Source: Rhodovastum atsumiense
GTDB taxonomy: Bacteria; Pseudomonadota; Alphaproteobacteria; Acetobacterales; Acetobacteraceae
DNA: 52,777 nt
Assembly (NCBI GenBank): GCA_026225115.1
Contig: JAMFSE010000046.1
Span: 1-52,777, forward strand
Direction: 5' to 3'
This document shows positions 1 to 52,777 of this stretch, piece by piece (position 1 is the first letter of the stretch; the number at the start of each line of letters is the position of its first letter). Both the position numbers and the translations under genes were made by a program. The notes under the pieces were generated by a model. That model saw only the letters and a list, made by a program, of their open reading frames with translations, was not told the DNA's origin and made no database searches.

Positions 1-39
1 CCAAAACCGGCTGGCAATTATTCAGAATTCAGTGAGGCC

Positions 40-169
40 AAGCAGTTCTTTTTTGAAAAAAAGAACCAAAAAACTTCTGATATCTGGGCCATGCGGCTCG
101 ACTTCGCCAATGCCCCTACATTAGTTTCAAAAAGTTTTTGCTTCTTTTTTTCAAAAAAGAAGTGCTTGC
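40..169. repeat. Stop-proximal dual-hairpin palindromic repeat, copy A (full)
   Basis: This is a full copy of the intergenic repeat family. The left arm begins AAGCAGTTCTTTTTTG and folds as a hairpin closed by GTTC/GAAC, followed by CCAAAAAACTT. The right arm is its near reverse complement, with a hairpin closed by CTTC/GAAG and ending AAGTGCTT. About 50 nt of non-conserved sequence separate the arms. The right end lies 9 nt from the stop of the histidine kinase on the minus strand. Hairpins followed by T-rich tracts on both strands suggest a bidirectional terminator (inference). Confidence 0.8.
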
Positions 170-177
170 ACTGGCTT

Positions 178-1983
178 TTACTTCGGCCAGGTGAAGCGGA
201 AAATGCAGCCGGCGTTTTCCTCGGATTCAAGGGATAATGTGCCGCCTACGGCTTCGACATGCTTGCGCACGACGGCGAGGCCCATTCCGCTGCCCTCCAC
301 CTGGTCGCGCGGTTTCAGCGTTTGGAACATTTTGAAAGCGCGGTCGTGAAATTGTTTCGATATGCCGGGGCCGTCGTCAGTGACGGTGAAGCTGTAATTC
401 TGGCCTTCATCTTCTATTGCGACGCTGATATTAGCCTGCGCCTTGTCGTGATGTTTTATCGCGTTACCAATCAGGTTCATCAGCACTTGCTGCAGCGGCA
501 TGCGGCGCAGCTGAATTTCGGCGAAGGGTCCTGTGAGACTGATATTGAAATGCGCCGGCGGCGCTAGCAGGCCGATGATTTCCTGCATCAGCACATCGCC
601 GTTGATTGTTTCGGTGGATTTTGTCTTGTCCGGATCGCTGATGCGCGCGTAATCCAGAAGATCGTCCAGCAGTTTTTCCATGCGCTGCACCCGCAGGTTC
701 AGCTGCGCGACATGGCCGCGGCTTTGCGCCGTCAAATGCGGTTCGAGATCTTCCTCAAGGAATCCCGCAATGGCACGGATGCCGCGCAGCGGCGCCTTCA
801 GATCATGCGAGGCGAAGGAAGCGAAATCCTCCAGTTCACGGTTGCTGGCGGCCAGCTGTTCGGTGCGCTCGCCAACCTGGCGTTTGAGATCCTCCTGGAA
901 TTGCAGAGTCTGCGCCTCGGCCGCCAGCCGCGGCGTGATATCGACGATCGTGCACAGCACGTAGGAATCCGTTGCGGTTTCAATCGGGATCAGGCCGATT
1001 TCAACGGGCACTTCGCTGCCGTCTTTACGCAATCCGAAAAGTTTCATGCCGCGCCCCATGGGCCGGTTCTCCTGCACATCCACGGCCCGGCTGACGAAAT
1101 ATTGGTCGCGGTGGTGCGGGTGCATTGCCCGGAACCGTTCCGGGATTAGCTGCTCGACATTTTTCTTGAAAAGCTCGGTCCGCCGGTAGCCGAACAGCGC
1201 TTCGGTTTTCCGGTTGGTCAAAACGATCTCGCCGGCGGTATCGATGACGACGATGGGATAGGGCGAAAACTCGACAATTTTCTGAAAGCGTTCTTCCGCC
1301 ATTTTACGCTCGGAGATGTCGTCGATCGAGCCCACGACCCGGAGGGCATTGCCCTGGTCGTCCCAAAAGCCCTGGCCGGTCGCATGCACCCAGGCATAAT
1401 TGCCGTCTTCCCGGCGCAGCCGGAATTCGGTGTCACAGGCGGTGCGTTGGCGGACGTGGGATTCCAGATGCTTGATGACCCGGGATTTGTCTTCCGGGTG
1501 CAACCGGTTTTCGAATTCCATATAATGCGGCGTGAAGTCCGGCGTGGTGATGCCCAGGATTTCACTATAGCGCGGCGACCAGCTCATCTCACCGGTGGCG
1601 GCATGCCACTCCCATTCGCCGACGTTGAGGCCGCGCACCAATAGCTGGTGCCGCGCCTCGTCCCGCCGAATTTTCGCCAGCATATTTTTGCTTTCCTGCA
1701 ATGCTTTGCGATGCTGGTAGACCAGCGTCGCGGTCAGCCAAAGCGTCGTTACCACCATGACCTGATGCGCGGGTCCCACCCAAGGCAAGACCGGGGCGGG
1801 AGCGCGAAAGCTGTAAGAGAACTGGCTGGCAATTGTGGCAATGGCGGCGAGCAGGACGGTGGTGGCGGGCCGCCGGAAGCTGAGGCCACAGAGAATCAAC
1901 GGGATATAGAACAGGCTGGTGGCAAAGCCGCGCGGCATGCCCAAGGCCACCGCCAGCACGGCGATGGCGAACAGCAAGGGCAA
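178..1983 (-). CDS. Membrane-bound PAS-domain sensor histidine kinase
   Basis: A two-component sensor kinase of about 601 residues. Three hydrophobic segments (about residues 1-18, 22-55 and 70-88) form an N-terminal membrane domain. Two PAS domains follow (about 115-228 and 232-352), the first ending in the PAC-like VVGSIDDISERK. A short coiled linker leads to a HisKA domain with phospho-acceptor His393 in SHDLKAPLRG. The ATPase domain has the N-box NLIGNAIKHH (about 503-512), G1 DDGPGI (about 536) and G2 GSGMGLA (about 565). There is no receiver domain and no adjacent response regulator, so it is an orphan and the signal is unknown. The start is uncertain: the first in-frame initiator after an upstream stop is TTG at 1983, with only a weak Shine-Dalgarno sequence. 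Confidence 0.9.
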   Translation of the reverse strand: MPLLFAIAVLAVALGMPRGFATSLFYIPLILCGLSFRRPATTVLLAAIATIASQFSYSFRAPAPVLPWVGPAHQVMVVTTLWLTATLVYQHRKALQESKNMLAKIRRDEARHQLLVRGLNVGEWEWHAATGEMSWSPRYSEILGITTPDFTPHYMEFENRLHPEDKSRVIKHLESHVRQRTACDTEFRLRREDGNYAWVHATGQGFWDDQGNALRVVGSIDDISERKMAEERFQKIVEFSPYPIVVIDTAGEIVLTNRKTEALFGYRRTELFKKNVEQLIPERFRAMHPHHRDQYFVSRAVDVQENRPMGRGMKLFGLRKDGSEVPVEIGLIPIETATDSYVLCTIVDITPRLAAEAQTLQFQEDLKRQVGERTEQLAASNRELEDFASFASHDLKAPLRGIRAIAGFLEEDLEPHLTAQSRGHVAQLNLRVQRMEKLLDDLLDYARISDPDKTKSTETINGDVLMQEIIGLLAPPAHFNISLTGPFAEIQLRRMPLQQVLMNLIGNAIKHHDKAQANISVAIEDEGQNYSFTVTDDGPGISKQFHDRAFKMFQTLKPRDQVEGSGMGLAVVRKHVEAVGGTLSLESEENAGCIFRFTWPK

Positions 1984-2143
1984 GATCAGCCGGAGTTTCG
2001 ATCCGTCCGGGCTGGAGGATGGCGCTGGCGGGCCTGCTTGGGTGGACCAGGATAAAATGACGCGCCCGCCTTCAAAGATGAACTGATACAGGCTCTACAA
2101 GGGGCAAATTAAGAATTTGTTGCGTACTGCTACACCACCAGTA

Positions 2144-3217
2144 TTAAGGCATGATCAGCTTGCCACCCGTGATCGGCACCCGCACGCCGGTGGTTGTGGG
2201 CAAGGATAGCGGCAGGCCGTACAGGCTGCGCACCGCCAGAAAGCCGAAACATTGCGCCTCCAGCGCATCGCCATCCCAGCCGACAGCTTCCACCGGCTCG
2301 ACCGGGACCGGAAAACGCCGGCTCAACCCCGCCATGATGGCGTTATTATGCCGGCCGCCGCCGCAGATCAGTACCCGCAGCGGGCTTGGCACCGGGGCTG
2401 CGGCAATGGCGGCGACGGTGAAGGCGGTGAGCGTGGCGGCGGCGTCGGCCGGGGAAAGATCATCCACTGCGGCCGCAATCAGCCCGGAGAAGGTCAGCCG
2501 GTCGAGCGACTTTGGCGCCGGCAGAGCAAAGTAAGGGTGCGACAGCAATGCCGTCAGCCGGTCCTGCTGCACCCTGCCGGCGGAGGCCAGCAACCCGTCC
2601 TTGTCGTAGGCCTGGCCGGTATGGCGAAAGACCAGGTCGTCAATCGCGCCGTTGCCGGGGCCGGTATCGCAGCTGATGATTTCGCCGTCTTCCCCCAGAT
2701 AAGTGATATTCGCGACCCCGCCGATATTCACGATGGCCAGTGGTTTCGGCAAAGCCTGCGCCAGCGCCGCGTGGTAGAGCGGCACCAGCGGCGCCCCCTG
2801 CCCGCCAGCCGCGACGTCGGCGGAGCGGAAATCATGCACCACGGGGAGGTTGAATTTCCGCGCCAGCATACCGGCGTCACCGATCTGCCAGGTCCGGCGG
2901 TTGTCCGGGTCGTGCAAGATGGTCTGGCCATGCATGCCGATGATATCCGTGCCCTGGCCGATCATGGCGGCGACGATGCAGTGGTCCTCGGTCAGGCGGT
3001 GCTCGACATCCCGCAGAAAATTGCTGTCCGGCTTCAAGCCAGGAGCGATTTCGAGCAAATGCCTCAGATCGGCGCGCAGCTCGGGTTGAAAGCGCAGGGT
3101 GACGGCCATGCCGGTTCGGGCAATGGTTACGCCGTCGGTCTCGACCCAGGCGCCGTCCACCCCGTCCAGCGAAGTACCGCTCATCATCCCGATGGCGCGC
3201 AGAAATTTACCGGTCAT
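2144..3217 (-). CDS. anmK: Anhydro-N-acetylmuramic acid kinase
   Basis: AnmK phosphorylates 1,6-anhydro-N-acetylmuramic acid released from recycled peptidoglycan, hydrolysing the anhydro ring to give MurNAc-6-phosphate in the cytoplasm. The 357-residue protein has the family N-terminus GMMSGTSLDGVDG (about residues 10-22), the sugar/ATP-site motif GMHGQTILHDP, and the acidic loop CDTGPGNGAIDDL containing the likely catalytic Asp. The length is normal for the family. It is divergent from tyrS, with only 44 nt between the two starts; the anmK/tyrS pairing recurs in alphaproteobacteria. The start is ATG at 3217. Confidence 0.95.
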   Translation of the reverse strand: MTGKFLRAIGMMSGTSLDGVDGAWVETDGVTIARTGMAVTLRFQPELRADLRHLLEIAPGLKPDSNFLRDVEHRLTEDHCIVAAMIGQGTDIIGMHGQTILHDPDNRRTWQIGDAGMLARKFNLPVVHDFRSADVAAGGQGAPLVPLYHAALAQALPKPLAIVNIGGVANITYLGEDGEIISCDTGPGNGAIDDLVFRHTGQAYDKDGLLASAGRVQQDRLTALLSHPYFALPAPKSLDRLTFSGLIAAAVDDLSPADAAATLTAFTVAAIAAAPVPSPLRVLICGGGRHNNAIMAGLSRRFPVPVEPVEAVGWDGDALEAQCFGFLAVRSLYGLPLSLPTTTGVRVPITGGKLIMP

Positions 3218-3261
3218 CCCGAGTGTGGTAGCGGGCGCGCGGATATGCGTTAAGGGGTGTT

Positions 3262-4494
3262 ATGGCGAAAAGTGAGTTTTTGATCGAGGCGCAGGCCCGC
3301 GGCTTCGTGTTTCAATGCACCGATGCGGCGGCGTTGGACGAGGCTCTGCTGGCGGGAACCATCGCCGGCTATATCGGGTTCGATCCCACCGCCGACAGCC
3401 TGCATGTCGGCAGCCTGACCCAGATCATGCTGCTGCGGTTGCTGCAGAAGCACGGCCATAAAGCCATTGTACTGGTGGGCGGCGGGACCGGCCAGGTCGG
3501 CGATCCGTCGTTTCGCGAGGAAGCAAGGCAATTGCTGAACGACCAGCGGATCGCCGCCAACCTCGCCGGCATCAGCCGGGTTTTCACGCCGTTCCTGCGG
3601 TTCGGCGAGGGGCCGGCGGATGCGATGATCGTCAATAACGCCGATTGGTTGGACAAGCTCGGCTATATTCAGCTGCTGCGTGAAATCGGCCCGCATTTTT
3701 CGATCAACCGTATGCTGGCATTTGATTCCGTCAAATCGCGCCTGGATCGCGAACAGGGGCTGACGTTTCTCGAGTTCAACTATTCCATTCTGCAAAGCTA
3801 TGATTTCCGCGAGCTGAACCGGCGCTTTGGCGTCAATCTGCAGATGGGTGGCTCGGACCAATGGGGCAACATCGTCTCCGGAGTCGACCTGGTGCGGCGG
3901 ACCGATGCGAAGCAGGTTTTTGGCCTGACCACGCCGCTGTTGACCACCTCGTCCGGCGTGAAGATGGGCAAGACGGCGGCGGGCGCGGTGTGGCTGACGG
4001 CCGAACATCTGAGCTCCTACGAATATTGGCAATTCTGGCGCAATACCGAGGATGCCGATGTCGGACGGTTTTTGAAACTTTTCACCGATTTGCCGCTGGG
4101 TGAAATCGCCCGGCTGGAAGCGCTGGAAGGTGCGGGCGTCAACCAGGCCAAAATCGTTCTGGCAACCGAGGCGACGGCGCTGGCGCACGGGCGCGCGGCG
4201 GCGGAGGAGGCGGCGGAGACGGCGCGGCGCACCTTCACCGAAGGTGCCGCAGCCGAAGGCTTGCCAAGCATCGAGCTTCCTGCAGCGGAATTGGCCGCCG
4301 GCATTCCGGCCTTCGCGCTTTTCGTGCGGGCGAAACTCGCCGCCAGCAACGGCGAAGCGCGGCGGCTGATCCGCGGCGGCGGCGCCAGGCTGAACGACGT
4401 GGTGGTGGCCGATGAGGCGCAGATGATTTCCGGCGATGCGGTGTTGAAGCTCTCGGCTGGCAAAAAACAGCATGTATTGGTCCGGCCAAACTAA
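3262..4494 (+). CDS. tyrS: Tyrosyl-tRNA synthetase
   Basis: A class I aminoacyl-tRNA synthetase that charges tRNA-Tyr. The 410-residue protein carries the HIGH-type signature HVGS (residues 48-51, in [13 protein letters not shown]). The KMSKS-type loop reads KMGKT (234-238), as in several bacterial TyrRS proteins. The [10 protein letters not shown] substrate-binding motif is followed by a C-terminal S4-like RNA-binding domain (about 345-410, with [11 protein letters not shown]). Start ATG at 3262 fits the family N-terminus. It shares a very short divergent promoter region with anmK. Confidence 0.97.
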
Positions 4495-4582
4495 GTTGGC
4501 GAGTGCCTGCTTCACTTATATTGCATTGCAAAATACGCTATAGCGTGGTGTTTAAACTTAAGGTTTGCCTAAGGAGATTGCA

Positions 4583-7500
4583 TTGTCGATCCACGCCGCC
4601 ATCACCCACCGCACGAGCTATAAATACGATCGCCCGGTTGCCTTGGGACCGCAGACGATACGCCTGCGGCCGGCGCCTTATGCGCGGACGCCGATCCTTT
4701 CCTATTCGCTGAAAGTCTCGCCGCAGCCGCATTTTTTGAACTGGCAGCAGGACCCGCAGGGCAATTACCTGGCCCGCGTGGTGTTTCCGGAGCGGGTGAC
4801 GAGCTTCGAGGTGGTTGTGGACGTGGTGGCCGACATGGCGACCATCAACCCGTTCGATTTCTTCCTGGAACCGAGCGCCGAGACCTATCCGTTCGAATAT
4901 GACGAGGTGCTGGGCGAGGAGCTGGCGCCATTCCGGGTATTGCGGCAGCCGGGCAAGAAGCTGCGCAGCCTGATCAACGCCGTATCCGGCGCCCTGGGCG
5001 ATCGGGATCTGCCCATGAACGACATGCTGGTGATGGTGAACAGGCTGATCGCCGAGCGCATTTCCTACGTGGTGCGGATGGAGCCCGGCGTCTGGTCGCC
5101 GGAGAAGACGCTGACGGAGGAAAAAGGCTCCTGCCGGGATTCCGCCTGGCTGCTGGTCAATCTGATGCGGCATCTGGGTTTTGCCGCGCGGTTTGTGTCC
5201 GGCTACCTCATTCAGCTGGTCTCGGATGTGAAACCGGTGGATGGCGGCGCCGAGGGACCGAAAGAGGATTTCACCGACCTGCACGCCTGGGCCGAGGTGT
5301 ATCTGCCCGGCGCCGGTTGGATCGGTTTGGATGCGACCTCCGGCCTTATGGCCGGCGAAGGCCATATTCCGCTGGCGGCAACGCCCTCCCCGCAATCGGC
5401 GGCGGCAATTTCCGGCACCATCGCCGGCGAGCCGGAAACCGAGTTCACCTTCGAGATGAAGGTGACGCGCGTCGCCGAAACGCCGCGCGTGACCAAGCCC
5501 TACACGCCGCAGCAATGGCAGGATATTCTGGCGCAGGGCGCCGAGGTGGACCGGGCGCTGACGCGCAATGACGTGCGGCTGACCATGGGCGGCGAGCCGA
5601 CTTTTGTGGCTGCAAGCGATTTCGAAGCGCCGGAATGGAATATCGACGCGGTGGGCCCGACCAAGCGGCATTATGCCGGAAGGCTGATGCGCAAGCTGAC
5701 CCCGCTTTGGGCGCCTGGCGCTGCGCTCACCTACAACATGGGCAAGCATTATCCGGGCGAGCAACTGCCGCGCTGGGCGATCCACGCGCATTGGCGCGAA
5801 GACGGCGAGCCGATCTGGAAAGATCCTGCGCTCCTGGCATCGGATGATGACAAGGACGATGCCGGTGCCGAGCAGGCGGCGCTGTTTGCCGGCGCGCTGG
5901 CGGAACGCTTGCAAATCGATCCCTCGCTGGTGAACCCGGCCTATGAGGACGTGCATTACTATCTCTGGCGCGAACACCGGCTGCCGGCCAATGTTGTGGC
6001 CGAGGACGCGAAACTGCGCGACGAGTTGGAACGCAAGCGCCTCGCGAAGGTTTTCGCGCAGGGCCTGGCCTCGCCGGTGGGCAGCGTGCTGCCGCTGCGC
6101 CGGGTCATCGCCGACGGCTCGCGCCGCTGGCAGAGCGGCAAATGGTTTTTCCGGGATTCGGTGATGTTCCTGGTGCCGGGCGACAGCCCCATCGGGCTGC
6201 GGCTGCCGCTGGAAAGCCTGCCCTGGGCAGACCCCGAACATCTGGAAATCGAGGCGGAGGTGGATCCCTTCGCGCCGCGCGAAAAATTGCCGGCGCGCGA
6301 GAGCCTGCAGCGGGTGCGCGAGGGTGCGCCGGCCGTTGCCAGCAGCATCGAAGGGTTTCGGCCGGTGCCGCAGGACGTGCCGGTGGTGGGCAAGGAAGAG
6401 CCCGGGCTGGTGCGCACGGCTCTGGCCGTGGAAGCCCGCGACGGCATTCTGCATGTGTTCTACCCGCCGCTATACGCCGCCGAGGATTGGCTGGAACTGA
6501 CTGCCGCGGTTGAAGACACCGCCGCCGAGTTTGGCCGCAAGGTGGTTCTGGAAGGTTACCTGCCGCCGGAAGACCCGCGCATCATCAATTTTTCGATCAC
6601 CCCGGACCCCGGCGTGATCGAGGCCAATGTGCATCCCGCCAAAAGCTGGGCCGAGAATATCGAACGCTCCAAGCAGCTCTATGAAGTGGCGCGCGAAGTG
6701 GGGTTGGCGACCGAAAAATTCATGCAGGATGGAAGGCATGTCGGCACCGGCGGCGGCAACCATGTCGTTATGGGCGGCGCCTCACCGGAGGAGAGCCCGT
6801 TCCTGCGGCGGCCGGATTTGCTGAAATCCATGCTGGGATTCTGGCATAACCACCCCTCCCTTTCCTTCCTGTTCAGCGGGCTCTTCATCGGCCCGTCCAG
6901 CCAGCATCCGCGCATCGATGAGGCGCGCGAGGATTCGCTGAACGAGCTGGAGATCGCCTTCAGCCAGGTCGCGCCGAACAAGGAAACGCCGCCCTGGGTG
7001 GTCGACCGGCTGTTCCGCAATATTCTGGCGGATATGACCGGCAACGGGCATCGCACCGAATTCTGCATCGATAAAATGTATGCGCCGTCCGGTGGTTCCG
7101 GCCGGCGGGGGCTGGTGGAATTCCGCGCCTTCGAGATGCCGCCGCATGCGGAAATGGCAGCGGCCCAGGTACTGTTGATGCGCTCGGCCATCGCCGCCTT
7201 CTGGCAGAAACCCTATGAGCGCCGGCTGATCCGCTGGGGCAGCCGGCTGCATGATGAATTTCTGCTGCCGCATTATGCCGAAGCGGATTTCAAGGATGCC
7301 CTGGAAGAACTTGGAAGTTACGGGTTTCCGCTGCAGCGCGATTGGTTCGATCCACATATGGAATTCCGCTTTCCGCAGGTCGGTGAAATCGTCACCCGCG
7401 ACATGCGCGTCGAATTGCGGCACGCGCTTGAGCCCTGGCATGTTCTGGGCGAGGAACAAACTTCCGGCGGCACCGCGCGTTATGTCGATAGCTCGGCGGA

Positions 7501-7912
7501 ACGGCTGCAGGCAAAAGTCTCTGGCTGGATCGATGAACGCTACACCTTGGCCTGCAACGGTGCGGCGCTGCCGCTGCAACGCACCGAAGTGCCCGGCGAA
7601 TATGTGGCCGGCGTCCGCTTCAAGGCCTGGCAGCCGTACTCGGCGCTGCACCCCACCATCCACGCCCAGGTACCGCTGGTGTTCGACGTGTATGATCAGT
7701 GGACCGGCCGCAGCGTTGCCGGCATGACCCATCACGTGGCGCATCCCGGCGGCCGGGCCTACGATGATTTCCCCGTCAATGCGAATTCGGCGGAAGCCCG
7801 CCGGCGCTCAAGGTTTTTCCCGATCGGGCATACGCCAGGACCGATGGAAGAACCGAAAGCCGTACAGGGGCCTGAGTATCCGAGGACGCTGGATCTAAGG
7901 CGTTATGCTTAG
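4583..7912 (+). CDS. Transglutaminase-like / DUF2126 fusion protein
   Basis: A cytoplasmic protein of about 1109 residues. The N-terminal half is a bacterial transglutaminase-like domain (beta region, then core) with a Cys-His-Asp triad visible in GSCRDSAWLL, DLHAWAEVYL and IGLDATSGL. The remaining roughly 800 residues are a DUF2126-type region (starting near MGGEPTF and containing GTGGGNHVVMGG and FIGPSSQHPRIDEA); comparative work has related such proteins to peptide or amide-bond ligases (recalled, not verified). Homologues usually sit with alpha-E (DUF403) and circularly permuted ATP-grasp genes, neither of which is here. The start is set at TTG 4583 because AAGGAG lies 6 nt upstream (4571-4576); an earlier in-frame TTG at 4565 lacks such a site. 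A full-length repeat element follows the stop. Confidence 0.88.
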   Translation: MSIHAAITHRTSYKYDRPVALGPQTIRLRPAPYARTPILSYSLKVSPQPHFLNWQQDPQGNYLARVVFPERVTSFEVVVDVVADMATINPFDFFLEPSAETYPFEYDEVLGEELAPFRVLRQPGKKLRSLINAVSGALGDRDLPMNDMLVMVNRLIAERISYVVRMEPGVWSPEKTLTEEKGSCRDSAWLLVNLMRHLGFAARFVSGYLIQLVSDVKPVDGGAEGPKEDFTDLHAWAEVYLPGAGWIGLDATSGLMAGEGHIPLAATPSPQSAAAISGTIAGEPETEFTFEMKVTRVAETPRVTKPYTPQQWQDILAQGAEVDRALTRNDVRLTMGGEPTFVAASDFEAPEWNIDAVGPTKRHYAGRLMRKLTPLWAPGAALTYNMGKHYPGEQLPRWAIHAHWREDGEPIWKDPALLASDDDKDDAGAEQAALFAGALAERLQIDPSLVNPAYEDVHYYLWREHRLPANVVAEDAKLRDELERKRLAKVFAQGLASPVGSVLPLRRVIADGSRRWQSGKWFFRDSVMFLVPGDSPIGLRLPLESLPWADPEHLEIEAEVDPFAPREKLPARESLQRVREGAPAVASSIEGFRPVPQDVPVVGKEEPGLVRTALAVEARDGILHVFYPPLYAAEDWLELTAAVEDTAAEFGRKVVLEGYLPPEDPRIINFSITPDPGVIEANVHPAKSWAENIERSKQLYEVAREVGLATEKFMQDGRHVGTGGGNHVVMGGASPEESPFLRRPDLLKSMLGFWHNHPSLSFLFSGLFIGPSSQHPRIDEAREDSLNELEIAFSQVAPNKETPPWVVDRLFRNILADMTGNGHRTEFCIDKMYAPSGGSGRRGLVEFRAFEMPPHAEMAAAQVLLMRSAIAAFWQKPYERRLIRWGSRLHDEFLLPHYAEADFKDALEELGSYGFPLQRDWFDPHMEFRFPQVGEIVTRDMRVELRHALEPWHVLGEEQTSGGTARYVDSSAERLQAKVSGWIDERYTLACNGAALPLQRTEVPGEYVAGVRFKAWQPYSALHPTIHAQVPLVFDVYDQWTGRSVAGMTHHVAHPGGRAYDDFPVNANSAEARRRSRFFPIGHTPGPMEEPKAVQGPEYPRTLDLRRYA

Positions 7913-7920
7913 GAGAAATC

Positions 7921-8056
7921 GAAGCACTTCTTTTTGTGAACAAAAAGAAGCAAAAAAACTTTTTTGAATCTGGGACTTGGGCGTTGGAGGAATAACGCCA
8001 ATGAATCAGAGTAGAAAAAGTTTTTTGGTTCTTTTTTCAAAAAAGAACTGCTTGGC
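7921..8056. repeat. Stop-proximal dual-hairpin palindromic repeat, copy B (full)
   Basis: Full copy in the opposite orientation to copy A. It opens with the CTTC/GAAG-type arm (GAAGCACTTCTTTTTG) 9 nt after the DUF2126 stop and closes with the GTTC/GAAC-type arm ending AAGAACTGCTTGG. The centre is itself palindromic (GGCGTT ... AACGCC). The next gene starts about 29 nt downstream, so the element also forms the upstream region of the flavoprotein gene. Confidence 0.8.
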
Positions 8057-8084
8057 TTAGGATATCTGTTTTGATTTGGATTGA

Positions 8085-9695
8085 TTGGTGCTGAGGCTAA
8101 CAGGTCTTACACTGCCTTTGCGGCATAGCGACGCGGAACTGCGCGCGGCGGTTGTTGCGCGATTTGGTATTGTTGATGCGGCGCTCGTCGAGTTTACTAT
8201 TTTCCGCCGCGCCTGGGATGCGCGCGCGCGCAATAACATCAAGCTAGTCTATACCATCGACGCGAATATAAAGGACGAAACCGCTTCGCTGGCGCGGCTT
8301 GCCGGCGACGCTGCAATTTCCACAACACCCGACACCAGCTACAAACCGGTCGCCAGTTTCACCGCGCCGCCAAAGCTTCGCCCGGTCGTCATCGGCACCG
8401 GACCCTGCGGCATTTTCGCCGGGCTGATTCTGGCGCAGATGGGGCTCAATCCGATTGTTCTGGAACGCGGCAAAGTCGTGCGCGAGCGGACAAAAGACAC
8501 TTGGGGGCTGTGGCGCAAATCCATCCTCAATCCGGAATCCAACGTGCAATTCGGTGAAGGCGGCGCCGGCACTTTTTCCGACGGCAAGCTCTACAGCCAG
8601 ATCAAGGACCCGCATCACCTCGGCCGTAAGGTGATCGAGGAATTCGTCAAAGCCGGTGCCCCGGAAGAAATCCTCTACGTTGCCAAGCCGCATATCGGCA
8701 CCTTCCGCCTGGTCGGCATGGTCGAGACGATGCGCCGGAATATCGAGGCTTTGGGCGGCGAATATCGTTTCGGCTGCAAGGTTACAGACCTTGAGCTGGA
8801 TGCGGACCGCAGTGTGCGCGGCGTGGTGCTGGAGAGCGGCGAGGTGATTGCGGCGAACCACGTGGTGCTGGCCGTCGGCCATAGCGCCCGCGATAGTTTC
8901 GAGATGCTGGAGCGCCGCGGCGTCTATATCGAAGCAAAACCGTTTTCGATTGGCTTTCGTATCGAACATCCGCAGTCGTTGATCGACCGTCACCGCTTCG
9001 GCGATTCTTCCGGCGATCCGATTCTGGGCGCCGCCGACTACAAGCTTGTCCACCACGCCGCCAACGGCCGCTCGGTCTACAGTTTCTGCATGTGTCCGGG
9101 CGGCACGGTCGTGGCCGCCACATCGGAGCCCGGCCGGGTGGTGACGAACGGCATGAGCCAGTATTCCCGCAACGAACGCAACGCCAACGCCGGCATCGTC
9201 GTCGGCATCACGCCGGAGGATTATCCCGGCGGCAACCTGGCTGGTGTCGCGTTTCAGAGGCAGTGGGAATCCGCCGCCTATGTTGCGGGCGGCAGCAGCT
9301 ATGCGGCGCCCGGCCAATTGGTGGGGGATTTTATCGCTGGCCGCGCCAGCACGGCATTGGGCGAGGTTATCCCCTCCTACAGGCCCGGCGTCACGCCGAC
9401 GGATTTGTCTGCCTGCCTGCCGGGCTACGCCATCGAGGCGATCCGCGAGGCGCTGCCGGCATTCGGCAAACAGATCCCCGGCTTCGATTTGCCGGATGCG
9501 GTGCTGACCGGGGTTGAGACCCGCACCTCCTCGCCCATTCGCATTACCCGCAACAAAATGCTGCAAAGTCTGAATACGCCGGGATTATTCCCCGCCGGCG
9601 AAGGGGCGGGCTATGCCGGCGGCATTCTCTCCGCCGGCGTCGACGGCATTAAAATCGCCGAAGCCGTGGCGCGAAGCATCCTGGAAGCGGCCTGA
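8085..9695 (+). CDS. FAD-dependent dehydrogenase, COG2509 type
   Basis: A 536-residue flavoprotein. After a roughly 95-residue N-terminal domain typical of this uncharacterised family there is a dinucleotide-binding motif, VIGTGPCGIFAG (about residue 100), then FGEGGAGTFSDGKLYSQ and a C-terminal FAD-contact segment LFPAGEGAGYAGG. These features match the conserved 'uncharacterised FAD-dependent dehydrogenase' family; the substrate is unknown. The start is uncertain: TTG at 8085 or GTG at 8088, both with weak Shine-Dalgarno sequences. The gene ends 4 nt from the convergent TIGR02302 gene, leaving no room for a terminator. Confidence 0.85.
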   Translation: MVLRLTGLTLPLRHSDAELRAAVVARFGIVDAALVEFTIFRRAWDARARNNIKLVYTIDANIKDETASLARLAGDAAISTTPDTSYKPVASFTAPPKLRPVVIGTGPCGIFAGLILAQMGLNPIVLERGKVVRERTKDTWGLWRKSILNPESNVQFGEGGAGTFSDGKLYSQIKDPHHLGRKVIEEFVKAGAPEEILYVAKPHIGTFRLVGMVETMRRNIEALGGEYRFGCKVTDLELDADRSVRGVVLESGEVIAANHVVLAVGHSARDSFEMLERRGVYIEAKPFSIGFRIEHPQSLIDRHRFGDSSGDPILGAADYKLVHHAANGRSVYSFCMCPGGTVVAATSEPGRVVTNGMSQYSRNERNANAGIVVGITPEDYPGGNLAGVAFQRQWESAAYVAGGSSYAAPGQLVGDFIAGRASTALGEVIPSYRPGVTPTDLSACLPGYAIEAIREALPAFGKQIPGFDLPDAVLTGVETRTSSPIRITRNKMLQSLNTPGLFPAGEGAGYAGGILSAGVDGIKIAEAVARSILEAA

Positions 9696-9699
9696 TTCT

Positions 9700-11949
9700 T
9701 CAGGGCGCGTCAGGGTTCAACAGCCGGTGATAATATTGATGCGTGGCGGCAGGTGCCCCCGGGTTGGAATCATTCTTGATGATCTGCTGCTCGATCGCGC
9801 CGGCGGCATTGCCGCTGGACGGCAGCAGCCCCGGCATGGCGTTCTCGTCGGGCGCGCCGGAACTGCCGTTCTCCAGTGAATCCGCGGCCGACCCCCCCTG
9901 CCCGCCGGCGCCGAAGCTAAGCCCCTGGCTTGCCGCCACCAGCGCCGCCGCGGCCTTTTGCAGGCCCTGGATAGCGCTATTCTCCGCGTCCAACGCCGTG
10001 GTGCCGTCCTGTCGCGTCAGCGCATCCTGCGCGTTCTTCATCGCCGCCGACGTATCGCCAAGCCCCGGCAGATTGATGCCGGCCTTACCAAGGTTTTGCC
10101 GCGTCGATTCCAGCTGGCTGCGCAGCGCCGCCTGCGTGCCGGGTGAGGCAGCGCCCTGATTGGTCTGGTTGAGCAAAGCCGACTCACCCTGCGTCATTTT
10201 TGCCAGATCCTGCGAGGCCTGGCTTGCCGCCGCGGCGCGGGCGGCGTCCGCCGCGGTCATCGGTCTGGCCGATTGCAGGGCCGAGAGGATCTGCTCAAGC
10301 TGGTGCAGTTCGGCCTGCGCCTTGGCGGTATTTCCAGCCGCCTCATCCTGCGCGATCTGCTCGGCCATGCGATTGAGATCGCTCGCATTCATCGGCGGGG
10401 AACCAGAAGGGCTGGAGGCCTTCGGGCCGAGCGCCTGCAGATGCTGCGCCAGCGCGGATTGCATCGCAGCCAACAGGTTCTGCAGCCGTTTCGCATCCAG
10501 CGGTTGGCCGCCGTTGGCCGCCTGTTGCAGCGCCTGCTCCAATGCCTGCGCCGCCGCGGCAAGCGCCTTGGCCGGCTGGTAATCCGGCCCGGCTTCAACC
10601 TCATGCGCCAGCGTATTCAAAAGCGACCCCGCCTGCGCGGCGGAAATCTCGCCAGCTTTGAGCGCCGCCGCAAGTGCTGCCATCTGGACATCGGCCGAAG
10701 CCGATACTTTGCTCAATGGTTGCTGCGCCAGCCTGTTCAACGCGTCACCTGAAGCAGGTTTTTGGCCGGGCGCCAATGCCAGTTTCTGTCGAATTGCGGC
10801 CAGCGCCAATGCGGTTTTGTCCCGCAGACCCGGCGGCGGCAATGCGATAGTGACCGGATCCGTCGAACGCGCGACGCCCGCAAGATTGCGTGCCGTAAGC
10901 TGCAGCGTTACCGGCAGGCCGGCAAAGGGAGAGTCGCTGATATCGGGCTTTGCCACGCCGCTCAGATTACGCGGATCGGCGCCGGCGACCGGGAGCGGCA
11001 AAATTTCCGGCGCCGCATCCGGGTGGCCGGTGGGCACCAAAGCCGCGGTTAACGTTTCCAGCCCGTAGTGGTCCGTTGCATGCCATTTAAGTATAAGCTG
11101 CCGGTTGACGACCACGGGTCTGGCAAGCGTGATGTCCGGCGCATCCGGCGGCGATACGTTGAATCTGAAGCGCGCCAGAGGGTCCCACCACGAACCAATT
11201 CGCAGACTTGCACTTGCCGTCAGCACGGCGTCCACGCGGAAACTGTCTTGCGCCAGCGCGCCGGCAGTGAGTGATTTCGATCCCAGAACGACCGTCGGCC
11301 GGTGGCGCAATCCGTCCACCACCACGGTGAGAGAACTGCCGGCCAGAACCGGATAGGCCTGCCCGGCTTGCAGCACCAGCGGCGGGGCGCCGGTAAAAGC
11401 GGGCGGGCTCAGCCAGGCGTTGACCCCCGGGCCGGCAAACGGCCATTCGGGCAAGGAAAAGGCGCCGCTGATGCGCGGCAGCGCCTGCGGGCCTGCGATG
11501 ATGGCGCCGGCGGCCAGCAGCAGCAACAGCAGCCCGCGCAGGCCCAGCGGGTCGCGCGCCACCGCATCAATAAATACCCGGCCGGTGCGGGCATTTTGCA
11601 GGCTGGCTTCTATGCGCCGCTGGTGGATCTGCCAGATGGCCTCGGCTAGCGGTCCGTCGTTTTCCGGCTCATCCTCCAGCATCGACAGCGGCCGGTGCCG
11701 CAGGCCGGAAGCACGCTCGATCCGCCGGTCGATTTCCGCGTGGGAAGGCCGCCGCAAACGCGAAATGCCGAACGCGAGGGCGATAGCCGCCAGTAGCAAT
11801 ACGGCGGCGCATGCCCAGGGGTTTGCAAGTCCAAATAAAGCCGCAGCCAGATAGGCCGCCAGAATACCAACCGCCGGCGCTGTGGCGCGTGCAAGGGCTT
11901 CCGCCCAGAAACTCCAGACCGCGCGCCGGCGCAGCCGGGAGAGATTCAT
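9700..11949 (-). CDS. TIGR02302/DUF4175 family membrane protein
   Basis: A 749-residue protein of unknown function, conserved in alphaproteobacteria downstream of lysA. It has two N-terminal membrane segments (about 25-75), a third around 135-155, a periplasmic beta-rich region, and a long Ala/Gln-rich helical region (about 380-640) suggesting coiled coils. The tail is Gly/Ser-rich. It is the last gene of the argH-lptM-lysA block; its ATG overlaps the lysA TGA (ATGA, 11946-11949), indicating translational coupling. Family membership is inferred from architecture and synteny. Confidence 0.85.
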   Translation of the reverse strand: MNLSRLRRRAVWSFWAEALARATAPAVGILAAYLAAALFGLANPWACAAVLLLAAIALAFGISRLRRPSHAEIDRRIERASGLRHRPLSMLEDEPENDGPLAEAIWQIHQRRIEASLQNARTGRVFIDAVARDPLGLRGLLLLLLAAGAIIAGPQALPRISGAFSLPEWPFAGPGVNAWLSPPAFTGAPPLVLQAGQAYPVLAGSSLTVVVDGLRHRPTVVLGSKSLTAGALAQDSFRVDAVLTASASLRIGSWWDPLARFRFNVSPPDAPDITLARPVVVNRQLILKWHATDHYGLETLTAALVPTGHPDAAPEILPLPVAGADPRNLSGVAKPDISDSPFAGLPVTLQLTARNLAGVARSTDPVTIALPPPGLRDKTALALAAIRQKLALAPGQKPASGDALNRLAQQPLSKVSASADVQMAALAAALKAGEISAAQAGSLLNTLAHEVEAGPDYQPAKALAAAAQALEQALQQAANGGQPLDAKRLQNLLAAMQSALAQHLQALGPKASSPSGSPPMNASDLNRMAEQIAQDEAAGNTAKAQAELHQLEQILSALQSARPMTAADAARAAAASQASQDLAKMTQGESALLNQTNQGAASPGTQAALRSQLESTRQNLGKAGINLPGLGDTSAAMKNAQDALTRQDGTTALDAENSAIQGLQKAAAALVAASQGLSFGAGGQGGSAADSLENGSSGAPDENAMPGLLPSSGNAAGAIEQQIIKNDSNPGAPAATHQYYHRLLNPDAP

Positions 11950-13283
11950 TTAATCGCGTTCGGCAATATTTCATCCGCCCATAAATCCTCAAGCTTCTGC
12001 CTGGGTGTAATCAAATCGAATTTTCCGCCGTCGACCAGAACCGAAGCCGCTCTGGGGCGCGCGTTATAGGGGCTGCTCATCACCGCGCCGTATGCGCCGG
12101 CATCCAACAGGGCAATCCGCGAACCCTCGGCAAAACCCGGCAACAGCCGGCCCGTGGCAAAGGTGTCGCCGGTCTCGCATACCGGCCCCACGACCTCGGC
12201 CGGCGATACCGGGCTTACGAATTCGACGGCACTGACCGGAAGCATCCCGTGATAGGAATCGTAAAGCGCCGGGCGAAGCAGATCGTTCATCGCCGCGTCA
12301 AGCACCACGAAGCGCTTCGTGCCCGCCTGTTTCTCGAGCGTCACCGAGGCCAGCAGCAGTCCCGCCGGTCCAACCAGATAGCGGCCCGGCTCCAGCAGCA
12401 AGGTCACGTCCAGATCGCCCACCTGCTGGCGAACCGCATTGGCGAAAGCGGCGAGTGAAATGCCGGGCTCATCCTGATAGCCGATACCAAGCCCGCCGCC
12501 GAGATCGAGCACGCTGACTTGTTGTCCGGCAGCCCGCAATGTCCGCACCAAGGCAGCCGCTTTGCCATAGGCTGCGGCATAGGGCGCGGGGGAGAGAATC
12601 TGGCTGCCGATATGCAAGGCGAGCCCGACCGGCTCGATGCCCGGCAGGTTTTTCGCATGCGCGTACAACGCCGGAATTTCATGTGCCGCAATGCCGAACT
12701 TGTTGTCGGCGCGCCCGGTGGTGATCTTCGCATGCGTGCCGGCATCCACATCCGGATTGACCCGCAATACGATGCGCGCGGTCTGGCCAAGCCCTGTTGC
12801 AATTTCCGACAGCACGCGCAATTCCTCCGCGCTCTCGACATTGATCTGGCCAATGCCGGCAGTAAGTGCCGCGGCCATCTCCGCCCGCGACTTCCCGACG
12901 CCGGAAAACACGATGTTGGAAGGCAACACCCCAGTTTTCTGCGCGCGCGAGAATTCACCCAGGCTGACCACATCGGCGCCGGCGCCCAACCCGCGCAGCA
13001 GCGATAGAATCGCCAGATGATCATTTGCCTTGACCGCGTAATGAATATGCGGCGCCAGCCCCGCATCCGCGAAGGCCTGTACCAAGGCCGCATAGCGCGC
13101 GCGGATGGAACCGGCGCCGTACACCCAGACCGGCGTGCCATGCGCATCGGCAATCGCGTTCAGCGGCACATCCTCGAAACACAAACCATCCTGCGCGTGC
13201 ATCTTGAAGGCTGGGCGTGCCGCCAGCAGCTCGGCGATCGCCGGCTCGGCAGCGATAAAATTTTCTACAGCCTGCACGCTCAT
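11946..13283 (-). CDS. lysA: Diaminopimelate decarboxylase
   Basis: A PLP enzyme that decarboxylates meso-diaminopimelate to lysine, the last step of lysine synthesis. About 445 residues. Visible motifs are the PLP-lysine region HYAVKANDHLAILS, the glycine-rich phosphate loop DLGGGLGIGY, the dimer-interface catalytic-Cys motif GPVCETGDTFA, and the LEPGRYLVG motif. The open frame extends to 13358, but the start is placed at ATG 13283 (MSVQAVENF). That ATG overlaps the stop of the upstream lipoprotein gene as ATGA, and the extra 25 codons would run over that gene. Confidence 0.95.
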   Translation of the reverse strand: MSVQAVENFIAAEPAIAELLAARPAFKMHAQDGLCFEDVPLNAIADAHGTPVWVYGAGSIRARYAALVQAFADAGLAPHIHYAVKANDHLAILSLLRGLGAGADVVSLGEFSRAQKTGVLPSNIVFSGVGKSRAEMAAALTAGIGQINVESAEELRVLSEIATGLGQTARIVLRVNPDVDAGTHAKITTGRADNKFGIAAHEIPALYAHAKNLPGIEPVGLALHIGSQILSPAPYAAAYGKAAALVRTLRAAGQQVSVLDLGGGLGIGYQDEPGISLAAFANAVRQQVGDLDVTLLLEPGRYLVGPAGLLLASVTLEKQAGTKRFVVLDAAMNDLLRPALYDSYHGMLPVSAVEFVSPVSPAEVVGPVCETGDTFATGRLLPGFAEGSRIALLDAGAYGAVMSSPYNARPRAASVLVDGGKFDLITPRQKLEDLWADEILPNAIK

Positions 13284-13401
13284 TCCTGGGGATAGGTGTG
13301 GGGATAGGTAACATCGGCCGCGGGGCCGGGCGGCGACGGCGCGCCCTTGCGGCCGCAACCGGTCAGCATGAGGCCGGCAAGCAGCGCCAGAACCATCATT
13401 C

Positions 13402-13405
<4 letters not shown>
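13280..13405 (-). CDS. lptM: Small LptM-like lipoprotein
   Basis: A 41-residue lipoprotein too short for most gene callers. It has a hydrophobic signal ([11 protein letters not shown]) ending in the lipobox LTGC, then [15 protein letters not shown]. Lipid-modified CGxKG peptides of this kind beside lysA correspond to LptM/YifL, which in enterobacteria assists maturation of the outer-membrane LPS transporter LptD; the function here is inferred. Both junctions are 4-nt ATGA overlaps: with argH upstream (13402-13405) and lysA downstream (13280-13283). This indicates coupled translation. Confidence 0.9.
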
Positions 13406-14859
<1,454 letters not shown>

Positions 14860-15462
14860 TCGCCCAAACCTCTCCCGGCGATCCGTCATCGCCGCCAGTG
14901 CTGGCTTAGCCTTGAGCGCCTTTCGGGGCAATTCGGCGCAGGCGCAGATCTCCATCGCCGACCTGCCGGACGCCGCCAGCGCCATCCAGCAAATCGCACC
15001 CAGCCCCGCGCCCGATCTCAAATTCACCGACGCCACAGGCAAGCAGCTGAGCCTGGCCAATTACCACGGCAACGGCCTTGTCGTGAACATCTGGGCCACC
15101 TGGTGCGGGCCCTGCGTGGCGGAACTGCCGACCTTCGCCGCGATCAGCCAAAGCCTCGCCAAAAGCAAAATCCTCATCCTGCCGATCTCGGTCGATCTGG
15201 ACGGCAACAAAACCGTGCTGGAATTCTACCGCAGCCACGGCATCACCAACCTGCCGGTGCTGCTGGACCCCGACGGCAGCGTCACCGACGCGCTGAACAC
15301 CAACGGCATCCCCGTCAGCATCATCATCAACCCGCAAGGCCAGCTCGTCGGCCGGCTGGACGGCAGCGCCAACTGGGATTCCCCCTCCACCTTGGCGCTG
15401 ATCCGCCAACTCGCCGGCCCCAAGAATGATGGCAGCGACGTCCAGCCGGCTTAGGGCAAGGG

Positions 15463-15594
15463 AAGCAGTTCTTTTTTGAAAAAAAGAACCAAAAAACCTT
15501 TGTATGCTGGGCATGGGCTGTTGCCCGGCCAACGCCCGAGACCCAGAGTAAAGAAGTCTTTTTGCTTCTTTTTCTCCAGAAAAAGAAGCGCTTA
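15463..15594. repeat. Stop-proximal dual-hairpin palindromic repeat, copy C (full)
   Basis: Full copy between two convergent genes: 9 nt after the tlpA-like stop and 2 nt from the MDR stop. The left arm is GTTC/GAAC type; the right arm is CTTC/GAAG type with loop TCTCC. The centre forms a third hairpin (CTGGG ... CCCAG flanking GGGC/GCCC). This placement fits a shared bidirectional terminator. Confidence 0.82.
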
Positions 15595-15595
15595 G

Positions 15596-16726
15596 CTAAA
15601 CTGCTTTCGTGGGATTGATCAGAAACTTCCCGCCGGTGGTGCGTTTGTTGAACTGGGCGATTTTATCCGGAGACATTACGTCGGATAGCGATATTTCCTC
15701 GACATAATGGCTGGCGAAGGTGGTTTTTAGTTCGGCGGCGACGCGCGCTTTGAGCCGTTCCGCGACGTCGCGGCCGGCTTTGGCCAAAAACGGAAACAAC
15801 AGCCAGCCGCCGATGCCGTAGGCCATGCCGAAGCTGCGGTTGAAGATGGTTGGGCCGGTATCCAGGCCGCCGTAGATATAGACCTGCTTATGGGTGTCTG
15901 AGCCGTAACGGTTATAGGGGCTGTAGCGGGCGATCGCGATTTCCATCGCGGTGAGGATTTGTCCCGCGAGCCTGCCGCCGCCGATAGCGTCGAAGGCCAG
16001 GGTCGCTTTGGTCGCGGCCAGGGCTTCGATGAGGCTTGCCTGGAAATCATCGGCGCTGGAGTTGCAGACATGAGCGGCGCCGCGTTCGCGCAGCATGGAT
16101 GCCTGAGTCTCGCCGCGCACGATGTTCACCAGGCCGATGCCGTCGCTGCGGCAGATTTTGTTCAGCATGACACCGAGGTTGGAGGCGGCGGCGGTGTGCA
16201 CGAGCGCGGTGTGGCCCTGCATGCGCATGGTCTCGACCATGCCGAGCGCGGTCAGCGGGTTGACGAAGCAGGACGCGCCGTCCGCCGCGGTTGCATCCGG
16301 CGGTAGCAACAGGCAGTCGCGGATCGGGAGCGTGCGAAATTGCGCGTAGGTTGAGCCGCCGATGATGGCGACGGTTTTGCCCAGCAACGCCTGTGCGGCA
16401 GGTGACGTTCCGGCCGCGACCGCGGTGCCAGCCCCTTCCAGACCCGCGGGTGTGGGCTGGTCGAACCGTCCCGCCATACGGCCGAGCATGGCGGGCGGGA
16501 TATCGGCGATCAGTCTTTGCCCATCGTTGCGGGCGGTCTGCATGTCGGCCGGGCCGAACATCATGCCGATATCGGAGGGATTGATGGGGGCTGCTTCAAT
16601 GCGCACCACGATTTCGTCCGGCCCGGGCGGCGGCACATCGACCGTCGCCAGAAAAATTTCGAGCTGGCCGCTGCTTTTGATCAGCGATTGCAGCTGGGCT
16701 GCCTGGGCGGGATAGGGTTCCGGCAA
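15596..16726 (-). CDS. MDR-family zinc-independent oxidoreductase
   Basis: A 376-residue medium-chain dehydrogenase/reductase, quinone-oxidoreductase-like. It has the N-terminal GroES-type fold (DEIVVRIEAAPINPSDIG) and a Rossmann domain (TALVHTAAASNLGVML), and I see no catalytic-zinc Cys/His set. The substrate is unknown. The start is TTG at 16726, supported by a perfect AAGGAGG 7 nt upstream. That ribosome binding site abuts the end of the gapR-like gene (stop at 16739), so the two are probably co-transcribed and possibly coupled. Confidence 0.85.
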   Translation of the reverse strand: MPEPYPAQAAQLQSLIKSSGQLEIFLATVDVPPPGPDEIVVRIEAAPINPSDIGMMFGPADMQTARNDGQRLIADIPPAMLGRMAGRFDQPTPAGLEGAGTAVAAGTSPAAQALLGKTVAIIGGSTYAQFRTLPIRDCLLLPPDATAADGASCFVNPLTALGMVETMRMQGHTALVHTAAASNLGVMLNKICRSDGIGLVNIVRGETQASMLRERGAAHVCNSSADDFQASLIEALAATKATLAFDAIGGGRLAGQILTAMEIAIARYSPYNRYGSDTHKQVYIYGGLDTGPTIFNRSFGMAYGIGGWLLFPFLAKAGRDVAERLKARVAAELKTTFASHYVEEISLSDVMSPDKIAQFNKRTTGGKFLINPTKAV

Positions 16727-16738
16727 GGGCTTGCCTCC

Positions 16739-17002
16739 TTACATGCCGATCGCGCGGCGGTAGACGTCGAGCAGGGTTTCCTGCTCCTCAATTTCGGCGG
16801 GCTCCTGCTTGCGGATGCGGATCAGCTGGCGCAGGACCTTGATGTCGAAGCCGGCGGATTTTGCTTCCGAATAGATGTCCTTGATGTCGGAGCCGAGCGC
16901 CTTGCGCTCTTCCTCCAGGCGTTCGATGCGATCGACAATGCTGCGCAGGCGCTCGCCGGCGACATTGGTGGGCTTCTCTTCGGTAACGGCTTCTGGCGGC
17001 AT
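16739..17002 (-). CDS. gapR: GapR-like DNA-binding protein (DUF2312)
   Basis: An 87-residue, highly charged, largely helical protein matching the DUF2312/GapR family (AGERLRSIVDRIERLEEE ... GFDIKVLRQLIRIRKQ). In Caulobacter, GapR encircles overtwisted AT-rich DNA and assists topoisomerases during replication; the same role here is inferred from homology. The start ATG 17002 has AGGAG 8 nt upstream. It lies downstream of DUF1244 on the same strand, separated by a palindrome. Confidence 0.9.
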   Translation of the reverse strand: MPPEAVTEEKPTNVAGERLRSIVDRIERLEEERKALGSDIKDIYSEAKSAGFDIKVLRQLIRIRKQEPAEIEEQETLLDVYRRAIGM

Positions 17003-17015
17003 CTTATCGCTCCTG

Positions 17016-17053
17016 CTAGGGCAATTTCATTCATCTGATGAAAAACGCCCTAG
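17016..17053. other. Interrupted palindrome upstream of gapR
   Basis: CTAGGGC (17016-17022) and GCCCTAG (17047-17053) form perfect 7-bp outer arms around an A/T-rich inner inverted repeat, TTCAT ... ATGAA. It lies 14 nt upstream of the gapR start and downstream of the DUF1244 stop, so it could be an operator, an intergenic repeat copy or a structured leader. Confidence 0.5.
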
Positions 17054-17086
17054 GGGGCGAGGGGATACGGCTCCGGGCAGGCCGGG

Positions 17087-17398
17087 TCAATGGTTGTCGC
17101 TTGCCTTCGCAAATGCGGCCTGCTGCTCGGCGGTGGCGGGTTTCTGGTTGAGCGCCTGCCATTCCTTATAGGGCATGCCGTAGATGATTTCCCGCGCGTC
17201 CGGGTCGGCGAGCGCGATTCCCCTGGCTTCAGCGGCCTCCCGATACCAGCGCGAGAGGCAGTTGCGGCAAAACCCGGCAAGATTCATCAAATCGATATTC
17301 TGTACGTCACTGCGAGCCCGCAGATGCGCGACCAGCGTGCGGAAAGCGGCGGCGTCCAGGGCCTCGGTGGTGGCGGGGTCGATCTCGGGTTTGGTCAT
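17087..17398 (-). CDS. DUF1244 family protein
   Basis: A 103-residue soluble protein of unknown function. It carries the family signature NLAGFCRNCLSRWYREAA (about residues 40-57), with two conserved cysteines, and a C-terminal IIYGMPYKEW. Structures of this small helical family exist but no activity is established to my knowledge. Start ATG 17398 has AGGAG upstream. It lies upstream of gapR on the same strand and is divergent from glycerate kinase. Confidence 0.88.
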   Translation of the reverse strand: MTKPEIDPATTEALDAAAFRTLVAHLRARSDVQNIDLMNLAGFCRNCLSRWYREAAEARGIALADPDAREIIYGMPYKEWQALNQKPATAEQQAAFAKASDNH

Positions 17399-17432
17399 GG
17401 CGTTACTCCTGTTAGCTTGGCATATAGGCGCG

Positions 17433-18629
17433 GTGCAGCAAGATCACGCCAAATTTTTGCGAACAATATTCGACGCGGCGGTCAGCGCAGCCAAGGCTGA
17501 ATTTGTGCTGGCCCAATACCTGCCCTCGCCTGCCCAAGGCCGCAACGTCGTGATCGGCGCCGGCAAGGCGGCAGCGGCGATGGCGGCGGCTTTGGAGGCG
17601 GCCTGGCCGGAGGTGGCGCTCGAAGGCGTGGTGGTCACGCGCTACGGGCATCGCGTGACGACGCGTCAAGGAAATCGCGTGTCTACGCGTCAAGGAAATC
17701 GCGTGACGACGCGTCAAGGAAATCGCGTGACGACTGAGAAGATCAAGGTTTTAGAGGCGGCGCATCCAGTGCCCGATGCCGCCAGCGAGGCGGCGGCCCA
17801 TGCCATGCTGGCGGCAGTCCGTGGCCTGACCGCGGAAGATCAGGTCATTGCGCTGATCTCCGGCGGCGCTTCTTCGCTAATGGCTCTGCCGGCCCCGGGA
17901 CTGAGTCTGGAAGACAAGCAATGGGCGGCGAAGGCGCTGCTGGCGTCCGGCGCGCCCATTGCAACCATGAACCGCATCCGCAAGCGGCTCTCCGCCATCA
18001 AGGGCGGCCAGCTGGCACTCGCCTGCCGGCCGGCGAGGCTGGTGACATTGGCGATCAGCGACGTGCCAGGGGATGATCCAATGCTGATCGGCTCCGGCCC
18101 GACGATGGTGGAGGGTGCTGATTACCGGCTAATCGCCACCCCGAAAATGGCACTGGAAGCGGCGGCGGATGCCACCCGAGCGCAGGGCGTTCGCGTCGAA
18201 ATCCTTGGCGACGCGTTGGAAGGTGAGGCAGCGCAGCTCGGCCGCGACATGGCCGGGCGGGCCAGGCGGGCGCGCGGACCCGTGGTCCTGCTGTCCGGCG
18301 GCGAGACGACGGTCACGATTGGTGCGGCAAATCCCGGCCGCGGCGGCCGGAATACCGAGTTTTTGCTCAGCCTGGCACTGGCTCTGGACGGCGCCCCGGG
18401 CATTTACGGCCTGGCCGGCGATTCCGACGGCATCGACGGCAGCGAGGACGCCGCCGGCGCAATCATCACCCCGGACACGCTGGCGCGGGCAAAATCGGCT
18501 GGGCTCGACCCGCGAGCCATGCTTAAAGCCCATGACAGCTACAGCCTGTTTTCCAGCCTGGGCGATTTGGTCGTGACCGGGCCGACATTGACCAATGTCA
18601 ACGATATCCGCGCCATCCTGATCACCTGA
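17433..18629 (+). CDS. ttuD: Glycerate 2-kinase (DUF4147/TtuD type)
   Basis: Phosphorylates D-glycerate to 2-phosphoglycerate; about 398 residues. N-terminal DUF4147 features include VVIGAGKAAAAMA, GGASSLMALPAPG and LLASGAPIATMNRIRKRLS. The C-terminal MOFRL-like domain contains RGPVVLLSGGETTVTI and GGRNTEFLLSLAL. Pyruvate kinase starts 8 nt after the stop, a known tartrate/glyoxylate-pathway pairing (ttuD-ttuE). The start is uncertain: GTG 17433 is chosen since the family begins near here; ATG 17397 is in frame but overlaps the divergent DUF1244 start codon. Oddity: an 8-residue unit, RV[TS]TRQGN, is repeated three times between TRYGH and RVTTEKIKVLEAAHPVPD. Confidence 0.9.
   Translation: MQQDHAKFLRTIFDAAVSAAKAEFVLAQYLPSPAQGRNVVIGAGKAAAAMAAALEAAWPEVALEGVVVTRYGHRVTTRQGNRVSTRQGNRVTTRQGNRVTTEKIKVLEAAHPVPDAASEAAAHAMLAAVRGLTAEDQVIALISGGASSLMALPAPGLSLEDKQWAAKALLASGAPIATMNRIRKRLSAIKGGQLALACRPARLVTLAISDVPGDDPMLIGSGPTMVEGADYRLIATPKMALEAAADATRAQGVRVEILGDALEGEAAQLGRDMAGRARRARGPVVLLSGGETTVTIGAANPGRGGRNTEFLLSLALALDGAPGIYGLAGDSDGIDGSEDAAGAIITPDTLARAKSAGLDPRAMLKAHDSYSLFSSLGDLVVTGPTLTNVNDIRAILIT
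17650..17734 (+). repeat. 24-bp tandem repeat (3.5 units) inside glycerate kinase
   Basis: Three 24-bp units, each starting ATCGCGTG and ending CAAGGAA, lie at 17650-17673, 17674-17697 and 17698-17721. A partial unit follows at 17722-17734. Unit 2 differs from unit 1 in three bases (GTGTCTACG against GTGACGACG). The period is a multiple of three, so the reading frame is preserved. Confidence 0.95.
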
Positions 18630-18637
18630 GGAACCCG

Positions 18638-20062
18638 ATGACCGAACATCTGCACCGGAACCGCCGCACCAAGATCATCGCCACCACCGGACCGGCCAGT
18701 TCGACGCCGGAGATGCTGGCGCATCTGTTCCAGGGCGGGGCGGATCTGTTCCGGCTGAATTTCTCGCATGGAAGCCATGCCGACCATGCGGCGCGGATTT
18801 TGATGATCCGCGAGCTCGAGAAAAATTTCGGCCGGCCGATCGGCATTCTGGCCGATGTGCAGGGACCGAAATTGCGCGTCGGGCAGTTTCAGGCCGGGCG
18901 CGTGCAGTTGCAGACCGGGCAGGAATTTACGCTGGATCTGGACCCGGTGCCGGGCGATTTGCGCCGCGTCTGTCTGCCGCATCCGGAGATTATGCAGGCA
19001 GCGGAAATCGGCGGGACCCTGCTGCTCGACGACGGCAGATTGCGGCTGCGGGTGTTGCGCAAACGAGACGATCATCTGCTGACCGAAATCGTCCAGGGCG
19101 GCATGTTGTCTGACCGCAAGGGCGTTAATATTCCTGACGTTGTGTTACCGATTCCCGCACTCACCGAAAAAGACCTCGCCGACCTTGCATTCGTGCTGCC
19201 GCTCGGCATTGAGTATATCGGCCTGTCGTTCGTGCAGCGGCCTGAAGACGTGGCGCAGGCAAAGGCGATTGCCGCTGGCAGAGCGCTGGTAATGACCAAA
19301 CTAGAAAAACCGCAGGCTTTGGAAAACCTGAATGCTATCCTTGATCTTTCCGATGCGGTTATGGTGGCGCGCGGCGATCTCGGCGTCGAGCTGCCGCCCG
19401 AGGATGTGCCGATTGCGCAGAAGCGGATTATCCGCGCGGCGCAATTGCGCGGTATCCCGGTGGTTGTCGCGACGCAGATGCTGGAGAGCATGATTTCCGC
19501 CCCGGCGCCGACCCGCGCCGAGGCATCCGACGTTGCAACGGCCGTGTTCGACGGCGCCGACGCGGTGATGCTTTCAGCGGAGACCGCGGCCGGGCAATTT
19601 CCGCGGGAATCGATCAATATCATGGACCGGATCATCAGCCGCGTTGAGCGCGATGACGACTGGCGGCTTGGCATCGATGCGAAGCGCCCGGAGCCGGAAA
19701 AATCCTCCGCCGATGCGATCAGCGCGGCTGCCGTGCAGGTCGCCCATACCATCGGCGCGCGGGCGATCGTCGCCTTCACAAAATCCGGATCGACGGCGCT
19801 GCGCGTTGCCCGGGAGCGGCCGGACTGCCCGGTGCTGGGGCTGACCACGACCGAGGCGACCTCCCGGCGGCTGGCCGTGGTGTGGGGGGTGCATGCGGCG
19901 CTGACCGACGAGGTCCATTCGATGACCGAGGCCGTGGAAAGTGCGGTAAAAACGGCGCAATTTGAGGGTTTGGCTAAAAAAGGCGATGAAATCGTGGTGG
20001 TGGCGGGGGTCCCGTTCGGCGAGCCTGGCACGACAAATGCCTTGCGCGTGGCGCGGATTTGA
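18638..20062 (+). CDS. pyk: Pyruvate kinase
   Basis: Converts phosphoenolpyruvate and ADP to pyruvate and ATP; 474 residues, normal length. Visible features are the N-terminal RRTKIIATTGPAS, FRLNFSHGSH, the catalytic-lysine region MTKLEKPQAL, the metal/phosphate motif VMVARGDLGVELPPEDV, VATQMLESMI, and a C-terminal allosteric-type domain. It follows glycerate kinase with an 8-nt spacing, so glycerate can be routed via 2-phosphoglycerate (enolase elsewhere) to pyruvate. This arrangement recalls the ttuE-type second pyruvate kinase. Confidence 0.96.
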   Translation: MTEHLHRNRRTKIIATTGPASSTPEMLAHLFQGGADLFRLNFSHGSHADHAARILMIRELEKNFGRPIGILADVQGPKLRVGQFQAGRVQLQTGQEFTLDLDPVPGDLRRVCLPHPEIMQAAEIGGTLLLDDGRLRLRVLRKRDDHLLTEIVQGGMLSDRKGVNIPDVVLPIPALTEKDLADLAFVLPLGIEYIGLSFVQRPEDVAQAKAIAAGRALVMTKLEKPQALENLNAILDLSDAVMVARGDLGVELPPEDVPIAQKRIIRAAQLRGIPVVVATQMLESMISAPAPTRAEASDVATAVFDGADAVMLSAETAAGQFPRESINIMDRIISRVERDDDWRLGIDAKRPEPEKSSADAISAAAVQVAHTIGARAIVAFTKSGSTALRVARERPDCPVLGLTTTEATSRRLAVVWGVHAALTDEVHSMTEAVESAVKTAQFEGLAKKGDEIVVVAGVPFGEPGTTNALRVARI

Positions 20063-20272
20063 CCGGACGGCCCGAAATTGTAATGCGGTAAATGAACAAT
20101 TTATTTTACTTTTAATGGCTTCTGAGCCTATCCACTGCATAACACACGGGCGGCGACTGGCGCCGCGGGTTGCTTTGGCGTTTTACTTTGGGTTATTGGG
20201 GTTTGGATGCATCGACTGGGATCAGAGGCTTTGACGCTTCGAATGAAGCGCCGTTTGGGGAAAGCAAAACAA

Positions 20273-21058
20273 ATGCAGCGTAGAACCAGCAAGATAACGC
20301 CGGCGATGCTGGCTATCCTGGCCGTGGGCGGCCTTGCCGGCTGCGCGCGGCCCGCACCGGTTGCCATGGCGCCGCCGCCGCCGCCGCCGGTTGGGCATCC
20401 CTACCAGGTGATGATCCAGGTGCCCCCGCCGACCCGCCATATCAAGATCACGGCAGCCCAGCAGCAGGAATTGCAGCAGGCGTTCAACGTTATCGCGCTG
20501 AAATCCGCGCTGATGGTGGCCGCCCTCACCTGCGGCCAGCAGGATCAGTACGATAAGTTCATGAATAATTTCCAGCCGCATGTGCTGGCCGAACAGCATG
20601 TGATGGACGCCTATTTCAAACGGGGTGGCGGCTATTACGGCCAAGCCAAGGAAGATGATTTCGTCACCTTGCTGGCCAACAACCAGTCGGTTGGCGGCAT
20701 TGGCCAGGGCGCGGTTTTCTGCCTGAACAACAGCGCCGAATTCAAAGCCGTGCTGGCATTAAAATCGCCGGCGGATCTGGATAATTTCGTGACGGATTTA
20801 GCGCCGAACGCACCTATGGTGGTGGCCACCGCACCATCGGTCACACCGTTGGCGCCGGGCGATAATGCCGTGCATATCGCTGTGGTACACACCAGCAAGC
20901 ATGTTCATCTGGTTGAGACGCATGCAACGACGCATTCGAAGAAACATTACATGGTCAGTGAAGCGCATCCGCATCATGCGGAAACGCAGGCTGCGGCCTA
21001 TGCGGCACCTGCCGCCTCCGCCAAGCCGGTCAGCCTGGCTGCAGCCATTCCCCAGTAG
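20273..21058 (+). CDS. Hypothetical lipoprotein with His-rich C-terminus
   Basis: Not a family I recognise. About 261 residues starting at ATG 20273 (GGGGAAAG about 9 nt upstream). A signal segment ITPAMLAILAVGGLAGC ends in the lipobox LAGC, so it is probably an envelope lipoprotein. A proline run follows, then a mainly helical region (about 55-180). A C-terminal stretch rich in His (about 200-240, with roughly a dozen histidines including KHVHLVETH and HPHH) could bind metal; that is a guess. An A/T-rich 200-nt region separates it from pyk and probably holds its promoter. Confidence 0.65.
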   Translation: MQRRTSKITPAMLAILAVGGLAGCARPAPVAMAPPPPPPVGHPYQVMIQVPPPTRHIKITAAQQQELQQAFNVIALKSALMVAALTCGQQDQYDKFMNNFQPHVLAEQHVMDAYFKRGGGYYGQAKEDDFVTLLANNQSVGGIGQGAVFCLNNSAEFKAVLALKSPADLDNFVTDLAPNAPMVVATAPSVTPLAPGDNAVHIAVVHTSKHVHLVETHATTHSKKHYMVSEAHPHHAETQAAAYAAPAASAKPVSLAAAIPQ

Positions 21059-21080
21059 ATTTTTCAGATACGCAACGAGC

Positions 21081-21113
21081 GGCTGGCGGCGTTATGCCGC
21101 CAGCCTTTTTTTT
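21081..21113 (+). terminator. Intrinsic terminator after the lipoprotein gene
   Basis: A perfect 10-bp stem, GGCTGGCGGC / GCCGCCAGCC, with loop GTTAT is followed by eight T residues. It lies 22 nt after the lipoprotein stop. Part of the stem and the whole T tract fall within the last codons of the convergent diguanylate cyclase. Confidence 0.9.
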
Positions 21114-22468
21114 GCCTTGTCCTCATACATCATCGCATCCGCGCGCGTAATGATGTCTTCCAGCGATTCCGATTTGCCGGTGCGCAATTCCGCATGGCCG
21201 ATGCTGTAGCTGAGCCGGTAGGTCTCGCCATTGGTGGTGTTATGCGCCGTCGCCAGCTGGTCCAGACGGTTTGAGACGCTCATCCGCCAATGCTCGCCCT
21301 CGCGCATGGTGATGACCGCGAATTCGTCGCCGCCGACGCGGCCGACGATATCGCTTTGCCGGAACGTTGTGTTGAGGATGCCGGCGAAGGCCTTGATCAT
21401 CTCGGAGCCAACCTCATGGCCGTGCAGGTCGTTGACCCGCTTCAGCCCATCGAGGTCGAAGAAAAACACGGTCAGGCCGTTGCGTGCCCGTTCCGCCTCG
21501 CGGATCGCCTGCTGCCCAAGGAAATAGAAGCCGCGGCGGTTATAGACGGCGGTGAGTTCGTCGGTCAGCGATTGATCGCGCAGATCGCGCTCCAGCCCAT
21601 TGATGCGCCATCCCATCCAGGTCACGATGCAAATAGCCAGAATCGATGCTGAGGCCGAGGCGATCGCCTCGATATACGGCACGCTGAACAATTTGCTGTT
21701 GCAGAGATAGGTCTCGGTGGAGAGAAAAATAAACGGAACAATCAATGCGGCGGGCATGATCAGGCGGACGATTCGGCTGCCGATGCCGATATTGACGAAG
21801 ACCGGGAACAGGTCGCCCTGCTCGGCCCGCAGCACCAGCAATATCTCCCCCAAAAAGAAAAACGCCGCCAGGGTATGCGGCGACATCGTGGTAAGCTTGT
21901 TGAAGCTGACCAGATCCAGAGCGCCGTAAACATAGCCGCCGAACATCACCAGGTTCAGCCCGACAAACAGCAGCGTGGCCAGATCCGAGACCAGGGACCA
22001 GAAGTTTTTGGCCTGCCGCAGGGTCAACATGGCGATACCCAGCATGAGGAAACCGAATGCGGTCTGCGGCGATGAGCGGCTGCCATAGATGGCATGCGGG
22101 TTGCGCGGCAAAATATAGTCCAGCCCGAGCGAGATATGGGCCGCGTATTCCGTCAGCGTCAGGGCGCCCAAAGCCAGGACCAGGACTGCCGAGACGACCC
22201 CGATCCAGCGGGCACGCGGGGGGCAATGCAGAAAGCAGCAGGAAAAAAAGAAGGTGCAGAGCAACAGGCCGATTGCGGTGTTGGCCGTCATTTTCGACCA
22301 GATCGCCGGCGGCAGCCCGTCCAGCGCCGGGACAAACCACAGCAAGAGCACGGACCAGCCGATGATGCCGATAATCATCAAACCGAACCCTGCCATCAAA
22401 TGCAGGACGGAGACGATACGGGTATCAGGCTCGTTGGAAAAATGCCTGCGCGGCTTGGCTCCGCTCAC
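21092..22468 (-). CDS. Membrane diguanylate cyclase (GGDEF)
   Basis: About 458 residues. Eight hydrophobic segments (about 20-50, 60-85, 88-115, 130-150, 155-190, 195-215, 230-255 and 262-290) form an N-terminal membrane sensor of unrecognised type. The C-terminal GGDEF domain (about 300-455) has the intact active-site motif GGDEF and an inhibitory I-site RQSD exactly five residues upstream, so it should make cyclic di-GMP and be product-inhibited. There is no EAL domain. The start is GTG at 22468. Its 3' end contains the opposite-strand terminator. Confidence 0.92.
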   Translation of the reverse strand: MSGAKPRRHFSNEPDTRIVSVLHLMAGFGLMIIGIIGWSVLLLWFVPALDGLPPAIWSKMTANTAIGLLLCTFFFSCCFLHCPPRARWIGVVSAVLVLALGALTLTEYAAHISLGLDYILPRNPHAIYGSRSSPQTAFGFLMLGIAMLTLRQAKNFWSLVSDLATLLFVGLNLVMFGGYVYGALDLVSFNKLTTMSPHTLAAFFFLGEILLVLRAEQGDLFPVFVNIGIGSRIVRLIMPAALIVPFIFLSTETYLCNSKLFSVPYIEAIASASASILAICIVTWMGWRINGLERDLRDQSLTDELTAVYNRRGFYFLGQQAIREAERARNGLTVFFFDLDGLKRVNDLHGHEVGSEMIKAFAGILNTTFRQSDIVGRVGGDEFAVITMREGEHWRMSVSNRLDQLATAHNTTNGETYRLSYSIGHAELRTGKSESLEDIITRADAMMYEDKAKKRLAA

Positions 22469-22552
22469 GTCGACGCGCTCACTTCAAGCCCAGACCTTTG
22501 TCGTGCACATTTTGTTTCGCCCAGGTTTATTCTGGCAGCCTATTGCCACCGT

Positions 22553-22575
22553 GGGTGGTACTGATGCCACCACCC
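22553..22575. promoter_or_regulatory. Inverted repeat in the divergent DGC/LLM intergenic region
   Basis: GGGTGGT (22553-22559) and ACCACCC (22569-22575) form a perfect 7-bp inverted repeat with a 9-nt spacer. It lies in the 275-nt region between the divergent diguanylate cyclase and LLM oxidoreductase starts, about 85 nt from the former. It is a possible operator. I see nothing else coding in this intergenic region. Confidence 0.35.
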
Positions 22576-22743
22576 GGGTAGGTAATCTACTTAATTCTTG
22601 CGCCGTGAGCCTTGATCACTGCAAAATTAATCGGCGGGGCGGCTCAATACGGGTTTTTTCGCCGCCGGCGGGCTATTTTTCAAGCGACTGAACTATTTTT
22701 GCGCCGGTTCACCAAACCGGGCAGGCCTGCCTATATACCGGCT

Positions 22744-23745
22744 ATGAAGATATCGGTTCTCGACCAATCCCCGGCCCGGGAGGGAGTTTCTCCAGATCGT
22801 TCGATCCGCGAAACGCTGGACCTGGCGTGCCATTGCGAGGCCTTGGGGTATCACCGCTACTGGGTCTCGGAGCATCATAGCTCGGATTCCGTCACCGGAA
22901 GCGCTCCGGAGATATTGATGGCGGCGATCGCGGCAACCACCTCGCGCATTCGCATCGGCAGCGCCGGCATCATGCTGCCGCATTACTCGGCGCTGAAGGT
23001 GGCGGAGCAGTTCCGCGTGCTGGAGGCGATCGCGCCCGGGCGAATCGACCTTGGCGTCGGCCGGGCGCCGGGGTCCGACGGCCGCACCGCCTTTGCGCTC
23101 AACCCCAATGCCGCGACCGCGGCCGATCAGTTCCCCGCCATGCTGCGGGATCTGCAGGCCTGGAGCTCTGGCGCGCCGCTGCCGGAGAACCATCCCTTCC
23201 GCATGGTCCGGGCGGTGCCGGCCGGCCCCTACGCCCCGGAAATCTGGGTGCTGGGCAGCTCCGATTACGGCGCGCAGATCGCGGCGTATTTCGGGCTGCC
23301 GTATTGCTATGCGTATTTTTTCAACGACGGCCAGGGAGCGGCCCGCGCGCTTGATATCTATCGCGACAATTACCGCCCGAGCGCGCTGAACCCGAAACCG
23401 CATTCAGCCATTACGGTCTGGGCATTGGCGGCGGAAACCCAGGCGGAAGCGAATTACCATTACCGGCCGCGTGGGATTCAGCGGCTGATGTATTATCGCG
23501 GCCAGTTCATCGCGACGCCGAGCCCGGAAGCGGCCGCGGAATTTCCGGTGACGGAAGCCGAGCAGGCGCGGATCGACCAAGGCCGGGCGGTGGCGTTCTG
23601 CGGAACGCCGGGGGATGTAGCGGATCGGTTGCGCAAGGAATGCGCAGCGCTCGGGGTGGATGAACTGGCGATTGTCACATCGGCTTATGATGTGGCGGCG
23701 CGGCGGAACTCCTACGCATTATTGGCCGCAGAATTCGGTTTGTAA
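22744..23745 (+). CDS. LLM-class flavin-dependent oxidoreductase
   Basis: A luciferase-like monooxygenase family protein of about 333 residues: MKISVLDQSPA, WVSEHHSSDSVTGSAPEIL, IGSAGIMLPHYSALKVAEQF, and RIDLGVGRAPGSD. These match the single-component 'MsnO8/YhbW-like' group; it probably uses FMNH2 or F420-like flavin chemistry, with substrate unknown. The open frame extends 44 codons further upstream, but family proteins begin at MKISVLD, so ATG 22744 is used. A short imperfect hairpin (GTTTATGG/CCATAAAC, 23747-23781) follows the stop. Confidence 0.88.
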   Translation: MKISVLDQSPAREGVSPDRSIRETLDLACHCEALGYHRYWVSEHHSSDSVTGSAPEILMAAIAATTSRIRIGSAGIMLPHYSALKVAEQFRVLEAIAPGRIDLGVGRAPGSDGRTAFALNPNAATAADQFPAMLRDLQAWSSGAPLPENHPFRMVRAVPAGPYAPEIWVLGSSDYGAQIAAYFGLPYCYAYFFNDGQGAARALDIYRDNYRPSALNPKPHSAITVWALAAETQAEANYHYRPRGIQRLMYYRGQFIATPSPEAAAEFPVTEAEQARIDQGRAVAFCGTPGDVADRLRKECAALGVDELAIVTSAYDVAARRNSYALLAAEFGL

Positions 23746-23847
23746 CGTTTATGGGCAATATCTGAACAAATCGCCATAAACAACTATTTCCATTGAAAAC
23801 ACCGGCAAGGATTTCGACGTTAGCTCCGTAATAAACAGGAGATTATC

Positions 23848-24015
23848 ATGGTTAAATCTTTCCGGTTGGCAGTGACACTCGCAACATTGCTCGGTGCGGC
23901 GCCGCTGCTTGCCGCTTGCCACACCACAGCCGGCGTTGGTCAGGATTTGTCGCAGGGCGGCCACGCCTTGACCAACAGCGCGAATGCGAACGCGCCGACC
24001 ACGCCAGCGCAATAA
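23848..24015 (+). CDS. Entericidin-like small lipoprotein
   Basis: A 55-residue peptide. The signal segment LAVTLATLLGAAPLLAAC ends in a lipobox, followed by HTTAGVGQDLSQGGHAL, the hallmark of the entericidin EcnA/EcnB family (TxxGxGxDxxxxG). Family members are membrane lipoproteins induced under stress; a toxin/antidote role is described in enterobacteria, but in alphaproteobacteria usually a single copy is found. The start ATG 23848 has CAGGAG 7 nt upstream. CsbD follows 25 nt later, suggesting a stress-response pair. Confidence 0.88.
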   Translation: MVKSFRLAVTLATLLGAAPLLAACHTTAGVGQDLSQGGHALTNSANANAPTTPAQ

Positions 24016-24040
24016 TTCCTATTTTTAACGGAGAACTGTA

Positions 24041-24220
24041 ATGAACAGAGATCGTGTTGAAGGTTCGGTTAAGCAGGCCAAGGGTTCTTTGAAAGAAGCC
24101 GTTGGCAAAGCCACGGGCAACCGCCGGCTGCAGGCCAAAGGCGCTGCGGACAAGGCTGAGGGCAAGGTTCAGAATGCCGTCGGCAGCGTCAAGGATAGCG
24201 TGAAGACGAAAGCGCACTAA
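24041..24220 (+). CDS. csbD: CsbD family stress protein
   Basis: A 59-residue hydrophilic helical protein: MNRDRVEGSVKQAKGS, then KEAVGKATGN and KAEGKVQNAVGS. This is the CsbD repeat pattern. CsbD proteins are general-stress induced and of unknown molecular function. The start ATG 24041 has GGAG upstream. It is followed 7 nt later by a strong hairpin that begins repeat copy D, likely serving as the terminator. Confidence 0.92.
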   Translation: MNRDRVEGSVKQAKGSLKEAVGKATGNRRLQAKGAADKAEGKVQNAVGSVKDSVKTKAH

Positions 24221-24226
24221 CGATCC

Positions 24227-24310
24227 GGCCATGGGCGTGTTAGTAGACACACCCATGGCCCAGATGAAAAAGTTTTTTTGCTTCTTTTTGTTCACAAAAA
24301 GAAGACGCTT
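24227..24310. repeat. Stop-proximal repeat, copy D (centre plus one arm)
   Basis: A partial copy between convergent csbD and ruvX. It begins with a 14-bp stem GGCCATGGGCGTGT / ACACACCCATGGCC (one mismatch, loop TAGTAG, 24227-24260) and continues with a single CTTC/GAAG-type arm ending GACGCTTGC. The left arm is missing. It lies 7 nt from the csbD stop and 6 nt from the ruvX stop. Confidence 0.78.
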
Positions 24311-24315
24311 GCTTT

Positions 24316-24780
24316 CTACTTTTGCGAGGAATCCAGCGCCATCTGAAGGATCTTAGCGGCGGCCATCTTATCGATGACCGCCGCTCTTCGTTCGCGGCTC
24401 ATATCTGCTTCATTGACCAGCATTTCGTGCAGATCGGCGGTCGTCAGGGTTTCGTCCCACATGCTCGCCGGCAGGCCGGTGGCGCCGGAGATGGCGTGGG
24501 CCCAGTCCCGGGCGGCCTGGGCGGCTGGACCGAATTTGCCGTCCTCGCCCAGCGGCAGGCCGATAATCAGCCCTCCTGCGCCTTGCTCGTCGGCAATCGC
24601 GCGTATTTCGGCAGCGTTATGTTTCAGTTTGGCGCGGTGAATGGTGGTGTAAGGGCTAGCCAGCCGGCGGCCCACGTCCGACAGCGCGATGCCGATGCGC
24701 CGGGCCCCGGGGTCTAGCCCGATCAGCCGTGCTTGGGGCTCAATTCGGGCCATCAGGTCCGGGAGGTTGAAGAGCGGCAT
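24316..24780 (-). CDS. ruvX: RuvX/YqgF RNase H-fold protein
   Basis: A 154-residue RNase H-like protein of the YqgF/RuvX family, implicated in pre-16S rRNA maturation and, in some bacteria, Holliday junction resolution. Visible motifs are LIGLDPGARRIGIALSD (first catalytic Asp), GLIIGLPLGEDGKFGP, WDETLTTADLHEML, and a C-terminal RAAVIDKMAAAKILQ (last Asp). The start ATG 24780 (MPLFNLPDL) is preferred; the open frame extends 56 codons upstream across the gatC start. It is divergent from gatC, a common alphaproteobacterial arrangement. Confidence 0.93.
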   Translation of the reverse strand: MPLFNLPDLMARIEPQARLIGLDPGARRIGIALSDVGRRLASPYTTIHRAKLKHNAAEIRAIADEQGAGGLIIGLPLGEDGKFGPAAQAARDWAHAISGATGLPASMWDETLTTADLHEMLVNEADMSRERRAAVIDKMAAAKILQMALDSSQK

Positions 24781-24828
24781 GGCTGTGGGTATGGTCCGGT
24801 CCGGTCTTAAACCCAAGGAAAAAGTTAA

Positions 24829-25116
24829 ATGTCGCTCGATACCGCAACGGTCCGCCGGATTGCGAAGCTTGCCCGAATCCGCGTTGAGGAGCCTGAAATT
24901 GCGACTCTGCAAACCGAGTTGAACGCCATTCTGGGCTATGTGGAGCAATTGAACGCGGTGGATGTGACGGGCGTTGAGCCGCTTTCCGGTGGCGCGCAGA
25001 TGGCGATGCGGCTGCGCGAGGATGTGGTGACGGATGGCGGCATTGCCGACAAAATCCTTGCCAATGCACCGGACCGTGAAGGCCGGTTTTTTGCTGTTCC
25101 GAAAGTCGTAGAATGA
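24829..25116 (+). CDS. gatC: Asp/Glu-tRNA amidotransferase subunit C
   Basis: The small 95-residue subunit of the GatCAB transamidase, which converts Glu-tRNA(Gln) and/or Asp-tRNA(Asn) to the amidated forms. It has the family pattern [16 protein letters not shown] and [18 protein letters not shown], and a C-terminal tail FFAVPKVVE that wraps between GatA and GatB. The start ATG 24829 has AAGGAA upstream. Its TGA overlaps the gatA ATG as ATGA. Confidence 0.96.
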
Positions 25117-26600
25117 GCTTTTTGCCTGAACTGACGATTGCTGCCGCCCTGGACGGGCTGGCGGCCAAGGATTTCTCGGCCCTGGAGCTGACCCGCGCGC
25201 ATATCAGCGCGATTGAGAGTCTGGACCCGCAGTTGAACGCGTTCATCACGCAGACGCCGGAGCTGGCGCTGGAAATGGCCGGGGCTGCGGATGCGGCGCG
25301 CGCGGCGGGGTCTGCCGGCCCGCTTTCGGGCATTCCGCTGGCAATCAAGGATCTGTTCTGTGTTGAGGGCGTGCGCACAACGGCCGCGAGCAAGATTCTT
25401 GAGAATTTCGTGCCGCCTTACGAGAGCACGGTGACGGCGCAGTTGAAGGCGGCCGGTGCGGTGTTTCTCGGCAAGGCCAATCTCGATGAATTCGCGATGG
25501 GTTCGTCCAACACCACCTCCGGCTTCGGCGCGGTGACCAATCCCTGGCAACGCAACGGCAGTAACGCAAAGCTGGTGCCAGGCGGCTCCTCCGGCGGCTC
25601 GGCGGCTGCGGTGGCGTCGCGCATGGCGATGGGCGCGACCGGGACCGATACCGGCGGCTCGATCCGCCAGCCGGCGTCCTTTACCGGCATCACCGGGATC
25701 AAGCCGACCTATGGACGCTGCTCGCGCTACGGCATTGTCGCCTTTGCGTCTTCCCTGGATCAGGCTGGGCCGATGGCGCGCAGCGTCGAGGATTGCGCGA
25801 TTTTGCTGGGGGCGATGTCGGGTTTCGATGCGCGCGACAGCACCAGTGCCGAGCGCCCGGTGGCGGATTTTCGTGCCGCCGCGAAACGGGGCGTGAAAGG
25901 CCTGCGCATCGGCATCCCTGCCGAATACCGGATGGATGGGATGAGCGCCGAGATCGAGGGGCTTTGGCAAAAAGGCGTTGCCTGGCTGCGCGAACAGGGG
26001 GCGGAGATCGTCGATGTTTCGCTGCCGCATACCAAATACGGCCTGCCGGTTTATTATATCGTCGCACCTGCCGAGGCGTCTTCGAATCTGGCGCGCTATG
26101 ACGGGGTGCGCTTTGGCACGCGCGTCGATGGCGAGGATCTGATCGACATGTATGAGCGCACGCGCGCCGCCGGGTTCGGGGCGGAGGTGAAGCGGCGGAT
26201 CATGATCGGGACCTATGTGCTCTCGGCCGGGTATTATGATGCGTATTATCTGAAGGCGCAGAAAATCCGGGCGCTGATCCTGCGTGATTTTACCGAGGCT
26301 TTTGCGAAAGTGGATGCGCTGCTGACGCCGACCGCACCTTCTGCCGCATTCGGCATCGGCGAGAAAACCGATGATCCGGTGACGATGTATCTGAACGATG
26401 TGTTCACCGTCCCGGCATCGCTTGCCGGCGTGCCGGCAATGAGCGTGCCGGCCGGGCTGGACGCGCAAGGCTTGCCGCTTGGCCTGCAAATCATCGGCCG
26501 GCATTTCGATGAGGAAACTGTTTTTGCCGTGGGCGGCGCTTTGGAAAAAGCCGCGGGCTTCAGCGCGCTGCCTGCCATCCGGGCTGGAGGAGCGAAGTAA
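25113..26600 (+). CDS. gatA: Asp/Glu-tRNA amidotransferase subunit A
   Basis: The glutaminase subunit of GatCAB, supplying ammonia to GatB. The 495-residue amidase-signature enzyme has the Ser-cisSer-Lys triad region: Lys79 in [13 protein letters not shown], the Gly/Ser-rich [13 protein letters not shown] (about 155-167), and nucleophile Ser in [13 protein letters not shown] (about 182). It begins at ATG 25113, overlapping the gatC stop, and its stop overlaps the gatB start by one nucleotide (TAATG). Confidence 0.97.
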
Positions 26601-28051
26601 TGGCGTATTCGCTGCAGGGTGCTACCGGCGCCTGGGAAATTGTTGTTGGGTTGGAAATCCATGCCCAGGTCGTCTCGGAGTCAAAACTGTTCTCCGGCGC
26701 CTCCGCCACCTATGGCGGCGAGCCGAATGCGCATGTGAGCTTCGTCGATGCCGGGTTCCCGGGGATGCTGCCGGTGATCAACCGCGAATGCGTGGCGCAG
26801 GCGGTGCGCACCGGGCTCGGGCTGAAGGCTCACATAAATCTCGTCAGCCGGTTCGACCGTAAAAACTATTTTTATGCTGATTTGCCCAATGGCTATCAGA
26901 TCAGCCAGTTCGCACATCCGGTGGTTGGCACCGGCGTGGTGGAGATCGAGTTGGGTGACGGCACGATCAAAGAGATCGGGATTACGCGGCTGCATCTGGA
27001 GCAGGATGCCGGCAAATCGATGCATGATCAGCATGCCGCCAAATCGGTGATCGATCTGAACCGCGCCGGCGTAGCGCTCATGGAGATTGTCTCCGAGGCG
27101 GATATTCGCAGCCCCGAGGAGGCCGGCGCGTATCTGCGCAAAATCCGGCAGATCGTGCGCTATCTCGGCACTTGCGACGGCAATATGGAAGAGGGTTCGA
27201 TGCGGGCCGATGTGAACGTCTCGGTGCGCAAGACCGGCGAAGCATATCGTACCCGCTGCGAGATCAAAAACGTCAACTCGGTGCGATTTGTGATGCATGC
27301 GGTTGAGGCCGAAGCCTTGCGGCAGATCGAGGTCTACGAATCCGGCGGCTCGGTTACGCAGGAAACCCGGCTGTACGATCCGGCGCGCGGCGAGACGCGC
27401 TCGATGCGCTCGAAGGAAGACGCGCATGATTACCGGTATTTTCCGGAGCCGGATTTGCTGCCGCTGGTGCTGGACGAAGCCTGGGTTGCGGCTTTGAAGG
27501 AAAAGCTGCCCGAATTGCCGGATGAGAAGCGCGCGCGCTTCCGCGACGATTACGGCATCACCTTCTACGACGCCGGCGTGCTGGTGGCCGAACAGGCGAC
27601 GGCGGATTTTTACGAGCAGGTGGCGAAAGGCCGGGATGCGAAGCTGGCGGCGAACTGGGTGACCGGTGATTTCTTCGCGGCGCTGAACCGCTCCGGCAAT
27701 ACCATTGAAACCTCCCCGATTTCGGCCGACGGGCTGGGCGAGTTGCTCGACCTGATCACCGATAAAACCATCAACGGCCGTATCGCCAAAGATGTGTTCG
27801 AGGCGATGCTGGAGACCGGCGACCGGGCGAGGAAAATCGTCGCGGATCGCGGCCTGACGCAGGTAACCGACACCGGCGCGATCGAGGCGGCGGTGGATGC
27901 GGTGATCGCGGCCAATCCGGACAAGGTGGCGGAATATAAATCCGGCAAGGACAAGTTGTTCGGGTTTTTCGTCGGCCAGGTGATGAAGGCGATGGCGGGC
28001 AAGAGCAACCCGGCGATCGTGAACGAATTGATGAAAGCAAAATTGGGGTGA
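26600..28051 (+). CDS. gatB: Asp/Glu-tRNA amidotransferase subunit B
   Basis: The kinase/transamidase subunit of GatCAB, which activates and amidates the mischarged tRNA. The 483-residue protein has [32 protein letters not shown], a cradle-domain metal/ATP site, [10 protein letters not shown], and a C-terminal YqeY-like tail (about 330-483). It is translationally linked to gatA (TAATG at 26598-26602) with GGAG upstream. A short hairpin, CCGGCT/AGCCGG (28058-28076), follows but lacks a forward T tract. Confidence 0.97.
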
Positions 28052-28096
28052 CGCGGGCCGGCTGAAAACAAGCCGGAAAAAATAAAAGGGGGAACC

Positions 28097-29131
28097 ATGA
28101 AAGCTGCAATCTTAGAAAAAGGCAAGGTTCACGTTGGCGACTTCCCGGAACCGGTACCAGGCGAAGGCCAGGTTCTGGTGCGCACCCATGCCTGCGCGCT
28201 CTGCGCCTCGGATGCGCATTTCATGTGCTCCGGCGCCGAGATGATCGCGCAGTCGGAGCGCTATGGCGGCCCGTATGCCGGCATCGATCTCAACCGCCCG
28301 ATCGTCATGGGGCATGAATTCGTCGGGGAAATTCTCGATTACGGCAAGGGCAGCCGGCGGCCGCTGAAAATCGGGTCCCGGGTGACCGCCGTGCCGATGA
28401 TGACGACCGGCGGCAAAATTCAGATCATCGGCTACGGCAACGAACTGCCCGGCGGGCTTGGCGAATACATGCTGCTGGATGAGAATTACATCCTCGAAAT
28501 TCCGGAAGCCATGTCGGATACCCATGCTGCGCTGATCGAACCGCTAGCGGTGGGGCTGGAGCATGCCAGGGTCGGTGAGCCGCAAACCAATGACATCGCG
28601 CTGGTGATCGGCTGCGGCGCGATCGGGCTTGGGGTGATTTCGGGGTTGAAACTGAAAGGTGTGAAAGCGGTCATCGCCGCGGATCTGGACGCCGGCCGGC
28701 GGCAGGTGGCGCTGTTGATGGGTGCCGATATCGCCATCGATCCGCGCGAAGTCTCACCCTATGAACCGCAGGCGGGCTCGGGCATCGGCCGCCCGAACCT
28801 CGTTTATGAATGTGTCGGCAAGGCCGGGCTTTTGAACCAGATGATCCTCGGGCTCGGCAGCGATGCGCGGATCGTGATGGGCGGCTTCGCGGCCGATCCG
28901 GAGCAGCTGTTCGTGCCGCCGGCGCAGGTCAAACGGTTGAAAATCTTCTTCGCGCGCGGCGAAGAACGCCAGGACATGGAACTGGCGCTGGCGGCAATCG
29001 CCGATGGCCGCATCGATATCCGGCCTTGGCTCGGACAGGGGATAGGGCTTGGCGGCGTTGCGCAGGCGCTGGAAAAGCTCAATGATCCGGCATCGCCGGT
29101 ACGCACGGTTGTTGACCCAAGGATAATCTAA
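28097..29131 (+). CDS. Zinc-type alcohol dehydrogenase (MDR)
   Basis: A 344-residue medium-chain dehydrogenase. Catalytic zinc ligands are suggested by Cys36 in CALCASD and His73-Glu74 in VMGHEFVGE. The four-cysteine structural zinc loop is absent. The Rossmann domain carries VIGCGAIGLGVISG. Substrate unknown. ATG 28097 is preceded by AAAAGGGGG. It lies 19 nt upstream of an alpha/beta hydrolase on the same strand, suggesting a two-gene unit for alcohol or ester catabolism (inference). Confidence 0.85.
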   Translation: MKAAILEKGKVHVGDFPEPVPGEGQVLVRTHACALCASDAHFMCSGAEMIAQSERYGGPYAGIDLNRPIVMGHEFVGEILDYGKGSRRPLKIGSRVTAVPMMTTGGKIQIIGYGNELPGGLGEYMLLDENYILEIPEAMSDTHAALIEPLAVGLEHARVGEPQTNDIALVIGCGAIGLGVISGLKLKGVKAVIAADLDAGRRQVALLMGADIAIDPREVSPYEPQAGSGIGRPNLVYECVGKAGLLNQMILGLGSDARIVMGGFAADPEQLFVPPAQVKRLKIFFARGEERQDMELALAAIADGRIDIRPWLGQGIGLGGVAQALEKLNDPASPVRTVVDPRII

Positions 29132-29149
29132 ACAAATCGGAGATACGCG

Positions 29150-30187
29150 ATGGGCTTGAAAATCACACAGGATCCCCGGATCGATCCGCGGCTTAAAGCA
29201 ATCTTCGGCATGTGGCCCGACATGCCGGCGCCCCCGGATGGGACGAGCCGCGAACAGTTGGTGGCGGAAGCAAATTCCGAGGCGGCCAAGGCGCAGCAGG
29301 CGGCGATGGGGCAGTTTCTGGACGCCATGGATCATGAAAGCTTTGCGCCGTCCGCCGGCCTTGCCATCACTACCGAGGTTTTCACGTCCCAGCCTGACGG
29401 CAATCAGATCAATTTGCGGATCATCCGCCCTGAGGGGTCGGAAATTCTGCCTTGCGTGTACTACATCCACGGCGGCGGCATGGCGGTGATGTCCTGCTTC
29501 GACGGTCCGTATCGCGCCTGGGGCAAGATTATCGCGGCCAATGGCGTGGCGGTGGTGATGGTCGATTTCCGGAATTTTTTAACGCCCTCATCGGCCCCTG
29601 AAGTTGCACCCTTTCCAGCCGGGCTGAACGATTGCGTCGCCGGGCTTAAATGGACGGTGGCGAATGCGGCCAGGCTGAACATCGACCCGGCGCGTCTGAT
29701 CATCGCCGGAGAAAGCGGCGGCGGCAATCTGACGCTGGCAAGCGCTTTGCAGCTGAAACGCGACGGCGATATCGGCCTCGTCAAGGGTTTATACGCTCTG
29801 TGTCCCTATATCGCCGGGCATTGGCCGCAGGATATCTATCCATCCTCGATTCAGAACAACGGCATTTTTCTGGACCTGCATAACAACCGCGCGGCGATGG
29901 GCTACGGTATCGAGGCGCTCAACGCCAAGGATCCGCTGGCCTGGCCGGCTTTCGCCACGGACGCGGATTTGAAGGACCTGCCGCCGACGATCATCAGCGT
30001 CAATGAGTGCGACCCGCTGCGCGATGAGGGGATCGTGTTCTACCGCCGGCTGCTGGCGGCCGGTGTTGCCGCCCGGGCCCGGCAGGTGATGGGCACGATT
30101 CACGGCACCGAAATTTTCGCCCTCGCCTGTCCCGACATCAGCCGCGATACGGCGCGCGACATCGCAGGTTTCGTCAAGGCTTTTTGA
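29150..30187 (+). CDS. HSL-type alpha/beta hydrolase (esterase)
   Basis: A 345-residue cytosolic esterase of the hormone-sensitive-lipase group. The oxyanion motif HGGG lies at residues 107-110 (YYIHGGGMAVMS), the nucleophile Ser at about 188 in AGESGGGNL, the likely acid Asp in NECDPLRDEG, and the His in GTIHGTE near the C-terminus. Substrate unknown, but short acyl esters are typical of the family. It is probably co-transcribed with the preceding dehydrogenase. Confidence 0.9.
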   Translation: MGLKITQDPRIDPRLKAIFGMWPDMPAPPDGTSREQLVAEANSEAAKAQQAAMGQFLDAMDHESFAPSAGLAITTEVFTSQPDGNQINLRIIRPEGSEILPCVYYIHGGGMAVMSCFDGPYRAWGKIIAANGVAVVMVDFRNFLTPSSAPEVAPFPAGLNDCVAGLKWTVANAARLNIDPARLIIAGESGGGNLTLASALQLKRDGDIGLVKGLYALCPYIAGHWPQDIYPSSIQNNGIFLDLHNNRAAMGYGIEALNAKDPLAWPAFATDADLKDLPPTIISVNECDPLRDEGIVFYRRLLAAGVAARARQVMGTIHGTEIFALACPDISRDTARDIAGFVKAF

Positions 30188-30195
30188 AGCGGCCG

Positions 30196-30603
30196 CTAGT
30201 TTGCCTGTTTGCGCTTTCTGTCGGCGGCCGCAATCAATGGCAACGGATCGAAATAATGCGGACGGATCTCGCAGCATTTATCGCCGCGGAACCGGAGCAC
30301 CTCAGACAGCCGAACCGGCGGACCGGGATCGCCCTCCAGGGTCATCTCCATAATGACCGCGACAAATTCGCCGCCAACCAGAATATCGAGATATTTGGCG
30401 CCAGTAATGTTGACCGAAGCCGTGATGGTATCGGCGAGATCGCGCAAAGCATCCGGCCCTGAATAGATGCCGGCATAGGGAAGCGATGACGCTTCGGTCA
30501 CGAAAAAATCTTCGGTCAGATAAGCGGCGAGCGCGGCGTAGTTCCGTTCACCCATCAGTTCATACATCCGGCCTATGCGCTGCTTCGTCTCTGTTTCCGT
30601 CAT
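30196..30603 (-). CDS. NTF2-like / SnoaL-like protein
   Basis: A 135-residue protein with the alpha+beta cone fold pattern of the NTF2-like superfamily: N-terminal helices (RIGRMYELMGERNYAALAAYL), TEDFFVTEASSLPYAG, and repeated beta strands ending YFDPLPLI. Superfamily members include ketosteroid isomerases and limonene epoxide hydrolases, and the specific role cannot be read from sequence. It is convergent with the esterase, 8 nt apart. Confidence 0.7.
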   Translation of the reverse strand: MTETETKQRIGRMYELMGERNYAALAAYLTEDFFVTEASSLPYAGIYSGPDALRDLADTITASVNITGAKYLDILVGGEFVAVIMEMTLEGDPGPPVRLSEVLRFRGDKCCEIRPHYFDPLPLIAAADRKRKQAN

Positions 30604-30667
30604 TGGGCACTCCTGCCACTTTCATGTTTTTCTTGAGGCGGCACGGGCAAGCCTCCGGCTGCTTCTA

Positions 30668-31042
30668 TCAGAAACTACGCGACCGTAACGCCATAATTTT
30701 ATTATCGGCGGGATGATGCCAAGGTTTGCCGGTGGCGGCATCACCCATGAAGCAGATCGCGCGCTGCGGTCCGTACGCCGTGTGAACCAGGAATTTTATC
30801 CGCCGATACCGGTCGGACTCATAGTTTTGCAGCCGCACCAGCATGTCGGCATTGACCCGCATGATGACCCCCTGCACCGCATGCCCGCGGGCGCGGCGTA
30901 GCGTGGGGTAGCGGGTGCCGCGCAGCAACACCCGGCGATAATTACGCAAAATGGCGGGAACCGGCGTGGCGCGCAGCGGCTGGCCGGCGCAGTAACCGAA
31001 GCCGCAGGGGTCGGTGAGCGTTCCGTAGAGAAAAATTTTCAC
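30668..31042 (-). CDS. Gamma-glutamylcyclotransferase-like protein
   Basis: A 124-residue AIG2/GGCT-fold protein: [11 protein letters not shown] at the start and [12 protein letters not shown] with the likely catalytic Glu, matching the superfamily pattern. Possible activity is gamma-glutamyl-amine or glutathione-derived dipeptide cyclisation; substrate unknown. The open frame extends to 31150, but GTG 31042 is chosen because it overlaps the lipB TGA as GTGA and gives the family N-terminus. Confidence 0.8.
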
Positions 31043-31695
31043 TCGAATATTTCCGCAAAACTGGTTTTCAACACGGCGTCGACTTCCTCCATCGTGACAT
31101 TCACGCCCAGCGCGGCCAGGCTGGTAACCCCATGCTCGCGAATGCCACATGGGATAATGCCGGAGAAATGCGAGAGGTCCGGCGCAACGTTCAGCGCCAT
31201 GCCGTGCCAGCTAACGCCGCGGCTGACCCGCACACCGATGGCGCCGATCTTGTTTTCTGCTCTCCCGTCCGCCACCCAGATGCCAACGCGGCCTTCCCGG
31301 GACTCGCCGCGCACGCCGAATTCGGCCAAAGCCGCGATCATCCAAGCCTCCAGCCCATGCACAAAGGCCCGCACATCCTGCGGCGGAATTTTGCCGTGCG
31401 GCAGCGACAGATCGAGCATGGTGTAGACCACGCGTTGCCCGGGCCCATGGTATGTCCATTGGCCGCCGCGGCCGGCCTGGTAGGTCGGGAAGCGCTCGGG
31501 CTCCTGCAAATCCTCCGCATGCGCCGAGGTGCCGGCGGTATAGAGCGGCGGATGCTCCACCAGCCATATCAGCTCCGATGCCTCACCCGCCCGGATGGCG
31601 GCGATGCGGGCCTGCATGGCCGCAATCGCCTCGTCATAATCGGTCAGGCCGGCTTGCGTCACCCAGGCCGGCCGCGCTGTTGTCGGCGGGCTCAC
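31039..31695 (-). CDS. lipB: Octanoyltransferase
   Basis: Transfers octanoyl groups from acyl-carrier protein to lipoyl domains, the first committed step of lipoate synthesis. In 218 residues the signature [16 protein letters not shown] (about 76-91), the catalytic lysine K149 in NKIGAIGVR, and the acyl-thioester cysteine C183 in IIPCGI are all present. The start is GTG at 31695. It is translationally coupled to the GGCT-like gene, and a tRNA-Leu gene lies about 50 nt upstream on the opposite strand. Confidence 0.96.
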
Positions 31696-31744
31696 GCTGG
31701 TCTATAGGGGCCCGCGCGCCGGTTCAGGCGGGCAGTCCCACGGT

Positions 31745-31830
31745 GCGGTCGTGGCGAAATGGTAGACGCGCAAGCTTGAGGTGCTTGTGGGGGAAACCCC
31801 TTGGAAGTTCGAGTCTTCTCGACCGCACCA
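31745..31830 (+). tRNA. tRNA-Leu (anticodon GAG)
   Basis: An 86-nt gene. The acceptor stem GCGGTCG/CGACCGC is perfect. The anticodon stem CAAGC/GCTTG encloses loop TTGAGGT, giving anticodon GAG (reads CUC/CUU Leu codons). A long variable arm (GGGG-AAAC-CCC type) identifies a class II tRNA, and a TTCGAGT T-loop follows. The terminal CCA is encoded. Confidence 0.96.
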
Positions 31831-31952
31831 ATTTTTCCTTCTGGCATAAAACTCACCACAGCCCTGCGCTTCCGCCGGTTGTTCGGTAATTTGGGTCGGG
31901 GCATGAAAACTGCCATACCGTGGGACGATCAGCGCGAGGTGAGGAGCAGGTC

Positions 31953-34229
31953 ATGGATGATGATTTACGTAAAGCGGCGCTGGAATACCACCTCCACCCG
32001 CGGCCGGGCAAACTCTCCATCACCCCCACCAAGCGCATGGAAACCTCCCGGGATTTATCCCTGGCCTATTCCCCCGGCGTCGCCGCCGCCTGCGACGCCA
32101 TCGTCGCGGACCCGGACAGTTCGTTCGACTATACCTCCCGGGCCAATCTGGTCGGCGTCATCACCAACGGCACGGCGGTGCTGGGGCTCGGCAATATCGG
32201 CGCGCTGGCCGGCAAGCCGGTCATGGAGGGCAAGGCCGTCCTGTTCAAAAAATTCGCCGGCATCGACAGTTTCGACATCGAGGTGAACGAGCAGGATCCC
32301 GATAAATTCATCGAAATCGTCGCCAGCCTGGAGCCGACCTTCGGCGGCATCAATCTTGAGGACATCAAGGCGCCGGAGTGCTTCAAGATCGAGAAGACCC
32401 TGCGCGCAAGAATGAAAATCCCGGTCTTTCACGATGACCAGCACGGCACCGCCATCATCGTCGGCGCCGCGGTTCTGAACGCGATGAAGGTTCAAAACAA
32501 AAACCTTTCGGAGGTGCGCATCGTCTCCTCGGGCGCCGGCGCCGCGGCATTGTCCTGCGTCAACATCCTGATCTCGCTCGGCGCGAAGCCCGAGAACGTC
32601 ATCATGACCGACAAGGACGGAGTGGTGTATAAAGGCCGCCCGAATCTCGACCCGACGCTCACCCATGTCGCCCGCGACACCAATGCCCGCACGCTGCAGG
32701 AAGTACTGGCCGGCGCCGATATCTTCCTCGGCCTTTCCGCGCCGCGCGTCTTGAAACAGGAATGGCTGTCCCTGCTCGGCCCGAACCCGCTGATCCTGGC
32801 GCTCGCCAATCCGGAGCCCGAAATTCTGCCGGAGCTGGTTCTGCAATCACGCCCGGATGCCATCATGGCGACCGGGCGTTCGGATTATCCCAACCAGGTG
32901 AATAACGTTCTCTGCTTTCCCTTCATCTTCCGCGGCGCGCTGGATGTGCGGGCAACAGCCATTACCGAGAGCATGAAGCTCGCCGCCGTGCAGGCCATCG
33001 CTGCGCTCGCGCGCGAAGAAGCATCCGACACCGTGGCCGCCGCCTATGGCGGCCAGGCGCCAGTCTTCGGGCGCGATTACATCATCCCGAAACCCTTCGA
33101 TCCGCGGCTGATCATGCATATCGCGCCGGCCGTTGCCCGCGCCGCGATGGAGGCCGGCGTCGCCCGCAAGCCGATCGCGGATTTCGATGCGTATAAGCAT
33201 GAGCTTGAACGTTTCGTGTTCCGCTCGGGCCAGCTGCTGCGGCCGGTGATCGAGGTGGCGCGCAAAGCCTGCCCACGCATCGTCTATGCCGAGGGCGAGG
33301 ATGAGCGTACATTGCGCGCGGTGCAAACCGTGCTGGATGACGGGTTGGCCCAACCGATCCTGGTCGGCCGCGCGGAGGTGATTATGGCGAAGATCTCGGC
33401 GCTAGGGTTGCGGATGAAGCCGAATGTCGATGTACGGATTATCGACCTTGAAAAGGACACCGAACTCTTCGCCAGATTATTGCATGATTACGAAAAGCTT
33501 GTGGGAAGGCGGGGCGTCCCCCCCAGCGCCGCCAGCCGGCAATTGCTGCGCCGGACGACGGTCTCGGGCGGCATGCTGCTGGCCGCCGGCGAGGCGGACG
33601 CGGCAATTTGCGGCGGCACTGGCGACTGGTGGCGGCATTTTCAATACGCGCTGCCGATCATTCCCCGCCGCCCCGGCATCAACCGCGTCTATGCGCTGAC
33701 AGCGTTGATCCTGCAGCCCGGCGTGGTGTTTTTCTGCGACACGCATGTCAACGTCGATCCCTGTGCCGAGGACGTCGCGGAGATGACGATCCTGGCCGCC
33801 GAGACAGTTGAACGTTTCGGCATCACGCCGAAAGCGGCGGTGCTCTCGCATTCCAATTTCGGCGCCTCCAATTCGCCCTCCTCACGCAAGATGCGCAAGG
33901 CGCTGGCGCTGATCCGCGCCGCCGACCCGGAGCTGGAAATCGACGGCGAAATGCACGCCGACGCCGCATTGGTCGAGGCGATCCGTAACCAGGCGGTGCC
34001 GGATAGCCGGCTGACGGGAAGTGCGAATTTGCTGATCCTGCCGAATATCGACGCCGCCAACATCGCCTATAACCTGGTGAAGGCGACCGGCGAAGGTGTC
34101 ACCGTCGGACCGCTGCTGCTGGGCCTGGACAAGCCCCTGCACATCGCGGTTCCAAGTGTGACAGCACGCGGCCTGGTAAATATCAGCGCAGTCGCGGCAA
34201 TGGAGGCGGCGCTGCGGGCTCGGGTTTAA
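31953..34229 (+). CDS. maeB: NADP-dependent malic enzyme with phosphotransacetylase-like domain
   Basis: Oxidative decarboxylation of malate to pyruvate, supplying NADPH. About 758 residues. The malic enzyme domain (about 1-420) has [21 protein letters not shown] and the nucleotide site [12 protein letters not shown] phosphotransacetylase-like C-terminal domain (about 430-758, starting [13 protein letters not shown]) in this class binds acetyl-CoA as an allosteric effector and is usually catalytically silent. The start is ATG 31953 with GAGGAG upstream; an earlier in-frame ATG at 31920 lacks a site. A palindromic repeat begins 4 nt after the stop. Confidence 0.95.
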
Positions 34230-34232
34230 AAT

Positions 34233-34328
34233 CGTCATTGCGAGGCTGCGGAGCGGCCGTGGCAATCCATCTTCTTTCATGTGAACGCCAGCGAAAAGAT
34301 GGATTGCTTCGCTGCGCTCGCAATGACG
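34233..34328. repeat. Convergent-gene palindromic repeat (CGTCATTGCGAG family)
   Basis: A 96-nt imperfect inverted repeat beginning CGTCATTGCGAG and ending CTCGCAATGACG, with inner arms GCAATCCATCT / AGATGGATTGC. It fills the gap between the convergent maeB (stop 34229) and lpxB (stop 34336). Similar CGTCATTGCGAG repeats are widespread in alphaproteobacterial genomes (recalled). It is unrelated to the A/T-rich dual-hairpin family. Confidence 0.85.
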
Positions 34329-34335
34329 CATTTAT

Positions 34336-35472
34336 CTAAAGATGCATCAGTATCGCAGCGGCAGCGGCGTGGGAGGGCAATTCGCCCGGCGGCCGAAGGC
34401 TATCTAAAGCCGCCGCAAAACCGTTACGCTGAGCTGCGGCCGCTTGCGGGTCGGAGAGCAAAGTTTGCAGCGTGGCGGCAAGCTTTTCGGGTTTGCAATC
34501 CTGTTGCAACAGTTCCGGCACCAGCTCACGGTTAGCGAGCAGGTTGATCATGGCGACGTAGGGCACCTTGATAACGCGCCGGCCGATCGCCGCGCTCAAC
34601 GCATTGACGCGGTAGGTTACCGCCATCGGCACCCCGGCCATTGCCAGTTCCAAAGTCGAGGTGCCGGATTTGGTCAAAGCGGCTTTCGCAGCGGCGAAGG
34701 CGTCGTAACGGGCGGCCTCGCCGCGGACGATGACGGGCTCCACCGGCCAATCGGCCACCATGCCGCCGGCGGCATCGGCGATGCCGGGTGCGGCCGCGAG
34801 GATCGGCACCAGGTTAGGGATCTGCAGCTGCAGGCGGGCCATGGTTTCCCGGAAGACCGGCATCAGCCGGCTGGTTTCGGTTACGCGGGAGCCGGGCAGG
34901 ATGACCACCGGGGTGGCGCCGCGGAGAATTTTATGGGTGGCGAAAAACCGTTCGGCCACCCCCTCCCCAGCCCCGGATTCCAGTACCGGATGGCCGACGA
35001 AATTGGCCTGCAGGTCGTGGCGCGCAAAGAACTCGGGCTCGAAGGGCAGCAGGCAGAGCAATTCATCCCATAATCCGGGATAGGATTTCACGCGTTTCTG
35101 CCGCCAGGCCCAGACCTGCGGGGCGACGTAATGTACCCGTCTGATGCCAAGTGTTTTGACGGCCTTGAGCACCCGCAGGCAGAAGCCCGGGCTATCGATG
35201 GTGACCAGAATATCCGGCCGGGCGGCGGTGATGGCGGCGACGGTTTCCTGAATACGGCGCCGCAGCGGCAGGATACGCGGCAGGATTTCCGCCAGGCCCA
35301 TGACCGCGAGTTCTTGCATCGGAAATTGCGACGCGAGGCCAGCTTCCGCCATGCGCGGGCCGCCGATGCCGGTGAATGCGAGGTCGTCGCGTTGCGCCTT
35401 CATGGCGTGCATAAGGCGGCCGCCGAGGGCGTCGCCGCTTGCCTCGCCGGCAATGACGAAGATTTTTTTCAA
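34336..35472 (-). CDS. lpxB: Lipid-A-disaccharide synthase
   Basis: A GT19 glycosyltransferase condensing UDP-diacylglucosamine with lipid X to form lipid A disaccharide at the inner membrane. The 378-residue protein has IFVIAGEASGD, FTGIGGPRMAEAG, VHYVAPQVWAWR, ANFVGHPVLE, VILPGSRVTE, and GTSTLELAMAGVPMAVTYR. It is separate from the usual lpxD-fabZ-lpxA context. The start is TTG at 35472 (MKKIFVIAGE), the only plausible initiator and without a strong ribosome binding site. Confidence 0.95.
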   Translation of the reverse strand: MKKIFVIAGEASGDALGGRLMHAMKAQRDDLAFTGIGGPRMAEAGLASQFPMQELAVMGLAEILPRILPLRRRIQETVAAITAARPDILVTIDSPGFCLRVLKAVKTLGIRRVHYVAPQVWAWRQKRVKSYPGLWDELLCLLPFEPEFFARHDLQANFVGHPVLESGAGEGVAERFFATHKILRGATPVVILPGSRVTETSRLMPVFRETMARLQLQIPNLVPILAAAPGIADAAGGMVADWPVEPVIVRGEAARYDAFAAAKAALTKSGTSTLELAMAGVPMAVTYRVNALSAAIGRRVIKVPYVAMINLLANRELVPELLQQDCKPEKLAATLQTLLSDPQAAAAQRNGFAAALDSLRPPGELPSHAAAAAILMHL

Positions 35473-35485
35473 ATGCTAGGCGCGG

Positions 35486-35508
35486 ATGGCCGGATCAAGT
35501 CCGGCCAT
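35486..35508. repeat. Short perfect hairpin upstream of lpxB
   Basis: ATGGCCGGA / TCCGGCCAT, a perfect 9-bp stem with loop TCAAG, 14 nt upstream of the lpxB start. Hairpins of this form (GGCCGGA-TCAAG-TCCGGCC) are a recurrent intergenic repeat in alphaproteobacteria (recalled). It may be a structured lpxB leader or a repeat copy. Confidence 0.6.
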
Positions 35509-35540
35509 GACGTGATTAGGAAAAGGCCCCTGCCCGCAAT

Positions 35541-35635
35541 TAAAAAAAGTTTTTTGGTTCTCGCGTCCTGATGACGGACGGCGCAGCCGGCCGTCTGAAT
35601 CAGCCCGCACAGAATACTTCAAAAAAGAACCTCTT
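35541..35635. repeat. Stop-proximal repeat, copy E (one arm, split by an insertion)
   Basis: The arm is the reverse complement of the GTTC/GAAC type: AAAGTTTTTTGGTTCT up to 35561, resuming as TTCAAAAAAGAACC at about 35618. Between them lie about 56 GC-rich nt (35562-35617) containing an imperfect palindrome, GACGGACGGC ... GCCGGCCGTC. That interrupts the A/T hairpin loop. No second arm is visible. The end is about 9 nt from the cytochrome c stop. Confidence 0.65.
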
Positions 35636-35643
35636 GTCCTTCA

Positions 35644-37311
35644 TTAATTCGGCTTAGGCGCGGGCGCGTTGATGATGGGCTGGGCGCCGGAGATGAAGTC
35701 CTGCAAAGCGGCCTGTTTTTGCGCTTTGGAGAGACCGGGCTGGTTGGCGATGACCGGGCAATAGGCGGCGACCAGATAGTTGGTGAGGTCGGCGTTGCTG
35801 ATGCTGGCGTTGTTGGTGCGCAATGCGGTCACCAAAGCGCGGGTGCGGTTCGGCAGGGTTTGCGGGGTGGCGCCGGTCATCATTTCCAGCAACCCGTTGC
35901 CGGGGTCGGCCAGCGCGCTGTTGCCGCCGGTCTGGCTCACATGCGGGCAGCCGAACTGATCCGACATGGCATTGGCCATCGGCACCACGGCGGCCACCGA
36001 GCGGGCGGCCATCACGTCGGCCGGCGTGGCGTTGGCGGCGGCCGTGTTGCCCCAGCTGGTGCGGACATAGTTGGTGAGCGCCGCGATTTCGGTATCGGAG
36101 AGGCCGGCGGCGAAGGAGGGCATTGCCGGGCCATTGTTCCAGGGGGCGAGGCCGTTCAGCACGGCGCCGATGACGTTGGTCGGCTGCGTCGCCTGCACGG
36201 AGTCATTGCCGGCGAGCGGCGGGATCATGGGCGCGCGGCCGGTGCCGGTCTGGCCGTGGCAGGAGGCGCAGTTGGCGGCATAGACCGTGGCGCCGAGGTC
36301 CTTGGCGGTGGCGAGCGCGCCTGCGGGCGCCTGCGCATTCGGCGTGCTGCGCGGCGGCACGATGGTCTGCAGATAGAGCGCGATATCCTGCACGTCGGAT
36401 TTCGGCAGCTGGCTCAGGCTGTCCTGCACCACTTCGCCCATCGGGCCGTAGGCCGAACCCTTGGTCATATTGCCGTCGTTGTACAAATAGGCGACCAGAT
36501 CATCGGTCGGCCAGCCGCCGACGCCGTAGGTTTTGTCGGAAGAGATATTCGGGGCGTAGAAATCGTCGATCGGGGAGCCGGCCAGGGACTGGTCGAGGAT
36601 CAGACCGCTCAGAATATTGCGCGGCGTGTGGCATTCACCGCAATGCCCGAGCGCCTCGGTAAGGTAAGCGCCGTTTTTGACATTATCGCTCCAGTTCGGG
36701 TCCATTTTGAGCGGCGCGGAGCTGAAGAAAAGGATGCGCCAGCCGAGCAGAACCGGGCGCTGGTTGAAGGGGAAAGCAAGCGAGCTCGGGGTGGGTGCCA
36801 CATGCACCGGGGCCAGCGAGAAGATATAGGCCTTGATGGCCATCACATCGGCATGGGTGAGCTTGGCGTAGGAGGTAAACGGCATCGCCGGATACAGATA
36901 GGTCGGGAACACGACATAGGAGCGGCCGGGACGGGTGCCGTTATGCAGGGCGTTCCAGAAATCCTGATCGGACCAGTTGCCGATGCCGGTTACCTTATCG
37001 GGGGTGATGTTGGGCGAGGCAAGGCCGCCGAAGGGCGTGTTGAGGATCAGGCCGCCGGTGAAGGGCGCGTGGCCGGGACCGGTGTGGCAGGGCATGCAAT
37101 CGGCTGCCAGAGTGAGATATTTGCCGCGCGCGATCAGCGCGGCATCGCTGCCCGGATCGGTCTGGCTGGCCGCAGGCGCAGTATCCGAACTCTGGCTCAA
37201 AGCGACTTTAGCGCCAACCGAACCCCCCAGCAGCAGGAGGAGCGCCAAGGCGCCCCATAAACCCTTTGAGGAAAACGATTTTGGAAGCGCAACCGACATG
37301 AACCCACCCAT
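35644..37311 (-). CDS. Triheme cytochrome c, dehydrogenase-subunit type
   Basis: A 555-residue membrane-anchored or exported cytochrome c. A signal/membrane segment (about 17-40) precedes three CXXCH heme sites: CMPCH (72-76), CGECH (224-228) and CASCH (348-352). The spacing is that of the cytochrome subunit of acetic-acid-bacterium alcohol or gluconate dehydrogenases. Such subunits pass electrons from a periplasmic dehydrogenase to ubiquinone, but no dehydrogenase gene lies here. An extra roughly 115 residues after the third heme domain (440-555) lack a CXXCH; a lone CPH (455-457) is not a heme site. Start ATG 37311 has AAGGAGG 9 nt upstream. Confidence 0.88.
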   Translation of the reverse strand: MGGFMSVALPKSFSSKGLWGALALLLLLGGSVGAKVALSQSSDTAPAASQTDPGSDAALIARGKYLTLAADCMPCHTGPGHAPFTGGLILNTPFGGLASPNITPDKVTGIGNWSDQDFWNALHNGTRPGRSYVVFPTYLYPAMPFTSYAKLTHADVMAIKAYIFSLAPVHVAPTPSSLAFPFNQRPVLLGWRILFFSSAPLKMDPNWSDNVKNGAYLTEALGHCGECHTPRNILSGLILDQSLAGSPIDDFYAPNISSDKTYGVGGWPTDDLVAYLYNDGNMTKGSAYGPMGEVVQDSLSQLPKSDVQDIALYLQTIVPPRSTPNAQAPAGALATAKDLGATVYAANCASCHGQTGTGRAPMIPPLAGNDSVQATQPTNVIGAVLNGLAPWNNGPAMPSFAAGLSDTEIAALTNYVRTSWGNTAAANATPADVMAARSVAAVVPMANAMSDQFGCPHVSQTGGNSALADPGNGLLEMMTGATPQTLPNRTRALVTALRTNNASISNADLTNYLVAAYCPVIANQPGLSKAQKQAALQDFISGAQPIINAPAPKPN

Positions 37312-37374
37312 TTAATAGTGCCTCCTTATTTCGCTATATCCATAAAGGATCAAGGGGGCGGGCGGAGATCCTGA

Positions 37375-38355
37375 CTATCTGCTTCGTTTCGGCTTTGCGG
37401 TTTCCGGTACGGTGAAGCCGAGATGAATAAAACTTTCCCGCATATGCTTCGGAAGCTCGGCTTCCACGGTTAAAAATCCACCTTCGGGATGCGGAAAGCT
37501 CAGGCGGCGGGCATGCAGATGCAGTTGCGGCGCGAATCCGTCCGGGAAGGCGGCGCCGTAGGTTGCGTCGGCGACAATCGGCGTGCCGAGCGCCAGCGCG
37601 TGGACCCGCAGCTGGTGCATACGGCCGGTCTGCGGCGACATTTCCGCCCATGCGAATTTCTTGCCGGCGTAGTCTATAATCCGGTAATCGGTCACGGCTT
37701 TCGAGGCTTCGGGGTCCTTGCGGCTGGCGGCCTCGGACCGCGATGAGCCAGGGCTCTCGATTCGGTTCAGCGGCAGGTCGATGCGGCCGGCGAGTTGCTG
37801 CGGGACGCCGGCGAGCAGCGCCCAATAGGTTTTCTCGATATCGCGGCCACGGAAGGCGGCGGCAAGCGCGCTGGCGGCTTTCACGCCGCGGGCCAGCAGC
37901 AACACGCCGGAAGTATCACGGTCCAGGCGGTGGACCAGTTTCGGGCGCTCCGTGCCATCGAACCGCAGGGCATCCAACATGCCGTCCAAATGCACGGCAA
38001 TCCCCTTTCCGCCCTGGCTCGGCAGGCCGGAGGGTTTGTTCAGCAGGATCACCGCATCGTCCCGGTAGAGAATTGAGGCCTCCAGGTCGCGGATCATATG
38101 CGCGTCCATCGTCATCACATGCCGCACTTTCGGCAGTTCGGCGGCGGGCGTGATCGGCGGCAAAGTAATGGCCGCCCCGAGCGGCACATGCGTGCTGGCT
38201 TCGGCCTTTTTGCCATCAATGCGAATTTTCCCGGTGCGGCAGAGCTTCTGGATCATCGCCTGGGACAACCCCTCGACATGGCGGCGCAGATAGCGGTCCA
38301 GCCTGGCATCGGCCTGGTCTTCAGTGACGGTAAGGGTCGTGAGGTCGGTGTTCAT
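37375..38355 (-). CDS. rluC: RluA/RluC-family 23S rRNA pseudouridine synthase
   Basis: A 326-residue enzyme isomerising uridine to pseudouridine in RNA. An N-terminal S4 domain (RLDRYLRRHVEGLSQAMIQKL) is followed by the catalytic motif HRLDRDTSGVLLLARG containing the essential Asp, and MSPQTGRMHQLRVHA. RluC (23S positions 955/2504/2580) is the likeliest assignment from the S4 domain and gene order, but RluA-type paralogues are hard to tell apart. Start ATG 38355 overlaps the rarA stop as ATGA. Confidence 0.88.
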   Translation of the reverse strand: MNTDLTTLTVTEDQADARLDRYLRRHVEGLSQAMIQKLCRTGKIRIDGKKAEASTHVPLGAAITLPPITPAAELPKVRHVMTMDAHMIRDLEASILYRDDAVILLNKPSGLPSQGGKGIAVHLDGMLDALRFDGTERPKLVHRLDRDTSGVLLLARGVKAASALAAAFRGRDIEKTYWALLAGVPQQLAGRIDLPLNRIESPGSSRSEAASRKDPEASKAVTDYRIIDYAGKKFAWAEMSPQTGRMHQLRVHALALGTPIVADATYGAAFPDGFAPQLHLHARRLSFPHPEGGFLTVEAELPKHMRESFIHLGFTVPETAKPKRSR

Positions 38356-39659
38356 GCGCCTGTCTCGCGCAGTTTTGCCCAATAAGCGAGGCGCTTGGCG
38401 ATATCACGCTCGAAGCCGCGTTCCACCGGGCGGTAGAAATCCGGCCGCCCCATGCCTTCGGGGAAGTAATTCTGGCCGGAGAAGGCGGCCTCGGTATCGT
38501 GGTCGTATTCATAGCCGGCGCCGTAGCCGAGGTTTTTCATCAGCTTGGTGGGCGCGTTCAGGATATGCGCCGGCGGCATCAGCGAGCCGGTTTCCTTGGC
38601 GGCGCGGTTGGCGGCGTTGATGGCCTTGTAGGTGGCGTTGGATTTCGGCGCGGTGGCCAGATACACAACCGCCTGGGCAAGGCAGACCTCGCCTTCCGGC
38701 GAGCCCAAACGCTCATAGGCCTCCCAGGCCGCCAGCGTCTGCACCAATGCCTGCGGGTCGGCGAGGCCGATATCCTCGGAGGCAAATCGGGTGATGCGGC
38801 GAGCGATGTAGCGCGGGTCCTCGCCGCCGGCCAGCATGCGGGCGAACCAGTAGAGTGCTGCGTCGGCATCGGAACCGCGCAAGGATTTATGCAGCGCCGA
38901 GATCAGGTTGTAATGTTCTTCGCGGTCTTTGTCGTACAGCGCCGCGCGGCGCGAGAGCAATTGCGCCAACTGGTCGGAATCGAGCGGGCTGGCATCCGGC
39001 AGCGCGAATAATTGTTCGGCCAGGTTCAGCAGCGCCCGGCCGTCGCCATCGGCCATGGCCCGCAAGGTAGCGCGGGCCTGGATGTCGAGCGGCAGGCTCG
39101 CGCCGGCTTCGGATTCCGCGCGGGCCAGCAATTGTTCCATTGCCGCATCATCCAGCCGGCGCAGCACCAGCACCTGGCAGCGCGACAGCAAGGCGCCGTT
39201 CAGGGCGAAGGACGGGTTTTCGGTGGTGGCACCGATCAATATGATGGTCCCGGCCTCGACAACGGGCAGAAATGCATCCTGCTGGGCGCGGTTGAAGCGA
39301 TGGATTTCATCAACGAACAGCAAGGTGGCGCGGCCGGCGCGCTTGAGCTTGGTGGCGTCATCAAACACGCGCTTGAGGTCGGCAACGCCTGAGAAAACCG
39401 CGGAAATCTGCGTGAAATGCAAATTCTCGCCGGCGATCAGCCGGGCGATGGTGGTTTTGCCAGTCCCCGGCGGGCCCCAGAGAATGAGCGAGGTGAGCGA
39501 GCCGCGCGCCAGCATGAGGGTGAGCGAGCCCTCCGGCCCGAGAATATGGTCCTGGCCCACGACATCGGCGACGGATTTCGGACGCAGCCGATCGGCCAGC
39601 GGCTGCAGGTTGGCGGCGGTCGCGCTGGGCTCGGGCGCAAAAAGATCTTCGGAAGGCAT
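38352..39659 (-). CDS. rarA: Replication-associated recombination protein A (MgsA/RarA)
   Basis: An AAA+ ATPase acting at stalled replication forks. The 435-residue protein has Walker A GPPGTGKTT (about 60-70), Walker B LLFVDEIHRFN, sensor ATTENPSF, and the C-terminal MgsA tetramerisation region with FPEGMGRPDFYRPVERG. The open frame extends 70 codons upstream, but MPSEDLFAPE at ATG 39659 fits the family and has a nearby Shine-Dalgarno sequence. It forms an overlapping pair with the pseudouridine synthase, a common alphaproteobacterial arrangement. Confidence 0.94.
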   Translation of the reverse strand: MPSEDLFAPEPSATAANLQPLADRLRPKSVADVVGQDHILGPEGSLTLMLARGSLTSLILWGPPGTGKTTIARLIAGENLHFTQISAVFSGVADLKRVFDDATKLKRAGRATLLFVDEIHRFNRAQQDAFLPVVEAGTIILIGATTENPSFALNGALLSRCQVLVLRRLDDAAMEQLLARAESEAGASLPLDIQARATLRAMADGDGRALLNLAEQLFALPDASPLDSDQLAQLLSRRAALYDKDREEHYNLISALHKSLRGSDADAALYWFARMLAGGEDPRYIARRITRFASEDIGLADPQALVQTLAAWEAYERLGSPEGEVCLAQAVVYLATAPKSNATYKAINAANRAAKETGSLMPPAHILNAPTKLMKNLGYGAGYEYDHDTEAAFSGQNYFPEGMGRPDFYRPVERGFERDIAKRLAYWAKLRETGA

Positions 39660-39707
39660 TGCGCTAATGTAGGCTGAGCGGGATGGGAAGCCAAAGGGGC
39701 GTGGCGA

Positions 39708-40574
39708 ATGGGTGATGACGGGATCGGAGAGATTGAAAAACTGCCCTTCTGGCGCGGCAAGGTAAGAATCTGGCCGCTGACCGGCGGCATCACCAATCGC
39801 AATTACGGCGTCGAACAGAAAGACGGCCAGCGCTTCGCGGTCCGGCTGGGGCATGACATTCCACTGCATGGGGTGATGCGGTTCAACGAGCTGGCGGCGG
39901 CGACTGCAGCAGGGCTTGCCGGCATTTCGCCGGAAGTGGTTTTTGCCGGATCCGGCGTCATGATCACGAAGTTATTGCCGGGACGGACGCTGACGCCGGA
40001 CGAGATAAGATTTCCACGGAACCGGCAACGCATCGTCGCGATGCTGAAACATTGTCATGCGGGCGAATTCTTGCGCGGGCCGCTGCTGGCCTTCTGGGTG
40101 TTTCATATCAACCGCTCCTACGCTGCAGATCTGGCGAATGCGGGCTCCCGGCTGGCGCCGCGGCTGCCGGCGCTGATGGCGTTGAACACGCAGCTTGAGG
40201 CCCGGGTCGGGCAGGTGGAAATGGTGTTCGGACATAATGACCTGCTGGCGGGCAATATTTTCGACGACGGCGCGAGGCTATGGCTGCTGGACTGGGATTA
40301 TGCCGGCTTCAACTCGCCTTTGTTCGATCTGGCCAATCTCTCCTCGAATAATGGGTTCTCGGCCGAGGAGGATTTGCAACTTGCGCAAGACTATTTCGGC
40401 GCTGTGACCGATGCGCATTGGCGTGGGTTTCTGGCGATGAAATGCGCCTCGCTGCTGCGCGAGGCGCTGTGGAGTGCAACCTCTGAGCTGCATTCGACGG
40501 TGGATTTCGATTATCCGGCCTACACGGCGGACTATCTTGGACGGCTTGAAGCCGCGGTAGCCGCACTGCCGTAA
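39708..40574 (+). CDS. Aminoglycoside/choline-kinase-fold phosphotransferase
   Basis: A 288-residue kinase-fold protein. It has LTGGITNRNYGV (N-lobe, as in choline kinases), the Brenner catalytic motif FGHNDLLAGNI, and the metal-binding LLDWDYAG (DFG equivalent). These resemble bacterial choline/ethanolamine kinase or LicA-type proteins more than drug-resistance enzymes; substrate unknown. It is divergent from rarA with 48 nt between starts. ATG 39708 has AAAGGGG upstream. Confidence 0.82.
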   Translation: MGDDGIGEIEKLPFWRGKVRIWPLTGGITNRNYGVEQKDGQRFAVRLGHDIPLHGVMRFNELAAATAAGLAGISPEVVFAGSGVMITKLLPGRTLTPDEIRFPRNRQRIVAMLKHCHAGEFLRGPLLAFWVFHINRSYAADLANAGSRLAPRLPALMALNTQLEARVGQVEMVFGHNDLLAGNIFDDGARLWLLDWDYAGFNSPLFDLANLSSNNGFSAEEDLQLAQDYFGAVTDAHWRGFLAMKCASLLREALWSATSELHSTVDFDYPAYTADYLGRLEAAVAALP

Positions 40575-40653
40575 GACCTTCAAATCAAACGGTTTTATTT
40601 ATATTCCACTGATTTTACTTGTTGCAGGCCCTGCGCATACCTATGATCAGATC

Positions 40654-40905
40654 ATGGCAAATCAAAACGGACCGATCATCGACATGACCCGGAACGGCGA
40701 GTTTATCGACCCGCCGAAACCAAGCCTTGGCACCATCGTTGCCCGCGTCGCAGCTTTCGGGGCGCTGCTGCTCGCGGCCGCCGTAGCATTCTGGATGGCC
40801 TTGTTCATCATCCCCGTGCTGCTGGTGATGGGGGTGGCCGGGTATTTTTTCCTCCGCCATCAGATCAAGCGCGGCCGCTTCGTGATGACGACGCGGCAAT
40901 TCTGA
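40654..40905 (+). CDS. Small membrane protein of unknown function
   Basis: 83 residues: a polar N-terminus (MANQNGPIIDMTRNGEFIDPP), then one long or two close hydrophobic segments (about 28-66) and a basic C-terminus (RHQIKRGRFVMTTRQF). I do not recognise the family. Start ATG 40654. It is probably transcribed alone, with a short hairpin after its stop. Confidence 0.6.
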   Translation: MANQNGPIIDMTRNGEFIDPPKPSLGTIVARVAAFGALLLAAAVAFWMALFIIPVLLVMGVAGYFFLRHQIKRGRFVMTTRQF

Positions 40906-40922
40906 TTCTCCGAAGGCCTGTG

Positions 40923-40940
40923 ACCGGCGCAGCCGGTTTT
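40923..40940 (+). terminator. Weak intrinsic terminator
   Basis: A six-bp stem ACCGGC/GCCGGT with loop GCA, running into a TTTT tract, 18 nt after the small membrane protein stop. Confidence 0.5.
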
Positions 40941-41016
40941 GACCTGGGTTTTTCCGCGATGCTAGGTGAAGGGTGAAAACCGTCATCTGAAGACGGGAAA
41001 CCAGGAGGCAAGCGCC

Positions 41017-41844
41017 ATGCGGACAAAAACATTGATCACCGGTGCAGCGGGCGGCATGGGGCGCGCCTGCGCCCGGCTGTTCGGCGCCGCGAATGACCTG
41101 ATTCTCACCGACGTGGCGCCCGAGCCGCTGCGGCTGTTCACCGAGGAATTGCGCGATGACGGCTATATCATCGCCGGCGCCCATGCCGGGAGCATTGGAG
41201 ACGATGCGCTGCTGGCAAAGCTCGCCGGTGATCTGAAAGGTCACACGCCCTTCAAGCTCATCCACACCGCGGGTTTGGGGCCATCGCAGGCAGACTGGCA
41301 GACCATTCTAGCCGTCAACCTGATCGCCACGGCGAAATTGCTTGAAGTGGTTGAACCTTTGCTGCAGCCGGGTTCGGTTGGCGTGTTGATCGCATCGATC
41401 GCCGGCCATGGCATACCGCCTTTGCCGGAGGTTCAGGCGATATTGGACGATCCGCTGGCGGTTGATTTCCTGCAACGGGTGGCGCCGATTGTCGAAAGCT
41501 TTACCGCGCAGGCCGGTCGCGCCGGCAATGGCGGGGTGGCCTATATGCTGAGCAAGCACGGCGTCATTCGCATGGGCGAGCGCTTTGCCGGCGCCTGGGG
41601 CAAGCGCGGTTCCCGGCTGGTCACGATCTCTCCCGGCGTCATCATGACGCCGATGGGCCGCAAGGAACTCGCCGATTCGCCCGGCACCGCGGAAGCGCGG
41701 GATACCGCCCCGGCTGGGCGGGCGGGAACGCCGATGGACATTGCGCTGGCCGCGCAGTTTCTCGCCAGCGACGCCGCCGCATTCATCTCAGGCTGCGATC
41801 TCAGGGTCGATGGCGGCACCATCGCCGCACAACGCAATCGCTGA
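41017..41844 (+). CDS. Short-chain dehydrogenase/reductase
   Basis: A 275-residue SDR. It has the NAD(P) motif TGAAGGMGRACA at the N-terminus, the active-site YMLSK (Tyr/Lys), LIASIAGHG containing the Ser, and a C-terminal substrate cap (FISGCDLRVDGGT). Substrate unknown. The open frame extends 17 codons further, but ATG 41017 has AGGAGG 8 nt upstream and gives the family N-terminus. It is convergent with the OmpA-like gene, with a bidirectional terminator between. Confidence 0.88.
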   Translation: MRTKTLITGAAGGMGRACARLFGAANDLILTDVAPEPLRLFTEELRDDGYIIAGAHAGSIGDDALLAKLAGDLKGHTPFKLIHTAGLGPSQADWQTILAVNLIATAKLLEVVEPLLQPGSVGVLIASIAGHGIPPLPEVQAILDDPLAVDFLQRVAPIVESFTAQAGRAGNGGVAYMLSKHGVIRMGERFAGAWGKRGSRLVTISPGVIMTPMGRKELADSPGTAEARDTAPAGRAGTPMDIALAAQFLASDAAAFISGCDLRVDGGTIAAQRNR

Positions 41845-41880
41845 CAAAAAACCCGGCAGTTTCCTGCCGGGCTTTTGTTT
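41845..41880. terminator. Bidirectional intrinsic terminator
   Basis: CCCGGCAG / CTGCCGGG with loop TTTC, flanked by AAAAAA on the left and TTTTGTTT on the right. It serves the SDR (stop 41844) and the convergent OmpA-like gene (stop 41896). Confidence 0.9.
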
Positions 41881-41895
41881 GGGCCTGTGCGCAGA

Positions 41896-42996
41896 TTACT
41901 GCAGAACGATCTGCACGCGGCGGTTTTGCGGCTCACGCACGCCGGGGCCCGTCGGCACCAGCAGATTGGTGTCGCCAAAACCCTGGGCGGTGATTTCCGA
42001 CGCCGGTACGCCGTCGGTGACCAATTGCGCCTGAACCGCCTTGGCGCGGCGAACCGACAGGCCCTGGTTATAGGCAGCGGACCCTGAAGTATCGGTATAG
42101 CCGTTGACCGCGATCGTCGTGGTCGATTGGGTTTTGCTGTCGGAGGCCGCCTGCGCGATGATGTCCAGCGCCCGCGGCGTCAGGCTGTATTTATCCCAGT
42201 CGAAGAACACCAGATAGGTTTTGGCAGGCGCCGGCGCCGGAGCGGCGGCGACGGGATAGGGTGCCGGCGGCGGCGGCGGCGGCGCGACGTCAAAGGCGTA
42301 GCGCAGGCCGAGGAGCACGCTGTTGTTGTATTCATGCCCGAGCTTGAAGCTGGTGGCATTGCCATCAACAAAATTCTGGCCGTTCAGCTTGCGGGTGCCC
42401 GTCACTTCCATGAAGCGGTATTCAACCGTCGCGGAGAGACCCACCACCGGTGCGATCGGGAAGGACAGTCCGGCGATGCCCTGGAACGCCAGCGCACCCT
42501 TGACCTTGTCGGCGTAGCCGTAATTCGAGGCAATCGGGTTGTAGCCGATATACTGGTAACCGACGCCGCCGCCGACATAGGGGAACAGATACGGCAGGCC
42601 GATATCGAGATCATAGAGGCCGTTGATGAAACCGCCGTATTTCTGCTCATAGCCATAGGCTTTCGAGCCCAGGCTGGGCTGGCCGTTGATGAAGATGGCG
42701 GCGTTATTATAGCGGTTGTTGTAATAATCGCCTTCCAGCTCCACCCGGAACCCGTTGTTGAAGCCGTAGCCGACGCTGGCCTGACCGGTGTAGCCGCCGC
42801 GCACCGAGGTCTTGGCGAAGCCAGGCACTTCAGTGCTGCCGTCGATGAAGTTCTTGGCCTTCAGCTTCTCTTCCTTATTGTAGCCGAAGCCGCCGCTGAC
42901 ATAGAGCCCGTTGACGGGCTGGGCCCGGGCGGAATGCGGCGAGAGCAGCGGTGCGGCCAGCACGGTTGCGGCAAGTAGTGCTATCCTAAACTTCAT
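41896..42996 (-). CDS. OmpA-family outer membrane protein
   Basis: A 366-residue outer-membrane protein. A signal peptide (MKFRIALLAATVLAAP ... ARAQ) leads to an N-terminal beta-barrel (about 25-240) rich in Gly/Tyr with NGLYVSGGFGY and VGGGVGYQYIGYN. A Pro/Ala hinge (about 245-265) follows, then an OmpA-like peptidoglycan-binding domain with VNGYTDTSGSAAYNQGLS and RRAKAVQAQL. The start is set at ATG 42996 (AAGGAG upstream); the open frame to 43122 adds 42 implausible residues. The 240 nt upstream should hold its promoter; nothing coding is evident there. Confidence 0.93.
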   Translation of the reverse strand: MKFRIALLAATVLAAPLLSPHSARAQPVNGLYVSGGFGYNKEEKLKAKNFIDGSTEVPGFAKTSVRGGYTGQASVGYGFNNGFRVELEGDYYNNRYNNAAIFINGQPSLGSKAYGYEQKYGGFINGLYDLDIGLPYLFPYVGGGVGYQYIGYNPIASNYGYADKVKGALAFQGIAGLSFPIAPVVGLSATVEYRFMEVTGTRKLNGQNFVDGNATSFKLGHEYNNSVLLGLRYAFDVAPPPPPPAPYPVAAAPAPAPAKTYLVFFDWDKYSLTPRALDIIAQAASDSKTQSTTTIAVNGYTDTSGSAAYNQGLSVRRAKAVQAQLVTDGVPASEITAQGFGDTNLLVPTGPGVREPQNRRVQIVLQ

Positions 42997-43238
42997 AGGC
43001 TGGGCTCCTTCTAGGGCGGGCTGGCGTTCAGGCTCTGAGACCTGAGGCCAATCTAACATTCCAGCGCCGCAAAACGAGAGCGCCATTCGGTTTAGGCGCG
43101 CGCTGTAGCAAAAATACAACAAGATGTTGCACTTAGGGGATGTCTTACGCAGGCGTCATTTTTGCCGGATGCCGTGCACGGTAGCGCTCCACGTATAACA
43201 GCTCTCGGCAGGCGATCCAGACAATAGCGCAGCCCGCC

Positions 43239-43874
43239 TCAACTGCAGTCGATGACCCGGAACGTTTCGCTGGCGTCGCCGGCGACGGCAGCACCGGGCG
43301 CCGAGCGCACCAGCCAGCCATGATAGCTGGGCGGGGCGGAGGGGTTTTGAGCGCTTTGCAAGCCCAGGAACACTGCGGCGTCGGGCACCTGGTCGGGCGG
43401 GCGCGTCATGCAGGCCAGAACATTGACCTGCAGATCGCCGACCACCGACTGGCCGCCGACCGGGATCGAGACTTCCGAAACGCTGCCGTCGATTTTATCG
43501 AGCACGCCGATTTCGGCGGTTTTTTGCGGCAGCCAGGTGTTCGGCGGAATCGGCGCGATATCCTGGATCGGCGCTGCCGGCGTGGGCTGGGTCTGGCCGG
43601 TCTGATCGCCGATATTACCGGTGGGCGGGGCAACGACATCGGGGCTGCTGCCACCGGTATCGATATCGGCCGGCGGCGTCGCCGGTACCAGGCCGGGCGG
43701 TGGCGGCGTGGCCGGCGCCGGGATCGGCTGGATGCTGGGGGGTGCGGCGACAATCGGCGGCGCCGGCGGCACGGCGATGGCGCCGTCATTGCCGTCATTC
43801 GGCAGGGTTTGGGCGAAGGCGGCGCCGGCGAGACCAAGCGCCGCGACGCAAAGGGTTGCGAACAAAAAGCGCAT
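43239..43874 (-). CDS. DUF2155 domain secreted protein
   Basis: A 211-residue exported protein with a signal peptide (MRFLFATLCVAALGLAGAAFAQ), a Pro-rich disordered linker (about 35-110), and a C-terminal DUF2155 domain: KTAEIGVLDKIDG, VNVLACMTRPPDQVPDAAVFL, YHGWLVRSAPG, and ETFRVIDCS. Two conserved Cys likely form a disulfide. The function is unknown; its constant association with mlaD and NDUFA12 suggests an envelope role. Its ATG overlaps the mlaD stop (TAATG). Confidence 0.9.
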   Translation of the reverse strand: MRFLFATLCVAALGLAGAAFAQTLPNDGNDGAIAVPPAPPIVAAPPSIQPIPAPATPPPPGLVPATPPADIDTGGSSPDVVAPPTGNIGDQTGQTQPTPAAPIQDIAPIPPNTWLPQKTAEIGVLDKIDGSVSEVSIPVGGQSVVGDLQVNVLACMTRPPDQVPDAAVFLGLQSAQNPSAPPSYHGWLVRSAPGAAVAGDASETFRVIDCS

Positions 43875-44419
43875 TATTTTGAGCCGGACGCTCCCGATAG
43901 CGAGGCCGGATTGGCAGGGGATGTTGCCGCGCCGGGCGACGCGGCCTGGCCGCCACCGCTGCCGCTACCGCCGCTCGGCTTGCCCATGTTGAAAATGAAC
44001 TGGCCTAAAAGATTTTCGAGATTGATCGCCGACTGCGTCACCTGAAAGGATTGCCCGGCCTTCAGCATGGTGTCGGAACCTCCAGGCGACAGACCGACAT
44101 AATTGCCGCCGAGCAGGCCCTCGGAGCTGATGGAGGCGCTGGTGTCTTCCGGCAGTTTGACGCCCTGGTTGATCTGCACGGCGACAATCGCGGCATAGGT
44201 CTGCGGGTCGAGATTTTCGCTGACGACATGGCCGACGGTGACGCCGCCGATTTTGACGTTGGACCCGACCGTCAGCCCGCCGATGTCGGAGAACTGCCCC
44301 TTCAGCATATAGCCGGAACCGCCGATCGCCTGGGCCTTGCCCAAAGCATAGACCAGAAATGCGGCGGCTATGGCGAGGATCACCAGCCCGGTGAGAATTT
44401 CAGGAAATTTGCGCGACAT
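43874..44419 (-). CDS. mlaD: MlaD-like phospholipid transport protein
   Basis: A 181-residue MCE-domain protein: one N-terminal membrane anchor (LTGLVILAIAAAFLVYALG), then the MCE domain (about 35-120) with FSDIGGLTVGSNVKIGGVTVG and ISSEGLLGGNYVGLSPGG. In the Mla system MlaD rings carry phospholipids between membranes. The MlaEF partners are not in this window. Co-directional with NDUFA12 upstream and DUF2155 downstream. The Gly/Ser-rich tail is variable. Confidence 0.92.
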   Translation of the reverse strand: MSRKFPEILTGLVILAIAAAFLVYALGKAQAIGGSGYMLKGQFSDIGGLTVGSNVKIGGVTVGHVVSENLDPQTYAAIVAVQINQGVKLPEDTSASISSEGLLGGNYVGLSPGGSDTMLKAGQSFQVTQSAINLENLLGQFIFNMGKPSGGSGSGGGQAASPGAATSPANPASLSGASGSK

Positions 44420-44443
44420 TTGTTCAGCCTTCGTCGGAATTTT

Positions 44444-44863
44444 TTAAAGATCGGGCGTCCAGGATTGGTAGTCCGCCGATGCATGGGCGCGGTTGCCGCC
44501 CTCATAATCATGGCCGGCCGGGCGGTAGCTCCCCGGCGTGCCGGTGCGGTTGGGCAGATGCGGCTTTTGCCAGGCTTTGCGGCCGGTGTCGGGCAGCGGC
44601 GCGTCGCTCATATAATGCAGCCAGGAATGCCATTCGGGACCGATGGATGAGGGCTCGGCAATGCCGGGATAAACCACCCAGCGCCGGGGCCGCGCGCCGT
44701 TCAATGTCTTGCGCTGCTCGTAATAATGGTTGTCCAGGCTGTCGGTGCCGATATAGCCGCCTTTGCGGAGCGTCATCAGCACCAGGCCGGGGTTGCGCAT
44801 CAGGCCTTTTATTCCGCCAAGCTGGGCCAGTGTCACTTTGGAATGGGGCGGCGATGTGCTCAT
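44444..44863 (-). CDS. NDUFA12-like complex I accessory subunit
   Basis: A 139-residue homologue of mitochondrial complex I subunit NDUFA12 (B17.2), an accessory subunit of the alphaproteobacterial NADH:ubiquinone oxidoreductase at the matrix/peripheral arm. Visible signature: YIGTDSLDNHYYEQR, RRWVVYPG, and EPSSIGPEWHSWLHYMSD. Start ATG 44863. It begins the block NDUFA12-mlaD-DUF2155, and is divergent from the NrdJ-like gene. Confidence 0.95.
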   Translation of the reverse strand: MSTSPPHSKVTLAQLGGIKGLMRNPGLVLMTLRKGGYIGTDSLDNHYYEQRKTLNGARPRRWVVYPGIAEPSSIGPEWHSWLHYMSDAPLPDTGRKAWQKPHLPNRTGTPGSYRPAGHDYEGGNRAHASADYQSWTPDL

Positions 44864-44923
44864 GCCATCCGATATAGGTGAAGAGATGCGCGCGGTCTAT
44901 CGGCTTGATTTTTTCGATGTATC

Positions 44924-44939
44924 CACAGGATTTTGTGGG
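44924..44939. promoter_or_regulatory. Candidate NrdR-like palindrome
   Basis: CCACAGGATTTTGTGG, with perfect outer 5-bp arms, lies about 64 nt before the NrdJ-like start and in the A/T-rich divergent region. It matches a remembered NrdR box (ACAC...GTGT type) at roughly 10 of 16 positions. No convincing second box at the usual spacing. Confidence 0.3.
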
Positions 44940-45002
44940 TCAAATGAAATTTACCCACTAAATACACTTTTAACGGCAAGCATATCGACTTAGGGTAGCG
45001 GC

Positions 45003-46511
45003 ATGGCTCAGCAACGCACCGACAAATCCTGGCATGGCATCAAGCAAAGCGTATTCATCGCCCGGGCCGACCCGGACGGCGATGATGTCGCGGTGAAACT
45101 GCCGGCCGCCTGGGGCCCGGCGGCGGCGGATGGGCTGGCCTGCATGCTGCCGGGCCAAAGCGAGATCGATCTGGCGGAAGCGGCGGATGCCTGGATCGCA
45201 CCGATTGCCGAACGCGCGCTGGCGATCGGCATCTCAGCGACCATGTCCCGGGATTTGCATGCGCTGCTGGCGGCCCGCCGCGGGGCGCCCGCGGCAGGGC
45301 TGTGGCAAGGCGACGCTTTGGTGCAGCCCGGTTTCACCTTCAACCTGAATGCGTTCCTCGATGACGGGCTGGGGTTTGATGCCGCCGGCTTCGGCGATGC
45401 CGCGGAGTTGGCGGTTACCGCGCTTACCTTGGCTGCGCCTTCCGTACATTCATTATTGATAGGTTTTACCGATCTACATCTGTTCCTGACCCGGCTCGGC
45501 CTTGACTATGACAGCAGCAAAGCCCGCGACACGGCCGCCACGCTGGCGGATTACCTGACCGCGCGCGCGGATGCCGCCTCTTCCCGGCTGCTCGCCGGCG
45601 GCATGGCGCCCGGCTACCCCATCAACGCCGCGCCGCCGCTGGCATCAGAATCGGTGTTGCCGGGGCTGGCTGAGGCCGTTATCGCCGCCCGCAGCCAGCT
45701 TGGCGCTTACCGGCGGCACCGGACGCTGACCGGGTTTGCGGCAAGTTTTGAAGTCGACGCCTTGCTCGGCGCCGGCACGGTGGGTTTTCTGCCGGCGGTC
45801 TCATCCCTGGATGATGCCGGCGGCCTCAACCTCTGGGCCCACGCCCGGCTGGCGGCCTTGGGGACCAGCGCCGAAGGCGCATTGGCGGCGATGATCGCCG
45901 GCACCGACTTGCTGGCGCCGCCGCGGCTTGGCGCCGGAAAGGCGATGCATGACGCGCTGGCGCCATATGTGCACATCATGCCGGCGCGGCCGGAGATCGC
46001 GGTCTCCGCCCCGGCCAAATCCGTGCGGCAGGTGCTGCCGGCGCGGCGCTCCGGCTATACGCAGAAAGCGGCGATCGGCGGCCATAAGCTGTTCCTCTCC
46101 ACCGGCGAATACGCCAATGGACGCCTCGGCGAGATTTTCATCGCGCTGCATAAGGAAGGCTCGGCGTTTCGCGGCCTGATGGATGCGTTTGCAATCGCCG
46201 TCAGCCTGGGGCTGCAGCATGGCGTGGCCTTGGAGGATTTCGTCGAAGCCTTCACCTTCACCCGTTTCGGCGCGGCAGGCGCCGTGGAGGGCGATCCCGC
46301 GGTGCCGCAGGCAACGTCGATGCTCGACTATGTTTTCCGGAATCTGGCGGTGAATTACCTCGGCGGCCACAGCATCGCGCCGGCGCTGCCGGAAGCGGCC
46401 GATACGATCGGCGAGGGCGAAGCCGACCGCTCGCCTTTGTTGCCGCTGGATCTGCCGGCGCCGGCGCCGCGCGAACGCCGCAAAGCATTCAAGCTGGTAG
46501 GTGAGAAATGA
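45003..46511 (+). CDS. NrdJ-like (B12-dependent ribonucleotide reductase-related) probable pseudoenzyme
   Basis: A 502-residue protein whose parts resemble the alphaproteobacterial adenosylcobalamin-dependent ribonucleotide reductase. Residues 20-50 ([20 protein letters not shown]) resemble the N-terminal 'VPxxWsxxAxDxLA' segment. Residues 110-205 ([30 protein letters not shown]) resemble the middle. Residues 349-460 ([69 protein letters not shown]) resemble the C-terminal TSCPD-type domain closely. The full enzyme is about 1200 residues. Here the region carrying the radical-site and redox cysteines is absent, and the whole protein has one Cys (Cys47). Its stop overlaps the RidA start (ATGA). 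A regulatory role is a guess. Confidence 0.75.
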
Positions 46512-46969
46512 CGGTTATCGAACGGCTGGCCGATCTCGGCATTGTGCTGCCGACCCCGATGCCGCCGGTTGCCACCTACGTGCCGGTGACGATTGCCGGG
46601 CAATTGGTGATCGTCAGCGGGCAATTGCCGGCGGTGGACGGCAAGGTTGCGGTGACCGGCAAGCTCGGCGGCGGCGTTTCGATCGATGAGGGGCAGCACG
46701 CGGCGCGGCTTTGCCTGATCAACGTGCTGGCGCAGTTGCAGACCCAGGTGCCGGGCGGGCTTGCCAGCATCACGAAAGTGCTGCGGCTGGGCGGTTATAT
46801 CGCCGCGACGCCGGATTTCACCCAGCATGCGGTGGTGATGAACGGCGCCTCCGATCTGACGGTCGCTGCTTTCGGCGAGGCCGGCAAGCACGCGCGTAGC
46901 ACCATCGGCGTGCCATCCCTGCCATTAGACGCAGCTGTCGAAGTCGACGGGATGTTCTGGCTGGGCTAG
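46508..46969 (+). CDS. RidA family protein
   Basis: A 153-residue YjgF/YER057c/UK114-family protein. Family features: [42 protein letters not shown], and the C-terminal [20 protein letters not shown] with the conserved Arg that binds the 2-imino acid carboxylate. RidA hydrolyses reactive enamine/imine intermediates released by PLP enzymes. The start ATG overlaps the upstream gene's TGA (46508-46511), so the two are translationally coupled. Confidence 0.93.
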
Positions 46970-47027
46970 CCAAATAGCGGTTCACCCTTGGTGAATCCGC
47001 TGCGGGCGGGGTATGGGGGGATCGACA

Positions 47028-48947
47028 ATGAATCAGCCGATTACATCCCGGCTCGCCGCGCGGCTTGGCCTGAACATCCTATTGGACGGCGTGCTGGCGG
47101 CGCTTGCCGTGCTGGCGGCCGGCTGGCTGGCAAAACCGGCCTCGCCCTGGCCGCATCCCGAAGCACTGCCGCTGGCCGCCGCGGGAGCGATCTGGCTGAT
47201 CGGCGTGCCTTTCGGCCTGGCGCGGCTGCATTGGCGATTCACCGCGCTCCGCGACCTCTCGCGGATCGGCGGCGCGTCGATTTTGACGGCGATTTTGCTC
47301 ACCCTGCTGCTGATCGGCGCCGGAATGCGGCTGCCCTCCCCCAGCTATCCGCCGATCCTGGCCCTCTGCCTGATCGTGGCACTGACGACGCCGCGCCTGC
47401 TGTACCGGCTGGGGCGAGAGCCGGGCGGCGCAGGCGGCACGAATACGGCGAAAGCGATATTGGTCGGCACCGGCGAGACGGCGGAGCTGTTCATCAGCGC
47501 CTTGGCGCGCTCCGACACCGTGCCGTACCGGGTGGTTGGGCTGATGGCTTTGTCGCAGCGCCATGCCGGCCGGCGCATCCATGGGCACGACATCATCAGC
47601 TCCGTCGGGCAGGCGGAACCGGCACTGGCCCGGCTGCACAAGGCGAATGCGCTGCCGGATCTGTTCATCATCACCTCGCCGGAGCTGACCGGCGATCCGC
47701 TCGCCGGCTTGCTGCGGGCGGCCGAGCAATACGGCGTGCGGGTGCAGCGGACCCCGACATTGACCGCGCTGGCGCCCGCCAACCAGACATCGCTGCAATT
47801 GCAGCCGATCGCGATCGAGGATCTGCTCAACCGCCGCCAGGTGGTGCTGGACCGCGAGGGCATGGCCGGGCTTATCCGCGGCCGCCGGGTGCTGGTCACC
47901 GGTGCGGGCGGCAGCATCGGCTCGGAACTGGCGCGGCAGCTGGCCGGGCTGGCGCCGGCGGAAATCATGCTGCTGGACAATGGCGAGTTCGCGCTCTGGC
48001 AGATCGATCTGGAACTGGCCGAAACCTGGCCCGGAACCCGGCGGCGGGCGGTGATTGCCGATGTCCGCGACCGTGAACGCATCGCCGCCCTTTGCGACGA
48101 TTTCCGGCCGGAGCTGGTATTTCATGCCGCTGCCTTGAAGCATGTGCCGATCGTGGAAGCCAACCCGCTGGAAGGGCTGCTGACCAATGTGCTGGGTACC
48201 AAGGCCGTGGCGGATGCGGCGCAGGCCAGCGGTGCCGCGCTGATGGTGCTGATTTCAACCGACAAGGCGGTGAACCCAAGTTCCGTGATGGGGGCGACCA
48301 AGCGGCTGGCCGAGATGGTCTGCCAGGGGCTGGATATCGCGGCGCGCCATGGCGCCGCCGAGATGCGCTGCGTGACGGTACGCTTCGGCAATGTGCTGGG
48401 CTCGACCGGCTCGGTGGTGCCGCTGTTTCGCCGGCAATTGGCGCAAGGCGGACCGCTGACCGTGACCCACCCGGATATGCAGCGCTATTTCATGACCGTG
48501 CGCGAGGCGGTTGGCCTGGTGCTGCAGGCCTCCGTGGTCGGCAGCGGCGAGGCGGCGATCGAAGATGGCGGGATTTTTGTGCTGGACATGGGCGAGCCGG
48601 TGAAGATCATCGACCTTGCCTATCAGATGATCCGGCTGGCCGGGCTGCGTCCGGATATCGATGTGAAAGTGGAATTCACCGGGCTGCGGCCTGGCGAAAA
48701 ACTCTTCGAGGAACTGTTTCACGGCAGCGAGGCCCCCGCGCCCACCGAACATGCGGGATTGCTGATGGCGAGCCCGCGCACCGCCGACCGGCGGGTCGTC
48801 AACCATGCAATCCAGGAAATCGCCCTGGCCGCCGCGCATGGGGATGCCGCCGGGGCCTTGTCCATCCTGGCCCGGATGGTGCCGGAATTTGTCCATAACG
48901 TGGATGGCGGCGAGCCGGGTCTCGCGATTTCCGCGGCGGCGCGGTAA
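47028..48947 (+). CDS. UDP-sugar 4,6-dehydratase/epimerase, WbpM/CapD type
   Basis: A membrane nucleotide-sugar dehydratase of about 639 residues that generates UDP-4-keto-6-deoxy amino sugars for polysaccharides. Four hydrophobic segments (about 1-130) anchor it, an intermediate Rossmann-like domain follows (about 145-275), and the catalytic SDR domain (about 285-580) has VLVTGAGGSIGSELARQL and STDKAVNPSSVMGATKR. The usual catalytic Tyr is Met (the SMK form of WbpM). The start is ATG 47028 (GGGGGGA upstream); ATG 47013 is in frame but less well placed. A DegT aminotransferase follows 10 nt after the stop. Confidence 0.93.
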   Translation: MNQPITSRLAARLGLNILLDGVLAALAVLAAGWLAKPASPWPHPEALPLAAAGAIWLIGVPFGLARLHWRFTALRDLSRIGGASILTAILLTLLLIGAGMRLPSPSYPPILALCLIVALTTPRLLYRLGREPGGAGGTNTAKAILVGTGETAELFISALARSDTVPYRVVGLMALSQRHAGRRIHGHDIISSVGQAEPALARLHKANALPDLFIITSPELTGDPLAGLLRAAEQYGVRVQRTPTLTALAPANQTSLQLQPIAIEDLLNRRQVVLDREGMAGLIRGRRVLVTGAGGSIGSELARQLAGLAPAEIMLLDNGEFALWQIDLELAETWPGTRRRAVIADVRDRERIAALCDDFRPELVFHAAALKHVPIVEANPLEGLLTNVLGTKAVADAAQASGAALMVLISTDKAVNPSSVMGATKRLAEMVCQGLDIAARHGAAEMRCVTVRFGNVLGSTGSVVPLFRRQLAQGGPLTVTHPDMQRYFMTVREAVGLVLQASVVGSGEAAIEDGGIFVLDMGEPVKIIDLAYQMIRLAGLRPDIDVKVEFTGLRPGEKLFEELFHGSEAPAPTEHAGLLMASPRTADRRVVNHAIQEIALAAAHGDAAGALSILARMVPEFVHNVDGGEPGLAISAAAR

Positions 48948-48957
48948 TCAGTCCGCC

Positions 48958-50106
48958 ATGAATGCTCCGAATATCGCGCCGATCCCGTTTCTCGACCTGA
49001 AATCGCAGCAGGCCCGGATCGGCCCGGCTTTGCGGGCGCGGCTGGATGCCGTGCTGGCGCATGGCCAGTATATTCTGGGGCCGGAGGTAGCCGAGCTGGA
49101 AGCCAGGCTCGCGGCCTTCTGCGGGGCGGCGCATTGCGTGACGGTGAGTTCCGGCACGGACGCGCTGCAGATTGCGCTGATGGCCGAGGGGATCGGCGTT
49201 GGCGATGCGGTTTTTCTCCCCGCTTTCACCTATACCGCGACCGCCGAGGTGCCGCTGCTGCTGGGCGCGACGCCGGTTTTCGTCGATGTCGATCCGCGGA
49301 CATTCCAGCTCGATCTTGGTAATCTGCGCCAACGCATCGCGGATGTTAAGAAAGCCGGACGGCTGCGGCCGCGCGCGATCATCGGCGTGGATCTGTTCGG
49401 CCAGCCCGCCGATTGGCCGGGGTTGCAGGCGATTGCCGCGGCGGAAAATCTTTTCACGCTGGATGACTGCGCGCAGAGCTTTGGCGCAATGCTGGGCGGT
49501 AAGCGGCTTGGCAGCGCGGCGGATGCCACCGCCACCAGCTTCTTTCCCTCCAAACCGCTGGGCGCCTACGGCGATGGCGGCGCGTTGTTCACGGAATCCC
49601 CTGCCCGCGCCGCTCTGTACCGCTCGCTCCGCACGCATGGCGAGGGCACCACGCGCTACGAGGTTGAGCGCATCGGCATGAACGGCAGGCTGGATACCAT
49701 GCAGGCCGCGGTACTGCTCGCCAAGCTCGACGTGTTCGAAGCGGAGATCGCGCAGCGCGAGGCGATTGCCGCGATCTATGACGCCGAACTGGCGGATGTT
49801 TTGGAAACCCCGGCCCGGGTGCCGGATAGTTCCAGCGCCTGGGCGGTGTACGCGGTGCTGCTGCCAAATGCCGCCGCCCGCGAGACCGCGCAGGCGGCGC
49901 TGAAGGCGGCCGGCATTGCCAGCGCCGTCTATTATCCGCGCCCATTGCACCGGCAGCCCGCCTACGCGGCCTGCCATGACGGCGCATCCCTCCCGGTATC
50001 CGAAACCCTGGGCGATCGCATCATGGCGCTGCCGATCCACCCGGATTTAACGCATGCGCAGGTGCGCCGCGTGACCCAGACCCTGCACGCGGCTCTGGCG
50101 GGCTGA
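48958..50106 (+). CDS. DegT/DnrJ/EryC1/StrS sugar aminotransferase
   Basis: A 382-residue PLP enzyme that aminates a 4- or 3-keto nucleotide sugar. It has IPFLDLKSQQARI, SSGTDALQIAL (PLP phosphate site), FLPAFTYTATAEV, LDDCAQSFGA, and the PLP-lysine in FFPSKPLGAYGDGGAL. Start ATG 48958 lies 10 nt after the dehydratase stop, so the two probably form one pathway (bacillosamine- or QuiNAc-like sugar; inferred). The stop is 3 nt before the next gene. Confidence 0.94.
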   Translation: MNAPNIAPIPFLDLKSQQARIGPALRARLDAVLAHGQYILGPEVAELEARLAAFCGAAHCVTVSSGTDALQIALMAEGIGVGDAVFLPAFTYTATAEVPLLLGATPVFVDVDPRTFQLDLGNLRQRIADVKKAGRLRPRAIIGVDLFGQPADWPGLQAIAAAENLFTLDDCAQSFGAMLGGKRLGSAADATATSFFPSKPLGAYGDGGALFTESPARAALYRSLRTHGEGTTRYEVERIGMNGRLDTMQAAVLLAKLDVFEAEIAQREAIAAIYDAELADVLETPARVPDSSSAWAVYAVLLPNAAARETAQAALKAAGIASAVYYPRPLHRQPAYAACHDGASLPVSETLGDRIMALPIHPDLTHAQVRRVTQTLHAALAG

Positions 50107-50109
50107 GCC

Positions 50110-51060
50110 ATGCCACGCGGCGATCTTTTCCCCGAAATCGGCCCGTTCGAGACCGGCTATCTGCCGCTTTCCGACGGCCATGTGATGTATTGGGAGCAGG
50201 TCGGCAACCCGAACGGCAAGCCGGTGTTGTTCCTGCACGGCGGACCGGGTGCCGGTGCGGGCGCGGTGCATCGGCGGTTTTTCGATCCCGCTTTCTGGCG
50301 GGTGATTATTTTCGACCAGCGCGGCGCCGGCCGCTCCCGGCCGCTCGGCAGCCTGGCCGCGAACACCACGCCGGATCTGGTGGCCGATATCGAGGTGCTG
50401 CGGAAATTTCTCGGCATCGAGCGGCTTTTGCTGTTCGGCGGATCCTGGGGATCGACCCTGGCTCTGGCCTATGCGCAGTCGCACCCCGAGGCAGTGATCG
50501 GCGCGGTGCTGCGCGGCATTTTCCTCGGCCGGCCGGAAGAGGTGGAATGGTTTCTCTACGGACTGGCGCGGGTTTTTCCGGATGCGCATGCCGCCTTCAG
50601 CCAGTTTCTGCCGGAATCCGAACGGCATGATCTGCTGGCCAATTACCTGCTGCGCCTGACCAACCCCAACCCGGAAATTCACGGGCCCGCCGCCCGCGCC
50701 TGGAGCGTCTATGAGGGCTCCTGCTCGACGCTGCTGCCAAGCATCGAAGCTGTATCGGCCTTTGCCCAGGACCGCAGCGCCATTGGTCTCGCGCGGATCG
50801 AAGCGCATTATTTCGCCAACAATCTGTTTCTGCCGGCCGGCGGATTGCTGAGCCATATGGAGAAATTGCAGAAAATTCCGGGCGAAATCGTCCAGGGCCG
50901 CTACGACATGATCTGCCCGGCGCAATCGGCCTTCGAACTCGCAGCCGCCTGGCCGGGCGCCAGACTGACCTTGGTGCCCGACGCCGGCCATTCGGCACTG
51001 GAACCCGGCGTGCGAACGGCGCTGATTGCCGCATTGGAGCGATGCCGCGCCTTGACTTAA
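50110..51060 (+). CDS. pip: Proline iminopeptidase
   Basis: A 316-residue alpha/beta hydrolase releasing N-terminal proline from peptides. Motifs: FLHGGPGAGAG (oxyanion hole), the DQRGAGRSRPLG signature, nucleophile Ser in LLFGGSWGSTLAL, the acidic Asp in QGRYDMICP, and the catalytic His in PDAGHSALEPG. It begins 3 nt after the aminotransferase stop, hence likely co-transcribed, though no functional link is evident. Confidence 0.95.
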   Translation: MPRGDLFPEIGPFETGYLPLSDGHVMYWEQVGNPNGKPVLFLHGGPGAGAGAVHRRFFDPAFWRVIIFDQRGAGRSRPLGSLAANTTPDLVADIEVLRKFLGIERLLLFGGSWGSTLALAYAQSHPEAVIGAVLRGIFLGRPEEVEWFLYGLARVFPDAHAAFSQFLPESERHDLLANYLLRLTNPNPEIHGPAARAWSVYEGSCSTLLPSIEAVSAFAQDRSAIGLARIEAHYFANNLFLPAGGLLSHMEKLQKIPGEIVQGRYDMICPAQSAFELAAAWPGARLTLVPDAGHSALEPGVRTALIAALERCRALT

Positions 51061-51117
51061 CCGTAATTTCTGTGACCAATCGATGACCAAAATAAACCAC
51101 TTGCACCGAGGGAAGGC

Positions 51118-52110
51118 ATGACGCTCACCAGACGTGGCTTGCTGGCATCTTCGCTGGCCCTCCCGGCGCGGCGCGCACTGGCCACGACGACGCAGATTGC
51201 CGCCCCACCTTGGCCAACAGCACTGTTGATGGCGACCGGCCGGCCCGGCGGCGCCTATGCGGTCTATGGCCCGGCCTGGGGCAAGCTCGCCCAGCAATCG
51301 AGCGGCGTTGCCATTGCCTATGTGGCCTCCGGAGGTTCTGCCGCCGATATTCTGCTGATCGAGCAAGGCGCCGCGCAATTGGGAATGACCACCGTTACCG
51401 TCGCCGATCAGGCACGCTCCGGCAGCGGCGCCTGGACCGCCGGGGTTAAATTCAATTCCTTCCGCGCTTTGTTCCCGATTTTTCCGGCGATCCTGCAAAT
51501 CATCGCAAAACCTGGCAGCGGCATCAAATCGCTCAGCGACCTTGCAAACCGCCCTATCGGCATAGGGCCGGATGGCGGCAGCGGCTCCGCGGCGGTGCCC
51601 GGCATTCTCGCTGATCTCGGCATCCATCCATCGCACAGCGTCACCGGCGATTACCTGCCGCAAATTTCGCAAATGCTTTCCGGCACTCTGGATGCCTGCG
51701 CCTTTATCGGCGCGCCGCCGATGCCGGCCATCCAACTGACAGCGCAGCAACACGCCCTCGGCTTTATCGGCTTTACGCCGGAGGAAACCGCAATTGTCGC
51801 GAAAAACGCATCTGGGATGACCGGCATGGTGATCGCCGCCGGAACATTTCAAAATCAGACGGCCCCCGTCGCCAGCGTCGGCACGGCGAATTTCGCCATC
51901 GGCGCAGCGTCACTTCCGGACACGCTGGTAACCGCGCTGACTTTGGCCGCATTGCGCAACCGCCAGGAATTGGCGGCGCTGGTGCCGGCGGTGGAGGCGA
52001 CGCCACTGCCGCAGTTGATCGGGCAGGGAAATATGTCGTTCCATCCAGGTGCCGCCGTGGCGCTGCGCCGGTTTGGCATGGACGTGCCTGCAAAGTTTAT
52101 CGAAGGCTAA
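51118..52110 (+). CDS. TAXI-family TRAP transporter solute-binding protein
   Basis: A 330-residue periplasmic binding protein. A Tat-like signal (TRRGLLASSLALPARRALA) is followed by the TAXI fold: MATGRPGGAYAVYGPAWGKLA, VASGGSAADILLIEQGAAQLG and KSLSDLANRPIGIGPDGGSGSA. TAXI proteins deliver C4-dicarboxylates or related acids to a fused DctQM-type permease, which is not in this window, so ligand and partner are unknown. Start ATG 51118 has GGAAGG just upstream. Confidence 0.88.
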   Translation: MTLTRRGLLASSLALPARRALATTTQIAAPPWPTALLMATGRPGGAYAVYGPAWGKLAQQSSGVAIAYVASGGSAADILLIEQGAAQLGMTTVTVADQARSGSGAWTAGVKFNSFRALFPIFPAILQIIAKPGSGIKSLSDLANRPIGIGPDGGSGSAAVPGILADLGIHPSHSVTGDYLPQISQMLSGTLDACAFIGAPPMPAIQLTAQQHALGFIGFTPEETAIVAKNASGMTGMVIAAGTFQNQTAPVASVGTANFAIGAASLPDTLVTALTLAALRNRQELAALVPAVEATPLPQLIGQGNMSFHPGAAVALRRFGMDVPAKFIEG

Positions 52111-52123
52111 GTCAAGGACAGTT

Positions 52124-52160
52124 AAGCAGTTCTTTTTTGAAAAAAAGAACCAAAAAACTT
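52124..52160. repeat. Stop-proximal repeat, copy F (one arm)
   Basis: A single GTTC/GAAC-type arm, AAGCAGTTCTTTTTTG followed by a run ending CAAAAAACTT, 14 nt after the TAXI gene stop. No second arm is found before the next gene. The following 85 nt hold no evident feature. Confidence 0.75.
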
Positions 52161-52245
52161 TTATCACTCTGTTCCATGGATGGCAGGAATTGCGCTGCGC
52201 CGCATACCCAATCGCTCAAATCATATCTACCGGTAATTTGTAGTC

Positions 52246-52677
52246 GTGTTTAAGTATCTCCTCATTACTTTAGGTCTCTTTTTCCCTATTACGGCAATTG
52301 CACAGCCGACCACCGGTCAGCCCCCTGACTCCGTGGCCGAGGCTGCGGCGCGATTTTTTATTGATGCTTGCATCCTACATGCCTCAACTTTTGACCAATT
52401 CCAGAAATGGGGAAAAGATAGCCATTTAGGACACCCGGCGCATGTGCCCCATGGGTTTGACGCCGAATATCTTTTTACCAATTCTTTAAAATTTGAAGTT
52501 TGGTTGAATCCTCCATATTGTTTTGTTGAGGTTCCGCGGGCGGATAATCGTCATGTAGCCGAATACTTGTTGCAGGATTTGAGCGAAATGCGCGCAAGGT
52601 TTTCGCCTATGTGGAACACGGCAAAACTTGGGCAGGATTTTCATCAGTCGGGGGAATTGGGATGGCGAACTTCCTGA
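52246..52677 (+). CDS. Hypothetical exported protein, possibly frameshifted
   Basis: 143 residues; not a family I recognise. A signal peptide (MFKYLLITLGLFFPITAIAQ) suggests periplasmic location. Base composition is clearly lower in GC than its neighbours, suggesting recent acquisition. The start is GTG 52246 with no good ribosome binding site. The reading frame ends at 52677 just after a run of five G (52650-52654); removing one G would continue it as GNWDGELPDTV ... DTNSTNF to a stop at 52744. It could be a frameshifted gene. Confidence 0.55.
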   Translation: MFKYLLITLGLFFPITAIAQPTTGQPPDSVAEAAARFFIDACILHASTFDQFQKWGKDSHLGHPAHVPHGFDAEYLFTNSLKFEVWLNPPYCFVEVPRADNRHVAEYLLQDLSEMRARFSPMWNTAKLGQDFHQSGELGWRTS

Positions 52678-52764
52678 TACGGTACCAGAAATATCGAGCC
52701 TCGGGATATCAGTCTTTCTGGATACCAACAGCACTAACTTTTAGGATGGGCGGAGGAGCTAGAT

Positions 52765-52777
52765 AAGATGGATTGCC
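52765..52777. repeat. Start of another CGTCATTGCGAG-family repeat at the window edge
   Basis: AAGATGGATTGCC matches, over 13 nt, the reverse complement of the inner left arm of the repeat at 34233-34328. The rest lies beyond the window. Confidence 0.5.

Follow-up and report, generated by a model that had tools for sequence, protein, structure and literature searches.

What is a descendant of a ribonucleotide reductase (RNR) kept for once its active site is gone? The question is raised by a 502-aa frame at 45003..46511 (+) in a 52,777-nucleotide stretch of Rhodovastum atsumiense DNA (contig JAMFSE010000046.1; hereafter the window), which an earlier note, made from the letters alone, had described as an NrdJ-derived protein without catalytic cysteines. 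NrdJ is the adenosylcobalamin-dependent class II RNR, ~1200 aa in its long alphaproteobacterial form. The best explanation overall, to which we give a probability of roughly one in two, is that the frame encodes a non-catalytic, NrdR-controlled TSCPD protein acting in deoxynucleotide control beside a class I RNR.

Relationship of the frame to NrdJ

The frame is intact, and domain, profile, synteny and active-site evidence identify it, almost certainly, as a catalytically dead descendant of nrdJ (hereafter the remnant). The Pfam TSCPD model (PF12637) matches residues 353-449 at 8e-10 (39.3 bits, cut-off 22.8), inside a TSCPD ('IscU-like') domain at residues 339-456 (46017..46370, +) that is ~60% identical to the TSCPD of full NrdJ. 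The NCBIfam alphaproteobacterial NrdJ model reaches 1.3e-58, with its best part at 339-474 and a score far under its curated cut-off. For the barrel piece (residues 112-270; 45336..45812, +), which begins directly behind the deleted active-site loop, the Pfam barrel model gives E=0.0024 at 146-196, under cut-off, and a PDB search with the single 502-aa sequence returned no match. A 72-row profile of relatives searched against the PDB finds NrdJ from R. sphaeroides (7b9p/7b9q) at ~1e-13, best through residues 113-202, with three further weak collinear stretches and no TSCPD match in the 925-residue chain, and finds T. maritima NrdJ at 1e-7 via the barrel piece. Compared profile to profile with 11 full NrdJ, the remnant aligns over residues 112-479 at E=1.8e-66, and large gaps open on its side. 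The N-terminal NrdJ-like piece (residues 7-104; 45021..45314, +) is weak taken alone (hhalign P=5.7e-4, probability 29%) and lies collinear with NrdJ.

Derivation from NrdJ, as first proposed, is upheld by the TSCPD match, the barrel profile match, the collinearity and the shared chromosomal site. The proposal was to fall if likeness to NrdJ was confined to the TSCPD region, and it is significant for the barrel piece as well. Three NrdJ-like segments had been named: those in the middle and at the C-terminus stand, and the N-terminal one is suggestive.

An AlphaFold (AF2) model of the remnant has a pLDDT of 90.4 and a pTM of 0.76, with a well-folded N-terminal half and a disordered tail. Near-invariant residues in that half among remnants include W10, D23, D25, R92 and W101. 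Foldseek with this model ranks NrdJ structures at the top with low TM values (~0.3). With the TSCPD domain model alone, no solved structure is found at E<=0.001, and IscU-related chains rank only 10 and 50 (E 0.5 and 1.1), leaving the IscU-like fold of the model unconfirmed. The disordered tail, seen in the model and in the alignment of relatives, carries the conserved motifs PLLPLDLP and then RRxLxLV (46434..46502, +), the first of which fits a strict pattern in 67/72 rows. It resembles sliding-clamp-binding motifs; the key Gln is absent and a loose pattern with Gln fits 1/72 rows, and this candidate was rejected.

The three catalytic cysteines and the active-site Asn and Glu are all absent from the window protein, so the loss of catalysis inferred earlier is confirmed. 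Aligned in 17 rows, all five full NrdJ have the radical Cys, both redox Cys, Asn and Glu, and none of the 12 dead forms has the radical Cys, the first redox Cys or the Asn. The active-site Glu and the second redox Cys are each missing in 11/12 dead rows, with a Glu in the column in L253 and a Cys in L123, where the alignment is loose. The position of the active-site loop (NPCSE) falls inside the remnant's deletion. Compared with a class II RNR, the remnant has barrel homology (in part) and shared descent at the ancestral locus and lacks the NPCSE loop, the active-site redox Cys pair and the six-Cys zinc finger of the C-terminus. The single cysteine pointed out in the earlier note is true of the window protein and is no family trait, as remnants carry 0 to 9 cysteines and have no conserved Cys column.

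Ancestral site and predicted NrdR boxes

Two genes on the opposite strand mark the ancestral nrdJ site: a divergent NDUFA12 gene (44444..44863, -) and, behind it, an MlaD gene (43874..44419, -). NDUFA12 lies divergently upstream within 2.4 kb at 11/16 full-nrdJ loci (with room for another gene between in some), MlaD follows it at 10 of these 11, and NDUFA12 is divergent within 1.5 kb at 63 of the 75 remnant loci with at least 900 bases upstream. Because full nrdJ genes and remnants share the same divergent neighbour, descent of the remnant from nrdJ in place is well supported by sequence comparison. The 16 full-nrdJ loci include one (L193), counted as without an NDUFA12 neighbour, at which tblastn with full NrdJ gave a short stretch only, although a 1251-aa frame (L121) lies there. 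One genome (G113, genus g78) carries both, a remnant in the native place and, at another locus, full NrdJ (the pair L197 and L198). The latter, L198, is a 1212-aa protein without an NDUFA12 neighbour that groups with other full NrdJ in the tree; it was gained or moved.

Downstream, a RidA-like gene (PF14588; 46508..46969, +) overlaps the end of the remnant by 4 bases. Such a gene follows within 400 bases at 74/81 distinct remnant loci, overlapping in 11, and is found at 1/16 full-nrdJ loci; the coupling to RidA reported for the window is thereby extended to the family and is operon-like. At the single full-nrdJ locus (L191:11308-12100, family f8), two tandem RidA-like matches lie right behind the full-length gene, the only such arrangement among the 16.

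Pairs of NrdR boxes were scored out of 32 over 200 bp upstream, using ACACWATATATWGTGT as the NrdR-box consensus. In the window, predicted box 1 (CCACAGGATTTTGTGG; 44923..44938, unstranded) and predicted box 2 (CCACTAAATACACTTT; 44955..44970, unstranded) are separated by a 16-bp spacer and score 22, the highest value in the 52.8 kb (next, 19). The spacer of NrdR-box pairs is given as 15-16 bp in PMC12051234, and the predicted pair upstream of the remnant has this spacing.

A score of at least 21 is reached in 40/81 remnant upstream regions (lower in the other 41/81), in 0/2710 other 200-bp intervals of the same loci and, under stricter controls, in 1/1620 dinucleotide shuffles and 3/1363 overlapping intervals with a GC of 0.59 or less. 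In 49/81 remnant loci, 80-81 bp separate the beginning of the top-scoring NrdR-type pair from the start codon. The genome's own nrdA has a predicted pair with a score of 21, 78 bp before the first Met, and 8/14 full-nrdJ upstream regions reach 21. The remnant is thus predicted to belong to the RNR regulon through these boxes, which sit in the region shared with the divergent NDUFA12 gene and may also serve it.

Distribution and dead forms in other families

In the genus of the window, 33/37 genomes match the remnant (one, G030, solely over residues 1-101), and across Acetobacteraceae 272/299 genomes do; among the matches listed, some genomes carry a second match to full NrdJ, G113 being one. 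Across Alphaproteobacteria, 164/240 genomes match, three of them Acetobacteraceae; among the matches listed, those three alone match over the full span, and most of the others match with the C-terminus of ~1200-aa frames. The other 76/240 genomes, some of them incomplete, lack any match, so the function is dispensable. Matches are none or marginal in the genera g87, g91 and g121. In genus g70 (genome G105, L251:5704-7164), the N-terminal and barrel pieces are kept at the same site with a RidA-like gene downstream, and the TSCPD is lost.

Class I NrdA and NrdB are both encoded in the window's genome, and Pfam finds an ATP-cone in neither. A full-length nrdJ elsewhere in the genome was one of the checks proposed earlier; neither full NrdJ nor another class II catalytic chain was detected in this assembly (98.79% complete). 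Other kinds of class II enzyme are present in Acetobacteraceae, where only 21/120 genomes pass the class II cut-off; one of these, G017 of the same genus, has a frame of 597 aa.

Dead NrdJ forms are present in five other alphaproteobacterial families (f98, f9, f100, f146 and f151), in four of them at the same site. Family f98 has the TSCPD alone, in frames of 273-294 aa, in 41/43 genomes; in its sister family f154, 42/45 genomes match, and the matching frame measures 1180-1218 aa in 38 of them. An NrdA-type frame was present and full NrdJ was not found in 10/10 f98 genomes tested, and full NrdJ only was present in 3/3 f154 genomes tested. Family f9 has dead forms in 27/32 genomes, mostly of ~280 aa, and NrdA in 5/6 genomes tested, one of which (G658) also has an 854-aa class II frame. 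G680, also of f9 and listed as 93% complete, has no PF02867 match. The f98 and f9 forms read keep the TSCPD and have lost the barrel and N-terminal half. NDUFA12 is divergent upstream in 13/13 f98 and 12/12 f9 genomes read, and a RidA-like gene follows in 0/13 (within 1 kb downstream) and 12/12, respectively. The remaining families are represented by one genome each: f100 by a 667-aa frame (L252) with an adjoining RidA-like gene, f146 by an 812-aa frame (L253; a second class II frame, of 582 aa, occurs in its genome, G510) and f151 by a 918-aa frame (L254). L252 and L253 adjoin NDUFA12 and MlaD; no NDUFA12 match was found near L254. At the loci read in f9, f98, f100 and G510, a clear NrdR-box pair is lacking (five of them score 16-20, with background taken from other genomes); the G545 upstream pair scores 21.

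In a TSCPD tree, the Acetobacteraceae remnants form one group (95/94), f98 groups with f154 (98/56) and f146 with both (99/92), f151 groups with a full NrdJ (100/96) and f9 lies near full NrdJ (87/91); the tree has few columns and leaves many forks without resolution, including the placement of L252. A single clade of the 20 dead rows was rejected (p-AU 0.012) in a test on 47/91 rows. Ten long rows had been excluded beforehand (L252, L167, L166, L142, L136, L131, L159, L135, L152 and L134), which places f100 outside the test, and full, f98, f9 and actinobacterial rows had been thinned. Because the one-clade tree is rejected, catalytic NrdJ was likely lost more than once in Alphaproteobacteria.

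The dead forms also differ in the C-terminal zinc finger. In S. nassauensis NrdJ, according to PMC5704485, Cys 920, 923, 936 and 939 are proposed as zinc ligands, zinc measurements fit three of these four, and Cys 933/945 are the proposed redox pair. Six cysteines in finger spacing occur in 33/33 full NrdJ examined (L112-L122 plus frames picked for their length and SNPCSE motif). In G510, G545 and the f9 forms (13 loci, 12/12 genomes), the four proposed zinc positions are retained and the two proposed redox positions are lost; the finger is lost in Acetobacteraceae remnants, f98 and f100.

Selection and proposed function

Over 42 pairs of relatives that are 78-98.5% identical and in part share sequences, whole-gene dN/dS of the remnant is 0.067-0.273. 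Regional medians are 0.161 (residues 1-110), 0.159 (111-338), 0.048 (TSCPD, the lowest) and 0.112 (tail); comparison genes at the same loci, picked as ORFs by loose patterns, give 0.112 (RidA-like) and 0.279 (NDUFA12). Medians for other dead forms are 0.074 (f98) and 0.079 (f9). Inspection showed an intact frame in each of nine matches for which an internal stop had been flagged. Of the TSCPD columns with little or no variation in live NrdJ, 21 are relaxed in dead forms and 27 are kept. Relaxed selection and frameshifts were to count against the maintained function put forward earlier; selection is purifying and the frames are intact. As far as sequence can tell, the remnant is very probably kept for a non-catalytic function, and the TSCPD is rather probably its main working part.

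A course of events can be proposed in which an ancestor of Acetobacteraceae came to depend on class I NrdAB, the catalytic middle of NrdJ was then deleted, and the folded remnant with its TSCPD was retained by selection, the predicted NrdR boxes holding the gene within the RNR regulon. The remnant would continue a second, non-catalytic job of NrdJ in deoxynucleotide control beside the class I RNR, a role for which we see evenly balanced odds, with the RidA-like protein as a putative co-expressed partner. It might act through TSCPD-based assembly, perhaps, by analogy, responsive to dATP or dGTP. The form in genus g70, the alphaproteobacterial genomes with no match and the 21 relaxed columns all weigh against an account built on the TSCPD alone, and the loci with no clear box pair weigh against the NrdR link. 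A nucleotide sensor was among the functions suggested in the earlier note. Sensing by the TSCPD is suggested because dATP or dGTP is reported to induce, in S. nassauensis NrdJ, oligomers that require its C-terminal region (PMC5704485); the predicted NrdR boxes favour a sensor indirectly, and sensing by the TSCPD is nonetheless doubtful. A shade more doubtful is the broader proposal that the TSCPD works as an assembly module in its own right, responds to dNTPs and outlives the enzyme, so that a dead NrdJ, in Acetobacteraceae NrdR-controlled and with a RidA-like partner, supplies the deoxynucleotide-dependent activity control missing from a class I RNR without an ATP-cone.

The most serious alternative, possible if somewhat unlikely, is that the remnant was neofunctionalised to work with the RidA-like protein, either in the control of metabolite damage or in some other process unconnected with deoxynucleotides, the NrdR boxes being a relic. 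The RidA-like gene indeed follows most remnants and hardly any full nrdJ, all f9 genomes read have it and it adjoins the f100 form; yet it is absent behind the f98 forms read, and the best box pair keeps its distance to the start codon in 49/81 remnant loci. It is improbable that the work is done by the N-terminal and barrel pieces, with the TSCPD as a passenger: genus g70 retains just these pieces, and both are under purifying selection, but the TSCPD is the most constrained part and is what f98 and f9 keep without a barrel. That the remnant has stayed an enzyme, its remodelled barrel having taken on a new activity, is very improbable; the modelled fold of the N-terminal half and its near-invariant residues speak for it, whereas there is no conserved Cys, no known active-site motif was recognised, and the f98 and f9 forms do without this half.

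Less likely again is a regulator, decoy or subunit of full-length NrdJ. The earlier note had named a regulator or decoy as examples, and the TSCPD is common to both proteins, which G113 carries together; this suggestion is not supported, as the window's genome has NrdAB with no full NrdJ found, none was found in 10/10 f98 genomes tested, and few Acetobacteraceae pass the class II cut-off. A decaying pseudogene, for which the lost catalytic core and the genera in which the gene was not found might speak, is barely credible given intact frames, low dN/dS across Acetobacteraceae and a confident fold. A heterodimer with NrdA via the NrdJ dimer helices was also considered and is unlikely, since the stretch expected to hold these helices, presumably within the deletion, is gone.

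A non-catalytic TSCPD protein in deoxynucleotide control has partial counterparts. Catalytically dead homologues of the RNR large subunit in herpesviruses, which are viral and class I-related, keep an RNR fold for another purpose. No description of a catalytically dead NrdJ was found among the titles and abstract openings listed from open-licence PMC literature. The remnant shares with NrdJ its chromosomal position, collinear pieces and the TSCPD, and differs in having no active-site loop, catalytic Cys or C-terminal zinc finger with its redox pair. The f9 stand-alone forms appear closest to Pseudomonas aeruginosa NrdJb, a component of the split class II RNR of that species; NrdJb, however, pairs with catalytic NrdJa (PMC4520616), and searches of the window's genome and of G044 of f9 gave no class II partner. 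For the IscU-like domain of class II RNR C-termini, the same protein region as the remnant TSCPD, PMC9669993 states that no role had been reported; it appears there as part of an RNR and not as a module outliving the enzyme, with an IscU-like fold that the searches here leave unconfirmed.

Evolution has removed the catalytic part of NrdJ, apparently repeatedly, yet retained a domain without a reported role, and part of the old NrdJ probably has a second, unrecognised job. The dead forms make TSCPD function testable without confounding enzyme activity. They are also a probable annotation trap, as searches that score the C-terminus can call a class II RNR, and hence a need for B12, where the catalytic part is gone. 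In one genome of the same genus, a second, weak TSCPD-like match (G036:C51:8082-8327; 35% identity) lies in a 214-aa frame.
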